The notes under the pieces: generated by a model
What the model saw: the letters and a program-made list of their open reading frames with translations, nothing else
Told to the model about the DNA's origin: nothing
The model's database searches: none
Translations under genes and position numbers: made by a program
Assembly (NCBI GenBank): GCA_947629685.1
Contig: CANREP010000001.1
Span: 1 to 64,000 of the forward strand
DNA from: an uncultured Phascolarctobacterium sp.
GTDB taxonomy: Bacteria > Bacillota > Negativicutes > Acidaminococcales > Acidaminococcaceae
DNA length: 64,000 nucleotides
Direction: 5' to 3'
Part shown: positions 1 through 64,000 of the stretch, in pieces
Position numbering within the stretch: the first letter of the stretch is position 1
Layout of the letters: each line of letters starts with the position of its first letter

Positions 1-22
1 TCAAATTAAACTCACAAACAGA

Positions 23-62
23 AAAACAACGGCTCAAATCACGCTATGAGCCGTTGTTTTTT
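23..62 (+). terminator. Intrinsic terminator of a gene upstream of the window
   Basis: 14-bp inverted repeat aaaacaacggctca / tgagccgttgtttt with a T-run. Confidence 0.75.
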
Positions 63-168
63 ATAAACTGAATAAGTAATCTGGTCTGTCCAGCGGCAAA
101 TCACCATATACTTCATCCGTGCTTACCTGATGATAACGCTTGATACCATATTTACAGCAGGCATCTGC
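61..168 (-). pseudogene. rfbB: dTDP-glucose 4,6-dehydratase (RfbB/RmlB) internal fragment
   Basis: Minus-strand reading gives ADACCKYGIKRYHQVSTDEVYGDLPLDRPDYLFSL*, matching the conserved RmlB motif (HQVSTDEVYGDLPLDRPD..F); both ends of the gene are missing. Too short to appear in the ORF track. Confidence 0.8.
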
Positions 169-177
169 CTTTATAAT
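151..177 (+). promoter_or_regulatory. Possible CRISPR leader promoter (TTTACA - 15 nt - TATAAT)
   Basis: Hexamers at 151-156 and 172-177 just before and overlapping the first repeat; spacing is short, so weak. Confidence 0.3.
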
Positions 178-2086
178 TTAATACTCCGTTATAATTTCTA
201 CTCTTGTAGATGCACATATAAGAGTTGATATACAAAAATTTAATACTCCGTTATAATTTCTACTCTTGTAGATTCAATGCTGCTTTCGTAGTATTCTTAT
301 TTAATACTCCGTTATAATTTCTACTCTTGTAGATAACAAGTACAGCAGGCATATTAGTATATTTAATACTCCGTTATAATTTCTACTCTTGTAGATAGAG
401 CTTCTTTGTTACTCAGTGGAACATTTAATACTCCGTTATAATTTCTACTCTTGTAGATTACACCAGCCGTCTTGCCCTTTTGAAATTTAATACTCCGTTA
501 TAATTTCTACTCTTGTAGATACTGAAGTAGATTTTTTAGTAGTCATTATTTAATACTCCGTTATAATTTCTACTCTTGTAGATCTTTCGATTTCCAGCAT
601 AGCGTTGCCTATTTAATACTCCGTTATAATTTCTACTCTTGTAGATTTTGCTGTAGAAGCCTTTTCTTTTTGGATTTAATACTCCGTTATAATTTCTACT
701 CTTGTAGATACAAAATGGAGGGCAAAATGAATGAGATTTAATACTCCGTTATAATTTCTACTCTTGTAGATCTACCCAATGCCGTTGGGCTGATGTTTAT
801 TTAATACTCCGTTATAATTTCTACTCTTGTAGATTGCTTTGGATTGGGTAAGCCTTCCGGCATTTAATACTCCGTTATAATTTCTACTCTTGTAGATGAG
901 GAGGCCGCGCCGGAAAAATACTAATTTAATACTCCGTTATAATTTCTACTCTTGTAGATGGAGTACGAGGGCGGCAAGCCCCACATTTAATACTCCGTTA
1001 TAATTTCTACTCTTGTAGATAATAATGGAGGTTAAAACATGGCTGATTTAATACTCCGTTATAATTTCTACTCTTGTAGATGACGTTCCCCATGTTCCGC
1101 CCATGGGAATTTAATACTCCGTTATAATTTCTACTCTTGTAGATGTATAGCACCCGATACATTGCATTTTATTTAATACTCCGTTATAATTTCTACTCTT
1201 GTAGATTTGTTACTTTGAATAATTACCTGCCCATTTAATACTCCGTTATAATTTCTACTCTTGTAGATAAATGATTATTCTGAGCGTAGGCGAAATTTAA
1301 TACTCCGTTATAATTTCTACTCTTGTAGATATGTACCTCATAACGGAACACTCATTGATTTAATACTCCGTTATAATTTCTACTCTTGTAGATAGTATCT
1401 GAAAAAATTCTGGGCTCGCGATTTAATACTCCGTTATAATTTCTACTCTTGTAGATACAAGTAGTCGCTTTTTATATGCCGTATATTTAATACTCCGTTA
1501 TAATTTCTACTCTTGTAGATCTCTGCAAAATCAATGTGCCACTTCGATTTAATACTCCGTTATAATTTCTACTCTTGTAGATTTGATTTTTGTAACTAGT
1601 AATGGCTCATTTAATACTCCGTTATAATTTCTACTCTTGTAGATAGGTGAAAATCAGTGCCGCGCAGATATGATTTAATACTCCGTTATAATTTCTACTC
1701 TTGTAGATATAAGAGAAAATCACTTCTTAACATAGATTTAATACTCCGTTATAATTTCTACTCTTGTAGATGAATTTGCTGGCAAGGGGACATTGATTAT
1801 TTAATACTCCGTTATAATTTCTACTCTTGTAGATACCTTGATGTATCGATGACCGACCGTAATTTAATACTCCGTTATAATTTCTACTCTTGTAGATAGG
1901 TACTCAGCAGTATACGCCCATCAATTTAATACTCCGTTATAATTTCTACTCTTGTAGATCTCTTGGTATGTTGTTGGCACAAAACATTTAATACTCCGTT
2001 ATAATTTCTACTCTTGTAGATTCGGTGTACATCTTCAAGTATCTGCCGAGATTTAATACTCCGTTATAATTTCTACTCTTGTAGAT
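176..2086 (+). CRISPR. Type V-A (Cas12a-type) CRISPR array, 31 repeats / 30 spacers
   Basis: 36-nt repeat ATTTAATACTCCGTTATAATTTCTACTCTTGTAGAT, all copies identical by eye; spacers 25-29 nt. 3' end AATTTCTACTCTTGTAGAT is the known Cas12a crRNA handle (TCTAC-TCTT-GTAGA hairpin), giving + orientation. Confidence 0.98.
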
Positions 2087-2786
2087 ATTTAGAAGCATCT
2101 GCTGCATAATAATCGTGAATTTCCGCCTGAATTGCTCTTACTTTTACAATATTACGGCTTGCTAAAAAAGTATTTACTGCCTCAGGCATACCGCCAACCA
2201 GTAAATATTTACGAAATAAATCCAGCAGTTTATTATGAGTATTTTCCTCCAGCGACTGCCTTGCGTTAAACTTCTTCCGCAAAATATCTATGACGTCAGC
2301 ATTCATACCATTGGCATAAAGGAATTCTTCAAAATCCAGCGGAAACATCCGTATCTTACGAATACTGCCCATAGGTATGGAAGGTGTCTGCGCCAGGGTA
2401 ACTCCCAGTAAGGACCCGCTGGTGATATAAGTGTATCTGCCATCCTGAGCAAGAAATTTAAGCATTGTTAAAAGATGCGGATAGGCCTGTATTTCATCAA
2501 TAAAAATAAGCGTATCCTCTTTTTTGCCCATTTTATTACCGGCAATCATGCTAAGCTGCAAATAAAAATCATCTACGTTGCTTACCCGCGCAAACAGCTT
2601 ATCGCCTAAAGAATCTTCAATCATATTTATTTCAATAAAATTTTTAAACATTTTTTGTCCAACATAACGGACGATATATGTTTTACCTATCTGACGTGCG
2701 CCGTCAATCAGCAAAATTTTATTGGAAGCAGCCTGTAAATGTTCTTCAATAATTTTGGCAATCTTTCTGTGCAGCATACTTCTCAC
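2073..2786 (-). pseudogene. AAA-family ATPase (AAA_14/DUF4143-type), 3'-truncated by the last CRISPR repeat
   Basis: Walker A GARQIGKT, Walker B LIFIDEIQ, GMPEAV motif. Native sequence stops at ~2087; the last codons (LQE-stop) are read from the repeat. Confidence 0.8.
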
Positions 2787-2991
2787 CTTTCTTTATGACT
2801 TTTTAAACAAATTTTAGCATTATTTTTATGACTTTTCAATATAATTTAACTTTCGATAAATTGATTTTTCAATATAAATCATAGTTAAAATACTTACTTT
2901 TTCAAAAACTGTAGATTAAAAATTAAAAAGCACAAATTTATCTTAATAAAAACAGCAGCACCCCAGCCGTAAGACTTCTTGTGTTTTAAGC

Positions 2992-3021
2992 AAAAAAGCA
3001 CTGCCTGCGCAGTGCTTTTTT
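2992..3021 (-). terminator. Terminator downstream of thiC
   Basis: agcactgc-ctgc-gcagtgct hairpin with A/T flanks. Confidence 0.8.
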
Positions 3022-3030
3022 ACATCTTAC

Positions 3031-4335
3031 CTATTTACTTTTCCTCTTATGTTCCTCTAAATACTGCCCCACGATTTTTACGGCGCAGTAATCGCCGCAC
3101 ATGGAGCAGGCTTCATCGTCGCTTTTGTTCTTCTTATTGCGATACTCCGTAGCCTTGACAGGGTCAAGTGCCAGACGCAGCTGCTCCGACCAGTCCAGCT
3201 CCTTGCGGGCTTTCGCCATGGCGTTGTCCCAGTCCCAGGCCTGTTTATTGCCTTTGGCAAGGTCGGCGGCATGAGCCGCAATGCGTGCGGCGATAATGCC
3301 CTCGCGTACATCGTTTAAATCCGGCAGTCCTAAATGTTCCGCCGGTGTTACATAGCACAAGAAATCTGCGCCGCTGACAGCCGCCAGCGTGCCGCCGATA
3401 GCGCTGGTAATATGGTCATAGCCGGGCGCTACGTCCGTTACCAGCGGCCCCAGTACGTAAAAAGGCGCGCCGTGACAGATGCGTTTCTGCAGCTGCATAT
3501 TGGCGGCAATCTGGTTATAGGGCATATGTCCCGGCCCTTCCACCATTACCTGCACGCCTTTATCCCAGGCACGCTGGGTCAGCTCGCCTAAGTTCAAAAG
3601 CTCCTGGATCTGCGCCCTGTCGGTAGCGTCTGCTAAACAGCCGGGACGCAGTCCGTCACCCAGGCTGATAGTTACGTCATATTCGGCGCAGATATCAAGT
3701 ATCTCGTCATAATATTCGTAAAGAGGATTTTCCTTATCATTGTGCAGCATCCAGCCGGTAATAAAACTGCCGCCGCGGCTGACTACGTCCATAATACGGC
3801 CTTCTTCGGTCAGCGCCTTGAGCACGCTTTTCGTAATGCCGCAGTGCAGGGTCATAAAGTCGGCGCCGTCGGCTGCCTGCATACGGATAACGTCAAACAA
3901 ATCTTCCTTGGTCATTTCTACTACGGCGCCGCGTTTTTTAATGGTTTCTACGGTAGCCTGATACATGGGCACCGTGCCCACCATGACGGTAGAATTTTTA
4001 ATAATCGCCCGGCGGGAAGCGGTAATATTATTGCCGGTGGATAAATCCATCACGGCGTCCGCTCCTGCGTCCACTGCCGCCTTGAGCTTGTCCAGCTCCG
4101 GCTCGATGTCCGGGAAGCTGCTGGATGTGCCGATATTGGCGTTGACTTTTACTTTCAGTCCCTGTCCCACGCCGCGGGGAATAAGGTTTTTGTGCTTGAC
4201 ATTTGCGCAGATAGCGATAGTGCCCTCTGCCACGCCTGCGCGGATAAATTCCTCGCTGACGCCTTCCTGCTGCGCCACTGTGCGCATCGCGTCTGTGATA
4301 ATGCCCTGTCTTGCCAGCTGCATCTGTGTTGCCAT
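3031..4335 (-). CDS. thiC: Phosphomethylpyrimidine synthase ThiC
   Basis: ThiC family sequence, C-terminal CSMCGDYCAVK cluster motif; start set at MATQMQLARQG because ggaggtaataac precedes it (track ORF extends to 4419). Confidence 0.95.
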   Translation of the reverse strand: MATQMQLARQGIITDAMRTVAQQEGVSEEFIRAGVAEGTIAICANVKHKNLIPRGVGQGLKVKVNANIGTSSSFPDIEPELDKLKAAVDAGADAVMDLSTGNNITASRRAIIKNSTVMVGTVPMYQATVETIKKRGAVVEMTKEDLFDVIRMQAADGADFMTLHCGITKSVLKALTEEGRIMDVVSRGGSFITGWMLHNDKENPLYEYYDEILDICAEYDVTISLGDGLRPGCLADATDRAQIQELLNLGELTQRAWDKGVQVMVEGPGHMPYNQIAANMQLQKRICHGAPFYVLGPLVTDVAPGYDHITSAIGGTLAAVSGADFLCYVTPAEHLGLPDLNDVREGIIAARIAAHAADLAKGNKQAWDWDNAMAKARKELDWSEQLRLALDPVKATEYRNKKNKSDDEACSMCGDYCAVKIVGQYLEEHKRKSK

Positions 4336-4367
4336 TGTTATTACCTCCATCTGACCGCCTGCGGGAA

Positions 4368-4400
4368 CAAAAATGCCAGTCCCGGCAAAAGGACTGGCAA
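4368..4400 (-). terminator. Riboswitch expression-platform terminator
   Basis: tgccagtcc-ttttgccg-ggactggca followed by T-run on minus strand, between TPP aptamer and thiC start. Confidence 0.75.
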
Positions 4401-4417
4401 AATTATTGTCGTTATCC

Positions 4418-4500
4418 ACTTTCCTACGCCGGTATTATCCGTAAATCAGGTTCAAAGGGTCGGGCCTCAGCCCTCTCAGCAAATGCGCCCCTAGCGGTTT
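4418..4500 (-). promoter_or_regulatory. TPP riboswitch (THI element)
   Basis: Minus strand: GGGGCGC...CTGAGAGGGCTGAGGCCCGACCCTTTGAACCTGATTTACGGATAATACCGGCGTAGGAAA. Confidence 0.95.
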
Positions 4501-4553
4501 ATGTATTCAGTTATACGTTTACTTTAACATGTTCTGCCGGTTTTGGCAAATAA

Positions 4554-5645
4554 TTATAAGCTACGGCCGTAAGCATCCATATCGAAAATAGCCTGCTTAA
4601 ATTCTGCCAGGCTCAGCTTCTGTTTGGAGCCGTTCCATTCGCTGATGGTAACAGCTTTTTCCAGCAGCTTGTCGATATCCGCTTCGGTCAGTTCCATTTC
4701 TGCCAGCGTTACGGGCAGGCCCAGTTCTTTATTGAAAGCGGCAATCTTGTTGCGTTCTTCAATCTGTTTATCGTAAGTCAAAAGCACTACGGTACCGAAA
4801 GAAACGATTTCGCCATGCAGATGTCTTTCTGCCTGGGGCAGATAGGTGTAGGAGTTGTAGAAGCAGTGCGCCAGCGAAGAATTATAGTAATATTCCTTGC
4901 CGCCTACGGTCAGGTTAGAAACAATGCCGGTGCTGATGATGATATCCAGCGCTACTTCACGGATAGCCACGGATTCCTTCTTGTTGCGGCAGTCTTCAAG
5001 GGCCTGTTTGCCGTAGTCCAACAGCGGCTGGGTGCAGGCGCGGCTCAGGCAGATGCCCATGAGTGGGGTATGCGGCAGATGGCAGCCGCGGGAAGCAAAA
5101 TGCGCTTCGTATTCTTTGGAGAGAGCGTCGCCAATACCTGCCCACAGCAGTTTTTCCGGCGCTTCGGCGATAATGGTGGTGTTGATAAAGGTATGCTCGC
5201 AGCAGCGTTTCATAAAGTGATAGCCGGCCAAAGAGCCGTCAGTCTTGTACATAACGCAAAGAGCAGTGCAGGCTGCACAGTTGGACGCAATGGTTGGAAA
5301 CGCGAACATGGGCTTGCCGATGGTATCGGACAAGGTTTTGCAGGTATCTACGGCACGGCCGCCGCCTACAGCAAAAATCATATCGGCGTTTTGTACGGCA
5401 GCTTCATCAGCCAGCATCTGTACGTTTTCATAGGTAGCGTCGCCGCCGTACCAGAGCACGTCGGTAACGGTAAGGCCGGCTTCCTTAATGCCTTCCATGA
5501 GGGCGGGACGCGCTTTTTCCAGCGCGGTCTTGCCGCCGATGACTACGACGGTTTTGCCGTAGCGGGCAGTAATATTTTTGATTTCCTTATAACAGTCAGG
5601 ACCCACGCTGTAGCTGGGCAGAAACATAGAATAATTTGCAGACAT
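4554..5645 (-). CDS. Iron-containing alcohol/glycerol dehydrogenase family protein
   Basis: Family motifs (VGGGRAVDTCK, NCAACTA); likely start MSANYSMF after a ggagg. Confidence 0.8.
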   Translation of the reverse strand: MSANYSMFLPSYSVGPDCYKEIKNITARYGKTVVVIGGKTALEKARPALMEGIKEAGLTVTDVLWYGGDATYENVQMLADEAAVQNADMIFAVGGGRAVDTCKTLSDTIGKPMFAFPTIASNCAACTALCVMYKTDGSLAGYHFMKRCCEHTFINTTIIAEAPEKLLWAGIGDALSKEYEAHFASRGCHLPHTPLMGICLSRACTQPLLDYGKQALEDCRNKKESVAIREVALDIIISTGIVSNLTVGGKEYYYNSSLAHCFYNSYTYLPQAERHLHGEIVSFGTVVLLTYDKQIEERNKIAAFNKELGLPVTLAEMELTEADIDKLLEKAVTISEWNGSKQKLSLAEFKQAIFDMDAYGRSL

Positions 5646-5751
5646 ATATTCCCCTCCGAAAATCATATTTTAACAGTGTAGCTTCAATTATAACATTCCC
5701 GCTACGTATGTCAACCAAAGCCGCCTTACAGACGTACCTGCAACGAAAAAA

Positions 5752-5787
5752 GGTCTGAAACTGTTAACCTCCTAACAGTTTCAGACC
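5752..5787 (-). terminator. Intrinsic terminator after DUF554 gene
   Basis: Perfect 15-bp inverted repeat ggtctgaaactgtta/taacagtttcagacc; minus-strand T-run. Confidence 0.85.
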
Positions 5788-5793
5788 GTTATC

Positions 5794-6477
5794 TCAGTGA
5801 AAAAGCTGCACTACGGCAAAAAAGAGCGGCGGCACCAAAAGCGCCGGTAGCATATTGAGCGTCTTGCAGTCGCGCAGGTTAAGGATACCCACGCCGGAGC
5901 TCATCAAGAACACCCCGCCCACCAGCGAAATTTCCGCCATCAGCGGCGGCGTCATATAAGGCGCGATGACCCCGGCAAAAAGGTAGATGCTGCCCTGCCA
6001 CAAAAAAAGTACCAGCGCCGCCAGGGCGATGCCGAAGCCGTAGGCCGATGAAATAATGATGGACGAGACAAAGTCCAGCGTAGCGTTAGTAAAAAGATAG
6101 GTGTTGTTGCCGTTGAGACGGCTTTCCACAGGCCCCAGGATGGACAGCGTGCCGATACAGAAGAGCAGTATGGCTGTCGACAGGCCCTCGGCCAGCTTAC
6201 TGCCGCCTTTAGAGCGCTGCAGCAGGCTGTGAAAACGCCCGTTGATGTCCAGCCGCGTACCGATGACGGTACCCAGCGCCAGACTGAAGATAAAAAGCAC
6301 GGGGTACTGGCTTTTAGGCATATTGCTTACTACAGCATTAACGCCCAGCGCCACGGTAGCCAGTCCCAGCGCGTCAAAAAGTCCGTTTTTATATTTTTCG
6401 CCGATACCGCGGCTGACAAAGCTGCCGATGAAGGAGCCGGTCAAAATGGCGGCGGCGTTGACACATGTGCCGATCAT
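5794..6477 (-). CDS. DUF554 family membrane protein
   Basis: MIGTCVNAAAILTGSFIGSF...; track ORF over-extended upstream. Confidence 0.75.
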   Translation of the reverse strand: MIGTCVNAAAILTGSFIGSFVSRGIGEKYKNGLFDALGLATVALGVNAVVSNMPKSQYPVLFIFSLALGTVIGTRLDINGRFHSLLQRSKGGSKLAEGLSTAILLFCIGTLSILGPVESRLNGNNTYLFTNATLDFVSSIIISSAYGFGIALAALVLFLWQGSIYLFAGVIAPYMTPPLMAEISLVGGVFLMSSGVGILNLRDCKTLNMLPALLVPPLFFAVVQLFH

Positions 6478-6550
6478 ATTATCCCCCCAAAACAAAACTG
6501 TCTGCTTCCTGCCGGCGCGCCCAACAAAAAAGACACCCGCAGGTGTCCTT

Positions 6551-6838
6551 TCAGCCCAGTCCGTTGCAGCGGGCCAGGTCGTCATAGACCAGCGCCGCCA
6601 GCTTCGCGGCTGCCGCAGGCTGCCCGGCACACAGCTTGGTGCTCAAAAGCAGCGCGGTCAGTTTTTCCTTATTGCACATCATGCAGCAGCAGGGCAGCAT
6701 GATCTCGCTGATAAGATAGGCGGCGGCGCGCAGCTGCATCTCGTCCTGCAGCAGGCTGCCGTCCTGCACTTTGGCGGCAAATACCGCCAGCCGCATATCC
6801 ACGGCCCGTGCCAGCTGTTTTTCCAGTACGCCGCTCAT
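6551..6838 (-). CDS. Small hypothetical protein
   Basis: Intact 95-aa ORF in strand-consistent context. Confidence 0.45.
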   Translation of the reverse strand: MSGVLEKQLARAVDMRLAVFAAKVQDGSLLQDEMQLRAAAYLISEIMLPCCCMMCNKEKLTALLLSTKLCAGQPAAAAKLAALVYDDLARCNGLG

Positions 6839-6841
6839 GGT

Positions 6842-7288
6842 TTAACGCATATTCTCGATAAAGTCTTCAAAAGCGTTGATTAAGAGCGGATGACCGATGA
6901 CCTTGAGGTCGCGCAGGTAAGCGCCGTAGGATTCGTATACGTTGTCGGCCATTTCCATTTTCAGGCCTTCTTTGACATATTCGTCCATCATCTTGAGGAT
7001 GAAGCGGTTTACCTCGTTAGTCCCGGGCTGCACGTTCAGCGGGATGATTCTTTCTTCCGCCTCGTATTTTTCTACGGTAACCTGCCAGCCGCCTGGGATG
7101 GGAGGCAGTTTTTCTGCTTTAATCATATAGCCTGCGGGAGAAAAGCCCACATATGCTTTCAGTTTATTGTACAGCTTCGCCTTCTGCAGCGGGTAACCGT
7201 TGGCGTTGCCCCACTTTACGATTTCGTCGCTGACTTCATTATTATGGATAACGCTGGAAAATTTGGTTTCAGCTAAAATTTCTGCCAT
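6842..7288 (-). CDS. Conserved hypothetical protein
   Basis: 148-aa ORF with upstream aggtcat-type RBS. Confidence 0.6.
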   Translation of the reverse strand: MAEILAETKFSSVIHNNEVSDEIVKWGNANGYPLQKAKLYNKLKAYVGFSPAGYMIKAEKLPPIPGGWQVTVEKYEAEERIIPLNVQPGTNEVNRFILKMMDEYVKEGLKMEMADNVYESYGAYLRDLKVIGHPLLINAFEDFIENMR

Positions 7289-7363
7289 GCTATGACCTCC
7301 TAAATCAGTACTTGTTCTTATTTTACTCTAATTACCGTCTAAATTCAATGACAACGGCAAGAA

Positions 7364-7388
7364 AAAACGGCTCCGCGGAGCCGTTTTG
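7364..7388 (-). terminator. Intrinsic terminator
   Basis: aaaacggctccgcggagccgtttt. Confidence 0.75.
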
Positions 7389-7401
7389 TTGAAAAGTGCG
7401 T

Positions 7402-7848
7402 TTAAATCTGTCCCAGATATTTGAGGATAGCCTGGGCGATGATGGCGCTGCCGATGTAGGTACCGGTAAATACTACGCAGGCCAGCACTACGATACGCCA
7501 GCCGTTTTTGGCAAAAGCGTCCAAATCCTTGCCGATAGCGACGCCCGCATAAGCCAGGATGGGCGTACACAGGGATACGAAGCCGATCTTCTGTACCCAG
7601 AAATTGATAAATTCGCTGCCGGGCACGCCGGGATAAGTCAGGATGCAGCCCAGGGTAACTACATAGGCTACGGACGGGATATTGCCGGGCAGATATTTTG
7701 CCATGACGATGCCGGCGAGAGCGATCAGCGCCAGAATCAGCAGGCCGGGAATGGATTCGACGATACCGGCCGGTGTCCCCAGTACATTGGAGAACAGGCT
7801 CATAAAGGTAACGATAAGTAAGACGATGATTGTATCTTTAATGCTCAT
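7402..7848 (-). CDS. Small integral membrane protein, partner of DUF3100 protein
   Basis: Hydrophobic 148 aa; abuts the next gene. Confidence 0.65.
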   Translation of the reverse strand: MSIKDTIIVLLIVTFMSLFSNVLGTPAGIVESIPGLLILALIALAGIVMAKYLPGNIPSVAYVVTLGCILTYPGVPGSEFINFWVQKIGFVSLCTPILAYAGVAIGKDLDAFAKNGWRIVVLACVVFTGTYIGSAIIAQAILKYLGQI

Positions 7849-8657
7849 TATTTCTCCTCCTTCCCTGCTTCAGATGCTTCGGGAGCAGTGCCGTATCTCA
7901 TGCGGTAGCATTTCTTGTACAGCCATTCGGTCATGGGCAGACCCATCCAGATGGACATGTACAGGCCGTCCAGGCCGGAAAGCATATTGCTGGCTGCGCC
8001 GAAAGCGGCAATCTGGTTGGCCATATCGGGATACATGGCGCTCAAAGAGCCGACAGCGGCGGTCATCATGCTGGCAGAGCCTACGCCGGCAGCCATTGCC
8101 AGGGCATAGGGATGGAACGGCAGAGTGGAAGAAGCGATGCTGGCCATCAAGCCGAAGAAGATGGTACCGAATACGGTACCGGCAATATAAACGCCCATAA
8201 CGCCGCGGCCTTCGCTGCTGTCCAGGCCAAAGCGTTCGCCGATCAGAGCCACGTTAGGCTCGCGGGCGATGGAGTGTGCAGCGCCGATAGTTTCGCGTTT
8301 AAGACCCAAAAGTACAGCCACGGGCACGCCGATGAGCACGGTGCCCAGGTTGCCGAATTCCTGCAGGATCAGCGCCGGAGAAGCGGCGATAATCTTAGGC
8401 AGGGTGGGCCCTACGAGGGTGCCGTAACGCGCCATGAGCAGCATCAGGGTGATGCCTAAAAGAGCGCTGGCGTCATGCATTTCCTTTTTGCCGGAAAGAT
8501 TTAAAAATTTCGGCGTGGTCAAAATACCGATCATCAGCGCATAGAGCATGGGCAGCAAAACAATGGTGCCTACGCCGATTTTGAAAGTATGGGCGCCGAT
8601 AAGTTCAGCCACGATGATCAGCGCCAGAATGATTGCGTGCAGTTTGATGTTATACAA
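7848..8657 (-). CDS. DUF3100-like membrane protein
   Basis: Multi-TM protein, overlaps previous start. Confidence 0.65.
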   Translation of the reverse strand: MYNIKLHAIILALIIVAELIGAHTFKIGVGTIVLLPMLYALMIGILTTPKFLNLSGKKEMHDASALLGITLMLLMARYGTLVGPTLPKIIAASPALILQEFGNLGTVLIGVPVAVLLGLKRETIGAAHSIAREPNVALIGERFGLDSSEGRGVMGVYIAGTVFGTIFFGLMASIASSTLPFHPYALAMAAGVGSASMMTAAVGSLSAMYPDMANQIAAFGAASNMLSGLDGLYMSIWMGLPMTEWLYKKCYRMRYGTAPEASEAGKEEK

Positions 8658-8674
8658 TTACATCCCCTCCTTGT

Positions 8675-9985
8675 TTATTTGCTGAAATAGCTGTCAAATT
8701 TGGCAATGTACTGCTCCTTGGTCAGGATGGGTTTAAAGTCCGCCAGGATAGCCTTTGCTTCCGCCGCATCGTCATACAAGAGGTCGATGAGCGTCATGGC
8801 GAAAGCCTTGGCCGGCAGCAGTACGGCCGCCTTGAAATCTACCACTTTGAAGCCTTCCGTGTGCAGCAGCCCGTCCGTACCGCCGATAAACGGATGGATA
8901 ACGGGAATCAGGTGCGATACGTCGCCCATGTCGGTAGAGGCGCTGAAATGGCCTGCATCCTTAATAGCCACGTCCGGGAAAGCAAGCTGGGCATTTTCCA
9001 CAAACAGCTCGTTCATACGTTTATTACAGGACAGCGGCATCATGCCGGGCATGGTCTCGATGACTGTTTCCGCCCCTACGGCGTCGCCGCCGGCCTTGAG
9101 CGCCGCATCCACACGGCTGTGGGTATTGTCGATAGCGTCCATGGTCTTGGCGCGTACATACAGCTCCATCCTGACATCCGCGGGTACGGAGTTGACGATG
9201 TCGCCGCCCTTGGTGATGATAGGATGCACGCGCACCACGTCCTGCTCACGGAAAGTCTCGCGCAGGGCGTTGATGCCCATCAGGCCCAGCATAGCCGCGT
9301 TCAGGGCGTTGATGCCTTCGTGGGGAGCATCGGCAGCGTGAGCAACCTGGCCGATGTAGCGCACGGTCTTGCCTACGAAGCCGTTGCTGCTGTCGCCTAC
9401 AGAAACAGTGGGTTCCGGCATATTCTTGTCGGCGTGCATCTGCATGGCCATGTCGATATCGTCAAAAGCGCCTTCGTAAATCAGCTGTCCCTTGCCGCTT
9501 AAAAAGTGCAGCTTGCCTTCCTTAACCAGTTTTTTGCGGAAAGCCAGCTCGATATATTCCTCTGCCGGTACGCCGAAGAAAACTACGTCGCCTGCCAGAT
9601 GCTGCAGCGCGTCGGATTTCATAATACCGCAGGCCGCGCCCAGCATGGCGGCAATCTGCAGGTTGTGGCCGCAGGCGTGAGCCGCGCCGGTCAGCGGGTC
9701 AGCCTTGCAGCTGTCTGGACAGGTAATGGCGTCCAGCTCGCCCAGCACTGCCGCTGTCGGTCCTTCCTTAGCGCCTTTGGCACGGGCCTTGACACCGTTG
9801 ATGGCCAGCCCCGTCTGCGGGTCGAGTCCCAGTTCGCGCATAAAGTCCGCCACCTTGGCCGCCGTCTTGACTTCTTTAAAGCCCAGTTCCGGCTCGTCGG
9901 CAATGCTGTCGGCAACGGCCTTAATCTTGTCGGCATAAGCGTCGATGACGGCGCAGACCTGTTGTTTAAGATTTTCCTTATTCAA
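8675..9985 (-). CDS. M20 family amidohydrolase
   Basis: GAAHACGHNLQIAAMLG, EEYIE motifs. Confidence 0.85.
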   Translation of the reverse strand: MNKENLKQQVCAVIDAYADKIKAVADSIADEPELGFKEVKTAAKVADFMRELGLDPQTGLAINGVKARAKGAKEGPTAAVLGELDAITCPDSCKADPLTGAAHACGHNLQIAAMLGAACGIMKSDALQHLAGDVVFFGVPAEEYIELAFRKKLVKEGKLHFLSGKGQLIYEGAFDDIDMAMQMHADKNMPEPTVSVGDSSNGFVGKTVRYIGQVAHAADAPHEGINALNAAMLGLMGINALRETFREQDVVRVHPIITKGGDIVNSVPADVRMELYVRAKTMDAIDNTHSRVDAALKAGGDAVGAETVIETMPGMMPLSCNKRMNELFVENAQLAFPDVAIKDAGHFSASTDMGDVSHLIPVIHPFIGGTDGLLHTEGFKVVDFKAAVLLPAKAFAMTLIDLLYDDAAEAKAILADFKPILTKEQYIAKFDSYFSK

Positions 9986-10326
9986 GATTTTTCCAACCTC
10001 CCTGATGTCATGTATAAAGCAAACGGGGCAGGCCAGGCTGCCCCTTACAATAAATCAACTTGTCAAAATCACCGAAGCTGCTGCGCGATACCGGCCGCGC
10101 TGCCAAAACGGCTGTAATGATTTTCAGCCGTATTTGCTTCTGTGCCTTTATTGTATCACTATATGCTGATTTTAACAATACTATTTGTACAATACTGTAA
10201 GACTGATAAGTCAGGATTGTTTTCTAATCTGACAAATGTCTATATTTTGCATTTTTATTTACCTTTTTGCCGCGGCTATGCTAAAATATAATATCATTAA
10301 ATATTTTTACAGAAAGGAGCCTTAGC

Positions 10327-11061
10327 ATGTTCCCTCAGATGAAACAAGATTTGAATGTTATTATGCAGCGCGATCCTGCTGCCAAAACAAGGCTGGAGGC
10401 CGCGCTCTGTTATCCCGGGCTTCATGCCATCTGGCTCCACCGTATCGCCCACTATTTCTACAATAAAGGCTGGGTGGTCATCCCCCGTATGCTGAACACC
10501 TTCTCCCGTTTTCTGACGGGCATTGATATCCATCCCGGCGCCAAACTGGGTCCGGGGCTTTTCATCGACCACGGCATGGGCCTGGTCATCGGCGAGACTG
10601 CCGAGCTGGGCAGCAACGTGACGTTGTACCAGGGCGTAACCCTGGGCGGCACCGGCAAGGAGAAAGGCAAACGCCATCCCACCATCGGTAATAACGTAGT
10701 TATTTCAAGCGGCGCCAAAGTACTGGGCTCTTTCACCGTCGGCGATAACTCCAAAATCGGCAGCGGCAGCGTCGTTTTAAAAGAAGTGCCGCCCAACTCC
10801 GTCGTCGTCGGCATCCCGGGACGCATCGTGGCCAAGGATGGCATCCGCGTCAGCTCCGCCAGCGGCGAAGACCTGGTCGACCTGAACCATGACCGCCTGC
10901 CCGACCCCGTAGCCGATTACGAAGAAAGACTGGCCCGTCATATGGAAGAAATCAATAACCATCTGATGCAGCTGGAAAGCCTGATTTACGGGCGTAAAAC
11001 TTCCATCAAGTATCAGGATACCGAAAAGCAAGATTCCGAAACGAAAAAAAGAGGTAAGTAA
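10327..11061 (+). CDS. cysE: Serine O-acetyltransferase
   Basis: Hexapeptide repeat protein with GIDIHPGAKLGPGLFIDHGMGLVIGETAELG. Confidence 0.93.
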   Translation: MFPQMKQDLNVIMQRDPAAKTRLEAALCYPGLHAIWLHRIAHYFYNKGWVVIPRMLNTFSRFLTGIDIHPGAKLGPGLFIDHGMGLVIGETAELGSNVTLYQGVTLGGTGKEKGKRHPTIGNNVVISSGAKVLGSFTVGDNSKIGSGSVVLKEVPPNSVVVGIPGRIVAKDGIRVSSASGEDLVDLNHDRLPDPVADYEERLARHMEEINNHLMQLESLIYGRKTSIKYQDTEKQDSETKKRGK

Positions 11062-11063
11062 CC

Positions 11064-12437
11064 ATGAGCAGAACCATGACTACAGCCGAAGCCATCAGCG
11101 AGGCGAGACGCTGCCTGAACTGCGCCCGTCCCACCTGCCGCACCGGCTGCCCTATTGAAAACAATATCCCCCAGTTTATCCGCGCACTGAGCGAGGGCAA
11201 TATCGGCTCCGCCTATGAAATCATCTCCGAGCGCAGCAACCTGCCCGCCATCTGCGGACGCGTCTGCCCCCATGAACGCCAGTGCGAGGCTCACTGCGTG
11301 CTGACCAAGAAAAAATGCGGCATCGAGATCGGCAGTCTGGAAATGTTCGTCGCCGACTTTGCCCACGACAACGATTTAAAACCTATCCCGCCCTCCACCG
11401 GGCAGCGCGGCAGAGTCGCCGTCATCGGCTCCGGCCCTGCCGGCCTTACGGTAGCAGGCGACCTGGCGAAAATGGATTTTGCCGTAACTATTTTTGAAGC
11501 GCAGAGCGAGCCGGGCGGCGTGCTGCTGTTCGGCATCCCGGAATTCCGCCTGCAAAAAGACGTTGTGCGCCGTGAGATTACCGAGCTGCTGCACCTGGGC
11601 GTAGAGATACGCACCAACCAGCTGGCCGGCGTCGACTTTACCGTAGACGACCTGTTTGCCCAAGGCTACGACGCCATCTTCATGGGCACCGGCACCTCGC
11701 TGCCCCGCACGCTGGACATCCCCGGCAAGGAACTGACCGGTATCCTCACCGCCACCTATTTCCTGCGCACCGTCGTGCTGGCTGACAGCGGCAAACTGGA
11801 CGAAAGCGAAACCGTACTGCATACCGGCGATAACGTCATCGTCGTCGGCGCCGGCAACGTGGCTATGGACGCAGCCCGCACCGCAGTACGCCGCGGCGCG
11901 AAAAACGTCAACGTCGTTTACCACAAGAGCGAAGACCATATCTCCGCCCTGCCGTCGGAATACAACGCCGCCGTAAAAGAAGGCGTGCAGTTTAACTTCC
12001 TTAAGCAGCCCATGGCTTATCTGAACAAAAAGCAGATGCGCGCGCTCAATAATATCCGCCGCCATCCCTGCAAGGCAGATGAAACCGAGGTAGCAGGGCT
12101 CCTGCTGCAGAACATTACCCAGACTGCCGACGGCCAGTTTATCGCCGAAGGCGGCCAGGAAGTAATGCCCTGCGACTGCGTCATCCTGGCGGTGGGTCAG
12201 AAACCCGCAGCCCGCATCGTATCGACTACCAAAGGCATCCAGGTAGACGACCGCGGCTTCGTCATCACCCGTGAACGCCCCTACGGCATGACGACCCGTC
12301 CCGGCGTTTTCAGCAGCGGCGACGTAGTACACGGCCCGGCCACCGTCGTCTTAGCTATGAAGGAATCTAAGAAAGTAGCGGCAGGCATCGCCCAGTACAT
12401 CGACGCCAAGAAGCTTCTGGCTGACTGCGTAGAATAA
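11064..12437 (+). CDS. GltD-like NAD(P)-dependent oxidoreductase
   Basis: N-terminal CLNCARPTCRTGCPI, FAD motif VIGSGPAGL, second nucleotide motif VVGAGNVAMD. Confidence 0.88.
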   Translation: MSRTMTTAEAISEARRCLNCARPTCRTGCPIENNIPQFIRALSEGNIGSAYEIISERSNLPAICGRVCPHERQCEAHCVLTKKKCGIEIGSLEMFVADFAHDNDLKPIPPSTGQRGRVAVIGSGPAGLTVAGDLAKMDFAVTIFEAQSEPGGVLLFGIPEFRLQKDVVRREITELLHLGVEIRTNQLAGVDFTVDDLFAQGYDAIFMGTGTSLPRTLDIPGKELTGILTATYFLRTVVLADSGKLDESETVLHTGDNVIVVGAGNVAMDAARTAVRRGAKNVNVVYHKSEDHISALPSEYNAAVKEGVQFNFLKQPMAYLNKKQMRALNNIRRHPCKADETEVAGLLLQNITQTADGQFIAEGGQEVMPCDCVILAVGQKPAARIVSTTKGIQVDDRGFVITRERPYGMTTRPGVFSSGDVVHGPATVVLAMKESKKVAAGIAQYIDAKKLLADCVE

Positions 12438-12449
12438 AAGTACAAACAA

Positions 12450-12483
12450 AAAGCTCAGTCCTTTGTAGGACTGAGCTTTTTTG
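12450..12483 (+). terminator. Intrinsic terminator
   Basis: aaaaagctcagtcc-tttgta-ggactgagctttttt. Confidence 0.85.
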
Positions 12484-12521
12484 ATTTTTATGTTATTTTA
12501 CATTAAAGGCAGGATCAGGAT

Positions 12522-14117
12522 TTATTCGGATTTGCTGTTTAAAGCGGCGTAAGCTTCTTTCAGCAGAGCCGCCGTCAGAATGAGCAGGATGACGGAAATG
12601 CCGGTAACGATGGGATTAGCGTTATCGGACAAAATCATCTGCACGAGGGCTACGATGGTAGTTACCAGCATGAAGCCCATAGGATACATAATAAAGCCGG
12701 CGTTTTTCTTCAGCGCGCGGATTACCCATACTCCCAATGCCAGCAGGGCGATAGCTGCTACCAGCTGGTTAGTTGCGCCGAATACCGGCCAGATCATCTG
12801 CCAAGCGGCAACCTTGCCGGTCTTGACGAAGATCAGCGCCAGCGCCACAGCCACGCTGATGCCGGTAGCCAGATATTTGTTCAGGCTCATACCGGTAAAT
12901 TCCTGCAGCTGATAACGGGCCAGGCGGGTCGCAGTATCAAGGGACGTCAGGATGAAAGAGTTCAGCGCCAAGAGGCCGATAGCAGTGCCCAGACGCGGAG
13001 AAATACCTATCAGGGTAGCAAATTGGCCCAGGCCCTGTCCGTATACAACGGTGGGGCCGCCTTTAGGCATATCGCCCAGCATCATGATGGTACCCAGGGC
13101 GATAACGCCTACCACGCCTTCCAGCAGCATAGCGCCATAACCTACGGCAACAGCGTCGGTCTCACGGGAAAGCTGTTTGGAAGTGGTGCCGGAAGCTACC
13201 AGGGAATGGAAGCCGGAAATTGCGCCGCAGGCCACGGTAATAAAGAGCAGCGGCCACAGCCAGTCGCCGGCAGGAGTGATGAAACCTTTGAACGCCGGCA
13301 GCTTAACTTCATAGCCTGCGCCGCCGAAGATCATACCCACGCCGCCCAGGAAAACGGAGAAGTACAGCATATAAGACGCCAGGTAGTCGCGAGGTTGCAG
13401 CAGCAGCCATACGGGCAGGATGGAAGCGGCAAAGATATAGACGATCAGCACGCCGCGCCAGAAATCAACGCTCATGTTGAAAGTACCCTGTACCCAGGAG
13501 CTTTCGATACCGAAAACCAGCGCCCCGAACAGGATGGGGATCATGATGATGGTGCTGACTTTCAGAGAAATATTAAAACGGTAGATAGCAACGCCGAACA
13601 CCATAGCCATGAAAATATATAAGGTAGCCGTAAAGGCAACAGCCGGATCAGCCGCAAATGTCTGCGCTGCCAGTTCCAGGAATACGGCGATGACCAGCGT
13701 CAGGCTCAGCCAGGTAAAAGCCAAAAACAGCTTGTGGCCGCGCGCGCCAATCCATTGACGAACAACCTCGCCGATGGACATGCCTTTATGACGGATAGAA
13801 GCCACCAGCGCGCCCATGTCATGTACGCCGCCGAAGAAGATGCAGCCGACGATAATCCATAAAAATGTAGGCAGCCAGCCTAATACGGCAGCCGCAGCGA
13901 TGGGTCCGACAACGGGGCCTGCGCCGGCGATGGAAGCGAAGTGATGGCCCATCAGCACGGCAGGATGCGCCGGACAGTAGTCGATATTATCCTGAAACTC
14001 CTTGGCCGGAGTTTCTTTTTTGGGGTCGAGTCCGTAGAAACGGCTCTGAAAACCGCCATACCATTTATAGGCAATGGCAAAACACACCAGTGTGATAACA
14101 AATAATGCCAATAACAT
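12522..14117 (-). CDS. cstA: Carbon starvation protein CstA family transporter
   Basis: Typical CstA (HHFASIAGAGPVVGPIAA, FGATNQLVAAIALL). Confidence 0.93.
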   Translation of the reverse strand: MLLALFVITLVCFAIAYKWYGGFQSRFYGLDPKKETPAKEFQDNIDYCPAHPAVLMGHHFASIAGAGPVVGPIAAAAVLGWLPTFLWIIVGCIFFGGVHDMGALVASIRHKGMSIGEVVRQWIGARGHKLFLAFTWLSLTLVIAVFLELAAQTFAADPAVAFTATLYIFMAMVFGVAIYRFNISLKVSTIIMIPILFGALVFGIESSWVQGTFNMSVDFWRGVLIVYIFAASILPVWLLLQPRDYLASYMLYFSVFLGGVGMIFGGAGYEVKLPAFKGFITPAGDWLWPLLFITVACGAISGFHSLVASGTTSKQLSRETDAVAVGYGAMLLEGVVGVIALGTIMMLGDMPKGGPTVVYGQGLGQFATLIGISPRLGTAIGLLALNSFILTSLDTATRLARYQLQEFTGMSLNKYLATGISVAVALALIFVKTGKVAAWQMIWPVFGATNQLVAAIALLALGVWVIRALKKNAGFIMYPMGFMLVTTIVALVQMILSDNANPIVTGISVILLILTAALLKEAYAALNSKSE

Positions 14118-14153
14118 GATATTACCTTCCCTTATTAAAAATATAGTCCAACA

Positions 14154-14534
14154 TCAGTCTTTCTGTTCCGCCAGATAAATCAAATCCGCAAATCTTTTTT
14201 CCTGGTCTCCTTTCCTGTAATGTAAAATTTCCAGCCAGCCTTTTAATCCCAGCCAGTAGGATTTAACCTGCAATTCTGAAAACTCGCTGTCCGCCAGCAG
14301 GAAACGGTGTTTCATCACGTCCTCCTGCGGCTGCCAGTTAGCTTTCAGCCACTGGGCCGACTGCCTGCCCTGATGACTGGTAATGATATAGTCCTCAGCG
14401 CTGTAGCGGCCAATCTCGCCTGCCAGACAGTCTTTGACAAAATCCATGCGCCGATGCCAGCCGCGCATCCCGCCGCCTTCCCACGGCTCAAACCCGTAGT
14501 CGGCAAGCATTGCTGTCCATTTTTCGCTGTCCAT
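14154..14534 (-). CDS. Conserved hypothetical protein
   Basis: Likely start MDSEKWTAM overlaps upstream stop (ATGA). Confidence 0.55.
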   Translation of the reverse strand: MDSEKWTAMLADYGFEPWEGGGMRGWHRRMDFVKDCLAGEIGRYSAEDYIITSHQGRQSAQWLKANWQPQEDVMKHRFLLADSEFSELQVKSYWLGLKGWLEILHYRKGDQEKRFADLIYLAEQKD

Positions 14535-15835
14535 CACAGATATTCCTCCCGCCACTCCTGCATACAGCTGCAGAAATCTTCCCACAGCTCCGGCAGACTG
14601 GTAAGGACAGCCTCGCTCCGGGCGCTGTCCCAGCCGCGGAACATGGCTCCCTCGCAGCGCAGTTCAGCATTATCCTGATGGGCAGAGACTATTTCTTCGA
14701 TCAGATGGTCGTTGACATAGTTGTCATGCAGCAGTCCCAGCATATCCTGCAAATTTTTTAACCGCCGCAGCAGCAGAGACGGGACGGGGATTTCCGGCGC
14801 GGCCTGCAAAGCATAACGGAAACGCTTAATCTTGATGCGCACTTTATGCAGCTGCTCCATATTCTCCACGTCGGGATACCGCTCCGGCAGCTGCAGCAGC
14901 CTGTCGCACCAGGCGGACAGACGCTGCCGCAGGAAACCGCGCAGCCGCAGCTGCCGCATTTCCTTGCGCAGAGGCAGGCTGTACAGCAGCAGCAAAAAGT
15001 CCAGCAAGGCGGAAGTCATGGCGTTGATGCTGCTCAGATGCAGCACCTTCTTGGCCTGACGCTGCCGCCGTTCCTGCAGCAGCCGTTCCAGTTCCAGCGG
15101 CTGCTCGTTCTCTTCCTGCCTGCCTTTGCGGATCTTCATGCAGGTCAGCAGCGCCACGTCATATTCCCTGGCGCCGCCCAGCATATCCGTCCATTTCTTA
15201 AATTCCGCTTTCCAGTACAGCAGCTTGGCCTCCGGCAGCAGCGGTTTAAACAACGCCAGCGAGGAACGCAGGCGGCGCAGCTTGACGCGCAGCTGCCGCA
15301 CCGACGGTTTTTCGCCGGGCTGCTGCAGAAAGGTGCCCCACAGCTTGCTGACGTTATACACCTGTACCGGCAAGTGACAGTTCAGGATCGTGGCTACGCT
15401 GTCCTCATCATATAAGGGCAGGTCCTCCAGCCGGAACCTGCCGCGCTGCTGCTGCACCCGCAAAAGCAGATCCGGCTCTTCCAGCACAAAATGCAGCCTG
15501 CCGCCCAACAGCTTTTTCAGCAGCCGCTGGACCGCAGGCAGGCTGCGGTTATCATATTCAATGACCACATCGTGGATTGGCAGCAGTCTGTCGCTGACTA
15601 CCATGATGCCGCTCAGGCAGGTAACCTTATAGTCCTTGCTGCCCGGTACGGCAAATTTATAGCTGCTGTATTTCAGCAGGTCGTTATCCGGCAGGTATTT
15701 TTCTTTCTGCCTTGTTTTTTCTGCTGCCAGCGGCAGGAGCTTTTTGACAGCATCCAGCAGCTGGCTCTTGTTTTTGACATTGATGCCGTGCAGGCAGAGT
15801 TTATGTTTCATTTCGTCTTTATTCCTTAATTTCAT
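14534..15835 (-). CDS. CHAD domain-containing protein
   Basis: Basic, helical, His-containing repeats (LHKVRIKIKRFRYAL, LHDNYVNDHL). Confidence 0.75.
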   Translation of the reverse strand: MKLRNKDEMKHKLCLHGINVKNKSQLLDAVKKLLPLAAEKTRQKEKYLPDNDLLKYSSYKFAVPGSKDYKVTCLSGIMVVSDRLLPIHDVVIEYDNRSLPAVQRLLKKLLGGRLHFVLEEPDLLLRVQQQRGRFRLEDLPLYDEDSVATILNCHLPVQVYNVSKLWGTFLQQPGEKPSVRQLRVKLRRLRSSLALFKPLLPEAKLLYWKAEFKKWTDMLGGAREYDVALLTCMKIRKGRQEENEQPLELERLLQERRQRQAKKVLHLSSINAMTSALLDFLLLLYSLPLRKEMRQLRLRGFLRQRLSAWCDRLLQLPERYPDVENMEQLHKVRIKIKRFRYALQAAPEIPVPSLLLRRLKNLQDMLGLLHDNYVNDHLIEEIVSAHQDNAELRCEGAMFRGWDSARSEAVLTSLPELWEDFCSCMQEWREEYL

Positions 15836-16805
15836 TTACCTGGGCGGGCAGGCGCTTGCCGCGCAGTCCGGCCAGGATGTTTTCCGCCGTCAGCAGCGCC
15901 ATGGCGTCCCGCGTTTCCACGGTAGACGAAGCGATATGTGGCGTCACGGTAAGGTTAGGCAGCGTCAGCAGTTCGTGTTCTCCCGGCAACGGTTCCGGGT
16001 CGGTAACATCCAGCGCAGCCGCAGCCAGCCAGCCCTCTTGCAAAGCAGTATACAGCGCATGACTGTCCACCACCGCACCCCGGGAGACGTTGATAAACGC
16101 AGCCGTGGGCTTCATCATGGCAAAGGCCCGCTCATTAAACATACCCTTGGTAGAAGGATTCAGCGTCACTGCCGCCACGACAAAATCCGACTGCGCCAGT
16201 AAATCTTCCCAGGCAGCATAGCTTACGCCCAGCTGCTCTTCATCAGCCCGGCGATGCCTGTTGTGATAGATGACGCGCATCTTGCTGGCCTGAGCCCGGA
16301 TAGCGATTTCCTGACCGATGCCGCCCATGCCCACGATGCCCAGCGTCTTGCCTGCCAGGTCGGTGCCGAAGCCCAGTCCGCGCCGCTGCCCCCACAGGCC
16401 GCTTTTTACATGTTCATTGCCGCGCACGATATGACGGGCGCAGTCAATAAGCAGCCCGTAAGCCAGGTCTGCCACAGCGTCGTTCAATACGCCTGGCGTA
16501 TTGCCGACGCGGATGCCGCGGGCAGTGCAGGCTGCTACATCTATATTGTCGTAGCCCACGGAAGCCTGAGCAATGACTTTGAGCCGCGGCGCTTTAGCCA
16601 GCAAAGCGGCGTCAATTTTAATATTGCCAGCAGAATACAGGGCGTCCGCCTGCGCCAGCCAGGCGTCAAACTGCTCTGCCGGCACACGCCCTCCCTGCTG
16701 CCATGACAATAACTGCACCTGCCCGTTTAACAAATCAAAAGCGGGCTGACGCATCTTACCGCTGGCCGCAACGACATATTGCTTTAAATCTTCCACACGT
16801 CTCAC
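15819..16805 (-). CDS. D-isomer 2-hydroxyacid dehydrogenase
   Basis: GKTLGIVGMGGIGQEIA, VDSHALYTAL, ALDVTDPEPL. Confidence 0.88.
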   Translation of the reverse strand: MRRVEDLKQYVVAASGKMRQPAFDLLNGQVQLLSWQQGGRVPAEQFDAWLAQADALYSAGNIKIDAALLAKAPRLKVIAQASVGYDNIDVAACTARGIRVGNTPGVLNDAVADLAYGLLIDCARHIVRGNEHVKSGLWGQRRGLGFGTDLAGKTLGIVGMGGIGQEIAIRAQASKMRVIYHNRHRRADEEQLGVSYAAWEDLLAQSDFVVAAVTLNPSTKGMFNERAFAMMKPTAAFINVSRGAVVDSHALYTALQEGWLAAAALDVTDPEPLPGEHELLTLPNLTVTPHIASSTVETRDAMALLTAENILAGLRGKRLPAQVNEIKE

Positions 16806-17176
16806 CCTTTCTGCGCCGGAATGATTTCCAGCCAGTAATTATCGGGATCGGCGATAAAGTAAATGCCCATGTCCTTGTTTTCGTACACTATGCAGCCCAT
16901 TGCTTTGTGCTTTTCATAGGCAGCGTCAAAATCTTCTACTACGAAAGCCAGGTGAAATTCGTTCTCGCCCAGGTTATACGGCTCCTTGCGGTCGCGCAGC
17001 CAGGTCAGCTCCAGCTGGTGGGGCGTCTTGCCGTCGGTGAGATATACCAGGACAAAACTGCCGTCAGCCGGCTCAAAACGGCGCGCTTCCTTAAGTCCCA
17101 GGGCTTCCTTATAAAAAGCCAGACTTTTCTCTAAATCCAATACGTTAAAATTATTATGTGCAAAAGTAAATTCCAT
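16802..17176 (-). CDS. Glyoxalase/lactoylglutathione lyase family protein
   Basis: VOC fold: NVLDLEKSLAFYKEALG, YFIADPDNYWLEII. Confidence 0.88.
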   Translation of the reverse strand: MEFTFAHNNFNVLDLEKSLAFYKEALGLKEARRFEPADGSFVLVYLTDGKTPHQLELTWLRDRKEPYNLGENEFHLAFVVEDFDAAYEKHKAMGCIVYENKDMGIYFIADPDNYWLEIIPAQKG

Positions 17177-17190
17177 GTTTTTTCCTCACT

Positions 17191-17709
17191 TTACAGATGA
17201 TTCCAGAATACCTGTCTGAACAGGATAAAAGCCAGCAGAATACCTGCCGCCAGTTTGCCGATCAGCGCCAGGAAACGTACCTTGGCCGCCTGCAGCGCCA
17301 GCGCCAGCGCATTTGCCTTTCTGCCGCTGTGCAGATATTCGTACAGGAACGCCGTCACGTAAGCGCCGGCTATGCCCCCGGCAAAAGAGCCCAATACGGG
17401 CAGCACCGCCGTACCTGCCAGCGTGCCGATAAAGCCGCCGATGCCGATTAGCAGCACGGCCAGCCAGGAAACTTTTTTTCTTTTGATGCCAAACAGCGAC
17501 ACGCAGAACTCCCAGCCCTCTCCCAGAGCGTAAATCAGCACAGCCGCCGCCAGCAGTCTGCTGTTGCCGAACATTGCCTCGTTATAGACGGCAAAGCCCA
17601 GGCTTGTAATCAGGATAAGTGTATTGCCCGGCAGATCAAATATCGTCAGCAAGGGGCCCAGGATAATCATGGTGCCGGCAATAAGCCTTTCCGCCAGATA
17701 GTCCATCAC
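17191..17709 (-). CDS. DUF456 family membrane protein
   Basis: Gly-rich TM protein. Confidence 0.65.
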   Translation of the reverse strand: MMDYLAERLIAGTMIILGPLLTIFDLPGNTLILITSLGFAVYNEAMFGNSRLLAAAVLIYALGEGWEFCVSLFGIKRKKVSWLAVLLIGIGGFIGTLAGTAVLPVLGSFAGGIAGAYVTAFLYEYLHSGRKANALALALQAAKVRFLALIGKLAAGILLAFILFRQVFWNHL

Positions 17710-17862
17710 TAAATCCTCCTCCGGTTTTATTACGGATTATTATACCATAGAAAATATTTTTTAATCAGCACTTGTGTTAAAAGTATTCGAAAAACCTGTA
17801 AACTCGTTGTTTTACACTGCGCCTAATGTTACAATATAAACAAAATCATCCCGGAGGTATTT

Positions 17863-18948
17863 ATGGAGAATATACTGCCAATACTCATGCCCTGGAGCAC
17901 CTCCATCGGCATCCTTTGTTTCTTTATCCTGCTGCGTTATCTTTACCGCCACTTTCTGTTCAACCTGCTGCACCGTTTTGCTCTGGCCAGTTCTTTTCCT
18001 TACGACGAACAGATCCTGGAAGCGTTTGAAAACCCTATTAACATAGTGCTGGTGGTCGGCGGCATCTACGGCGCGCTGATTTTTGCGCCCATCCCCCTGA
18101 TGAGCAGCACCCTGTTTATCGACCGCGTCCTGCGCAGTACCATCGTGCTGGCGTTCTTCTGGGGCTGCTACAACCTCAGCGACACTACGCACGGCATGAT
18201 GCTTGACCTGTTCACCCACATCGGCATCCGCACGGAAGAAGCCGTTTCCAACATCTTCTCTACAATTTTACGCATCATCATCGTAGTCCTGTGCTTCGTG
18301 ACTATCGCTAAGGAATGGAATTACGACATCAGCGGCTTTGTGGCATCCCTCGGTATCGGCTCGCTGGCTATCGCCTTTGCGGCTAAAGACGCGCTGGCCA
18401 ATGTTTTCGGCAGCCTGATCATCATTCTGGACAAGCCTTTCAAAATCGGCGACTGGATTACCGCCAACGGCATCGAAGGCACGGTCGAAAAAGTTTCTTT
18501 CCGCAGCACCTGCGTGCGTACTTTCCCGCAGGAGCTGGTCTATATCCCCAATTCACTGCTCTCCAATACGCCTATCACCAACTTCACCATGCGCCAGAAG
18601 CGCCGCGTAGACTTTATCCTGGGTCTTACCTACAGCACTACTGCCGCCCAGATGCAGGATGTCATCGCAGCCATCAAAAATTATCTCGGCAGCTGCGAAG
18701 ATATGCTCTATACTGACGACATCCGCGTCCACTTCATCGAATACGGCGACAGCAGCCTCAACGTGCGCGTAACTTTTTACGCCAAAACCGGCTCCCAGAA
18801 AGAATATCTGGATATCCTGCAGGAAATCAACCTGCAGCTGATGCAGATCATGGAAAAAGCCGGCGTAGGCTGCGCTTTCCCCAGTACCAGCGTCTACTTT
18901 GAAACGCCGCTGCAGCAGGTGCAGTCTTCCGAGCCGGCACAGAAATAA
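17863..18948 (+). CDS. MscS family mechanosensitive channel
   Basis: GIGSLAIAFAAKDALANVFGSLIIILDKPFKIGDWI. Confidence 0.92.
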   Translation: MENILPILMPWSTSIGILCFFILLRYLYRHFLFNLLHRFALASSFPYDEQILEAFENPINIVLVVGGIYGALIFAPIPLMSSTLFIDRVLRSTIVLAFFWGCYNLSDTTHGMMLDLFTHIGIRTEEAVSNIFSTILRIIIVVLCFVTIAKEWNYDISGFVASLGIGSLAIAFAAKDALANVFGSLIIILDKPFKIGDWITANGIEGTVEKVSFRSTCVRTFPQELVYIPNSLLSNTPITNFTMRQKRRVDFILGLTYSTTAAQMQDVIAAIKNYLGSCEDMLYTDDIRVHFIEYGDSSLNVRVTFYAKTGSQKEYLDILQEINLQLMQIMEKAGVGCAFPSTSVYFETPLQQVQSSEPAQK

Positions 18949-19053
18949 GCAGCTGCAATTATTTTTGCCGGTAATAGACATATGTCAGAAACTCTGGTAT
19001 AATGATTACAGGAAAATTATTATTATTTAGTAATACAAAAGGAGGCGGCCAGG

Positions 19054-19914
19054 ATGGCAGAACTCATCATCATCGGCGGCGGCCCGGCGGGCGTCTCGGC
19101 AGCTCTGTATGCTTTGCGGGCAGGGCTCAAGGTGCTGCTGCTGGAAAACGGGCCCGGCGCACTGGCACGGGCGCACCGCATCGAAAATTATTACGGAGTA
19201 TCAGCCCCGGGCACGGAACTTTACGCAGCAGGTCTATCGCAGGCAGCAGCGTTAGGAGCTGAAATACTCCATGAAGAAGTGCTGTCTTTAGATTACACAG
19301 GTAATTTTTCCGTCCAGACCGCTTCCAACACTTATACAGCGCCTGCCGTCGTCCTGGCTACCGGCACCAAGAACGTCACTGTCAAGCTTGAGGGACTGCA
19401 GCGTCTGGAGGGACGCGGCGTCAGCTACTGCGCCGTCTGCGACGGCTTTTTCTACCGCGGCAAAAAGGTTGCGGTACTGGGCAGCGGCGCTTACGCCCTG
19501 CACGAAGCGGACTATCTTAGGCATCTGGCAGGCAGCGTCACAATTTTGACTAACGGCGCGGACGTAGCGGCGGCTCAGGCTGCCGGTTTTACCGTTGATA
19601 ATCGTCCCCTGCAGTCTGTCGACGGCGAAGAAAAAGTCAGCGGCGTTACTTTCACTGACGGCGCAGCCCTGCCGCTGGACGGTTTCTTTATCGCCCTCGG
19701 CACCGCAGGCAGCAGCGATATGGCCCGCAAACTGGGCGCACTGCTCAACGGACGCTTTATCGCCATTGACGCCGACGGAGCCACCAACATCCCCGGCCTG
19801 TTCGCTGCCGGCGACTGTACCGGCGGTATGCTGCAGGTGGCCAAAGCCGTCCACGAAGGCGCGGCGGCAGGCAGCGCAGCTATCAAATACCTGCGTACAC
19901 TTAACAAACAATAA
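19054..19914 (+). CDS. Thioredoxin reductase-like FAD oxidoreductase
   Basis: IIGGGPAGVSAALYALRAG, CAVCDGFFYRGKKVAVLGSGAYA, FAAGDCT. Confidence 0.88.
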   Translation: MAELIIIGGGPAGVSAALYALRAGLKVLLLENGPGALARAHRIENYYGVSAPGTELYAAGLSQAAALGAEILHEEVLSLDYTGNFSVQTASNTYTAPAVVLATGTKNVTVKLEGLQRLEGRGVSYCAVCDGFFYRGKKVAVLGSGAYALHEADYLRHLAGSVTILTNGADVAAAQAAGFTVDNRPLQSVDGEEKVSGVTFTDGAALPLDGFFIALGTAGSSDMARKLGALLNGRFIAIDADGATNIPGLFAAGDCTGGMLQVAKAVHEGAAAGSAAIKYLRTLNKQ

Positions 19915-19950
19915 AATAAGTACAATTATATATTAAAGGAAGTGTTATTT

Positions 19951-20256
19951 ATGGCATTAGAAGTTAATACCAACGAATTCAAACAAGAAGTACTGGAAGC
20001 AGCTCAACCCGTCCTGGTAGATTTCTGGGCTCCCTGGTGCGGCCCCTGCCGTATGCAGGCCCCCATTTTGGAAGACTTCGCCAAGGAAAACAGCGGCGTG
20101 AAAGTCGTCAAAGTCAATGTAGACGATAACCCGGAACTGGCGGCGCATTTCAATATTATGAGCATCCCCAGCCTGCTGGTTTTCAAAAACGGCGTCAAGG
20201 TCAACCAGGCTATCGGCCTGCAAAGCAAAGCCGACCTGGCTGCGCTGGTAAAATAA
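19951..20256 (+). CDS. trxA: Thioredoxin
   Basis: FWAPWCGPCRMQAP; start MALEV preceded by aaaggaagtg. Confidence 0.95.
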   Translation: MALEVNTNEFKQEVLEAAQPVLVDFWAPWCGPCRMQAPILEDFAKENSGVKVVKVNVDDNPELAAHFNIMSIPSLLVFKNGVKVNQAIGLQSKADLAALVK

Positions 20257-20268
20257 CCCCAGACAGAT

Positions 20269-20303
20269 TAAAAGCGTGTTAACATATGTTAACACGCTTT
20301 TTT
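20269..20303 (+). terminator. Intrinsic terminator
   Basis: aaaagcgtgttaacatatgttaacacgctttttt. Confidence 0.85.
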
Positions 20304-20335
20304 ATTGCACTTTTTACTTTCAAAATAATCAGTTA

Positions 20336-21664
20336 TCAGCCGATACCGCCATATACAAAGCCAAGAATCAGCACCAGCACCGTCAGCGGCACATAGATAT
20401 AGCGTCCGGCAATGCCGAAAGCGGCAGAGAGTTTGCCATGGCCGATTTCCAGCTCCTGTCTGATGCGTTCCCAGCCCAGTACATAATAAATAGAAACAGC
20501 GCCCAGCACCGCGCCGCAAGGCACGATGACTACGGAAACAAAATCCATCCAGCCGCCTACCTTTGGCTCCGCCTCGATAAAGACGCCCACAGCCAGGCTA
20601 AGTATGCAGCAGATAAGAACGGCAGTATTTCTGGCAATACCGAAATTTTTCTGCCAGCTTTCACTGACTGCTTCCAGCATATTGATTAAAGACGTGATGC
20701 CTGCAAAGAAAACGGACAGGAAGAAAAACACTGCAAAAAACTGTCCCATGGGCATCTGCTGGAAAACCGTTGGCAGCGTCAGGAAGATCAGCGACGGCCC
20801 CCTGTCCGCGCCGATGCCGAAAGAAAACACCGCCGGCATAATCGCAAGTCCCGAAAGCATGGCCGCAAGGGTATCAAAGCAGGCGGTACGCAAGGATGCT
20901 TTCGGAATATCCACATCCTTATCCAGATACGCTCCGTAAACAATCATCCCGGAGCCGGTAATAGACAACGAGAAGAACGCCTGCCCCATTGCCATGACCC
21001 AGGTATCGGCACGCATCAGCATATCCCAGTCGGGCACAAAGAGGAATTCATAACCCTTGCCGCTGCCCGGCAGGAAGAACACCCACACCGCCAGGAATAA
21101 AAAGAGCAGGAAAAAGAGCGGCATCAGAACCTTGCTGACTTTCTCAATCCCTTTGATGATACCCATTAAGAGTACCGCGCCGGTAATGGCGATAACCAGC
21201 ACATGCCAGAGCAGGCTGCCGTATTCGCCGCTGGCCGCCGCAAAATATACTGCCGGGTCGGCTGTCAGCAGCTCGCCGCTGATTGAGCCCCACAGGCTGC
21301 GCAGGATCCAGCCGAGGATGATGGCATACCCGATAGCCAGCCCCAGACTGCCCAGAAGCGGAATCCAGCCCAGCGACTTACCCAGCCTGCCCAGACCGCG
21401 CCCGGCAAAACAATACTTATACGAGCCAAGCGTGCCGGTGCGAGCCAGACGGCCTATGGCAAACTCGGCGGAAAGGCCCACCCAGCCGAACAAAAACACA
21501 AAAAAGAGATAGGGAATTAAAAAAGCCGCTCCCCCATATTCGCCCAGACGATAGGGAAACAGCCAGATATTACCCAGCCCTACTGCCGAACCTACACAAG
21601 CAATGATGAAACCAAAAGAAGAAGTAAAGCTTCCGTTCTGATTACCTTCCTGAAATTTTTTCAT
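20336..21664 (-). CDS. Sodium-dependent (neurotransmitter symporter family) transporter
   Basis: SFGFIIACVGSAVGLGNIWLFPY signature. Confidence 0.92.
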   Translation of the reverse strand: MKKFQEGNQNGSFTSSFGFIIACVGSAVGLGNIWLFPYRLGEYGGAAFLIPYLFFVFLFGWVGLSAEFAIGRLARTGTLGSYKYCFAGRGLGRLGKSLGWIPLLGSLGLAIGYAIILGWILRSLWGSISGELLTADPAVYFAAASGEYGSLLWHVLVIAITGAVLLMGIIKGIEKVSKVLMPLFFLLFLFLAVWVFFLPGSGKGYEFLFVPDWDMLMRADTWVMAMGQAFFSLSITGSGMIVYGAYLDKDVDIPKASLRTACFDTLAAMLSGLAIMPAVFSFGIGADRGPSLIFLTLPTVFQQMPMGQFFAVFFFLSVFFAGITSLINMLEAVSESWQKNFGIARNTAVLICCILSLAVGVFIEAEPKVGGWMDFVSVVIVPCGAVLGAVSIYYVLGWERIRQELEIGHGKLSAAFGIAGRYIYVPLTVLVLILGFVYGGIG

Positions 21665-21858
21665 GATAACTTCCTTTCTACCCTGCGGCCCTGCCGCGCT
21701 TCAAGCGATGCCATGCATCGCACATACATCATTACCATAACAGTTTTTCCTCTCTCTGGCAAGCAAAAAATCTGAAAATTATTATTTTTTATTTTATGTA
21801 ATATTCCGTACACAATTTGCCATTTTACTCTTGCTGACATGACTTTTATTTTTTTTGC

Positions 21859-21886
21859 TTGACTGTCTGTAAATTAGTGATATAAT
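21859..21886 (+). promoter_or_regulatory. Sigma-A type promoter of the serine operon
   Basis: TTGACT - 16 nt - TATAAT immediately upstream of the T-box leader. Confidence 0.7.
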
Positions 21887-22082
21887 TTTTTACAATCAAT
21901 TTTATAAAGCAACGCTATGATAAAGAAGCAGTCTGCTCAGCTTTCAGAAAGCTGCCGGTCGATGCAAGGCAGCAGCAAGGCAAAACTGTTCCGCTTTGGA
22001 GCGGCAAATGATGAATTTGACGGTCTCGCCCGATACAGCGAACTAAAGATGGCCGTAGGCAATTTGGGTGGCAACGCGGGAA

Positions 22083-22120
22083 AGGTTCTCGTCCCATTGG
22101 GGATGGAGAGCTTATTTTTT
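22083..22120 (+). terminator. T-box terminator 1
   Basis: aaggttctcgtccc-att-ggggatggagagctt then atttttttt. Confidence 0.7.
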
Positions 22121-22164
22121 TACCCTGCGCGCCTTGCTGCAGCCGAATTTGGGTGGCACCGCGA

Positions 22165-22206
22165 GAAGAGAAGCTCGTCCCAAGGGACAGCTTCTCTATT
22201 TTTATT
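22165..22206 (+). terminator. T-box terminator 2
   Basis: agagaagctcgtccc-aag-ggacagcttctct then attttt. Confidence 0.85.
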
Positions 22207-22224
22207 GTTAAAGGAGATTTACCC

Positions 22225-23301
22225 ATGACCAGAGCCTATAATTTCAACGCCGGGCCCTCCGCCATGCCGCTTGAAGTACTGCAGGAGGCGCAGGCAGAAT
22301 TTACCGATTACAAACACACCGGGATGAGCATTATCGAAATCAGCCACCGCAGCGCCGAATACGCCGCGCTGCATCAGGAAACAAAGGACCTGCTGCGCGA
22401 GCTGATGGAGATTCCCGACGATTATGAAATCATGTTTATCCAGGGCGGCGGCAGCACCCAGTTCCTTATGACCGCAGCCAACTTCCTTACCGGCGGCGGC
22501 AAAGCTGCCTACGTCAATACGGGCGTGTGGGCGAAAAAAGCCATGGCGGAAGCCAAATACTTCGGCGAAGCTTACGAAGCAGCAAGCAGCGCTGACCGCA
22601 ACCACTGCTATATCCCGCAGGAATTTACTATCCATGATAACACCTGTTACGTGCATCTGACAGCCAACAACACCATCTACGGTACAGAGTATCCTGCTTT
22701 TCCAAAATTTGACGTGCCGGTAATCTGTGATATGTCCAGCGACATCCTGTCCCGACCCGTCAACGTGGCAGACTTTGACCTTATCTATGCAGGAGCGCAG
22801 AAAAACCTCGGCCCTGCCGGCGTAGTCATCGTTATCGCCAAAAAAGCTTTTCTGGCCAAAGCAAGGCAGAATCTGCCCACCATGCTGAAATACAGCACCT
22901 TTGCCGAAAACGATTCCCTGTACAACACGCCCCCGGTATTCTGCATCTATATGGTCAACAAGACCCTGCACTGGATTAAAAACCAGGGCGGCGTCGCTGC
23001 CGTAGCTGCCAATAACGCAGCCAAGGCACAGGTTATCTACGACGCTATCGACGGCAGCAACGGCTTCTATATCGGCCATGCCGACAAAGAATACCGCAGC
23101 AGGATGAACATTACCTTTAACCTGGCAGATAAAGAGCTGGAAAAAGACTTCGTCGCTCAGGCTAAAGCCGCAGGCTTTATCGGTGTCGGCGGTCATCGTC
23201 TGGTCGGCGGCTGCCGCGCTTCCGCCTATAACGCCGTACCTATGGAAGCATGTACCGCTTTGGCAGAATTTATGCACAGTTACCAAAAACAACATCAATA
23301 A
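22225..23301 (+). CDS. serC: Phosphoserine aminotransferase
   Basis: YNFNAGPSAMPLEVL, GAQKNLGPAGVVIVI; start after aaaggagattt (track start is inside the T-box). Confidence 0.96.
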   Translation: MTRAYNFNAGPSAMPLEVLQEAQAEFTDYKHTGMSIIEISHRSAEYAALHQETKDLLRELMEIPDDYEIMFIQGGGSTQFLMTAANFLTGGGKAAYVNTGVWAKKAMAEAKYFGEAYEAASSADRNHCYIPQEFTIHDNTCYVHLTANNTIYGTEYPAFPKFDVPVICDMSSDILSRPVNVADFDLIYAGAQKNLGPAGVVIVIAKKAFLAKARQNLPTMLKYSTFAENDSLYNTPPVFCIYMVNKTLHWIKNQGGVAAVAANNAAKAQVIYDAIDGSNGFYIGHADKEYRSRMNITFNLADKELEKDFVAQAKAAGFIGVGGHRLVGGCRASAYNAVPMEACTALAEFMHSYQKQHQ

Positions 23302-23335
23302 ATAAAGCATCAACACGAAAACGGAGGAAGAAATT

Positions 23336-24928
23336 ATGACCATGAAAATATTAGTAAGCGACGATGTAAGCGAGAAAGGCGTAGCATTGCTGCGCCAGCA
23401 TTTTGACGTAGATGTAAAAACCAACATGCCCCCCGCAGAGCTGAAAGCCTGCATCGGCCAGTATGACGGACTTGTTACCCGCAGCCAGACCCAGGTTACC
23501 AAAGACATTATCGAAGCGGCTACCAACCTCAAGGTTATCGGCCGCGCCGGCGTCGGCGTCGACAACATCGACATCCCGGCGGCAACTGCCCGCGGCATCA
23601 TGGTACTGAACGCTCCCGAAGGCAACACCATGGCCGCTACCGAGCACACTATCGCCATGATGATGGCCATGACCAGACATATCCCCCAAGCACACGCTTC
23701 CATCCAGGCCGGCAAATGGGACAGAAAAAGCTTTGACGGCATCCAGGTACAGGGCAAGACTCTGGGCATCATCGGCGTGGGCCGTATCGGCAGCCGCGTA
23801 GCCAAACGTATGCAGGCTATGGAAATGACCACTATCGGCTACGACCCCTATATCACTGAAGAACGCGCTCATCAGGTAGGCGTAGAGCTGGTTGACCTGG
23901 ATACCCTGCTGGAACGCTCCGATTATATTACCATCCACACCCCGCTGACCAAGGAAACGGAAAAAATGCTCAACGCTGAAACCATCGCCAAGATGAAAGA
24001 CGGAGTGCGTATCGTCAACTGCGCCCGCGGCGGCTGCGTAGATACCCAGGCGCTGGCTGACGCCCTCAAGAGCGGCAAAGTGGCAGGCGCTGCCATCGAC
24101 GTTTATCCAGAAGAACCTCTGACCGCGGAAAACAATCCTTTCCTGGGCATGTTCAACGTAGTGCAGACCCCGCATCTGGGCGCTTCCACCATTGAAGCGC
24201 AAATCGGCGTCGCTGTAGACGTAGCTTACGGCGTTATCGACGCCCTGCAGGGCAAACCGGTTATGACCGCTGTCAATATGGCTCCCATTCCCAAGAGCGT
24301 GGCCGCAGTAATCCAGCCTTATTTCGGGCTGGCAGAACGCATGGGCACTATCGGCATTTACCTGACCGAAGGCCCCGTCCAGGAAGTCGAGGTCGAATAC
24401 ACCGGCATCCTGGCAGAAACCGAAACCCAGGCGCTGACCACAGCGTTTCTCAAAGGCTTGCTGAATCCCATCCTGCAGGACAGCGTCAACTTTGTCAACG
24501 CCCCCGGCATCGCTAAAAAACGTCACCTGAATGTTAAGGAAAGCAAATCTCATAGACCCGGCTATTTCACCACTGCCATCACCGTCAAGATTACTACCAA
24601 TAAAGCAACTCATAAACTGGTAGGCACCCTCTTTGACGGCAAAGAGCCCAAGATTGTCGAAATCGACCAGTACAAAGTAGACTTCAAGCCCGAAGGCTAC
24701 CTGCTGCTGGCTCCTCACGCCAATAAGCCCAACATGATCGGCCAGATGGCTACCATCCTCGGCAACGCCGGCATCAACATCAACGGGATGCAGGTTGGCA
24801 GCACTCCGGTGAAAGATACCAATATCATGGCCATCGCTGTCGGCAACGATATCCCCAACGACATCATGCTGCAGCTGCGCGGCGTAGAAGGCATCCTGGA
24901 CGTAAAACTCATTAACTGTGAGGGCTGA
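23336..24928 (+). CDS. serA: D-3-phosphoglycerate dehydrogenase
   Basis: VIGRAGVGVDNIDI, C-terminal ACT domain (NKPNMIGQMATILG). Confidence 0.96.
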   Translation: MTMKILVSDDVSEKGVALLRQHFDVDVKTNMPPAELKACIGQYDGLVTRSQTQVTKDIIEAATNLKVIGRAGVGVDNIDIPAATARGIMVLNAPEGNTMAATEHTIAMMMAMTRHIPQAHASIQAGKWDRKSFDGIQVQGKTLGIIGVGRIGSRVAKRMQAMEMTTIGYDPYITEERAHQVGVELVDLDTLLERSDYITIHTPLTKETEKMLNAETIAKMKDGVRIVNCARGGCVDTQALADALKSGKVAGAAIDVYPEEPLTAENNPFLGMFNVVQTPHLGASTIEAQIGVAVDVAYGVIDALQGKPVMTAVNMAPIPKSVAAVIQPYFGLAERMGTIGIYLTEGPVQEVEVEYTGILAETETQALTTAFLKGLLNPILQDSVNFVNAPGIAKKRHLNVKESKSHRPGYFTTAITVKITTNKATHKLVGTLFDGKEPKIVEIDQYKVDFKPEGYLLLAPHANKPNMIGQMATILGNAGININGMQVGSTPVKDTNIMAIAVGNDIPNDIMLQLRGVEGILDVKLINCEG

Positions 24929-24929
24929 T

Positions 24930-25570
24930 ATGGTTAGAATAATCCTGATACGACACGGTGAAACCACCTGGAACATCGAAGGACGCTACCAGGGACAGGA
25001 AGATACCCCGCTCAGCCCTCGCGGTCTGGAGCAGGGACAACTGCTGGCGCAGGGACTGAAAAACGTGCCGCTGGATGTCTGGTAAGCCCGCTGCAGCGCT
25101 CTTACCAGACCTGTAAATTCTGCGCCGACTTGCATCAGCTGCCTGTAGCAACGGACGCACGGCTGACTGAAATCAACCACGGCGACTGGGAGGGCGTGCT
25201 GGCGCCAGATATTGCCGCCCGCTACCCGCAAGAATTTGAGCAGTGGCATACTGCGCCCCATCTGGTACAGATGCCCGGCAAGGGCGGTGAATGTCTGGAA
25301 GATGTGCGCCGCCGCGTGCGTGCCGCCTTTGACGAGTACGCGCAGAAATATGACGGCAAGACGGTACTGGTAGCAGCCCATGACGCTGTCAACAAGGCTA
25401 TCATCTGCGATTTGCTGGGACTGGGCATGGAACATTTCTGGCAGATTAAACAGGACAACACCTGCATCAATGTCATGGAATACAACGAGGGCACCTGGCG
25501 TCTCGTCCTGTTAAATTCCGTCAACCACATGGGCTTTTTGTTCAGCGGCATCGAGCAGGCCGGATTATAA
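24930..25570 (+). pseudogene. Histidine phosphatase family protein, frameshifted (candidate metal-independent phosphoserine phosphatase)
   Basis: Frame 1 MVRIILIRHGETTWNIEGRYQGQEDTPLSPRG...LDVW-stop(25083); continues in another frame SPLQRSYQTCKFCADLHQLPVATDARLTEINHGDWEG... to 25570. Confidence 0.85.
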
Positions 25571-25587
25571 GCTATAGACATAAGAAA

Positions 25588-25622
25588 AAGAGGTTCAGTT
25601 ATTACTGAACCTCTTTTTTCTT
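25588..25622 (+). terminator. Intrinsic terminator
   Basis: aaaaagaggttcagt-tatt-actgaacctctttttt. Confidence 0.85.
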
Positions 25623-25634
25623 GCATTTTTCGCT

Positions 25635-26177
25635 TTATTTGATGTTCTTACCAAGCTCATACGCCTGCTGCAGCGCCAGATGCCCCTTGACGTCGCCGAC
25701 GCCGGTCACGCCGCCGGCAAAAACTACGCCCGCAAGGCGCGCGTGCTCATAACAGTCAATCCAGCCCTGGATAGCTTTCACTGCTCCTTCCGGCGTATAA
25801 GCTTCATTTTCTGCCGCCGCAAACAGCACATAAACATCGCGGAAAGCATATACCGCCGTAAACAGCGGGTTAGTCCTGTCTAAGAAAGTTTTGAGTTGTC
25901 CACAGATGCTGTAATAATAAACCGGCGATGCAAAAGCTACAGCATCAGCCTGCTGCAGCACGGGCAGCAGCTCTGCCATATCGTCTGTAATAACGCAGCG
26001 GCCTGTTGCCTGACACGCCAGACAGCCGCGGCAGAATTTCAGGTCTTTATCTGCAAGCTCAATATACTGCACCTCATGTCCGCCTGCCTGCGCGCCCTTA
26101 CTGAAAGCCTGCGCCAACGCAGCAGAATTCCCCTGCTTACGCGGACTGGCAGCAATAACGACAATCTTTTTACCCAT
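25635..26177 (-). CDS. Flavodoxin-like NAD(P)H-dependent FMN reductase family protein
   Basis: IAASPRKQGNSAALAQAF, CRGCLACQATGRCVI. Confidence 0.82.
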   Translation of the reverse strand: MGKKIVVIAASPRKQGNSAALAQAFSKGAQAGGHEVQYIELADKDLKFCRGCLACQATGRCVITDDMAELLPVLQQADAVAFASPVYYYSICGQLKTFLDRTNPLFTAVYAFRDVYVLFAAAENEAYTPEGAVKAIQGWIDCYEHARLAGVVFAGGVTGVGDVKGHLALQQAYELGKNIK

Positions 26178-26324
26178 CTTGTTCTCCTCCTCAGCCGGAC
26201 ATTTGGCAGAATACAGCCGCCCGGCAGCTTTGTTTCTGTCTTTATTGTACTGCCTCCGGATAAATTCAGCAAATACTTATCTTTTATTACGCAGTATGCC
26301 TGCCAGGCATGAAAATTACTGAAA

Positions 26325-26354
26325 TAAAAAGCACGCATAGCGTGCTTTTTATTT
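26325..26354 (-). terminator. Intrinsic terminator
   Basis: aaaaagcacgcatagcgtgcttttt. Confidence 0.8.
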
Positions 26355-27109
26355 CAATAGCCAAACATCACTCTGCACACTCCCAGCAGCAGCGGCTGAT
26401 GCAGAAGATAAATCAGGAGGCTGTGCCTGCCGGGCAGCGTCAAAAGCTGCACGTCACCATATTTTAACCAATGCAGCTTACCTGCGCGTTCCAGCCAGGC
26501 ATAAAGAAACCAGCCGCCCAGAAAGACGAAGATATGTGGCAAAAGCGGCACATAATCAGCCGAAGCAAAGGTACTGCCGTGAAAGCCCAGGATTGCCAGC
26601 CTGTCATCGTACAGCGCCTGCGGCCACTGCCATAATCTTTCTCCCGCTATTTCCACCCAGCCGCTGCCGACGTCCTGCGTACATAAATACCCCAAAACGC
26701 AGAAGATCAGCCCGCCTGCCGGCGTAATCCTGCCAAGCAGCGGACGCAGCAGCCAGCCTATGAGCATTGCGCAACCAAAAAAAGTCAGAATACCGTAATA
26801 AATAGCCTCGCTCGGCAGCAGCCAATGGGTAGCCAGCGTAATTGCCAGGCCTAACGCACTAAGTTCCAGACCATGCCGCAGCGTATGCCTGCCCATATGC
26901 AGCGCCATTCCCGCCAGCAGCAAGAACAGGCTGCAGCCGGTACGCTGCCAGAGATTGACAGCCAATAAATCCGGCCACTCGGGCATAATATCATAAATCA
27001 CATATATATCGTATAAAAAATGATAGATAACAACGTTGATAATGGCAAAGCCGCGCAGCGCATCCAGCAGCGGCAGCCTGCCGGCAGCCTTTTCTTCCAT
27101 CTGCATCAC
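26354..27109 (-). CDS. DUF1624 / heparan-alpha-glucosaminide N-acetyltransferase-like membrane protein
   Basis: LLDALRGFAIINVVIYHFLYD. Confidence 0.75.
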   Translation of the reverse strand: MMQMEEKAAGRLPLLDALRGFAIINVVIYHFLYDIYVIYDIMPEWPDLLAVNLWQRTGCSLFLLLAGMALHMGRHTLRHGLELSALGLAITLATHWLLPSEAIYYGILTFFGCAMLIGWLLRPLLGRITPAGGLIFCVLGYLCTQDVGSGWVEIAGERLWQWPQALYDDRLAILGFHGSTFASADYVPLLPHIFVFLGGWFLYAWLERAGKLHWLKYGDVQLLTLPGRHSLLIYLLHQPLLLGVCRVMFGY

Positions 27110-27118
27110 CCGCCGCTT

Positions 27119-28474
27119 CTATGCAGTACGCCGCAGTTTTTTCTGCAGCCACAGCAGACGGCAGCTCAAGAAAGCCGCACTGAACGCTACCCCGATAACA
27201 AGGCTCTGCCAGTAAGCAAAAGGCCCATACCCCAGCACGAAATCAAAAAAGATACCAAACGGCAAACAAATACCCCAGTAGGCGAGCATTCCCGACCAGA
27301 AAGTCGCGTTCACGTCTTTATAACCGCGCAGCACGCCTTGGATAGGCGCCGCCACCGCGTCAAAAAACTGCCACAGCACCGCATAAAGCAGAAAATGCAC
27401 CGTCAACGACAGAATCTCTGCATTAATGCTGTAAATCTGGGCAATCAATCGGCGGTTAAAATATTCACCAAAAATATAAACAAAAGCGCACAGCAGGCTC
27501 AGCTCCAGTCCCAGCACCGTATAATCCCGGGCCGACTGCCATCTTTTCGCTCCGGCCTCCACGCCGATGACGATGGTCAGTGCCAGCGAAAAGCTCAATG
27601 GCACCATATAAATCAGCGAAGAAAAATTCAGCGCCGCCTGGTGCGCCGCAATCACGTTAGTACCGAACTTAGCTACAAAAAGCGCTACCACGCCGAAGAT
27701 ACTGGACTCCATAAAAATGGACACGCCCATGGGAATACCGATAGTAAGATATTCCCGCACTCTTTCCCGCTGCGGACGGATCAGCCCCAGCACCTGATAG
27801 GCACTGAACGCGCCCACCTTTTTCAGCGTCAGCGCAAACATGCCTAACAGCAGCCAGAAGGTGATGCCCGTAGCCACACCGGCGCCGATGCCGCCCAATC
27901 GCGGCAGTCCCAGCTTGCCGAAGATAAGCACATAGTTCAGCGCCGCATTGATGGGCAGCGCCAGCATATAAATCTTCATGGTCAGCCCCGTGTACCCCAA
28001 GGTATCTACCAAACAGCGCAGCGGCGTTACCAGGAAAAAGGGGAGCACGCCGAAGCCTATGCCCGCCATATACCAGATAGCGACGTGATAGACCTCCGGC
28101 GCCAGTCCCATGTGCGTTAAAAGCAGCGGCAATCCGATAATGCCGCCGATAATCACCAGCAAGGCAAAGGCCACAGCCAGCAGAAGTCCATGCCGCACCA
28201 CGACATTGATTTTATCCTTTTCACCTGCGCCCAAAAGATGCGCCACCAGCGGCATCCCCGCCATCAGCACGCCGTTGATGCCTGTCTGCACCGGCATCCA
28301 GATATTGCCGCCGATAGCGGTGCCCGCCAAATCGACAGCGCCGGCCTGCCCCGACATACTGGCGTCAAAAAAGTTCATACCGATAGTAGCAATCTGCGTG
28401 CCGATAATGGGCAGCATCACGCTGAGCAGCCGTTTCAGCCTGCCACGCTGACTGCTCTGTAATAGTTTCAGCAT
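27119..28474 (-). CDS. MATE family efflux transporter
   Basis: 12-TM MATE pattern (MLPIIGTQIATIGMNFFDASMSGQ). Confidence 0.87.
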   Translation of the reverse strand: MLKLLQSSQRGRLKRLLSVMLPIIGTQIATIGMNFFDASMSGQAGAVDLAGTAIGGNIWMPVQTGINGVLMAGMPLVAHLLGAGEKDKINVVVRHGLLLAVAFALLVIIGGIIGLPLLLTHMGLAPEVYHVAIWYMAGIGFGVLPFFLVTPLRCLVDTLGYTGLTMKIYMLALPINAALNYVLIFGKLGLPRLGGIGAGVATGITFWLLLGMFALTLKKVGAFSAYQVLGLIRPQRERVREYLTIGIPMGVSIFMESSIFGVVALFVAKFGTNVIAAHQAALNFSSLIYMVPLSFSLALTIVIGVEAGAKRWQSARDYTVLGLELSLLCAFVYIFGEYFNRRLIAQIYSINAEILSLTVHFLLYAVLWQFFDAVAAPIQGVLRGYKDVNATFWSGMLAYWGICLPFGIFFDFVLGYGPFAYWQSLVIGVAFSAAFLSCRLLWLQKKLRRTA

Positions 28475-30360
28475 TCTTCCTCCTCAGCAAGCTCCGACAA
28501 ATAAGCCCAGCGGTCTACCAGCGCATCTAATTTCTGCTGCGCCGCCTCCTGCTCTTTCGTCAGCTCGCCCAGCCGCACAAAATCGCTGCCGCAGCCGTTG
28601 ATTTCTGCTCCCAGCATCTTGAGCTCCGCTTCCGTGCGGGCGATTTCCTGGTCGATATTTTCCAGCTCCAGCCTTTCGCTGTAGGTCATTTTCTTTTTGG
28701 CATTTTTCGGCGCCGCTTCCTTTACTGCTGCCTCTTTGGGTTTTTCCGCCACCAGCTGCGTCGCTTCCTGCGCCAGCGTATTCTCGTAATCGCTGTAGCC
28801 GCCCACAAACTGACGCAGCGTACCACCCGGCTGCAGAGCAAAAATCTTATTGGCAAACCTGTCCAGAAAATAACGGTCATGGGAAACGGCAATCACCGCT
28901 CCCGCAAAGCTGTCCAGATAATCCTCCAAAACGGATAAAGTCGGAATATCAAGATCATTGGTCGGTTCATCCAGCAGCAGCACATTGGGCGCTGTCATCA
29001 GCACCCGCAGCAGATACAGACGGCGCTTTTCGCCGCCGCTCAGTTTATTGACCGGCACCCACTGCAGCTCCGACGGAAACAGGAAACGCTCCAGCATCTG
29101 CGCCGCGCTGATACGGCTGCCGTCGGCGGTTTCAATATAATTATTTGCTTCTTTGATATATTCCAGCACCTTCTGACTGCTGTCGGGAAATTCGCTGTGC
29201 TGGGAAAAATAGCCTATCTTAACGGTTTGCCCCACGGTAATGCTGCCGCCGGTAGGCGCAAGACGTCCGGCAATAATATCCATCAGCGTCGACTTGCCTG
29301 CGCCGTTAGGACCTACGATGCCTACCCTGTCGTTGCGCAGCAGGATATAGCTGAACTCCCTGATATAGTCAATACCGTTATAGACCATGCTCACCTTGTC
29401 CAGCTCGATAACAGTCTTGCCCAGACGGCTGGCCACCGAGGACATTTCCAGACTGGCTTCCGTCTGCACGTTCTTTACTTCTGCCTCAATCTGGGCAAAG
29501 CGTTCCACACGGTCTTTCTTCTTGGTGCGGCGCGCTTCCGCCCCGCGGCTGATCCATGCCAGCTCACGGCGATAGATGTTGCGCAGTTTTTGCGCCGCAG
29601 ACGCTTCGGCAATGCGGCGTTCTTCACGCTTCTGCAGAAACAGGCTGTAATTGCCCGTATAAAGATAGCCCTTGCCGTTGTCGATTTCCAACGTGCGGTT
29701 GACTACCCTGTCGAAGAAATAACGGTCGTGGGTAACCATGAGCAGCGCGCCTTTGCGTTTCAGCAGCTGCTGTTCCAGCCAGGCTACCGTCGCGTTATCC
29801 ATATGGTTGGTAGGCTCGTCTAAAATCAGCAAATCGGACGGACGCACCAGGACACCTGCCAAAGCCACGCGCTTACGCTGCCCGCCGCTGAGCTCGCCCA
29901 TCTTCTGCTGTAAATCAGTAATCCCCAGCTGCGTTAAAACTGCCTTGGCTTCGCTTTCCAGCTGCCAGGCGTACTTATTATCCATCTCCTGCTGCAGCTC
30001 CAGAAGCTGTTTCTGCCGCCTGTCATTTTCGGGCTCGGCAGCTACCGCCTCTACTGCCGTTTCATACCGGCGCAGCAGCGCCATAAGCGGCGAATCTCCT
30101 TTAAAAATCTGCTCCAAAACTGTCGCTTCCGCTTCAAAAGGCGGGTCCTGCGGCAGATATTCCAGTACCACGCCGCCCGGAACGGTCAGTTTACCGCCGC
30201 CGCTTTCGCCTGCCGCAATCATTTTCAGCAGCGTACTTTTACCCGTACCGTTGACGCCTATAACGCCTATCTTGTCGCCTTCTTCTATATTAAAGCTGAT
30301 ATTTTCAAACAAAACTCTGTCCCCATAACTGCGGGACATATTTTCTGCGCTTAAAATCAT
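28468..30360 (-). CDS. ABC-F family ATP-binding protein (Uup-like, C-terminal coiled coil)
   Basis: Two Walker A (GVNGTGKSTL, GPNGAGKSTL) and two LSGGQ-type signatures. Confidence 0.88.
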   Translation of the reverse strand: MILSAENMSRSYGDRVLFENISFNIEEGDKIGVIGVNGTGKSTLLKMIAAGESGGGKLTVPGGVVLEYLPQDPPFEAEATVLEQIFKGDSPLMALLRRYETAVEAVAAEPENDRRQKQLLELQQEMDNKYAWQLESEAKAVLTQLGITDLQQKMGELSGGQRKRVALAGVLVRPSDLLILDEPTNHMDNATVAWLEQQLLKRKGALLMVTHDRYFFDRVVNRTLEIDNGKGYLYTGNYSLFLQKREERRIAEASAAQKLRNIYRRELAWISRGAEARRTKKKDRVERFAQIEAEVKNVQTEASLEMSSVASRLGKTVIELDKVSMVYNGIDYIREFSYILLRNDRVGIVGPNGAGKSTLMDIIAGRLAPTGGSITVGQTVKIGYFSQHSEFPDSSQKVLEYIKEANNYIETADGSRISAAQMLERFLFPSELQWVPVNKLSGGEKRRLYLLRVLMTAPNVLLLDEPTNDLDIPTLSVLEDYLDSFAGAVIAVSHDRYFLDRFANKIFALQPGGTLRQFVGGYSDYENTLAQEATQLVAEKPKEAAVKEAAPKNAKKKMTYSERLELENIDQEIARTEAELKMLGAEINGCGSDFVRLGELTKEQEAAQQKLDALVDRWAYLSELAEEEEC

Positions 30361-30447
30361 AACAAAAAGCCTGCTTCCTTCATAGATATATTGTTTATTA
30401 TATCATATGAAATAAGCAGGCTTATTATTTTCTTTATATAACATTTT

Positions 30448-30837
30448 CTATACTAAAATGTTACCATTTTCATCAGCATTTTTTGTCAAAGCTAAAATTC
30501 CTTCTATAAAAGCAATCAACGCAGGAATAAATGTCCAGAAAAAAATCAAATATAAAACTCCCTGTAAAGTTTTTCCAGCATAAAATTTATGTACACCAAG
30601 TCCTCCTAACAGCAAAGCTAATAAACCATAAGTAGTTTTATTGACCAACTTTTTCCCATTAGTGCTTTCAAAAACGTTTTTTTTACTTATAATTATTTTA
30701 TCTTCTTTTTGGTACACTTCAACATTTGTGCCAACAACAGGAGCAAAATCTAATATTTCTTGAGGAACTTCTTTAAATGTTCCATTTTCCATTCCAACTG
30801 TAACTATTCCATTATCTACTCTAATTATCTTCGCCAT
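30448..30837 (-). CDS. TM2 domain-containing protein
   Basis: GLLALLLGGLGVHKFYAGKTLQGVLYLIFFWTFIPALIAFIEGI. Confidence 0.8.
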   Translation of the reverse strand: MAKIIRVDNGIVTVGMENGTFKEVPQEILDFAPVVGTNVEVYQKEDKIIISKKNVFESTNGKKLVNKTTYGLLALLLGGLGVHKFYAGKTLQGVLYLIFFWTFIPALIAFIEGILALTKNADENGNILV

Positions 30838-31596
30838 GATATCATACACCTCTTTTTAATATAATATCTTACAATAATTATACAGCACGCTTTAACTACT
30901 CGGCAAGATATCTCTCTTCAAAATATTTCTAAAGAACCTTTTCTTTTATACATCTGAGTTTGTCAACACATATGCGATATACTTATCAATCTATGTATAC
31001 AATAACAGTACATACTGGTCTCTGATATAATTACTAATTTTATATCACAATATTACATAATTTTCTCAATATATTTCCCTTATATTATCAACTATTGATA
31101 TTTTAGTACAAATATTACATAGTAGTTTCATCTTTATATTATATTTGAGAAAATTTATTATATACCATTAAATTTAATCATTTATGTGTAGATATAAAAC
31201 TGTACATGTTTTTAAAGAAAGATTGTTATCTAAATAACTATAAGTTTCGCAAATCACGTACATATCTTGATTTTCTTTATTGCAAAACAAACATTGTTTT
31301 AAGAACAGAGGCTATTTTTAACTACACGATATTTTCCCCACTACTGATTTAGAGTATTTTAAATTTTATTTCCCTAAAGGTGATACGTTCAAAGTGTATA
31401 CACTACATAGGGTAAATTTTTGCTATAGATTTTTAATATCATTAAATATCAGTGGCGGTAGTGTCAGGCGGGTCGCTTATTTATGAAACCAGCTTATATA
31501 GTATCATACTAAACTAGTTTAAATTACGCAAATTTACTCTATCGCATTACTGGTACCAAGTGTATCTACGCTAATAGATAAGTATACTCATAAAAA

Positions 31597-31632
31597 CATA
31601 AACCATAGCTTATTTTTAAGCTATGGTTTATG
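31597..31632 (-). terminator. Terminator after autotransporter gene
   Basis: Perfect 16-bp stem, 4-nt loop (cataaaccatagctta-tttt-taagctatggtttatg). Confidence 0.85.
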
Positions 31633-31710
31633 CTTTACTCTATTTCTTTTATATTATTTCTACTCGACTATATGCTATATACTGTTTTAATCCAGTATAT
31701 TCTGCGACTA

Positions 31711-34700
31711 TTAGAAGCTCCAGGTCAGGTTTGCCATCCATTTATTGGCTTTGACGGTATCGCCTTTCTGGTATTCATAACCTAAGCCATAGGTTACGTT
31801 GGCTTTTTCAGCTTCTACTGCAAAACGGCTTACAAAGCTGCCGCTGTCTGCCGTGTCAAAGCCAAAGCCGTTAGCTGCACCATTCAGGCTGACAGTCTGA
31901 TTGGTATCTCTGTCGCCCATAGCCCATACATAGCCTGCTTCTACTACCGGACGGATAGTCCAGTCGCCTGCTTTGGTATCACAGCTGTAGGTTACGCCTA
32001 CAGGCAGCAGCCACAGGTTCTGCTCGTCAACATCGTAGTTCATACCGATGCTGTTGGTGTAGTTGCCGGTACCAAGGTGCATGTAACGCAGTCCTGCATA
32101 AGGTACAAACTGACCAATGCCTGCTTCTACTTTCTGCTCTGCTCTTACACCAATGCTGAATACATCGGTATCAGCGTCGGCAGTCAGCTTGTAACCGCTG
32201 TTGTTTTGAGTAATATCGCTGCTGCCATGCATGTAGGTAATATCGCCGATAACGGCGCTGTTACCATTGTCAATACGTCCGTATACGGATGCGCCATAGT
32301 ATTCGGCTTCATTTTTGGTGTAGGAGGCAAGGTTGCTGTTAGTTACATCGCCTTCAACATAGCTGAGGGCGATACCTGCTGTTGCTTTGCCTTTTTTGTA
32401 CAAATCGCTGCCCACTACGATGCCGTTGTACTGGAGGTCGTAGTCAGCATTCAAACCGCCCAGGCTAATGCCTTCGATGTTTTCTTTGTTATGTACATAA
32501 TGTGCCCAGATGTCTTTATCCTGGTCGCCATGGGTTGCAATAGAGAGATGGTCTGCTACCGCATCGGTCATAGCGTTGCTTACGCTGTAAGCAGCATGGT
32601 TTACGCCGCCCATTTCACCCATGTTTGCTGCGCTGTTGAAGGCTGCAACCTGAGCTGCTTTGGCAGCATTGGTTTTGCTGTTTGCTGCAGCGTTGAAGAA
32701 ATCAAAGGCTGCATTGCCTTCATTTTTATCAGCTAAAGTTTTATCAACAACGTCAGCAATTACTACTGTGCCTGCGCCGTAAACATTATCTACTTTATCA
32801 TAGCTTGCGGTAACGTCAAAAGCATTGTCAGCAGCAGTATCACCTGCAAATACTAACAGAGAGTTGTCGGAAATAATGTTGCCATCTGCCCAACCAGCAT
32901 CTGACCCGGCAATTACTTGATAGGTTTCACCTTTTTTAGCGTTGTCAATGTAGAGTTTAGCATTAGTATCAACCGTTACATTATTATCAGTTGCACCTGT
33001 AATTGCAGCAGTTGTATCATTAAACTGCGCACCGTCAATCATAGTTACAGAGTTAGCAGCTGCAGTAAAGGTTCCATTGTTATCAATGGTAGGCGCTGCT
33101 GTCAAAGTACCATCTGCTACTATTGCGCCATTTGTCAGATCTACGCTATCAGCAAGGTAAAGAGCTGCAGTAATATCTTGTTCACCCCAGGTAAGGCCTG
33201 TCTTAGCAAATACTTCCTGAGCTTCAGCAGTATTATCTACGCCAAAAGAAAGTACGGAGTTTTGGCCTACAGCATATTTACCGTCAAGCGTAGTACTCTT
33301 TTCTACAGCCATATTGGAAGCGTCAGAAATTACAGCATTGTCTTTCCAGGCAGGGTCAAGGAATACTGTTGCGCCATTTAAAGTAGCATTGCCTACTACA
33401 ACATTACCTGCTTTATCTTCGCTGCCAATGTTGATGACTGCGCCGTTTGCACCAGTTAAAGTAGCTGTATTTACAGCACCAGTAATAGTGTTAGTTGTGC
33501 TTGCAATTACAGTAACTTTTGCATTTAGCGCACCGCTTGCTGCGTCAAGATTACCGCCATTTAAGGTTACGCCATCAGTAATAGTAGTTTGTCCGTTGGT
33601 AGTTAAGTTACTGTCAGTATTAACAATTACGCTGCCAGTTAAGGTGTATTTAGTTTCGGAAGTTGCCAAAGCATTACCGATGGTGAAGGAGCCATTGTCC
33701 CCGCTATCGCCGATAGTCACATTAGCAGCTTCACCTGTAGTCTTTATAATCTCACCGCCCTGGCTGCCTCCCAATGTTACGTTCTTATCATTCTTGATGG
33801 TTACATTTGTGCCATCTCCCAAGTCAAGTTGGCCTGCACTGAAACCTTCTGAAACAGCCCCAGCACCAGTATCACCAACAACCAAATCACCATTTGCTAC
33901 AACAGTTACTTTATCGAGAGCAACATCACTACCAATAGCGGCAGCATCTTCAACACTGATTGTATTATCAGCTTCGCCTTCAGTAACCAAGTCGCCGGTC
34001 ATAACAATTTTTGTTTCACTGTCCGCCTGATATTCTTTTAAATTATTAACAGCAGAATTTAAATAATTCAGGCTATATTTCTCATCATTAAATTTTAAAG
34101 TACCGCCTTCATAACTGATAGCAGTATTTGTTACTCTACCGGACTCAGAGTTCAGAACAGTTTCATCATTAGTTACATCTACACCATGTTCAAAAATCTG
34201 GTCAGCTTTAGTTTCGATAATGCCATTATCTTTAAGAACTATGCCGCCTGTAACAATTTCAAAATTCTCAATATGTTCTGCGTCATACTTTTCATTAAGA
34301 TATGCATAGTTGTTGCCTTCCAGGCCAACTAAATATCTTAAGTTATCAGCCTTTAAAGTACCGCCGGTTATTTCAATGCGGCCAGCATCTTCCCCAGCAA
34401 GTTTAGCCGCCATAAAGTAGCCATACCCTGTACCATCAGTATCAACTTTATAAACAGTATCAGCATTGCCATTCAGAATAACTTTGCCGCCATTCCACGC
34501 AATGATGCCATCGTTAGTAGCAACATTACCGTTATTTACGGTAATTAAACTGCCAGCCCCTTGAGCATCCAAAGAAGAGTTAACTGCTGCATCATTGATA
34601 GTTACTTTACCACCCATTTCAGCCTGTACATCGGTATAGCCATCTACAACAGGTTTACCATCCACCATAACGATTGTATTATCATTATCATTTTCTTGCA

Positions 34701-35280
34701 CATACCAGTCAGCTTCATTTATACTGCCACCAGTAATTTCAATAAAGGATCCTTCTCCTTCACCATTAGTGCCTTCAGCCATAATATTCCCAGTAATATT
34801 GACATTATTAGCGATTAAACCACTGCCTTCGTTAACTCGGATATATTCCTGTGCATATTTATTACCACTTTCCTGATAATAATCTTTAGAAACAATACTG
34901 CCGCCATTAAAATTAGCTACACCACCATCAATTCTAACATCACCTGTTATTAAAGCGTTGTTAGTCGTTAAAGACAGCTTATCACCTGAATTCATATCAA
35001 TGCCACCAGAGATGTTGCCAGCATTTTTAAAAGTGACATCTGATTCGCCGCGAACTGTTAATTTTTCTATATTATATTCCCCATTAACAGTTACCTTAGC
35101 ACCGGATTGTTGGAATTCACCACTTACAATGACGTTTTTACCATTTAATTCTGTGCCAGTGATTTCTTTATCAGTATCAATAAAATAATCTTCTGCCGCT
35201 AAAACAGTACCGCATACGCCAAATACACTTGCGGCTAAAACAGTGCATAAAACCTTTCTTGACAAATCACTTTTCTTCAC
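31711..35280 (-). CDS. Type Va autotransporter (beta-helix-like passenger, C-terminal autotransporter beta domain)
   Basis: N-terminal signal sequence ...VCGTVLAA; Asn/Gly-rich passenger; C-terminal barrel ending in ...WMANLTWSF. Confidence 0.87.
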   Translation of the reverse strand: MKKSDLSRKVLCTVLAASVFGVCGTVLAAEDYFIDTDKEITGTELNGKNVIVSGEFQQSGAKVTVNGEYNIEKLTVRGESDVTFKNAGNISGGIDMNSGDKLSLTTNNALITGDVRIDGGVANFNGGSIVSKDYYQESGNKYAQEYIRVNEGSGLIANNVNITGNIMAEGTNGEGEGSFIEITGGSINEADWYVQENDNDNTIVMVDGKPVVDGYTDVQAEMGGKVTINDAAVNSSLDAQGAGSLITVNNGNVATNDGIIAWNGGKVILNGNADTVYKVDTDGTGYGYFMAAKLAGEDAGRIEITGGTLKADNLRYLVGLEGNNYAYLNEKYDAEHIENFEIVTGGIVLKDNGIIETKADQIFEHGVDVTNDETVLNSESGRVTNTAISYEGGTLKFNDEKYSLNYLNSAVNNLKEYQADSETKIVMTGDLVTEGEADNTISVEDAAAIGSDVALDKVTVVANGDLVVGDTGAGAVSEGFSAGQLDLGDGTNVTIKNDKNVTLGGSQGGEIIKTTGEAANVTIGDSGDNGSFTIGNALATSETKYTLTGSVIVNTDSNLTTNGQTTITDGVTLNGGNLDAASGALNAKVTVIASTTNTITGAVNTATLTGANGAVINIGSEDKAGNVVVGNATLNGATVFLDPAWKDNAVISDASNMAVEKSTTLDGKYAVGQNSVLSFGVDNTAEAQEVFAKTGLTWGEQDITAALYLADSVDLTNGAIVADGTLTAAPTIDNNGTFTAAANSVTMIDGAQFNDTTAAITGATDNNVTVDTNAKLYIDNAKKGETYQVIAGSDAGWADGNIISDNSLLVFAGDTAADNAFDVTASYDKVDNVYGAGTVVIADVVDKTLADKNEGNAAFDFFNAAANSKTNAAKAAQVAAFNSAANMGEMGGVNHAAYSVSNAMTDAVADHLSIATHGDQDKDIWAHYVHNKENIEGISLGGLNADYDLQYNGIVVGSDLYKKGKATAGIALSYVEGDVTNSNLASYTKNEAEYYGASVYGRIDNGNSAVIGDITYMHGSSDITQNNSGYKLTADADTDVFSIGVRAEQKVEAGIGQFVPYAGLRYMHLGTGNYTNSIGMNYDVDEQNLWLLPVGVTYSCDTKAGDWTIRPVVEAGYVWAMGDRDTNQTVSLNGAANGFGFDTADSGSFVSRFAVEAEKANVTYGLGYEYQKGDTVKANKWMANLTWSF

Positions 35281-35386
35281 AAAATCAACCTCTTTCCAAA
35301 TTTTATTAATATTAAATTTTGAGATAGCATATGTTTTTTCTAATAATTTAAGTACGCATTATTTACAATGTAGTTAGGCTAAAACT

Positions 35387-35608
35387 TTACATTTCACAGA
35401 TTAAATCATTAACTTTTACTTCTAACGCATTAGCAATCTTAAACAAAGTCTCCATAGAATAACTATGTCCGTAGTTTCCTCTTTCAATCAAACTGAGATA
35501 ATTACTGCTTATTCCCACTATTTCTGAAAGCTGTGCTTGTGTATAACCTTTTTTCTTTCTGTAATATGCAATTTTTAGCCCTATTTCCTTATATTTAAGT
35601 GCGAACAA
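35387..35608 (-). CDS. XRE-family HTH regulator
   Basis: YTQAQLSEIVGISSNYLSLIERG. Confidence 0.85.
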   Translation of the reverse strand: MFALKYKEIGLKIAYYRKKKGYTQAQLSEIVGISSNYLSLIERGNYGHSYSMETLFKIANALEVKVNDLICEM

Positions 35609-35829
35609 AACATCACTTCACCCCTATGTAAAATTATCCCACAAAGAAAATATTAAACAACAAATATATACTTTGAATATTCGTATCTATACATTGAAAT
35701 AATCCAGTATTACTAATTACATATTGCTTTTCTAAATATTCATTACCACAAACCAGCCGTGGACAGCTTTATCAAGATAACTGAAAGCGGAATATTTTTC
35801 CATACTTCTATCTATAATTATAAAAACGA

Positions 35830-35862
35830 GATAGCCAATTTTTGGCTATCTCGTTTTATTTG
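35830..35862 (-). terminator. Terminator after WYL regulator
   Basis: aacgagatagccaatttttggctatctcgtt. Confidence 0.75.
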
Positions 35863-35873
35863 TACAAAATCTA

Positions 35874-36851
35874 TTATTTTGCATTATTTTCTATTATCTC
35901 TACATTATCGCCCTGACTCCGCAGCCACATTTCTATCCCGTCTCCGTAAGCTTCTGCGATAAGCAAACATCCCTTCTCAGAATGTTTTAAAACTTTTGCT
36001 GTAGGTATGCGGTCCAGTATGGCTTCTAAGGAAGGCCCTCTAAACCAAAACTTTACCTGATGCAATTTACCACTATACATAAATTGTACCCTTTTACGAA
36101 ACTCACCTTCTTCAAATCTATCCTCATACGGTACACGAAAATGTTTATCAGTAAAGTTACACTTCTTTATCCTGTCAATCCTATATAAAATAGGAATCTG
36201 CTCACAGCCTTCTTTAAAAGTTATTTTTTCCACACTGTCTGTGTCATCAATATTAGCAACCAAATAAAAATAAAATTCTGAGAACATTATACTTAACGGT
36301 TTCACTACCCTGTTGACCTGTGAGCCATTTTGTCTGTAATAAGTAATTTCTAACTCTGTATGCTGCCTTATCGCCTGAGAAATGTCCCATAATCTATTTA
36401 GCAATAATTCTTTGTGCTGTAATTCTGCATAGTGAAACTTTTCATTAGCAATCAGGTCATTTATATGTCTCTGATTTTCATGCGGCACACAACAGGAAAC
36501 TAATTTCTCCAATATGGGGAACATTTCTGCTTTCATCAAGGCCCTGCTTTCCAATAATATTTTCACTACTGCAAAAGCTTCCTCATTGCTCAATAAACTA
36601 CGTGCAGGCGGTTCCAACTTATATCCTTTTATTTTTCTATCATACAACAACTGCTGCACAACGCCGGTATCCTCGCTTTGATTGGCTACAAAAGCCCGCA
36701 AGTCATCTATATCTCTTTGCACCGATCTTAAAGAACAATTAAACTTTACAGCTTCTTTTTCTTTATATAAAGGGCGACCTTCTACAAGTCTATTATACAT
36801 ACTCAGCAGGCGATTCTTAGCTACATATACATTTTTGTTGCTTTCTTTCAT
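35874..36851 (-). CDS. WYL-domain transcriptional regulator
   Basis: N-terminal HTH plus WYL-like domain (KPLSIMFSEFYFYLVANIDD). Confidence 0.78.
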   Translation of the reverse strand: MKESNKNVYVAKNRLLSMYNRLVEGRPLYKEKEAVKFNCSLRSVQRDIDDLRAFVANQSEDTGVVQQLLYDRKIKGYKLEPPARSLLSNEEAFAVVKILLESRALMKAEMFPILEKLVSCCVPHENQRHINDLIANEKFHYAELQHKELLLNRLWDISQAIRQHTELEITYYRQNGSQVNRVVKPLSIMFSEFYFYLVANIDDTDSVEKITFKEGCEQIPILYRIDRIKKCNFTDKHFRVPYEDRFEEGEFRKRVQFMYSGKLHQVKFWFRGPSLEAILDRIPTAKVLKHSEKGCLLIAEAYGDGIEMWLRSQGDNVEIIENNAK

Positions 36852-37023
36852 ATCAGCACAGCTCCAATATTATCCAAGTCTATTACTCTTCAGTAAATTA
36901 TACAACATAGCAGTATAAGATGCTAACGATGGACTAAAACTTTTCTTTCAAAGTAAAAGCCCCCAGCCATTCTGCAAGAGAAGACCGGGGGCTGCTGTAG
37001 ATTTATTTTTTCGGGGAAATTGC

Positions 37024-37503
37024 TTACCAATGATATTTTTCGCCGCGGCTGATTTTAAAGGCGCGGTAAATCTGCTCTACTAACAGCAGGCGTATCATCT
37101 GGTGGGTAAAGGTCATCTTGGAAAAACTCAGGGCAAAATCTGCCCGCCTGCGCAAATCGTCCGTATAACCAAAGGCTCCTCCGATAACGAAGGTTATGTG
37201 GCTTTTCCCGCTCAGCGCCAGCTCATCCAGCTTAGCTGCCAAGTCAGGTGAGGACAGCTGCCTGCCGATTACATCCAGCAAAATTACGTAAGAATTTTCC
37301 GGGATAATGTTCAGCAGCCTTTGCGTCTCCTTTTCCAGCACCTGCTGCTTCTGCGCCGGTGACGGGTCGTCGGGCATCCGCTCCTCGCCGATAGCCACAA
37401 CCTCCAGCTTGCAGAAAGGCGTCAGCCTTTTAGTAAATTCTTCGATACCGGCCGTCAGATATTTTTCCTTAATCTTGCCTACGCAGGCAATGGTTATCTT
37501 CAC
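37024..37503 (-). CDS. rlmH: 23S rRNA pseudouridine(1915) N3-methyltransferase RlmH
   Basis: FVIGGAFGYTDDLRRRADFALSFSKMTFTHQMIRLLLVEQIYRAFKI. Confidence 0.95.
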   Translation of the reverse strand: MKITIACVGKIKEKYLTAGIEEFTKRLTPFCKLEVVAIGEERMPDDPSPAQKQQVLEKETQRLLNIIPENSYVILLDVIGRQLSSPDLAAKLDELALSGKSHITFVIGGAFGYTDDLRRRADFALSFSKMTFTHQMIRLLLVEQIYRAFKISRGEKYHW

Positions 37504-37506
37504 GGC

Positions 37507-38601
37507 TTAGTATCCTTTCGGCACTTCTGCCAGCGTTACCTGTCTGCTTTCGGCAGCGCCGTTGCGCATAATGGTAACTTCTACCGTATCGCCTACGCGG
37601 CATTCGTTCAGCTTAGTACGCAAATCTACAGCCGTGCTGACCTTGTTGCCGTTAAAGCTGAGGATGATGTCGCCGGCACGGATGCCTGCCTCGTCAGCCG
37701 GGCTGCCCTGCACAACCTTGACGATGAAGATACCGCCGTGCAAGTCGATTTCAAAACCGTAACGTGCGGCAATATCCTTATCCATCAGAGAAGCGCCCAG
37801 ATACGGACGGGCAATGCGTCCTTTTTCCACCAGTTCGTCCAAAATAGGTTTAGCAGTATTTACGGGGATAGCAAAGCCAATGCCCTCTACGCCGCTGACC
37901 GCTACCTTGGCGCTGTTGATGCCCACTACTTCGCCGTCAGCATTGACGAGCGCGCCGCCGCTGTTGCCGGGATTGATAGCCGCATCTGTCTGGATAAGGT
38001 TGAATTTACGCTCGCCCACTTCGATGCTGCGGTTCAATGCGCTGATAACACCCGCCGTAACGCTGCCGCGGAATTCCAATCCCAGCGGGTTGCCGATAGC
38101 GATAGCCGGCTCGCCTACCAGCAGGCTGTCGGAATCGCCGAACTGCGCTACGGGCAGGTCTTTTTCGTCAATCTTGACTACTGCCAGATCGGTAACTGCG
38201 TCTGCGCCCAGCACCTTGCCTTTCACGGTGCGTCCGTCCGTCAGGCTGACGATGATTTCGGAAGCGCCCTCTACCACATGGTTATTAGTAGCGATATAGC
38301 CGCGTTTATCGTAAATAACGCCGCTGCCAGTACCGCGCTCGGTCAGCTGCACCCGGTTAAAGATGTCGCGGACATAAGCCTTGTTGGTAATGCCAACTAC
38401 TGCGGGGCCAACCTTGCTTGCCGCCGCTACAATAGGCGTATTGCGCGCCGCGCTCAGCTTCTGCTCTGCCGCAGCTGCCGGTTTGTTGTCCTTGACAGCC
38501 GCATCGGTCTTATTATCGCCGCAGCCTGCAATCAGCACTGCTGCGCCAATCAGTCCGCAGACAAATATATTCAGTGATTTTCTGATAATCCTGTTGCTCA
38601 T
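37507..38601 (-). CDS. HtrA/DegP-like trypsin-family protease with PDZ domain, probable lipoprotein
   Basis: TNNHVVEGA, GNSGGALVN; lipobox LIAGC; PDZ domain. Confidence 0.9.
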   Translation of the reverse strand: MSNRIIRKSLNIFVCGLIGAAVLIAGCGDNKTDAAVKDNKPAAAAEQKLSAARNTPIVAAASKVGPAVVGITNKAYVRDIFNRVQLTERGTGSGVIYDKRGYIATNNHVVEGASEIIVSLTDGRTVKGKVLGADAVTDLAVVKIDEKDLPVAQFGDSDSLLVGEPAIAIGNPLGLEFRGSVTAGVISALNRSIEVGERKFNLIQTDAAINPGNSGGALVNADGEVVGINSAKVAVSGVEGIGFAIPVNTAKPILDELVEKGRIARPYLGASLMDKDIAARYGFEIDLHGGIFIVKVVQGSPADEAGIRAGDIILSFNGNKVSTAVDLRTKLNECRVGDTVEVTIMRNGAAESRQVTLAEVPKGY

Positions 38602-38619
38602 TTGTTTTCACTCCCTGTA

Positions 38620-39396
38620 TTAAAAATCTGTCACTATATTATTCTGCGCCGCTACCAACAGCCGGGCATCCAGACTGCGGCGGCAGCCGTTAAAAATATT
38701 CTGCACTGTTTCTACCGCCAGCTGCGGCAGATTGTTTTCCTCGCTCAGGTGGGCAAGGATGATATTTTCCGGCAGCTGCGGCAGTTTTGCCAGCAGCCAG
38801 CCTGCGCTCTCATTGGAAAGATGCCCGCGGGTGCTGAGGATGCGCCGTTTCAAAAGCTCCGGGTAAGCGCCGCTCTGCAGCATCTTGATATCGTGGTTAG
38901 CTTCTAAAATAAGCGTATCTGCTCCGGCAGCCTCATCGCGCACCACATCGGTGATAAAGCCCGTATCGGTAACATAGGTACATTTGCTGCCTGCGCAGTC
39001 AAAGCTGTACCCATGCGGGTCGGCTGCGTCATGGGAGGTGGCAAAGCTCCGCACCTGCACACCGCCGCAGTCCAGGCTGCGTCCGATAACGCGGCAGCTG
39101 CGCCGCTGCACCTGCGCGTCCTTGCGCAATATTGCCTGCCACGTCCGCTCGCTGCTGTAGACGGGCACGCTATATTTCTTAGTAAAGGTTGCCAGGCCTT
39201 TAACATGGTCTGTATGCTCATGGGTAATAAACACGCCGTCCAGCTCCTGCGCCGTCAGTCCAATCTCTTTCAGGCGGCTGTCCAGCATCCGGCAGCTGAT
39301 GCCGATGTCCACCAGGAAATTACGGTCGCCGCTGCTGATTAAGGCTGCGTTGCCCTTACTGCCGCTGGCCAGCATGGCCACCCTGAAGGCGCTCAT
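38620..39396 (-). CDS. MBL-fold hydrolase (WalJ/YycJ-like)
   Basis: ASGSKGNAALI, THEHTDHVKGL; synteny with htrA-rlmH. Confidence 0.87.
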   Translation of the reverse strand: MSAFRVAMLASGSKGNAALISSGDRNFLVDIGISCRMLDSRLKEIGLTAQELDGVFITHEHTDHVKGLATFTKKYSVPVYSSERTWQAILRKDAQVQRRSCRVIGRSLDCGGVQVRSFATSHDAADPHGYSFDCAGSKCTYVTDTGFITDVVRDEAAGADTLILEANHDIKMLQSGAYPELLKRRILSTRGHLSNESAGWLLAKLPQLPENIILAHLSEENNLPQLAVETVQNIFNGCRRSLDARLLVAAQNNIVTDF

Positions 39397-40046
39397 GCTT
39401 CCGCCGCCGCAATCGCGGCTCCGGCGCTGGTGCCGATCCTGTCGGCGCCGGCAGCCAGCATGGCCTGCGCGGCTTCCAGGTCGCGGATACCGCCTGCCGC
39501 CTTGACCTTCAAACCATATTTAGCGGCTTCCTCTGCCAGCAGGCGCACGTCGCGTTCCGTCGCCCCGCCGCTGTTAAAGCCGGTACTGGTCTTCACATAA
39601 GCGGCGCCGCCGCGTGCTACGAGACCACAGGCAATGCGTTTTTCCTCATCCGTCAGCAGGCAGGTCTCGATGATGACCTTAACAGGATAGGGCGCGGCTG
39701 CCTGTACTACGGCGGCAATGTCTTCCACTACGCCGTCATAGTTGCCGCTTTTAAAAGCCGCCAGATTCATTACCATATCCACTTCGTCCACATGGTCTTC
39801 TTCCACAGCTACGCGGGCTGCCAACGCTTTAACCGCCGTCCTGTCCGCTCCCAGCGGGAAGCCGACCACGGTTACCACCCGCACGTCGCTGCCGTTCAAA
39901 AGATGACGCGCCAGTCCTGCGTAGCAGGGATTGACGCATACGGCAGCCAGTTTATATTGCAGCGCTTCCGCACATAAACGCATAATATCCCCTACCTGGG
40001 CCTCAGGCTTCAGCAGGGTATGCTCCAGACGTTCAGCAACTGTCAT
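39393..40046 (-). CDS. deoC: Deoxyribose-phosphate aldolase
   Basis: VKTSTGFNSGGAT, VKAAGGIRD. Confidence 0.95.
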   Translation of the reverse strand: MTVAERLEHTLLKPEAQVGDIMRLCAEALQYKLAAVCVNPCYAGLARHLLNGSDVRVVTVVGFPLGADRTAVKALAARVAVEEDHVDEVDMVMNLAAFKSGNYDGVVEDIAAVVQAAAPYPVKVIIETCLLTDEEKRIACGLVARGGAAYVKTSTGFNSGGATERDVRLLAEEAAKYGLKVKAAGGIRDLEAAQAMLAAGADRIGTSAGAAIAAAEA

Positions 40047-40160
40047 TTTCTTCCACCTCTTCTATCTTAATGGTTTTATTATAGCAGATTTATCCCGTTG
40101 TATTGTAGCAAATTCGTAAAAAGAAAAATACCTCTCCCATAGGAAAGGTATTAGTCTCAC

Positions 40161-40586
40161 TCAATGTTTTTTGCGGCAGCGCGGGCAGACGCCGAAGAAA
40201 TAGCACTGATGACCGCTGATCTCGTAGCCGCTTTCTTTTTCTGCATCCGCTACCAAGGCCTGGGAATTGATGGCCACCACATCGTCGACAGCGCCGCAGA
40301 CAGTACACTGCACATGATGATGCACACTGGTATCCGCGTCATAGCGGAAGCTGTCCTCGCCGGTGTTCAGAATCTGGATAGCGTTAATCTTGTTCAGAAT
40401 CTCCACAGTCTTATACACCGTGGCAAAGCTCATGGAAGGATATTTGGGGCGCAGTTCATTATACAGCATCTCGGCGCTGGGATGGCTCTTAGTATTGGCC
40501 AGCACTTCATAAACAGCCAGACGCTGCGGCGTTACCTTGTAACCGTTGCTGCGCAGAATGGTTGTAAGCTCCTGATTACTAAGCAT
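40161..40586 (-). CDS. Fur/PerR family metalloregulator
   Basis: VTPQRLAVYEVL, HHHVQCTVCG, CPRCRKKH. Confidence 0.9.
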   Translation of the reverse strand: MLSNQELTTILRSNGYKVTPQRLAVYEVLANTKSHPSAEMLYNELRPKYPSMSFATVYKTVEILNKINAIQILNTGEDSFRYDADTSVHHHVQCTVCGAVDDVVAINSQALVADAEKESGYEISGHQCYFFGVCPRCRKKH

Positions 40587-40597
40587 AGTACCTCCTC

Positions 40598-40621
40598 GTT
40601 ATGATAAACAATTATCATAAC
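40598..40621. promoter_or_regulatory. Probable Fur/PerR operator
   Basis: Inverted repeat GTTATGATAA-ACAA-TTATCATAAC overlapping the upstream region of the Fur-family gene. Confidence 0.65.
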
Positions 40622-40745
40622 ATCCTAATAATCTTTATTGTTTATTTTACTGTAAATTTTACTATTTTGTCAATAAATAATTATTATAATTATCCTGCCC
40701 AATCTGTTATAATATAAGGAAAACTTTCTTTTTACGAGGTTACTT

Positions 40746-42917
40746 ATGGATAAAATACTGCATATCATTGCACAGGAACTTAATATTATGCACAGTCAGG
40801 CTGAAGCAGCCGTCAAGCTTTTAGACGAGGGCAACACCATTCCCTTTATTGCCCGCTACCGTAAAGAAGCCACCGGCTCGCTGGATGAAGAACAGCTGCG
40901 CAGCATCGAAGAGCGTCTGGCCTATCTGCGCGGTCTGGAGCAGCGCCGTCAGGAAATACTGACTGCCATTGCCGCCCAAGAAAAGTTAACGCCGGAGCTG
41001 GAGCAGGCTATCAACGCCGCTGTTAAGCTGCAGACTCTCGAAGACCTGTACCTGCCCTACCGCCCCAAGCGCCGTACCCGCGCGCAAATTGCCCGGGAAA
41101 AAGGCTTGGAACCGCTGGCGCAGCTTTTAGAGGCCCAAAGCGCAAAATCACTGCCGCCGGAACAGCTGGCAGCTCCTTATATTGACCCGGACAAGGACCT
41201 GCCTGATACGCAGGCTGTCTGGCAGGGAGCCTGCGACATAGCCGCCGAGGATATTTCCGACAGCGCCGCTGTCCGCGATTTTCTGCGCCGTCGTCTGTGG
41301 CAGGAGGGCGTCATCAGCTCCAGGCTGCTGGCAGACGAAAAGGAAGCGCCGGAATTTTTGCAGTACAAAGACTACAGCGAGGCCATCCGCCAGCTGCCGC
41401 CGCACCGCATTTTAGCGCTCAACCGCGGCGAAAGCCGTAAAGCGCTCAGGGTAGCGCTTACCATTGATGAAGCAAAACTGCTGCCCCAGCTGGAACAAAA
41501 ACTGAAAATGAATCCGCGCAGCTCTCTGTATCAGCTGTATAAAGAAGCGGCAACTGACAGTTTTAAACGTCTGCTGTTCCCCTCCTTAGAACGTGAACTG
41601 CGCAGTGAACTGACCGAAAAAGCCGAAAAGCAGGCGATCAACGTTTTTGCCGCCAACCTCAGGCAGCTGCTTTTAACTCAGCCCGTAGGCGGTCATATCA
41701 TCCTTGGGCTTGACCCGGGCTACCGCACCGGCTGCAAGGCTGCCGTCATCGACGCCGGCGGCCGCCTGCTGGCTACTGATACCTTATATATTACCGGCAG
41801 CAGGCATCAGCAAGAACAGGCAGAGCAAAAATTTTTAGAACTGCTGCGCGCACACACGGTAACGTTAGTCGCCATCGGCAACGGTACTGCTTCCTATGAA
41901 ACGGAGCAATTTACTTCACAGATGATTGAAAAGCATAATCTGAACATAGCCTATCTAATCGTCAGCGAGGCAGGCGCTTCCGTCTACTCGGCTTCCAAGC
42001 TGGCACGCGAAGAACTGCCGCAGCTGGACGTTTCCCTGCGCGGCGCTGTCTCTATTGCCCGCCGCGTGCAGGACCCGTTGGCAGAGTTGGTCAAGATCGA
42101 GCCTAAAGCCATCGGCGTAGGCCAATATCAGCACGATGTCAACCAGAAAGAGCTGGGGGAAACCTTGGGCAAGGTGGTAGAATCCTGCGTCAACCATGTA
42201 GGCGTAGAGCTGAATACAGCCTCCCCTTCCCTCTTGAGCTATATAGCTGGGATCTCGTCTGCCGTAGCTAAAAACATCATTGCCTACCGTGACGAACATG
42301 GCGGCTTCATCAATCGCCGCGAGCTTTTAAAAGTCAGCAGGCTGGGCCCCGCCGCCTTTACCCAGTGCGCCGGTTTTTTACGTATCAGCCACGGGAAAAG
42401 TCCGCTGGATAATACGCCCGTCCACCCGGAAAGCTACGCTTTAGCCGAAAGCATTATCCATGAGTTAGGTTTTACCTTAGCCGACTGCAGCAAAAACGAG
42501 CTGCAGCAGGCGGCAGCTCAGGCTGACCCTGCCGTTATTGCCGCAGCACTTAACGCCGGACTGCCTACCGTAACCGATATTTTAGCGGCGCTGTCCCGTC
42601 CCGGCCGCGACCCCCGCGAGGACGCGCCCGCCCCCATGACCCGCAGGCATGTTACCCGTCTGTCCGATCTTGCCATCGGCAGCGTCGTCAAAGGCAGGGT
42701 ACAGAATGTAGTCGACTTCGGTGTCTTTGTCGACATTGGTCTGAAAGTCAGCGGCCTCATCCACAAAAGCGAGCTGAGCAACAGGCGCTTCCGCCATCCT
42801 CTCGACATCGTCAGCGTCGGCGATATTATCGAAGCGGAAATTATCAGCATTGATGAAGAACGCAGCCGCATCGGTTTAAGTTTAAAAAGAGCTCAGGCAG
42901 CCGCCAAACAGCAATAA
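40746..42917 (+). CDS. tex: RNA-binding transcriptional accessory protein Tex
   Basis: Tex core (LGLDPGYRTGCKAAVID) and C-terminal S1 domain. Confidence 0.95.
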   Translation: MDKILHIIAQELNIMHSQAEAAVKLLDEGNTIPFIARYRKEATGSLDEEQLRSIEERLAYLRGLEQRRQEILTAIAAQEKLTPELEQAINAAVKLQTLEDLYLPYRPKRRTRAQIAREKGLEPLAQLLEAQSAKSLPPEQLAAPYIDPDKDLPDTQAVWQGACDIAAEDISDSAAVRDFLRRRLWQEGVISSRLLADEKEAPEFLQYKDYSEAIRQLPPHRILALNRGESRKALRVALTIDEAKLLPQLEQKLKMNPRSSLYQLYKEAATDSFKRLLFPSLERELRSELTEKAEKQAINVFAANLRQLLLTQPVGGHIILGLDPGYRTGCKAAVIDAGGRLLATDTLYITGSRHQQEQAEQKFLELLRAHTVTLVAIGNGTASYETEQFTSQMIEKHNLNIAYLIVSEAGASVYSASKLAREELPQLDVSLRGAVSIARRVQDPLAELVKIEPKAIGVGQYQHDVNQKELGETLGKVVESCVNHVGVELNTASPSLLSYIAGISSAVAKNIIAYRDEHGGFINRRELLKVSRLGPAAFTQCAGFLRISHGKSPLDNTPVHPESYALAESIIHELGFTLADCSKNELQQAAAQADPAVIAAALNAGLPTVTDILAALSRPGRDPREDAPAPMTRRHVTRLSDLAIGSVVKGRVQNVVDFGVFVDIGLKVSGLIHKSELSNRRFRHPLDIVSVGDIIEAEIISIDEERSRIGLSLKRAQAAAKQQ

Positions 42918-42924
42918 TACAGCA

Positions 42925-42955
42925 AAACCCCGCAGCAAAGCTGCGGGGTTTAATT
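42925..42955 (+). terminator. Intrinsic terminator (bidirectional)
   Basis: aaaaccccgcag-caaag-ctgcggggttt. Confidence 0.8.
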
Positions 42956-42960
42956 TCAGC

Positions 42961-43482
42961 TTATTCTTTTTTCAGTACCCAGTATCTGCTTACCAGCTTA
43001 TCGGACAGCCAGCCGCACAGACAACCGACAGCAGCTCCTGCCAGCACATCGGAAGGATAGTGCACGCCTACATACATGCGGGAAAAACCCATCAGTATCC
43101 CCAGTACGAGCAGAGATAAACCGTATTTTGCCGGCAGGTATTTATACAGCAGCCAGCAGGCGGCAAAAGCTCCCGCCGTATGACCCGACGGAAAAGAAGC
43201 GCCCGCAGGTTCCGGCACCAGCATGATAAGTCCGCTGATAACTTCAAAAGGACGCTGCCGGTCGATAATATTTTTCAGAAGCAGATTATTCATCAGCAAT
43301 ACCAAGGCCAACGAAGCCAACACACGGACGCCCAGCAGGCGATGCCCCGCGCTCAGGCAGAAATACAGGGCAATGCCTATCCAGACCAGCCCATAATCGC
43401 CGATATGGCTGACAGCTTTCATAATATCGGTCAAGCCGTCCTGCCGTCCGTTTTGTATCGTAAGTAAGATATTAGCTTCCAT
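42961..43482 (-). CDS. PAP2-family phosphatase
   Basis: SFPSGHTAGAFA, SRMYVGVHYPSDVLAG. Confidence 0.9.
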   Translation of the reverse strand: MEANILLTIQNGRQDGLTDIMKAVSHIGDYGLVWIGIALYFCLSAGHRLLGVRVLASLALVLLMNNLLLKNIIDRQRPFEVISGLIMLVPEPAGASFPSGHTAGAFAACWLLYKYLPAKYGLSLLVLGILMGFSRMYVGVHYPSDVLAGAAVGCLCGWLSDKLVSRYWVLKKE

Positions 43483-43511
43483 ACATGATTTCCTTTCTTA
43501 AGCCGCCGCTG

Positions 43512-44114
43512 TCAGCGCCAGCTCAACAGCAGCGATAAAAAGAGCGGCACTACCAGTGAAAGTACCAGCCCGCTGATAAACGAAAACATACCCGTGCGCA
43601 TATCCGTAGCTTTGATAGTCAGCGGCAGCAGCGAGTCCATGGCCCCTGCCCCGCCGGGAGCAATGCACATAAGCTTATTCCAGCGCGCCAGCAGCGGGAT
43701 GAGGATAAAAGACGATGTTTCCCGCAGCATATTGCTCAAAAACGACACTGCGCCCAGCTCCGTGCTGTGCATGGTGCTGACTACTACCGAAGACAGACTG
43801 TACCAGCCAAGGCCTGCCGTCACCAGTAGCGAATCGTACAGGCTCAGCCCGGTAAAGAAGCTGCTGAGCCCGCCGCCGACAAAGCTGCCGATAATGATAG
43901 CTGACGGTATAGCCAAGGCAAGCGCTAAATTTTGCGGCGTACAGATGCGCTGCAAAAGCTGACGGTTGCTGCCTATCTCGATACCAGCCACCAGCACCAT
44001 GAAATCCAGCGCCGTCATCAAAACCGTATCCAGCGTATCCTTAGCCGTAACGTCTAAAAATAAATGTCCGCCGAAAATCCCGAGGACGATAGTTCCCAGT
44101 AAAGCATAAATCAT
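43512..44114 (-). CDS. LysO-family transporter, C-terminal half as separate gene
   Basis: LysO-like (GLGWYSLSSVVVS), translationally overlaps 44111..44425. Confidence 0.75.
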   Translation of the reverse strand: MIYALLGTIVLGIFGGHLFLDVTAKDTLDTVLMTALDFMVLVAGIEIGSNRQLLQRICTPQNLALALAIPSAIIIGSFVGGGLSSFFTGLSLYDSLLVTAGLGWYSLSSVVVSTMHSTELGAVSFLSNMLRETSSFILIPLLARWNKLMCIAPGGAGAMDSLLPLTIKATDMRTGMFSFISGLVLSLVVPLFLSLLLSWR

Positions 44115-44425
44115 TTCTGCACCTCACCGCTTTCTGCCCTGCTGCGGAAAATTACCGTTACCGGGTACAGCGCCAACAGACTGCCGATAATGGTCATGCC
44201 GCCCAGGAGCAGCGACTGCCATCCCAGCACCTCTATCTGCGCCAAAAGGTCGGCGTCGCAGCCTATCTTGGCTCCCAGACAGACGAGCATCAGAAACAGG
44301 CAGGCAGTAGACAGCCTGCTCAGCGTCAGCTTTACTTTATAACCGAAAACATCAAACCATCCCAGTAAAATGCCTGCCACGATGGCGATCATTATCTCCT
44401 GCATAGTTCCCCCTCTAAACATCAA
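44111..44425 (-). CDS. LysO-family transporter, N-terminal (DUF340) half
   Basis: Small TM protein with ATGA overlap to C-terminal half. Confidence 0.7.
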   Translation of the reverse strand: MMFRGGTMQEIMIAIVAGILLGWFDVFGYKVKLTLSRLSTACLFLMLVCLGAKIGCDADLLAQIEVLGWQSLLLGGMTIIGSLLALYPVTVIFRSRAESGEVQK

Positions 44426-44455
44426 AAGGCTCCGCCGCAGCGGAGCCTCTATTTT
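44421..44455 (-). terminator. Terminator after fakA-like gene
   Basis: aggctccg-ccgcag-cggagcct with flanking A/T tract. Confidence 0.75.
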
Positions 44456-46066
44456 TTATTCCATTGCCATAAGCACAGGATACAAAGGCTGACCGCCGCG
44501 GAACATTTCCACTTCCCAGTCTTCGTTGAGCGTCCGCACATAATCCGCCAGTTCCATGGCTTCTTTTTCCGCCATATCGCTGCCGTAGTACATGCTGATC
44601 AGCTCATAATCTCCGTCTGCTAACAGCTTGTTTAAAACGTCTTGTAAGCTGCTGCCGGTGCAGACTATCTTATCGTTAAGCAGCCCCAGGTATTCTCCCT
44701 GCCGCACCCTGATACCGCCGACCACGCTGTCGCGCACGGCCATGGTAATCGCGCCGCCGGTAATCTCTCTGCTGCTGCGCGTCATAGCCTGCGTATTTTC
44801 TTCCATACTGCGGCCGCTGTTGAAATTCAGCAGTGCCGCCAGTCCCTGCGCCAGATTAGTCGTAGGCACGAAAGATACTCGGGCTGCTCCCAGCAGTTTC
44901 TTAGCCTGCTCTGCCGCCAGGATGATATTCTTGTTATTAGGCAGGATGATGTACTGCTCGCAGCCGCCCTCTTCGATAGCCCGGACAAAATCTGCCACCG
45001 GCGGATTCATACTCTGACCGCCGTTAATGACAGCGGCTCCCATACCGCGCATGATTTCTGCAATGCCGTCGCCGGCTGCCACAGATAGCACGCCTACGCC
45101 GTGTTTTGCCGGCTGCACAGGCTCTTCCTTAAAGATTCTGTTATGATGCTGATCCGCCATATTGTCTATCTTGATGTCATGCAGGCTGCCCCATTGCTGG
45201 GCCAGGCTCAGTACCTGTCCCGGCATTGCCGTATGGATATGTACCTTGACGATATCTTCCAGTACCGCCACGATCAAAGAATTACCCAGTACCTGCAGCG
45301 CGCCGGTAACAGTGTTCTTGTCTACAGATGCGCCCTGCACGATAAATTCCGTACAGTAAGGATTGGATAAATCTGCTGTTTCTGTCTGCGGCTGCACTGC
45401 GCCCGGTCTTGCCGGGATAACTTCCAGCTCTGCGCAGTCCTGACCGCGCAGTCCGGCAAGACAGCCTTCAAAAAAGGCAATGAGGCCCTGTCCGCCTGCA
45501 TCTACCACGCCGGCAGCTTTCAGCGCCGGCAGCTGCTCGGGAGTACGTGCCAGCTCCTCCTTGCCTGTACGGATAGCTTCCAGCAGCACGCTTTCCAGAC
45601 TTTCATTACTGCGCACCGCCGCATAGGCTCCCTTGGCCATGGCTCTGGCTACGGAAAGGATAGTTCCCTCCACAGGTTTAGACACGCTGCGGTAAGCATA
45701 AAGGATGCCGAACTGAAAAGCCTTGCCGATTTCATTGTTGTCGACGGTTATCTTACCGCCAACACCTTTGCCGATACCGCGCAGCAGCTGCGACAGGATG
45801 ACGCCGGAATTACCGCGCGCGCCCATAACGGCGCTTCTGGCAGCAGCACTGCCAATTTCACCGACATTGGCCGTATCGCTCATATTGCTCAGCGCCCCGG
45901 CTACGGACGCCATAGTATACATCATATTGGTTCCCGTGTCGCCGTCTGGAACCGGGAAAACATTGAGATTATTGATCAACTCATAATTTTTTTCAAAGCT
46001 GTGATAAGCCCCCAGCAGCATATGTTTAAGCTGCTGGCCGGTAATCACCTGCCTGTTTTCCGTCAT
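44456..46066 (-). CDS. DAK2-domain FakA-like fatty acid kinase subunit
   Basis: NVFPVPDGDTGTNM, GARGNSGVILSQLLRG; start likely MTENRQ. Confidence 0.88.
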   Translation of the reverse strand: MTENRQVITGQQLKHMLLGAYHSFEKNYELINNLNVFPVPDGDTGTNMMYTMASVAGALSNMSDTANVGEIGSAAARSAVMGARGNSGVILSQLLRGIGKGVGGKITVDNNEIGKAFQFGILYAYRSVSKPVEGTILSVARAMAKGAYAAVRSNESLESVLLEAIRTGKEELARTPEQLPALKAAGVVDAGGQGLIAFFEGCLAGLRGQDCAELEVIPARPGAVQPQTETADLSNPYCTEFIVQGASVDKNTVTGALQVLGNSLIVAVLEDIVKVHIHTAMPGQVLSLAQQWGSLHDIKIDNMADQHHNRIFKEEPVQPAKHGVGVLSVAAGDGIAEIMRGMGAAVINGGQSMNPPVADFVRAIEEGGCEQYIILPNNKNIILAAEQAKKLLGAARVSFVPTTNLAQGLAALLNFNSGRSMEENTQAMTRSSREITGGAITMAVRDSVVGGIRVRQGEYLGLLNDKIVCTGSSLQDVLNKLLADGDYELISMYYGSDMAEKEAMELADYVRTLNEDWEVEMFRGGQPLYPVLMAME

Positions 46067-46082
46067 ATATAACACCTTTCTT

Positions 46083-46940
46083 CTAAGCCCGGCGGCGGAC
46101 AAAAAGGCCTATGACGCCCGGCCCCAGATGTGCGGCCAGCACGGTGCCGATGCCGGTCACCATGGCAGGCACGCCAGGAAACAGCTCTTGCATTTCCAGT
46201 TTCAGAGCCTCCGCGTCCTCAGCGGCTACGGCATGTGCCACATAGACCGCCTCGATAGGCTGTTTAGCAGCAGCCAGCTCGATCATTCTTTTTAAAACTT
46301 TTTTCCGGGTGCGGCATTTATCCGCCACCTCAAGATTGCCGTCCGCCTGCAGATGCACGATGGGACGGATGCCGAAGATGCTGCCTATCAGCGCTCCTAC
46401 AGCGCCGATACGGCCTCCCTTCTGCAGATATTCCAGCGTATTGACGCTGAAAAAAGTTTCCGTGCGGGCAAACATATCCTCTGCCAGTGCTGCAGCTTCG
46501 TCCATACCCATCCCGTCAGCCGTCCTGGCTAAGAGCTCCATAGCCACACCGCTGATTGGGCAGGCCGCAGTCTTACTGTCTACGACGCGGATATCGGCGC
46601 CCTGTATTTCTTCCATCACCTGACGCGCCGCCAGGCAGGCAGTCTGATAGGTGCCGCTTAAAACGCTGCTGACCGTCAGCATGATGATTTTCTTACCCTG
46701 CCGGGACAGCTCCGTAAACAGCTCCAGCATGGAACCGATAGGCGGCTGTGATGTGGTCGGCAGTTTGCCCGTAGCTTTGACCATGTCAAACATTTCCTCC
46801 AACGAACGTTCCCCGTCGTACCATTCGCTGTCGCCCTGCCGCACCACCAGGCGCAGCACATGACAGCGGGGATCGTCCTTCAGCGGCGTCTCGCCGGCAG
46901 CGGCAATGCTGTCCACGATCACATGTATATCTGTACTCAT
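46083..46940 (-). CDS. DegV/FakB-like fatty acid-binding protein
   Basis: TSQPPIGSMLELF, SSVLSGTYQTACLAA; start likely MSTDIHV. Confidence 0.88.
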   Translation of the reverse strand: MSTDIHVIVDSIAAAGETPLKDDPRCHVLRLVVRQGDSEWYDGERSLEEMFDMVKATGKLPTTSQPPIGSMLELFTELSRQGKKIIMLTVSSVLSGTYQTACLAARQVMEEIQGADIRVVDSKTAACPISGVAMELLARTADGMGMDEAAALAEDMFARTETFFSVNTLEYLQKGGRIGAVGALIGSIFGIRPIVHLQADGNLEVADKCRTRKKVLKRMIELAAAKQPIEAVYVAHAVAAEDAEALKLEMQELFPGVPAMVTGIGTVLAAHLGPGVIGLFVRRRA

Positions 46941-47191
46941 AAGAGCCTCCTGTTGTTTATTGAAGATACTGCTGAAATTTATAATTATGTTATATCTTAT
47001 CATAAACAGCTGATTTTTTCCATATTAGCACCTGTTTGCTTTATGATTATTCACTTTCTGCATAGCTGTTTACGGCAAAAAAAAAAGCCCTTACGAAGAA
47101 GGGCCAAATGAGGGGCTGTTTTGATGCTTTAAGTATAGCAAATTCCATAGTAAAAATCAAGCATTTTTGTAAATTTTCTTACAATTTCTCT

Positions 47192-48595
47192 TTATTTGAA
47201 ATCTTTACCAAGCATGATGACGCCGTCACAATCTGACGCGCCGTCCCTGCTGATACGCATCTTGTGAGCAAAGGGCACATTAGAAAGCCTGCTGACCACA
47301 GCGCCGTTATTAGTAGTGGAAATTACCATAGTGCTTTCCTGTATCTCGCCGCTGCCGCCGCTGATAACCGTAAAGCCTGCGCTCTGCAGTTTAGCCGTAG
47401 CCGCTGCCGCCGCATTTTTATCGCCGCTGCAGTTTACCAGCCGCACAACCGTAGCGCCGGAACGCTCCTCAGCAGCTTCGCTTTCCGGGCGTGCTTCCTG
47501 CTTAGCCAGCGCGCGTTTGCTGTCTTTGGCGCTCTGTTTTTTATCTTTGCTCTTAACTTTATCGCTGCCGGTCTTGCCTTTCTCCGTCTTTTCCTCGGCA
47601 GCTTCCTTTTCTTTTTTCAGTTCTTCTTTGTTTTCGTCGCTGGTATCACCTTGTTCTACCTTTTCCAGCGCGCGGTTATACTCGTTTTCCATGATTTCCG
47701 CCGCGTTCTTGTAGCGCTCGCTCATCTGTGCGCCCTGCATCTTGACCATCTCGCTGCGCAAATCGGTAATATCCGGCAGCCAGTAGCTGATGCCGTCGAT
47801 ATACTGCGGTGTTCCCGGCACCGTCGCCATCACCAGGCCACCCTCTTTAACCATGGAATGAAGCGCCTTGCCGATGTCCATCATATCACCGACCGGCAGA
47901 TTAGTCTTAATCATGGAGGTCAGCTGCTTAGCCAGCCCGGGGACGTGCAGCAGCATATCCGCAGAAGTAATCTTCTCGTAGACGGCCAGCATAAAATGCT
48001 GCTGGCGTCTGATACGGCCGATATCGCCCTCCTCATCACGGTAACGTACATACTGGATAGCCGTTTCGCCGTCCAGATGCTGCGGACCTTTCTGCAAATC
48101 AACCTTGAAGCCGTCCCAGTCGTCGTAATAGTACATATCCTTTTCTACATTGATATCGATACCGCCGATAGCGTCTACCAGTCCCTTAAAGCCTTTGAAA
48201 TCCACCATGACATAATTGTCGATCCTGATGCCCAGAAGCTCTTCCACCGTCTTCTGCGTCAGCTCACGGCCGCCGTAGGCGTAAGCATGGTTAATCTTAT
48301 CCCAGCCGTGTCCCGGTATACGCACGCGGGTATCGCGAGGGATAGAAAGCAGGGAGATATTCTTGCTGTCTTTGTCGAACATCACTACAAACAAGGTATC
48401 GCTGCGTCCTACGTCATTTTCGGAAGGACGTTCATCGACGCCGAGCACGACGATATTCTTTTTCAGCGCCAGACGGTCTTCCCTGGTCAGGTTATCCAGC
48501 GATTTATCGGGAAAAAATACACTGTACAGCCCATAAGCCGCTATACAGAGTACGCCTAAAATAATCAGCATCTTGCCACTCAGAAACTTCTTCAT
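47192..48595 (-). CDS. LytR-CpsA-Psr (LCP) family protein with C-terminal LytR_C domain
   Basis: LLSIPRDTRVRIPGHGWDKINHAYAYGG. Confidence 0.9.
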   Translation of the reverse strand: MKKFLSGKMLIILGVLCIAAYGLYSVFFPDKSLDNLTREDRLALKKNIVVLGVDERPSENDVGRSDTLFVVMFDKDSKNISLLSIPRDTRVRIPGHGWDKINHAYAYGGRELTQKTVEELLGIRIDNYVMVDFKGFKGLVDAIGGIDINVEKDMYYYDDWDGFKVDLQKGPQHLDGETAIQYVRYRDEEGDIGRIRRQQHFMLAVYEKITSADMLLHVPGLAKQLTSMIKTNLPVGDMMDIGKALHSMVKEGGLVMATVPGTPQYIDGISYWLPDITDLRSEMVKMQGAQMSERYKNAAEIMENEYNRALEKVEQGDTSDENKEELKKEKEAAEEKTEKGKTGSDKVKSKDKKQSAKDSKRALAKQEARPESEAAEERSGATVVRLVNCSGDKNAAAAATAKLQSAGFTVISGGSGEIQESTMVISTTNNGAVVSRLSNVPFAHKMRISRDGASDCDGVIMLGKDFK

Positions 48596-48612
48596 CAGTA
48601 AACGATCCCTTC

Positions 48613-49266
48613 CTATCTGATAAAATCATTGAGCACATCACGGTTGCGGCGCAAAAACGCATACAGCATCCTGGCCGTCAGGCCCCAGATGACACGCTCC
48701 TGATACCTGTAAAAATACACATTGTACTCTTTATGCATCCGCCAGTCACGCTGCCTGCCCGGCACCAGCCGGTAAGGAAAATCCTCCGCCGGCCTGTCCG
48801 CCAGCAGCATGGAACTCTTCAGCGGCTCCTGTTCCAGCAGCTGCCGCAGCGGCACAGTAAATACCTCCTGCACTTCGTCAGTATTGTAGCTTATTTTTTC
48901 CGGCTTGCTGATAAAACCCACAAAAGGATGTATGATGGGGCCGGTATGGGTCACCAGGGCGTCAAGCTCGCCCAAAACCCTGATATCTTCTTCTGCCAGC
49001 CCCAGCTCTTCACAGGTTTCACGGATAGCCGTAATGCGGAAATCCTTGTCGGCACATTCATAGCGTCCGCCGGGAAAGCAGACTTCTCCGGGCTGTCTGT
49101 GCAGCCGCAGCGAGCGCACCTCGAACAGTACCGCCGGCCCTGCCGTCGTGGCCACGATGGGCAGCAGCACAGCCGCGTCCCATAATCTGTCCAGCTTGTC
49201 GATACCCGCCGGACGGCGATGCAGTTTTTCATAAATACCCAGCTGTAAAGCTTCTAAATCATTCAT
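48613..49266 (-). CDS. NUDIX hydrolase (CoA pyrophosphatase-like)
   Basis: GGRYECADKDFRITAIRETCEELG; start likely MNDLEALQL. Confidence 0.87.
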   Translation of the reverse strand: MNDLEALQLGIYEKLHRRPAGIDKLDRLWDAAVLLPIVATTAGPAVLFEVRSLRLHRQPGEVCFPGGRYECADKDFRITAIRETCEELGLAEEDIRVLGELDALVTHTGPIIHPFVGFISKPEKISYNTDEVQEVFTVPLRQLLEQEPLKSSMLLADRPAEDFPYRLVPGRQRDWRMHKEYNVYFYRYQERVIWGLTARMLYAFLRRNRDVLNDFIR

Positions 49267-49366
49267 TGCCGCACCTTCACAGAAAATAGTATTTAACCTT
49301 TCTACAATCTGCAAATAATTTCCTGCCGGAAAATGTAACAATGGTGTAAAAAATATCGCTGCAAAA

Positions 49367-49410
49367 AAAGACCGCGCCTGCAGGTACAACCTGCAAACGC
49401 AGTCTAAAGT
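49367..49410 (-). terminator. Terminator after symporter gene
   Basis: agaccgcgcctgcagg-tacaa-cctgcaaacgcagtct. Confidence 0.7.
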
Positions 49411-49420
49411 TTCCGTTCAA

Positions 49421-50635
49421 TTAAAACAGTGGTTCTTTAATGTTTTCTTTTTCGCTCTTATCAATCAGGTAGCAGACGGTAGCGTCGCCGGTGATGTTAA
49501 CGCAGGTACGCGGCATATCCAGGATACGGTCGATGCCGGCAATCAGCGCGGAGCCTTCCAGCGGCAGGCCTACAGCGGTCAGAATCATGGTCAGCATGAT
49601 GAAGCCGGCGCCGGGAACACCCGCAGTACCGATGGAAGCCAGGGTACCAGTCAGGATGACAGTCAGGAGCTGGCCGCTGGTCAGGTCAACACCGTAGATC
49701 TGAGCGATGAACAGTGCGCATACGCCTTGGTAAACGGCAGTACCGTCCATATTGATGGTAGCGCCAAGCGGCAGGACGAAGCTGGAGATTTCTTTGGAAA
49801 CGCCCAGTTTCTGCACACAGGCCATATTAACGGGCAAGCTGCCGCCGGAGGAGCAGCTGGTGAATGCCAGCAGCTGTGCGGGAGCGATGCCTTTGAAGAA
49901 TTTCATCGGGCTGATCTTACCGATAAATTGCAGCATTGCGCCATAAACGATAAGGGCGTGCAGCAGGCAGCCGAGGTATACGGCAACGACTACTTTCAGC
50001 AGCGGCAGCAGTACGGCCGGACCGTTAGCGGCAACTACCGGGGTAATGAGGCCGAAAACGCCGATAGGTGCAAAGTTCATAATCATGCCGACAATCTTGT
50101 AGGAAACTTCTGCCAGGCCATCAATAGTTCTCTTCAGATATTCAGCACGTTCCCCGACCATGGAGATACCGATGCCGATAAACAGAGAGAAGACGATGAT
50201 CTGCAGCATATTTGCTTTCAGCATTGCTTCCATAGCGTTGGTCGGGAAAATATCGATAATAACGCTCATAATAGGCGGCGCAGCTTTAGCAGCAGCTTTC
50301 ACACCTTCAGCAGGCATATTCACACCTGCGCCGGGTTGGATTACAACAGCCAGGATCAGGCCCAGTACGATTGCAAAAGCAGTGGTGCCCAGGTAGTAGG
50401 CCATGGTCTTCGCACCAATGCGGCCGATTTTCTTTACATCGCCCAGGCTGCAGACGCCGATGACCAGAGAAGAAAATACCAGCGGTACGATGATCATTTT
50501 GATCATATTCATAAAGATGGTGCCGAACGGAGCGATCCAGGTCTTTGCCAGGTCAACGCCTTCCGCACCCAGCTCCAGGCCGGCAATAATACCGAGGCCG
50601 AGAGCAATTAAGATTTTTGTGGATAAGTTCATCAT
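49421..50635 (-). CDS. Dicarboxylate/amino acid:cation symporter (DAACS)
   Basis: SSGGSLPVNM, GATINMDGTAVYQG, MPRTCVNITGD. Confidence 0.93.
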   Translation of the reverse strand: MMNLSTKILIALGLGIIAGLELGAEGVDLAKTWIAPFGTIFMNMIKMIIVPLVFSSLVIGVCSLGDVKKIGRIGAKTMAYYLGTTAFAIVLGLILAVVIQPGAGVNMPAEGVKAAAKAAPPIMSVIIDIFPTNAMEAMLKANMLQIIVFSLFIGIGISMVGERAEYLKRTIDGLAEVSYKIVGMIMNFAPIGVFGLITPVVAANGPAVLLPLLKVVVAVYLGCLLHALIVYGAMLQFIGKISPMKFFKGIAPAQLLAFTSCSSGGSLPVNMACVQKLGVSKEISSFVLPLGATINMDGTAVYQGVCALFIAQIYGVDLTSGQLLTVILTGTLASIGTAGVPGAGFIMLTMILTAVGLPLEGSALIAGIDRILDMPRTCVNITGDATVCYLIDKSEKENIKEPLF

Positions 50636-50796
50636 GTACTCCCCCTAAATAAAAATACAATTTATGCTTTTCATTATACCAAAATTTTTCTGTTTTATGC
50701 TTTTGTATACAGTATTATTGCCTTGTATACAATATTCTTGCAAAACTTAAATAAAAAACACTCCCTGCAGACAACTGCAGGAAGTGCTTAAAACGC

Positions 50797-51123
50797 TTAC
50801 TTATTCCGCAAGGACAAAAGCCTCAGGGCCTCTGCCAGCTCATTGACCGTTACGCCGGACAGCGAGTCCAGACCGCTGTCTTTTTCCTTTTTGCTTTCTT
50901 TGCCGTATACCAGCTCGTCGATGGTACAGCCCAAAAACTGGCTGATCTGGATAGCAGAAACCAGGCTGAGCCCGATATTACCGTTTTCGATATTACTCAT
51001 ATGGGTCTGCGACAACCCCAGCGATTTTGCCATCTTAATCTGGGAAACCCCTTGGGTGATACGCATAATCTTGATATTATTACCTATCTTTTTGTAATCA
51101 ATATCCTTTCTGTCAATAGCCAT
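50797..51123 (-). CDS. XRE-family HTH regulator
   Basis: GVSQIKMAKSLGLSQTHMSNIENG. Confidence 0.87.
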   Translation of the reverse strand: MAIDRKDIDYKKIGNNIKIMRITQGVSQIKMAKSLGLSQTHMSNIENGNIGLSLVSAIQISQFLGCTIDELVYGKESKKEKDSGLDSLSGVTVNELAEALRLLSLRNK

Positions 51124-51400
51124 TCTTTCACTCCTTTAAAGATTTAATAATGTAAAACCGCCTACTTAAAAACAAAGTATTTATCATATTTTTCCGTAAA
51201 TCACAGCATGATTTAGCGAAACAAAGCAAAAACTTTTTTTGATTTTTATTTTATAAACGGAGCATATTACTTTATTATTTATAACAGGTATTCTATCACA
51301 GTTTTTACGACTTTACAACACTAAAGTAAAGTATATTAAAAAAGACAAATACCTGCTGTAAGGTATTTGTCTTATAATTTGCTCTAAGCAGCAGCGGCGG

Positions 51401-52231
51401 CTATTGTCCGTATCTGCGGAAAGCCGTATGGTTAGTGCAGCCGCTGTATTTATTCAGCACGAAAGAATGGCGTAAAGCAGCCGTGATGAACTTCTTAGCC
51501 TGGAAAACAGCCTCGCGTACATCAAGACCGTTGGCCAGTCCGGCAGTGATAGCCGCGGAATATGTGCAGCCGGCGCCGTGATTATAGGAAGGATAAATCT
51601 TCTTTTCAGCCATTTCCGTAAATTCCTTGCCGTCATACAATACGTCGATTGCCTCGTCGTTTTCCATGCGCTCGCCGCCTTTGATAACCACGTACCTGGC
51701 TCCCAGTTCCTTAATGCGTCCTGCGGCTTCCTTGATGTCCTCCAGAGTCTTCACCTGGGGCATACCTGCCAGGTACGCAGCTTCCAGCGTATTGGGGGTA
51801 ATGACGTCGGCACGCTGGATCAGCAGCTGTTTGATAGCTGCCGCAGCATCCGGCACCATGATAGTATCAATGCCTTTGCAGACCATTACCGGGTCGATGA
51901 CCACGTTATGCAGCTTGAAGCGGTCAATAGTACGGGCAACCAGCTCTACCAGTTCAGCGCTGCCCAGCATACCTGTTTTCATGGCGTCGATACCGATGCC
52001 TGCCAGAATAGTTTCCAACTGTTTTTCCACTACTTTCAGCTCGATGGGGAAAATCTCATGGTCCCAGGCATTATGCGGATTCTGCGCCACGATGACGGTC
52101 AGCGCGGTCATGCCGTAGACATTCAATTCCTCAAAAGTCTTCAAATCCGCAGCCATACCTGCGCCGCCGCTGGTATCACTGCCTGCGATAGTCATAGCCT
52201 TATGCAATGCATTCATTATTATTCCCTCCAA
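51401..52231 (-). CDS. thiD: Hydroxymethylpyrimidine/phosphomethylpyrimidine (or pyridoxal) kinase
   Basis: TIAGSDTSGGAGMAADLKTFEEL, NHGAGCTYSAAI. Confidence 0.85.
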   Translation of the reverse strand: MEGIIMNALHKAMTIAGSDTSGGAGMAADLKTFEELNVYGMTALTVIVAQNPHNAWDHEIFPIELKVVEKQLETILAGIGIDAMKTGMLGSAELVELVARTIDRFKLHNVVIDPVMVCKGIDTIMVPDAAAAIKQLLIQRADVITPNTLEAAYLAGMPQVKTLEDIKEAAGRIKELGARYVVIKGGERMENDEAIDVLYDGKEFTEMAEKKIYPSYNHGAGCTYSAAITAGLANGLDVREAVFQAKKFITAALRHSFVLNKYSGCTNHTAFRRYGQ

Positions 52232-52237
52232 TAAATA

Positions 52238-52534
52238 TCATTTCCCAAAAATTTCAAACAGCACCACTGCCACTGCGCCCGGGATTCCGAAAAAGCCCGC
52301 AATTAGCGCTTTCAGCAGCGTAATCTTCATATGGAAGCCCGCCATGGTTCCCAGCAAGTTAATCACCCACAGCAGGGCTGCGCCGCAGAGCCCGTTCCAG
52401 ACAAGCCTGAAGGGCAGCGACAGCAATTTTACGGCCACCAGCACGATCAGCACGCCGGTCAACAGCGGCGCAATCGGGCCCAGCGGCCCCAATCCCAGTT
52501 CTGCCGAAACACCGTTAAGCATTTCCATAATCAC
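52238..52534 (-). CDS. BofA-like pro-sigma-K processing inhibitor family protein
   Basis: Small TM protein, position next to recR as in Bacillus. Confidence 0.72.
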   Translation of the reverse strand: MIMEMLNGVSAELGLGPLGPIAPLLTGVLIVLVAVKLLSLPFRLVWNGLCGAALLWVINLLGTMAGFHMKITLLKALIAGFFGIPGAVAVVLFEIFGK

Positions 52535-52560
52535 AGCCAGCCTTTCACTTTATCTTTCTC

Positions 52561-53160
52561 TTACATTTCTCTTCTGTTTTCCAGCGCCCGCGACAAGGTA
52601 ACCTCGTCGGCGTATTCCAGATCGCCGCCCACCGGCAGCCCGTGCGCGATACGGCTCACCCTGATGCCCACCGGCTTCAGCAGCTGCGCCAGATAGGCGG
52701 CAGTAGCCTCGCCCTCCACATCAGAATTAGTCGCAATGATGATTTCGCTTATAGACTCGCGCTGCAGACGCTGAAACAGCTCACGGATGCGCAGATTTTC
52801 CGGCCCGATGCCGTCCAGCGGCGAAAGCACGCCATGCAGCACATGGTACAGGCCGCGGTAACCGCGGCTGCGCTCCATCGCGGCAATATCCTGGGGCTGT
52901 TCCACCACGCAGATGGTAAAACGGTCCCTGCTGCTATCGCTGCAGATCTCGCAAAGGTCTCCGTCCGTCAGGTTATAGCAGCAGCGGCAGTAATGGATGC
53001 TCTCTTTGGCCCCGTGCAAAGCCGCAGCCAGCTGGCGCACGTCCTCTGCCGGCATATCGATGATATGATATGCCAGGCGCATAGCTGTCTTGGACCCGAT
53101 GCCCGGCAGCCGCCGCAGCTGCTCATACAGATTGGCCAGCGGCCTGATCATCCTGGCCAT
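52561..53160 (-). CDS. recR: Recombination protein RecR
   Basis: LRRLPGIGSKTAMRLAYHII, C4 zinc finger, TOPRIM. Confidence 0.96.
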   Translation of the reverse strand: MARMIRPLANLYEQLRRLPGIGSKTAMRLAYHIIDMPAEDVRQLAAALHGAKESIHYCRCCYNLTDGDLCEICSDSSRDRFTICVVEQPQDIAAMERSRGYRGLYHVLHGVLSPLDGIGPENLRIRELFQRLQRESISEIIIATNSDVEGEATAAYLAQLLKPVGIRVSRIAHGLPVGGDLEYADEVTLSRALENRREM

Positions 53161-53162
53161 TA

Positions 53163-53489
53163 TCAGAACATGCCGGGCAGCTTCATACCGCCGGTAACCT
53201 TGCCCATTTCTTTTTCAGTCATCTCGTCGACTTTGCGCATTCCTTCATTAACAGCGCTGATAATCAGATCTTCGAGCATTTCCACGTCTTCCGGGTCAAC
53301 TGCGGACGGAGCGATCTTAATAGCTTTCAGTTCTTTCTTGCCGCTGACAACGACGCTTACAGCACCGCCGCCCACCGTAGTTTCTACTGTACGGCTTTTC
53401 AGCTCTTCCTGCAGCTTCATCATATCTGCCTGCATTTTCTGCACTTTTTTCAGCATTCCCTGCATATTGCCCATACCACCGTTAAACAT
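53163..53489 (-). CDS. YbaB/EbfC nucleoid-associated protein
   Basis: GNMQGMLKKVQKMQADMMKLQEEL. Confidence 0.92.
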   Translation of the reverse strand: MFNGGMGNMQGMLKKVQKMQADMMKLQEELKSRTVETTVGGGAVSVVVSGKKELKAIKIAPSAVDPEDVEMLEDLIISAVNEGMRKVDEMTEKEMGKVTGGMKLPGMF

Positions 53490-53517
53490 AATCGATATTC
53501 CTCCTTAAAATTCGCTT

Positions 53518-55281
53518 TTATTCATTATCTTTATATTCATACAGACTTTTGCCGAAAGCAGCCATCGCCTTCTGCAAATTAGGCGCTACGGTAGATACAT
53601 CCACTTCAGGCAGCTTGTCTTCGGCAGGCTGCTCTTTTGGTTTCGGCGGCGCTTTTACGGCCGCGCCTGCTTCAATGCACTCCAGTCTGATATCTTGTCT
53701 GGCAGTCCTCAGCAGCGCATCTTCAAACACCAGTCTGTAATCGTCCTTATTCATACGCGCACAGATGAATTTCGCCTTAAAAGCCACCTGCAAAAGTCCG
53801 TTGGCAAAGCTCACTACCCGTCCGCCGCGGGCGCAGGACACCATGGCGATTTTCTTTTCTGCCGTCAGTATCTCCAGCGCTTTTTTCCAGTATTCCTCGC
53901 CTGTCGCCCAGTCGCCGCCGTACTCTTGTACCGTCTCTTTCGGGGACGCCGCTGGCACAGACGGCCTAACTGCCTTCTGCTCGGACGCGGCGGTTTCCGG
54001 CCTCATCGGAATCTCAGCCTGCATCCATGGCTGAGGCGGCGCCCTATCAGCTTCCTGCTGCAGCACTGCCACATCGGTCAACGGCGGCTTGACAGGCTCC
54101 TCAGCAGCAGCCGGAACAGATGTAAACACGGTACTACCCGACTGCTGCCGCAGCTGCCGTTCCAGCATTTCTACCCGGGCTGCCAACGCCGCTACTGTAC
54201 TGCCTTCCAGCCGGCACAAATCAAACAGGCACAGCTCCGCCGTTATCCGCGGGCGCATAGTCCAGCGCAGTTCGCCTATGGCTTCATGCAGCCGCTGCTG
54301 CGCCGCCATGATCCTGTCCCGGCCGAAAAACGGCACACATTTGGCCAGCTCGTCGGCCGTATCCGTCAGATAAGCCTCCTGATACGACGGCGCCGCCTGA
54401 TACAGCAGCAGCGCACGCAGATATTCAGTCAGCTCCGTCAGAATCTGCTTGACGTCCTTACCCTGCTGCAGCAGGTTGTTCAGCTGTTCCAGCACCTGCG
54501 GCACGTCCTGCCGGCCAATGCCCAGCACCAGTTCCCGCAGCGCTTCCCTGCCGACGATGCCCAGCACCTCGCGTACAGTCTGCACCGTAACCTGCTGCGC
54601 CATGACGCCGCACTGATCTAACAGGCTCAGAGCATCGCGCATACCGCCCTCGGCCTGGATAGCTATCAGCCGTAAAGCTTCAGCATCGGCGCTGATACCG
54701 CTTTTTTCCGCTACTAAGGCTAAATGCTCGGCAATCTCATCCACCGTTACCCGCCGGAAATCAAACCGCTGGCAGCGAGAATGAATGGTAGCCGGAATAC
54801 GGTGCGGGTCCGTCGTTGCCAGGATGAAGATGACATGCGGCGGCGGCTCTTCCAGCGTCTTGAGCAGGGCATTGAAAGCTTCCGTCGTCAGCATGTGCAC
54901 TTCGTCGATAATATAAATCTTGTATCTGCCGTTAACCGGAGCAAAGGCCAGCTGTTCGCGCAGCGACTTAATCTCTTCGATGCCGCGGTTAGAAGCGGCG
55001 TCGATTTCAAACACATCCATGGACGTGCCCGCCGTAATCCGCTCGCAGTTAAGGCAATGCCCGCAGGGATGGGGCGTCGGCCCGCTTTCACAATTCAGCG
55101 CCTTAGCCAGGATACGCGCCGTACTGGTCTTGCCGGTACCCCTTGGCCCGGAAAACAGATACGCATGAGCGATGCGTCCGCTGGTCAGCGCATTACTCAA
55201 AGCCGTCTTGACCGGCTGCTGGCCCACCAGCGCATCAAAGTCCTGCGGGCGCCAGCGGCGGTATAATGCTACGTATGCCAT
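53518..55281 (-). CDS. dnaX: DNA polymerase III subunit gamma/tau
   Basis: YLFSGPRGTGKTSTARILAKALNC. Confidence 0.96.
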   Translation of the reverse strand: MAYVALYRRWRPQDFDALVGQQPVKTALSNALTSGRIAHAYLFSGPRGTGKTSTARILAKALNCESGPTPHPCGHCLNCERITAGTSMDVFEIDAASNRGIEEIKSLREQLAFAPVNGRYKIYIIDEVHMLTTEAFNALLKTLEEPPPHVIFILATTDPHRIPATIHSRCQRFDFRRVTVDEIAEHLALVAEKSGISADAEALRLIAIQAEGGMRDALSLLDQCGVMAQQVTVQTVREVLGIVGREALRELVLGIGRQDVPQVLEQLNNLLQQGKDVKQILTELTEYLRALLLYQAAPSYQEAYLTDTADELAKCVPFFGRDRIMAAQQRLHEAIGELRWTMRPRITAELCLFDLCRLEGSTVAALAARVEMLERQLRQQSGSTVFTSVPAAAEEPVKPPLTDVAVLQQEADRAPPQPWMQAEIPMRPETAASEQKAVRPSVPAASPKETVQEYGGDWATGEEYWKKALEILTAEKKIAMVSCARGGRVVSFANGLLQVAFKAKFICARMNKDDYRLVFEDALLRTARQDIRLECIEAGAAVKAPPKPKEQPAEDKLPEVDVSTVAPNLQKAMAAFGKSLYEYKDNE

Positions 55282-55384
55282 AAGCTGCTCCTTTGCCGAA
55301 AATTTTACAAATACTGCCTATATTATATAACGACAGGTTGACAATATTCAATGCAATATCAGCAAATTATCCTGCCGTCTGGGT

Positions 55385-55421
55385 ATAAAAAAACACAGGC
55401 TGCAAAAACAGTCTGTGTTCG
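55385..55421 (-). terminator. Terminator of the SRP RNA
   Basis: aacacag-hairpin-ctgtgtt followed by T-run on minus strand. Confidence 0.8.
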
Positions 55422-55430
55422 CTTACTTCC

Positions 55431-55557
55431 CTGTAGGGCCGTAAATACCGGGCGCCCCTGCGGCACATGAAAGTATCCGCTTAAGGCTGCTTCCTTCCGG
55501 ACCTGACCTGGTTCACAGGCTCCCATTGCGCAGGACCCGGCATCTGCGGTCCTACAG
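55431..55557 (-). ncRNA. ffs: Signal recognition particle RNA (small bacterial/4.5S type)
   Basis: Minus strand carries CCAGGTCAGGTCCGGAAGGAAGCAGCC; termini pair (ctgtagg... /...cctacag). Confidence 0.95.
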
Positions 55558-55599
55558 AGAAATAAAATAAAAAAACCGCTGGTGCGGCAATTTCTAAAT

Positions 55600-55688
55600 G
55601 GCGGAGAGAGAGGGATTCGAACCCTCGGTACGGTTTCCCGTACACACGCTTTCCAGGCGTGCACCTTCAACCGCTCGGTCATCTCTCC
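55600..55688 (-). tRNA. tRNA-Ser(GGA)
   Basis: ggagagatgaccgagcggttgaaggtgcacgcctGGAaagcgtgtgtacgggaaaccgtaccgagggttcgaatccctctctctccgcca; long variable arm, G73, encoded CCA. Confidence 0.97.
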
Positions 55689-55825
55689 AGGTTGAAAATC
55701 AAAGCATTGTTCAATTTTGCCAGCACATAACGTACTTGCAGTCAGCACAACTGCAAGTAGTATTATACTGGTTTTTCCAAAATGCGTCAAGCATTTTCTA
55801 TTATTTTTGTAAAATATTTTATATT

Positions 55826-56674
55826 TTACTCGTCGCCGCCATCCTCGGCAGGAAGCAGCAAAATCGAGCAGTCAGCGTTAAGGATGACGTTCTGGGAAGT
55901 ACTGCCGATGACAAGTCCTTTCACCAGTCCTGCGCCGGTCTTGGTCATCATAATCAGGGTAATATGTTCCTGGCGTACCAGATGTACAATCTCCTTGGAA
56001 GCCGCACCCCGGGCGATGCAGAAATCGGCGTCGATGCCGAAAATCCTCATCTCGTCCACCAGCTCCTGCAGCAGCAGCCGGGCGTTGCCGTACTGCTCTT
56101 TATAATCATGCTTACTGCGGCTGCGTTCAATAACATGCACAAAAATCACCTTGCCCACATATTCGCGCAGACCGCGGACTATATTGAGCGCTGACAGGGA
56201 TTTTCTGGAAAAGTCAGTCGGTATCATCACCGTATGCAGCAGCCGGCTGCCGTTAACGCAGTCTTCATCCTTATTGATAAACAGCGGCAGTGTCGCAGCG
56301 CGCGCCAAATCAAAGGTCGTACTGCCCATGATGGCGCTCTTGATAAAGCCCTTACCATGAGAAGCGACCATAATCAGGTCTGCCCCTGCGTCCTCTCCGG
56401 CCCGGCTGATAGCCTCAAAGGGCTCGCCCACCGGCGTTATCACTGATATTTCCTCATAACCTGCCTGTTTCAGATCGTTTTTATACCCTTCCAAACGGCT
56501 GCTGACTTTTTTGTAATTACTACCGTCAGGGTCGGCGTCGTCGTCATCGTCAAAGACGTGCGCCAGGACCACTTCCGTTTCCGTATCGGGGCAAAGGCTG
56601 AACAGACACTCGGTAAGATTGTCGGACTGCGGCGTCAAATCTGTAGCCAGCAATACCTTGTCGAATGTACTCAT
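55826..56674 (-). CDS. Tandem universal stress protein (UspA-like)
   Basis: Two Usp domains, ...MVASHGKGFIKSAIMGSTTFDLAR... and ...MMTKTGAGLVKGLVIGSTSQNVI. Confidence 0.88.
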   Translation of the reverse strand: MSTFDKVLLATDLTPQSDNLTECLFSLCPDTETEVVLAHVFDDDDDADPDGSNYKKVSSRLEGYKNDLKQAGYEEISVITPVGEPFEAISRAGEDAGADLIMVASHGKGFIKSAIMGSTTFDLARAATLPLFINKDEDCVNGSRLLHTVMIPTDFSRKSLSALNIVRGLREYVGKVIFVHVIERSRSKHDYKEQYGNARLLLQELVDEMRIFGIDADFCIARGAASKEIVHLVRQEHITLIMMTKTGAGLVKGLVIGSTSQNVILNADCSILLLPAEDGGDE

Positions 56675-56805
56675 CTATCTGCTCCTTTAAAAGTATATCT
56701 ATCTGTTTACTTTCGCCGTAAAAAAAAAAATTCCTGCCGCAGAGGCAAATAATACTTTCTGCATAATAAAAGGGACGCCGACGGCATCCCTTTCGATATA
56801 ATCAT

Positions 56806-57942
56806 TCAAAGCGTTAGCACTTTGAGGAGCATTTTCTGCAGGATGCGGCAGCCATGGGCCATATCCTGATGCACAAAGGTCATTGCAGGATCGTGCAGTC
56901 CCGGACGCAGATCGCAGCCCAGTCCGATAAAGCCGGTTTTCAGCTGCGGCCTGTACATGGCATAAAAATTGAAGTCCTCGCCTACCGTAGTAGCCGCAGC
57001 ATCAATCAGTCCTCCCTGCCCCAGTTCAGCCACAATCGCTTCTCGGGCTACGGCAGCCATAGTACTGTCAAAGCTTGACGCCGGGCAGGTACCCACGATT
57101 TCAGCAGCAGCCTTAGCGCCGTAAACGGCGGCAGTACCTTGTATTACATCCATAACCCGCTGACGCAGCTGCTCCATTTCTGCATTAGAAGTAGAACGCA
57201 GGTCAAAGCCAAGTTCCGCCTTGGCGCAGATAGAATTAAGCGAACCGCCTCCGGCTACAAAGCTGGTAGTTTTCACATTGCCGCACAAAAGCGGGTCGGT
57301 ATGCAGCGCATTGACTGCGCCGACTATCGCCGCACCTACGTCAATAGCGTTAACTCCCAGATGGGGCTTGGAGCCATGGGCCGGCGTGCCTTCGATAACG
57401 GCACGCAGCAAGGTACAGGCTGTCCAGCGCACGGTAGCTATCGCCTGGCCGCTGCCAGCCATCTGACTGCTCATCAGGTGGATGCCGAACAGATAATCAA
57501 CATCATCCAGCACGCCCGCTTCCAGCAGGCACAAAGCACCCTTGCCGATTTCCTCCGCCGGCTGGAAGATGATTTTCACTTTGCCGCAGGGAATCCCCTG
57601 CTCTGCCAGCTCTTCGGCAGCAGCCAGCACCATGGCCATATGAGCGTCATGCCCGCAGGCGTGGATACCGCGCTCGCTGCCGTCCGCCTGCTTGAACATC
57701 AGGCAGTCCATATCGGAACGCAGGGCAGCTACCGGTCCCGGCCGGCCGCTGTCCAACACGCCTACGACGCCGGTCGCCGGCCGGCCGTCATGCATCCCTA
57801 CCTGTTCCTGCACGCAGTAACCAGCCTGGCGCAGCCGCTGCGCCAGAAAAGACGCTGTCTTTACCTCGCAGAAAGCAGGCTCCGGCATAGCGTGCAGCTG
57901 CTGCCAGATTGCTTCAATACGTTCTGTCAGCATCATCGTCAC
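56806..57942 (-). CDS. M20-family amidohydrolase/aminoacylase
   Basis: ALRSDMDCLMF, HACGHDAHMAMVL, FQPAEEIGKGA. Confidence 0.92.
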   Translation of the reverse strand: MTMMLTERIEAIWQQLHAMPEPAFCEVKTASFLAQRLRQAGYCVQEQVGMHDGRPATGVVGVLDSGRPGPVAALRSDMDCLMFKQADGSERGIHACGHDAHMAMVLAAAEELAEQGIPCGKVKIIFQPAEEIGKGALCLLEAGVLDDVDYLFGIHLMSSQMAGSGQAIATVRWTACTLLRAVIEGTPAHGSKPHLGVNAIDVGAAIVGAVNALHTDPLLCGNVKTTSFVAGGGSLNSICAKAELGFDLRSTSNAEMEQLRQRVMDVIQGTAAVYGAKAAAEIVGTCPASSFDSTMAAVAREAIVAELGQGGLIDAAATTVGEDFNFYAMYRPQLKTGFIGLGCDLRPGLHDPAMTFVHQDMAHGCRILQKMLLKVLTL

Positions 57943-57945
57943 TTC

Positions 57946-58776
57946 CTATTCTTTCCAGCCGATAGATACGGAGCCGGGGAAATGTTCTCTGATGAATTTG
58001 GCATTTTCAGGCGACTGATAAACTTTTCTGAACTGTTCCAGACGCGGGTCGTCCAGCGTACCCTTGCGTACAGCTACAATATTTACATAGAAAGAATCCG
58101 CCGTTTCGCTGACGATGGCGTCTTTGGCCGGGTTGAGGCCTGCTTCCAGCGCATAGGTCGTATTGATGGCCGCGCAGTCTACATCTTCCAGACTGCGGGG
58201 AATAGCGGCTGCTTCCAGCTCGATGAACTTGAAGTTATGCGGATTTTCTGTAATATCCTGCAAGGTTGTATCAATATTCTTGATATCTTTAACTTTAATC
58301 AAGCCGTTTTCTGCCAGCATCAAAATAGCGCGGCTGCCGTTGGACGGATCGTTGGGTATGGCAATGGTCGCACCGTCTGGAATGGGCTGTCCGGGTTTGA
58401 TTTTTCTGGAATAAACATTGATGGGGAACAGCGCTGTCGGGAAAGCGCTTACCAGATCAAAACTGGGCTCCTTTTTCAAGGTCGCATCGAGGAACGGCTT
58501 ATGCTGATAGCAGTTAGCCCAGATATCTCCCTGCGCCAGCGCCGTATTCGGCGTTACAAAATCGCTGAACTCGACGATTTCGATTTTCAGTCCCTGTTTC
58601 GCCGCCAGTTTCTGTACGTTTTCCATGATTTCCGCATGGGGACCGGGGTTGACGCCTACCTTGACAGGTTTGCTGTAATCAGGCTTGGCTTCTTTTTTAT
58701 CGCCGCCGCAGCCGCTCAGTGCTAAAACGCCCAGGCACAAAACGGCAGCAAACAGGATACGCAGTAATTTATTCAT
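57946..58776 (-). CDS. MetQ/NlpA family substrate-binding lipoprotein
   Basis: Lipobox LALSGC; KVGVNPGPHAEIM, ANCYQHKPFLD. Confidence 0.9.
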   Translation of the reverse strand: MNKLLRILFAAVLCLGVLALSGCGGDKKEAKPDYSKPVKVGVNPGPHAEIMENVQKLAAKQGLKIEIVEFSDFVTPNTALAQGDIWANCYQHKPFLDATLKKEPSFDLVSAFPTALFPINVYSRKIKPGQPIPDGATIAIPNDPSNGSRAILMLAENGLIKVKDIKNIDTTLQDITENPHNFKFIELEAAAIPRSLEDVDCAAINTTYALEAGLNPAKDAIVSETADSFYVNIVAVRKGTLDDPRLEQFRKVYQSPENAKFIREHFPGSVSIGWKE

Positions 58777-58790
58777 AGTCTCACACTCCG

Positions 58791-60188
58791 TTACGCATTA
58801 AATACCTTGCCCGGATTCAAGATGTTATTAGGATCCATGGCGTGTTTAATAGAGCGCATGATTTCCATTTCTACCGGGTTGGTATAAGTTTCCATGGCCG
58901 GCAGTTTTTTAGCGCCGATGCCATGTTCACCGCTCAGGCGTCCGCCCAGGCTGTAAACATAGGCATAAGCTTCCGCATGGAAACGCTGCAGCTCGTCTTC
59001 CCATTGTTCGTCGCTCATCTCGCCTTTCAGAATCTGGAAGTGCAGGTTGCCGTCACCGGCATGGGCTAAAGTAAAGAGTTTAAAGCTGTAATTTTTAGAA
59101 ACCTCGGTCAGATGCTCGATGCAGACCGCAATCTTATCTACGGGCACTACCAGGTCGTCAGAAGTGCTTACCTTAGACAGCAAACGGGTTGCTTCCAGAC
59201 AGTTGCGGCGGACCTTCCACACGCGCTCGTCGGCTTCCAGTACGTCGGTAGCGCCGCTGGCAGTGCAGATTTCGTCCAGCTGCTCCATCTTCATATCCAG
59301 TTCGTCTTCATTAAAGGTTTCTACGGTAACAATAACATAGCTGCCGTCTTCATAATGAGGCAATCTGATTTCTGAATAATCGCTGGCGGCGCGCACGAAA
59401 TTATTGTCCATAAATTCTACGCTGGTAGGATTAAGACCGGCCTTAATCAGATTAGGCACCAGATCAACAGCTTTGTTGACATCGGTAAAGATAGCTAAAA
59501 TATCAATCTTATACGGGCACAACGGCAAAAGCTTCAAGGTAGCCTTGGTAATGATGCCCAAGGTGCCTTCGCTGCCCATTACCAGCTGTTCCAGGCAGTA
59601 GCCGGTAGAACATTTTTTCAAACGGGAGCCTAACTCCACTATTTCGCCGGTCGGCGTTACTACTTCTATGGAATATACCTGATGACGGGTAGTACCATAG
59701 CGCACAGCCTTATTGCCGCCCGCATTGGTGGCAATATTGCCGCCGATCAGGCAGCTTTCCGCACTGCAGGGATCGCCTGCATATAAAAGGCCGGCTTCAT
59801 TGGCTTTCTGCTGGATTTCTACGGTACGCGCGCCCGCTTCTACTACCATATACATAGCGTCGGCGTTCAGCTCGATAATTTTATCCATACGTTCCAAAAG
59901 CAGTACGATACCGCCGCATACAGGTACCGCGCCGCAGGAAACGCTGGTCCCGGCACTGCGGGGAGTTACCGGCACCAGGTATTTATTAGCTATCTTCATC
60001 ACAGCCGCTACTTCTTCCGTACTGCCCGGCAGTACTACTACCTCCGGCAGATGATGGTAATGCGGGTCAGTTTCTTCATCCGTCTTATAACGGTCGAGCG
60101 TCTCCGCATCCACCTTGACATTTTCTTCTCCCACTGCCGCGCGCAGCGCTTCCAGGACTTCCTCGGTTACAGGGTTATACTTGGTCAT
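58791..60188 (-). CDS. FAD-linked oxidase (GlcD/D-lactate dehydrogenase family), copy 2
   Basis: LPGSTEEVAAVMKIANKY, GGNIATNAGGNKAVRYG, SGEHGIGAKKL. Confidence 0.92.
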   Translation of the reverse strand: MTKYNPVTEEVLEALRAAVGEENVKVDAETLDRYKTDEETDPHYHHLPEVVVLPGSTEEVAAVMKIANKYLVPVTPRSAGTSVSCGAVPVCGGIVLLLERMDKIIELNADAMYMVVEAGARTVEIQQKANEAGLLYAGDPCSAESCLIGGNIATNAGGNKAVRYGTTRHQVYSIEVVTPTGEIVELGSRLKKCSTGYCLEQLVMGSEGTLGIITKATLKLLPLCPYKIDILAIFTDVNKAVDLVPNLIKAGLNPTSVEFMDNNFVRAASDYSEIRLPHYEDGSYVIVTVETFNEDELDMKMEQLDEICTASGATDVLEADERVWKVRRNCLEATRLLSKVSTSDDLVVPVDKIAVCIEHLTEVSKNYSFKLFTLAHAGDGNLHFQILKGEMSDEQWEDELQRFHAEAYAYVYSLGGRLSGEHGIGAKKLPAMETYTNPVEMEIMRSIKHAMDPNNILNPGKVFNA

Positions 60189-60229
60189 TTTTCATTCAAT
60201 CCTTTCTTTCCTACAATTCTACCATGCTG

Positions 60230-61630
60230 CTAAGCATTGAATATCTTACCCGGGTTAAGGATCAGCTGAGGATCCCAGGCCAGCTTGATCTTGCGCATGA
60301 GTTCAAGCTCGCCGGCCGGAGTATAGGCTTCCATATAGGCCAGTTTCTTGGCGCCGATACCGTGCTCGCCGGCCAGACGGCCGCCCTGGCTGTAAGCGTA
60401 GCTGTAAACCTCGTTATGGAAAGCAGCTACGTTCTTTTCCCATTCTTCGTCAGTTAAATCGCACTTGCAGAGCACGATATGCAGGTTGCCGTCGCCGATA
60501 TGGGCGTTGATTTTTACAGGGAACGGATATTTTTCCCCTACCTGCATAATGTATTTGATAGTCTCGGCAATCTTATCTACCGGCACGACTACGTCGTCAG
60601 TCAAAGATACCAGGCTGATCAGCCGGACGGACTCCTGACAGTTACGGCGCATACTCCAGATGCGGTCGTCAGCTTCCAGTACGTCGATAGCGCCCGCTGC
60701 TTCGCACAGCTCGTCCAGTTTCTCCATTTTGAGGTCCAGTTCGTCTTCAGTAAAGGTTTCTACAGTGATGATGACGTAGATACCGTCTTCATAATGGGGC
60801 GCGCCCTTAAATTCGATATAATCGGCGGTGCTGCGCACATAGGAATTGTCCATATATTCGATGCTAGTAGGATTTAATCCGGCCTGCATGATTTTAGGCA
60901 CTACGTCCAAAGCTTTGACAGGATCGTCAAAAACTGCCAGCAAATCGAAACGGTACGGCGGCAGCGGCTGCAATTTCAGCGTCGCCTTAGTAATAATGCC
61001 CAGCGTACCTTCGCTGCCCATGATAAGCTGCTCCATGCAGTAGCCAGTAGAGCATTTTTTCAGTCTTGCCCCTACTTCTACAATCTCGCCGGTAGGCGTA
61101 ACCACTTCCAGGCTGTATACCTGATTACGGGTAACGCCATAGCGTACCGCCTTATTACCGCCGGCATTGGTAGCCAGGTTGCCGCCTATCTGGCAGCTTT
61201 CGGCGCTGCAGGGATCGCCTGCATATAAAAAGCCGGCTTCATTGGCACGCTTTTGAATATCGATTGTACGCACACCTGCTTCTACCACCATATACATAGC
61301 TGTAGTATCCATTTCCAGAATCCTGTTCATGCGCTCCATTAACAGCACGATGCCGCCGCAGACGGGGATAGCCCCGTCCGCCAGGCTGGTACCGCCGCCG
61401 CGCACAGTAACGGGCACATTATACTTGTTGCACAGCTTCACTACTGCCGCTACTTCTTCGCTGCTGCCCGGCAGCACTACTGCTTCCGGCAGATGGAACA
61501 TCCTGGGGTCGGTTTCCTCATCAGTCTTGTACTGCTCCAGCTTATCGGCAGCCGTCAGCACATATTCAGCTCCCAGCACCGCCTCCAGTTCTGCCAGCAT
61601 TTCTTTGTTTACAGAAGCATATTCTTTCAT
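60230..61630 (-). CDS. FAD-linked oxidase (GlcD family), copy 1
   Basis: Same architecture and long identical stretches with 58791..60188. Confidence 0.92.
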   Translation of the reverse strand: MKEYASVNKEMLAELEAVLGAEYVLTAADKLEQYKTDEETDPRMFHLPEAVVLPGSSEEVAAVVKLCNKYNVPVTVRGGGTSLADGAIPVCGGIVLLMERMNRILEMDTTAMYMVVEAGVRTIDIQKRANEAGFLYAGDPCSAESCQIGGNLATNAGGNKAVRYGVTRNQVYSLEVVTPTGEIVEVGARLKKCSTGYCMEQLIMGSEGTLGIITKATLKLQPLPPYRFDLLAVFDDPVKALDVVPKIMQAGLNPTSIEYMDNSYVRSTADYIEFKGAPHYEDGIYVIITVETFTEDELDLKMEKLDELCEAAGAIDVLEADDRIWSMRRNCQESVRLISLVSLTDDVVVPVDKIAETIKYIMQVGEKYPFPVKINAHIGDGNLHIVLCKCDLTDEEWEKNVAAFHNEVYSYAYSQGGRLAGEHGIGAKKLAYMEAYTPAGELELMRKIKLAWDPQLILNPGKIFNA

Positions 61631-62404
61631 CTATCTTCCCACCTTATCCATTTTTTCTATACTTATTTGGGGATTAACATATCTGGTCTTGCTGTTTATT
61701 TTCTTGCGTCCGGCCCGGATAGCGCTCTGCGGACACCAGTGCAGGCATCCCAGACAGACGGCGCAGCTGTTGCCAAACGTCGGCCTGCCATCCTGCATGG
61801 AAATATTACCTGCAGGACAGATACGCGCACAAATACCGCAGCCTACACACTTTTGCCCATCAACCTGCGGCCTGTCCGCCTGCAGTATGCCGCGGATAAA
61901 CTTCCAGCCAAGCGCCGTACCGCCATGCTCCCAGAGAAACGCATCCCGGCAGCGGCTGAGATCCTGCTCTTTAGCCGTCAGACGGCGCTGCATACCAGCC
62001 AGCTTATCCTCCGCTGCCGTAAGCATCTTGCTGCGGATAAATTCCGGCACCGCAAAGAAATTATCCGGCATAGCGATATCCTGCGCGTAATCCAGCCTGA
62101 TGTTCTGCGCCGCCAGCAGCTGATGCAGCTGCTTTAAGGCAAAACCGGCGTTAGCGCCCATCGTCACAAGGGCAAAGCAGTAAGCAGGCGCTGCTTGCAG
62201 CTGTCTGAGAAACTCCGCTGCAAACGGCGGCAGAGCGAAACAATATACGGGGCAGACGATACCCAAGATGTCATCCTGCACCTTATAAGGGCTCCGCAGA
62301 TAGTCGCCCATCTTTTCCAAACGGCAGTCCGTAAGTGCGTCCTGCGCTTTTTGCGCTGCATACAGGCTATTGCCTGTGCCGCTTAAATAAAATATAACAG
62401 CCAT
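61631..62404 (-). CDS. EFR1-type ferredoxin protein (flavodoxin fold plus 4Fe-4S ferredoxin)
   Basis: FYLSGTGNSLYAA; CVGCGICARICPAGNI and CAVCLGCLHWCPQSAI. Confidence 0.88.
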   Translation of the reverse strand: MAVIFYLSGTGNSLYAAQKAQDALTDCRLEKMGDYLRSPYKVQDDILGIVCPVYCFALPPFAAEFLRQLQAAPAYCFALVTMGANAGFALKQLHQLLAAQNIRLDYAQDIAMPDNFFAVPEFIRSKMLTAAEDKLAGMQRRLTAKEQDLSRCRDAFLWEHGGTALGWKFIRGILQADRPQVDGQKCVGCGICARICPAGNISMQDGRPTFGNSCAVCLGCLHWCPQSAIRAGRKKINSKTRYVNPQISIEKMDKVGR

Positions 62405-62604
62405 ATCTTTCTCCCATTATAAAAAAATCCTTCCTAATTATAATACAAAAAATGGCGTTTGTCTTGCCAGCCCATGTAAAAAAGCAGCGCACAAGGCGCT
62501 GCTTGCTGAAAACTGTATTATTTTTTACATTTAAACCAACTATAAGGCATAGCCTGTACTACCGTTACATTGTCGGCAGCCGTACTGGTCTTAGCGGTTC
62601 CGTT

Positions 62605-63867
62605 TTAAAAATTACGCTGATAGCTGATGCCAAAAATTTTGGCATAGTTATCATGAGTATGCGCGTGCGTATATCCGTCAGTCTGATGGCCGCCGAAGCT
62701 CAAATCGCCGATATCCATCCAGCCTAAAGTCAGCGCCAGCGTCTGGTCATCGTCGTGATACTGAGCGCCGAGGGAATAGGTACGACGATTGCCGGTAGGC
62801 ACGATAAAGTCGCCGCCGTCATAGGGAATGGACGATTCATCATAGGCAAAGCCTGCCAGCACGCTGTATTTATCACTGAGCTTATGTTCCACACCGATAG
62901 CATAACGCCAGCCGTCCGACCAGTTTTTAGGATTCTCACTGGAAGTAACAGGGTACAGACCTCCTCCAACAGGCACGTATCCTATTGCACCATCAAAATA
63001 AATATTCAGTGCATCATAAGAACTCCAGCCAGTCCAGGTACCGTTTAATTCCACCCGTGTCTTATCATCAAACTTGTGACTGTAGCCGATACTCCAGCTG
63101 TCCGGCAGCGTCACCTCGCCGTAAGCACCTGTCTTCGTATTTAAGGTGCCATAGGCATTGAAATCAGCTTCCATGGAATGGGTAATCTTGCTGCGGTACA
63201 CTACGCCCATTTCGTTTTTATCATCGAAAGTATAGTTTACTGCCGCATTCCAGCCAAGCGCATAGCTTTCGCCATCCAGATGAGTTGGCCCGCCAACAAG
63301 ATTGCCTTTATTATCAGCCAATGTTAAATTTTTTTCTAAATCAAGGCCAACATAGTTGATGTCCGCACCTACTGCGGCGCTCCATTTCTTATCAAATTTG
63401 CGGGCATAAGTAGGCGTAACGCTCACGCCTGCCAGCTTGGAGAAAAAGGCGTTAGTTGCTACCGTAGAGTTTCTTTCAAACTCAGAAATCATACCGAAGC
63501 GGGTATAAGCGCCGATACCGAACCATTCCTTGTCGTTGAGCTGTTTAACATAATAACCGCTCGGCACCCAGGCAGCGTGTACAACATTCTTTCCTGACTC
63601 AAAATTACTACCTTTATCGTCAAACAAATCATATTTGCCATGAGGGCTGATGTAAACGGCGCTCTGTTTAAAAGCTTCTCCCTGTACCTTGGTAATAGAA
63701 GCAGGATTATAGGCAATATTAGCCGCGTCATTTTCGGCAAACATGCGGGCCCCGCCCATGGCCACGCCTTCTGCGCTCCATTCGTTAATGGCGAAACCTT
63801 CTGCGCCTGCCGTCTGAGACGCCAGCAGCACTGCCGCCGCACTTAAAGCAAGTAATTGTTTTTTCAC
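62605..63867 (-). CDS. OmpP1/FadL-family outer-membrane protein
   Basis: Signal peptide, NEWSAEGVAMGGARMFAENDAANIAYNPAS; C-terminal aromatic residue. Confidence 0.88.
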   Translation of the reverse strand: MKKQLLALSAAAVLLASQTAGAEGFAINEWSAEGVAMGGARMFAENDAANIAYNPASITKVQGEAFKQSAVYISPHGKYDLFDDKGSNFESGKNVVHAAWVPSGYYVKQLNDKEWFGIGAYTRFGMISEFERNSTVATNAFFSKLAGVSVTPTYARKFDKKWSAAVGADINYVGLDLEKNLTLADNKGNLVGGPTHLDGESYALGWNAAVNYTFDDKNEMGVVYRSKITHSMEADFNAYGTLNTKTGAYGEVTLPDSWSIGYSHKFDDKTRVELNGTWTGWSSYDALNIYFDGAIGYVPVGGGLYPVTSSENPKNWSDGWRYAIGVEHKLSDKYSVLAGFAYDESSIPYDGGDFIVPTGNRRTYSLGAQYHDDDQTLALTLGWMDIGDLSFGGHQTDGYTHAHTHDNYAKIFGISYQRNF

Positions 63868-64000
63868 GTATGTACGTCCTTTCAGTAGGATTTACTTTAA
63901 TATTGTATATTTTATCAGTTTTTTGAATTTTTCAAATAAAATCTTTTAATCATCTGTTTAACCGCTCATAAAAAAAGACTGCCGCAGCAGTCCTTCTTTA

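Follow-up and report, generated by a model that had tools for sequence, protein, structure and literature searches.

The serC and serA genes in the 64-kb window (the whole stretch of DNA that was analysed, 64,000 nucleotides) are preceded by a leader in which a single Stem I is followed by two T-box/terminator modules. This layout is real and common in the class Negativicutes. We propose that in this leader the charging of tRNA-Ser is checked twice in series, by two gates behind one Stem I, and put the probability of this reading at roughly 0.7; that both gates respond to tRNA appears equally probable. A preliminary description of this DNA had suggested a double gate giving sharper repression, and the sequence comparisons reported here leave that idea plausible.

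In a search of the window with the Rfam T-box model RF00230, positions 21908-22099 were matched over the full length of the model, from Stem I to antiterminator 1, with 84.7 bits (E=3.7e-18), a value that does not reach the gathering score of 93. No second T-box leader was found in this search up to E=10. The GGG triplet begins at 22066 in T-box 1 (GGGTGGCAACGCG) and, 85 nt further on, at 22151 in T-box 2 (GGGTGGCACCGCG), and each T-box has its own antiterminator, terminator and T-run (Table 1). The distance from the first T-run to T-box 2 is only ~24 nt and a second Stem I therefore has no room. Two modules and a single Stem I without space for another had both been claimed in the preliminary description, and both claims hold: the model recognised the leader once, and no second Stem I, which had been named there as a finding that would speak against the layout, was detected.

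Folding of both modules, proposed as a check at the same time as the RF00230 search, gave two alternative structures in each case. The canonical 7-nt bulge is present in both antiterminators, with fold energies of about -9.2 kcal/mol for antiterminator 1 and about -10.4 kcal/mol for antiterminator 2, and the terminators fold with -17.0 (module 1) and -20.9 kcal/mol (module 2), each stronger than its antiterminator and with a T-run behind it. Against dinucleotide shuffles, the terminator z-scores were -3.5 for terminator 1 and -5.4 for terminator 2. According to these folds and z-scores, antiterminator and terminator are mutually exclusive in both modules. A gene for a sodium-dependent (SNF family) transporter (20336-21664, minus strand) is divergent from the leader, and the window also contains a TPP riboswitch (RF00059, 66.8 bits) at 4404-4502 on the minus strand.

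Table 1. Features of the serine T-box leader, the genes behind it and the predicted tRNA ligand (positions in the window)
Feature	Position	Strand	Basis or remark
Serine T-box leader	21908-22206	+	upstream of serC, then serA
Candidate promoter TTGACT-16-TATAAT, extended -10	21859-21886	+	consensus scan, 11/12 matches
Stem I, sole tRNA-decoding stem of the leader	21914-22002	+	RF00230 alignment
Specifier codon UCC (Ser), next base G	21990-21992	+	Stem I position
Stem II / IIA-IIB region	22003-22050	+	RF00230 alignment, limits approximate
Stem III (GCC-GTA-GGC)	22052-22060	+	RF00230 alignment; kept 5' of T-box 1 in 38 relatives
Antiterminator 1: UGGG/CCCA, bulge UGGCAAC (22069-22075), helix A2 GCGGGAA/UUCUCGU	22065-22096	+	fold; pairing kept in 38 relatives
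Terminator 1 hairpin and T-run	22083-22121	+	fold, z-score, compensatory pair changes
Linker with no space for another Stem I and without conserved Stem III	22122-22145	+	comparison with 38 relatives
Antiterminator 2: UUGGG/CCCAA, bulge UGGCACC (22154-22160), helix A2 GCGAG/CUCGU	22149-22183	+	fold; covariation
Terminator 2 hairpin and T-run	22167-22203	+	fold, z-score, covariation
serC, phosphoserine transaminase	22225-23301	+	TIGR01364, 475.5 bits, above cut-off
serA, phosphoglycerate dehydrogenase	23336-24928	+	TIGR01327, 651.2 bits, above cut-off
tRNA-Ser(GGA), predicted ligand, encoded 3' end GCCA	55599-55688	-	ARAGORN and sequence

The UCC specifier followed by a purine was kept in all 44 related leaders, 43 of which were recognised by pattern and one (G072, TTCCGT) by eye. 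A phenylalanine specifier UUC was considered and ruled out, since the leader of G316 has lost the preceding T yet keeps UCC. The tRNA-Ser(GGA) gene is located in the same window as the leader, and UGGC in both module bulges is complementary to the G73-CCA end that this gene encodes. Specifier, tRNA end and the serC-serA genes downstream support the serine specificity of the leader. The preliminary description was thus right about the serine identity and about the fit of TGGC in both T-boxes to G73-CCA. For T-box 1, this agreement covers the UGGC part of the bulge; the remainder is AAC, so that the complete bulge, UGGCAAC, departs from the canonical UGGCACC. The tRNA-Ser(GGA) gene is adjoined by a gene for the bacterial small SRP RNA (window positions 55443-55542, minus strand).

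The distribution of paired modules was determined with a pattern of two T-boxes 45-75 nt apart in 383 genomes of the class, with the reversed pattern as control. Matches were obtained in 112 of the 383 genomes, representing 50 of the 103 genera sampled, against 0 matches of the reversed pattern in the same 383 genomes; the motif pair is not due to chance. The layout, which the preliminary description had proposed to look for in relatives, is therefore widespread across the class; the leader DNA itself was recognisable in 32 of 61 relatives. In the genome from which the window derives there is one paired case, and each of its other T-boxes, 12 in number, has a single module. Class-wide, the pairs serve several amino acids. 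They precede serC and serA and, as judged by translated starts only, also asnS, trpE, trpD, genes for sodium:solute symporters and others. Among the matches listed, pairs were also present in named clostridia, bacilli and paenibacilli. A scan of all genomes with the pattern gives no rate of occurrence, and many of its matches are to unrelated repeats with no T-runs (e.g. Streptomyces, L047).

Several variants of the arrangement were observed. Three T-box/terminator modules follow one Stem I in leaders L284 and L180 (genomes G083 and G084; also G085), with spacings of ~63 and ~66 nt and a downstream gene that is DAHP synthase-like by its translated start. Two leaders of trpD-like genes (L282, L283) have UGGUAAC in module 1 and UGGCACC or UGGUACC in module 2, so a module 1 with an AAC bulge also occurs outside serine leaders. 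In pairs of the UGGU type (e.g. L054, L057, L106 and L133), several of which lie before sodium:solute symporter-like genes, the hairpin preceding the first T-run is predicted to consist of the T-box itself and a strand 3' of it, for example GGTACCACCC. Of 55 distinct UGGU pairs, 32 have a hairpin formed in this way, as against 0 of 46 UGGC pairs; as the T-box lies inside it, such a terminator would sequester the UGGU reading the tRNA end.

To assess selection on the two modules, we used 38 serine pairs, of which 15 come from the Acidaminococcaceae and 23 from further families in the class. The N of UGGN was left free in the search pattern, while the other T-box core was fixed there and its conservation is no evidence. 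In module 1, N was C in 37 cases and U in one; in module 2, it was C in 26 and U in 12, and neither A nor G ever occurred in either module. Both C and U are able to pair with G73. Terminator z-scores were below -2 in 36 of 37 serine examples for terminator 1 and in 37 of 37 for terminator 2. Among 21 leaders with a serC-type module 2, 99.5% of the cells of antiterminator 2 were paired and two pairs had changed on both sides, a covariation exceeding nearly all of 500 shuffles and all slid controls; in the lower stem of terminator 2, four of eight pairs covary. The helix of antiterminator 1 is nearly invariant and offers little variation for a covariation test. Terminator 1 exhibits compensatory pair changes across 34 distinct sequences, with GC, AT, CG and wobbles at one stem position, all of them formed in the predicted hairpins. 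Taken together with the survey that follows, the constraint on N, the covariation in module 2 and the pair changes in terminator 1 argue that both modules are maintained by selection.

For an unbiased survey, serC was located in 59 Acidaminococcaceae genomes and its upstream DNA was examined for 40 of them. Among the 24 genomes with a close SerC, 15 had a two-module leader, six a one-module leader and two none, and one was cut by the contig end. No T-box modules were found upstream of serC in the 16 genomes sampled that have a distant SerC, and no degenerate second module was seen among the 21 serC-linked T-boxes of the family. One-module leaders of either type occur: G026 and G068 retain module 1 with its UGGCAAC bulge, whereas the sole module of G009 carries the terminator of module 2. 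The genus-mate G022 has both modules, and recombination between the two T-boxes would be expected to leave a module of the form seen in G009. Because the two-module form is so widely spread, we infer that the one-module leaders arose by loss. A decayed module 1, an objection anticipated in the preliminary description and suggested by the UGGCAAC bulge, is ruled out: 31 of the 38 serine examples share this bulge, and in two species the module that carries it is the only one.

The two modules differ consistently. The UGGCAAC bulge of module 1 is found class-wide, and module 2 has UGGCACC in 35 of 38 examples. About half of the serine examples, mostly from outside the Acidaminococcaceae, lack the fourth A1 pair in module 1. 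The linker varies from 15 to 42 nt among the 38 relatives, and their linkers share neither a conserved Stem III nor a consistent hairpin 5' of T-box 2; a duplicated Stem III, first suspected there from a few genera, was accordingly rejected. Without a conserved Stem III in front of its T-box, module 2 may read the tRNA less well. In all 38 genomes, each module has its nearest foreign relative among modules of its own type and is closer to that relative than to its own sister. The duplication is evidently old, since both modules are conserved and module 1s resemble foreign module 1s and not their own module 2. Module 2 falls into two clusters, one before serC and the other mainly before serA, and may for this reason have undergone more than one replacement or duplication, although in the short alignment many forks are not resolved.

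With regard to the mechanism, Stem I would bind tRNA-Ser(GGA) via the UCC specifier, and each of the two serial discriminator/terminator modules would probe for a free 3' end (G73-CCA). If uncharged, the tRNA would stabilise antiterminator 1 and let the polymerase pass terminator 1, after which the free CCA end would have to stabilise antiterminator 2 as well; charged tRNA would permit termination at either gate. The output would then be approximately the product of the per-gate readthrough r. In serine-replete cells the leak would likewise approximate the product of two leaks, and by this arithmetic the basal leak would fall and the response would steepen. A single tRNA anchored by Stem I may serve both gates. 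In a more specific, hand-off form of the proposal, module 1 would refold into its more stable terminator hairpin once the polymerase has passed terminator 1. The CCA end would thereby be released, and module 2 would then have to be engaged by this one tRNA. Here, UGGCAAC would make gate 1 deliberately unlike gate 2 in a proofreading-like check, a tentative idea that we consider more likely wrong than right. Several observations count against the double gate: six leaders of the family manage with one module, the fourth A1 pair of antiterminator 1 is absent in about half of the examples, and T-box 2 has no conserved Stem III in front of it.

The similarity of the two T-box cores could point to a recent tandem duplication or an assembly artefact without functional weight. 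This reading has practically no probability left and is refuted by the presence of the layout in many independently sequenced genera and by the identity of 0.58 between the two modules within a genome, which is lower than the values of 0.71 and 0.64 for same-type modules between genomes. It is also conceivable that one module alone senses tRNA and that the other, as a plain attenuator or a remnant, reduces expression by a constant factor. The non-canonical bulge of module 1, its shorter A1 helix outside the Acidaminococcaceae and a module 2 without conserved Stem III would all suit such an arrangement. We nevertheless consider it quite improbable, given that both modules have only C or U at the tRNA-contact position, that either module type has been retained in one-module leaders, with UGGCAAC serving as the only bulge in G026 and G068, and that not one of 21 leaders has a degenerate module.

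A further possibility is that a second tRNA-Ser, diffusing freely and not anchored on Stem I, acts at gate 2, so that two tRNAs are read. Once gate 1 has been passed, antiterminator 1 would hold the CCA end of the anchored tRNA, and antiterminator 2 has a complete bulge of its own. On the other hand, tRNA binding by an antiterminator alone is weak, a second Stem I is absent and the linker is short in 38 of 38 examples; we therefore regard reading of two tRNAs as unlikely.

T-boxes with duplicated terminator-antiterminator elements were reportedly described by Vitreschak et al. in 2008. The serine leader, read here as a transcriptional T-box riboswitch, belongs to an already known type, the 'partially tandem T-boxes' (PMC7583486), in which one tRNA-binding part is likewise followed by two antiterminator/terminator elements; no difference in layout was identified. 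With the type already named and so many genera of the class containing it, the novelty implied for the half-duplicated layout in the preliminary description cannot be upheld. In a 2020 review, the mode of action of partially tandem T-boxes is given as unknown. A sharper response has already been proposed for double T-boxes (PMC9413887). Fully tandem T-boxes, such as that of B. subtilis thrZ and the double T-boxes of PMC9413887, share two serial terminators under one tRNA and the proposed sharper response, but have a Stem I for each terminator, while the serine leader has a single one and none before T-box 2. Serial platforms have been termed pseudo-cooperative (PMC9481103). Pseudo-cooperative tandem riboswitches also make serial, multiplicative decisions on one ligand; they consist of two complete riboswitches, however, whereas the serine leader doubles the expression platform and not the ligand-binding domain. 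The serA T-box of Paenibacillus polymyxa (PMC8002221) is a serine T-box before a serine biosynthesis gene as well and acts by transcription antitermination, but has one module, the specifier AGC and the bulge UGGU instead of two modules, UCC and UGGC.

In the literature searched, we found no description of the class-wide UGGCAAC bulge in module 1 or of natural one-module variants, and these appear to be the new details. The variants provide a same-genus test set of two-module versus one-module leaders with a known cognate tRNA (G022 versus G009; G016 and G032 versus G026 and G068). With this set, one can ask whether one anchored tRNA is readable twice and what benefit a second gate brings.
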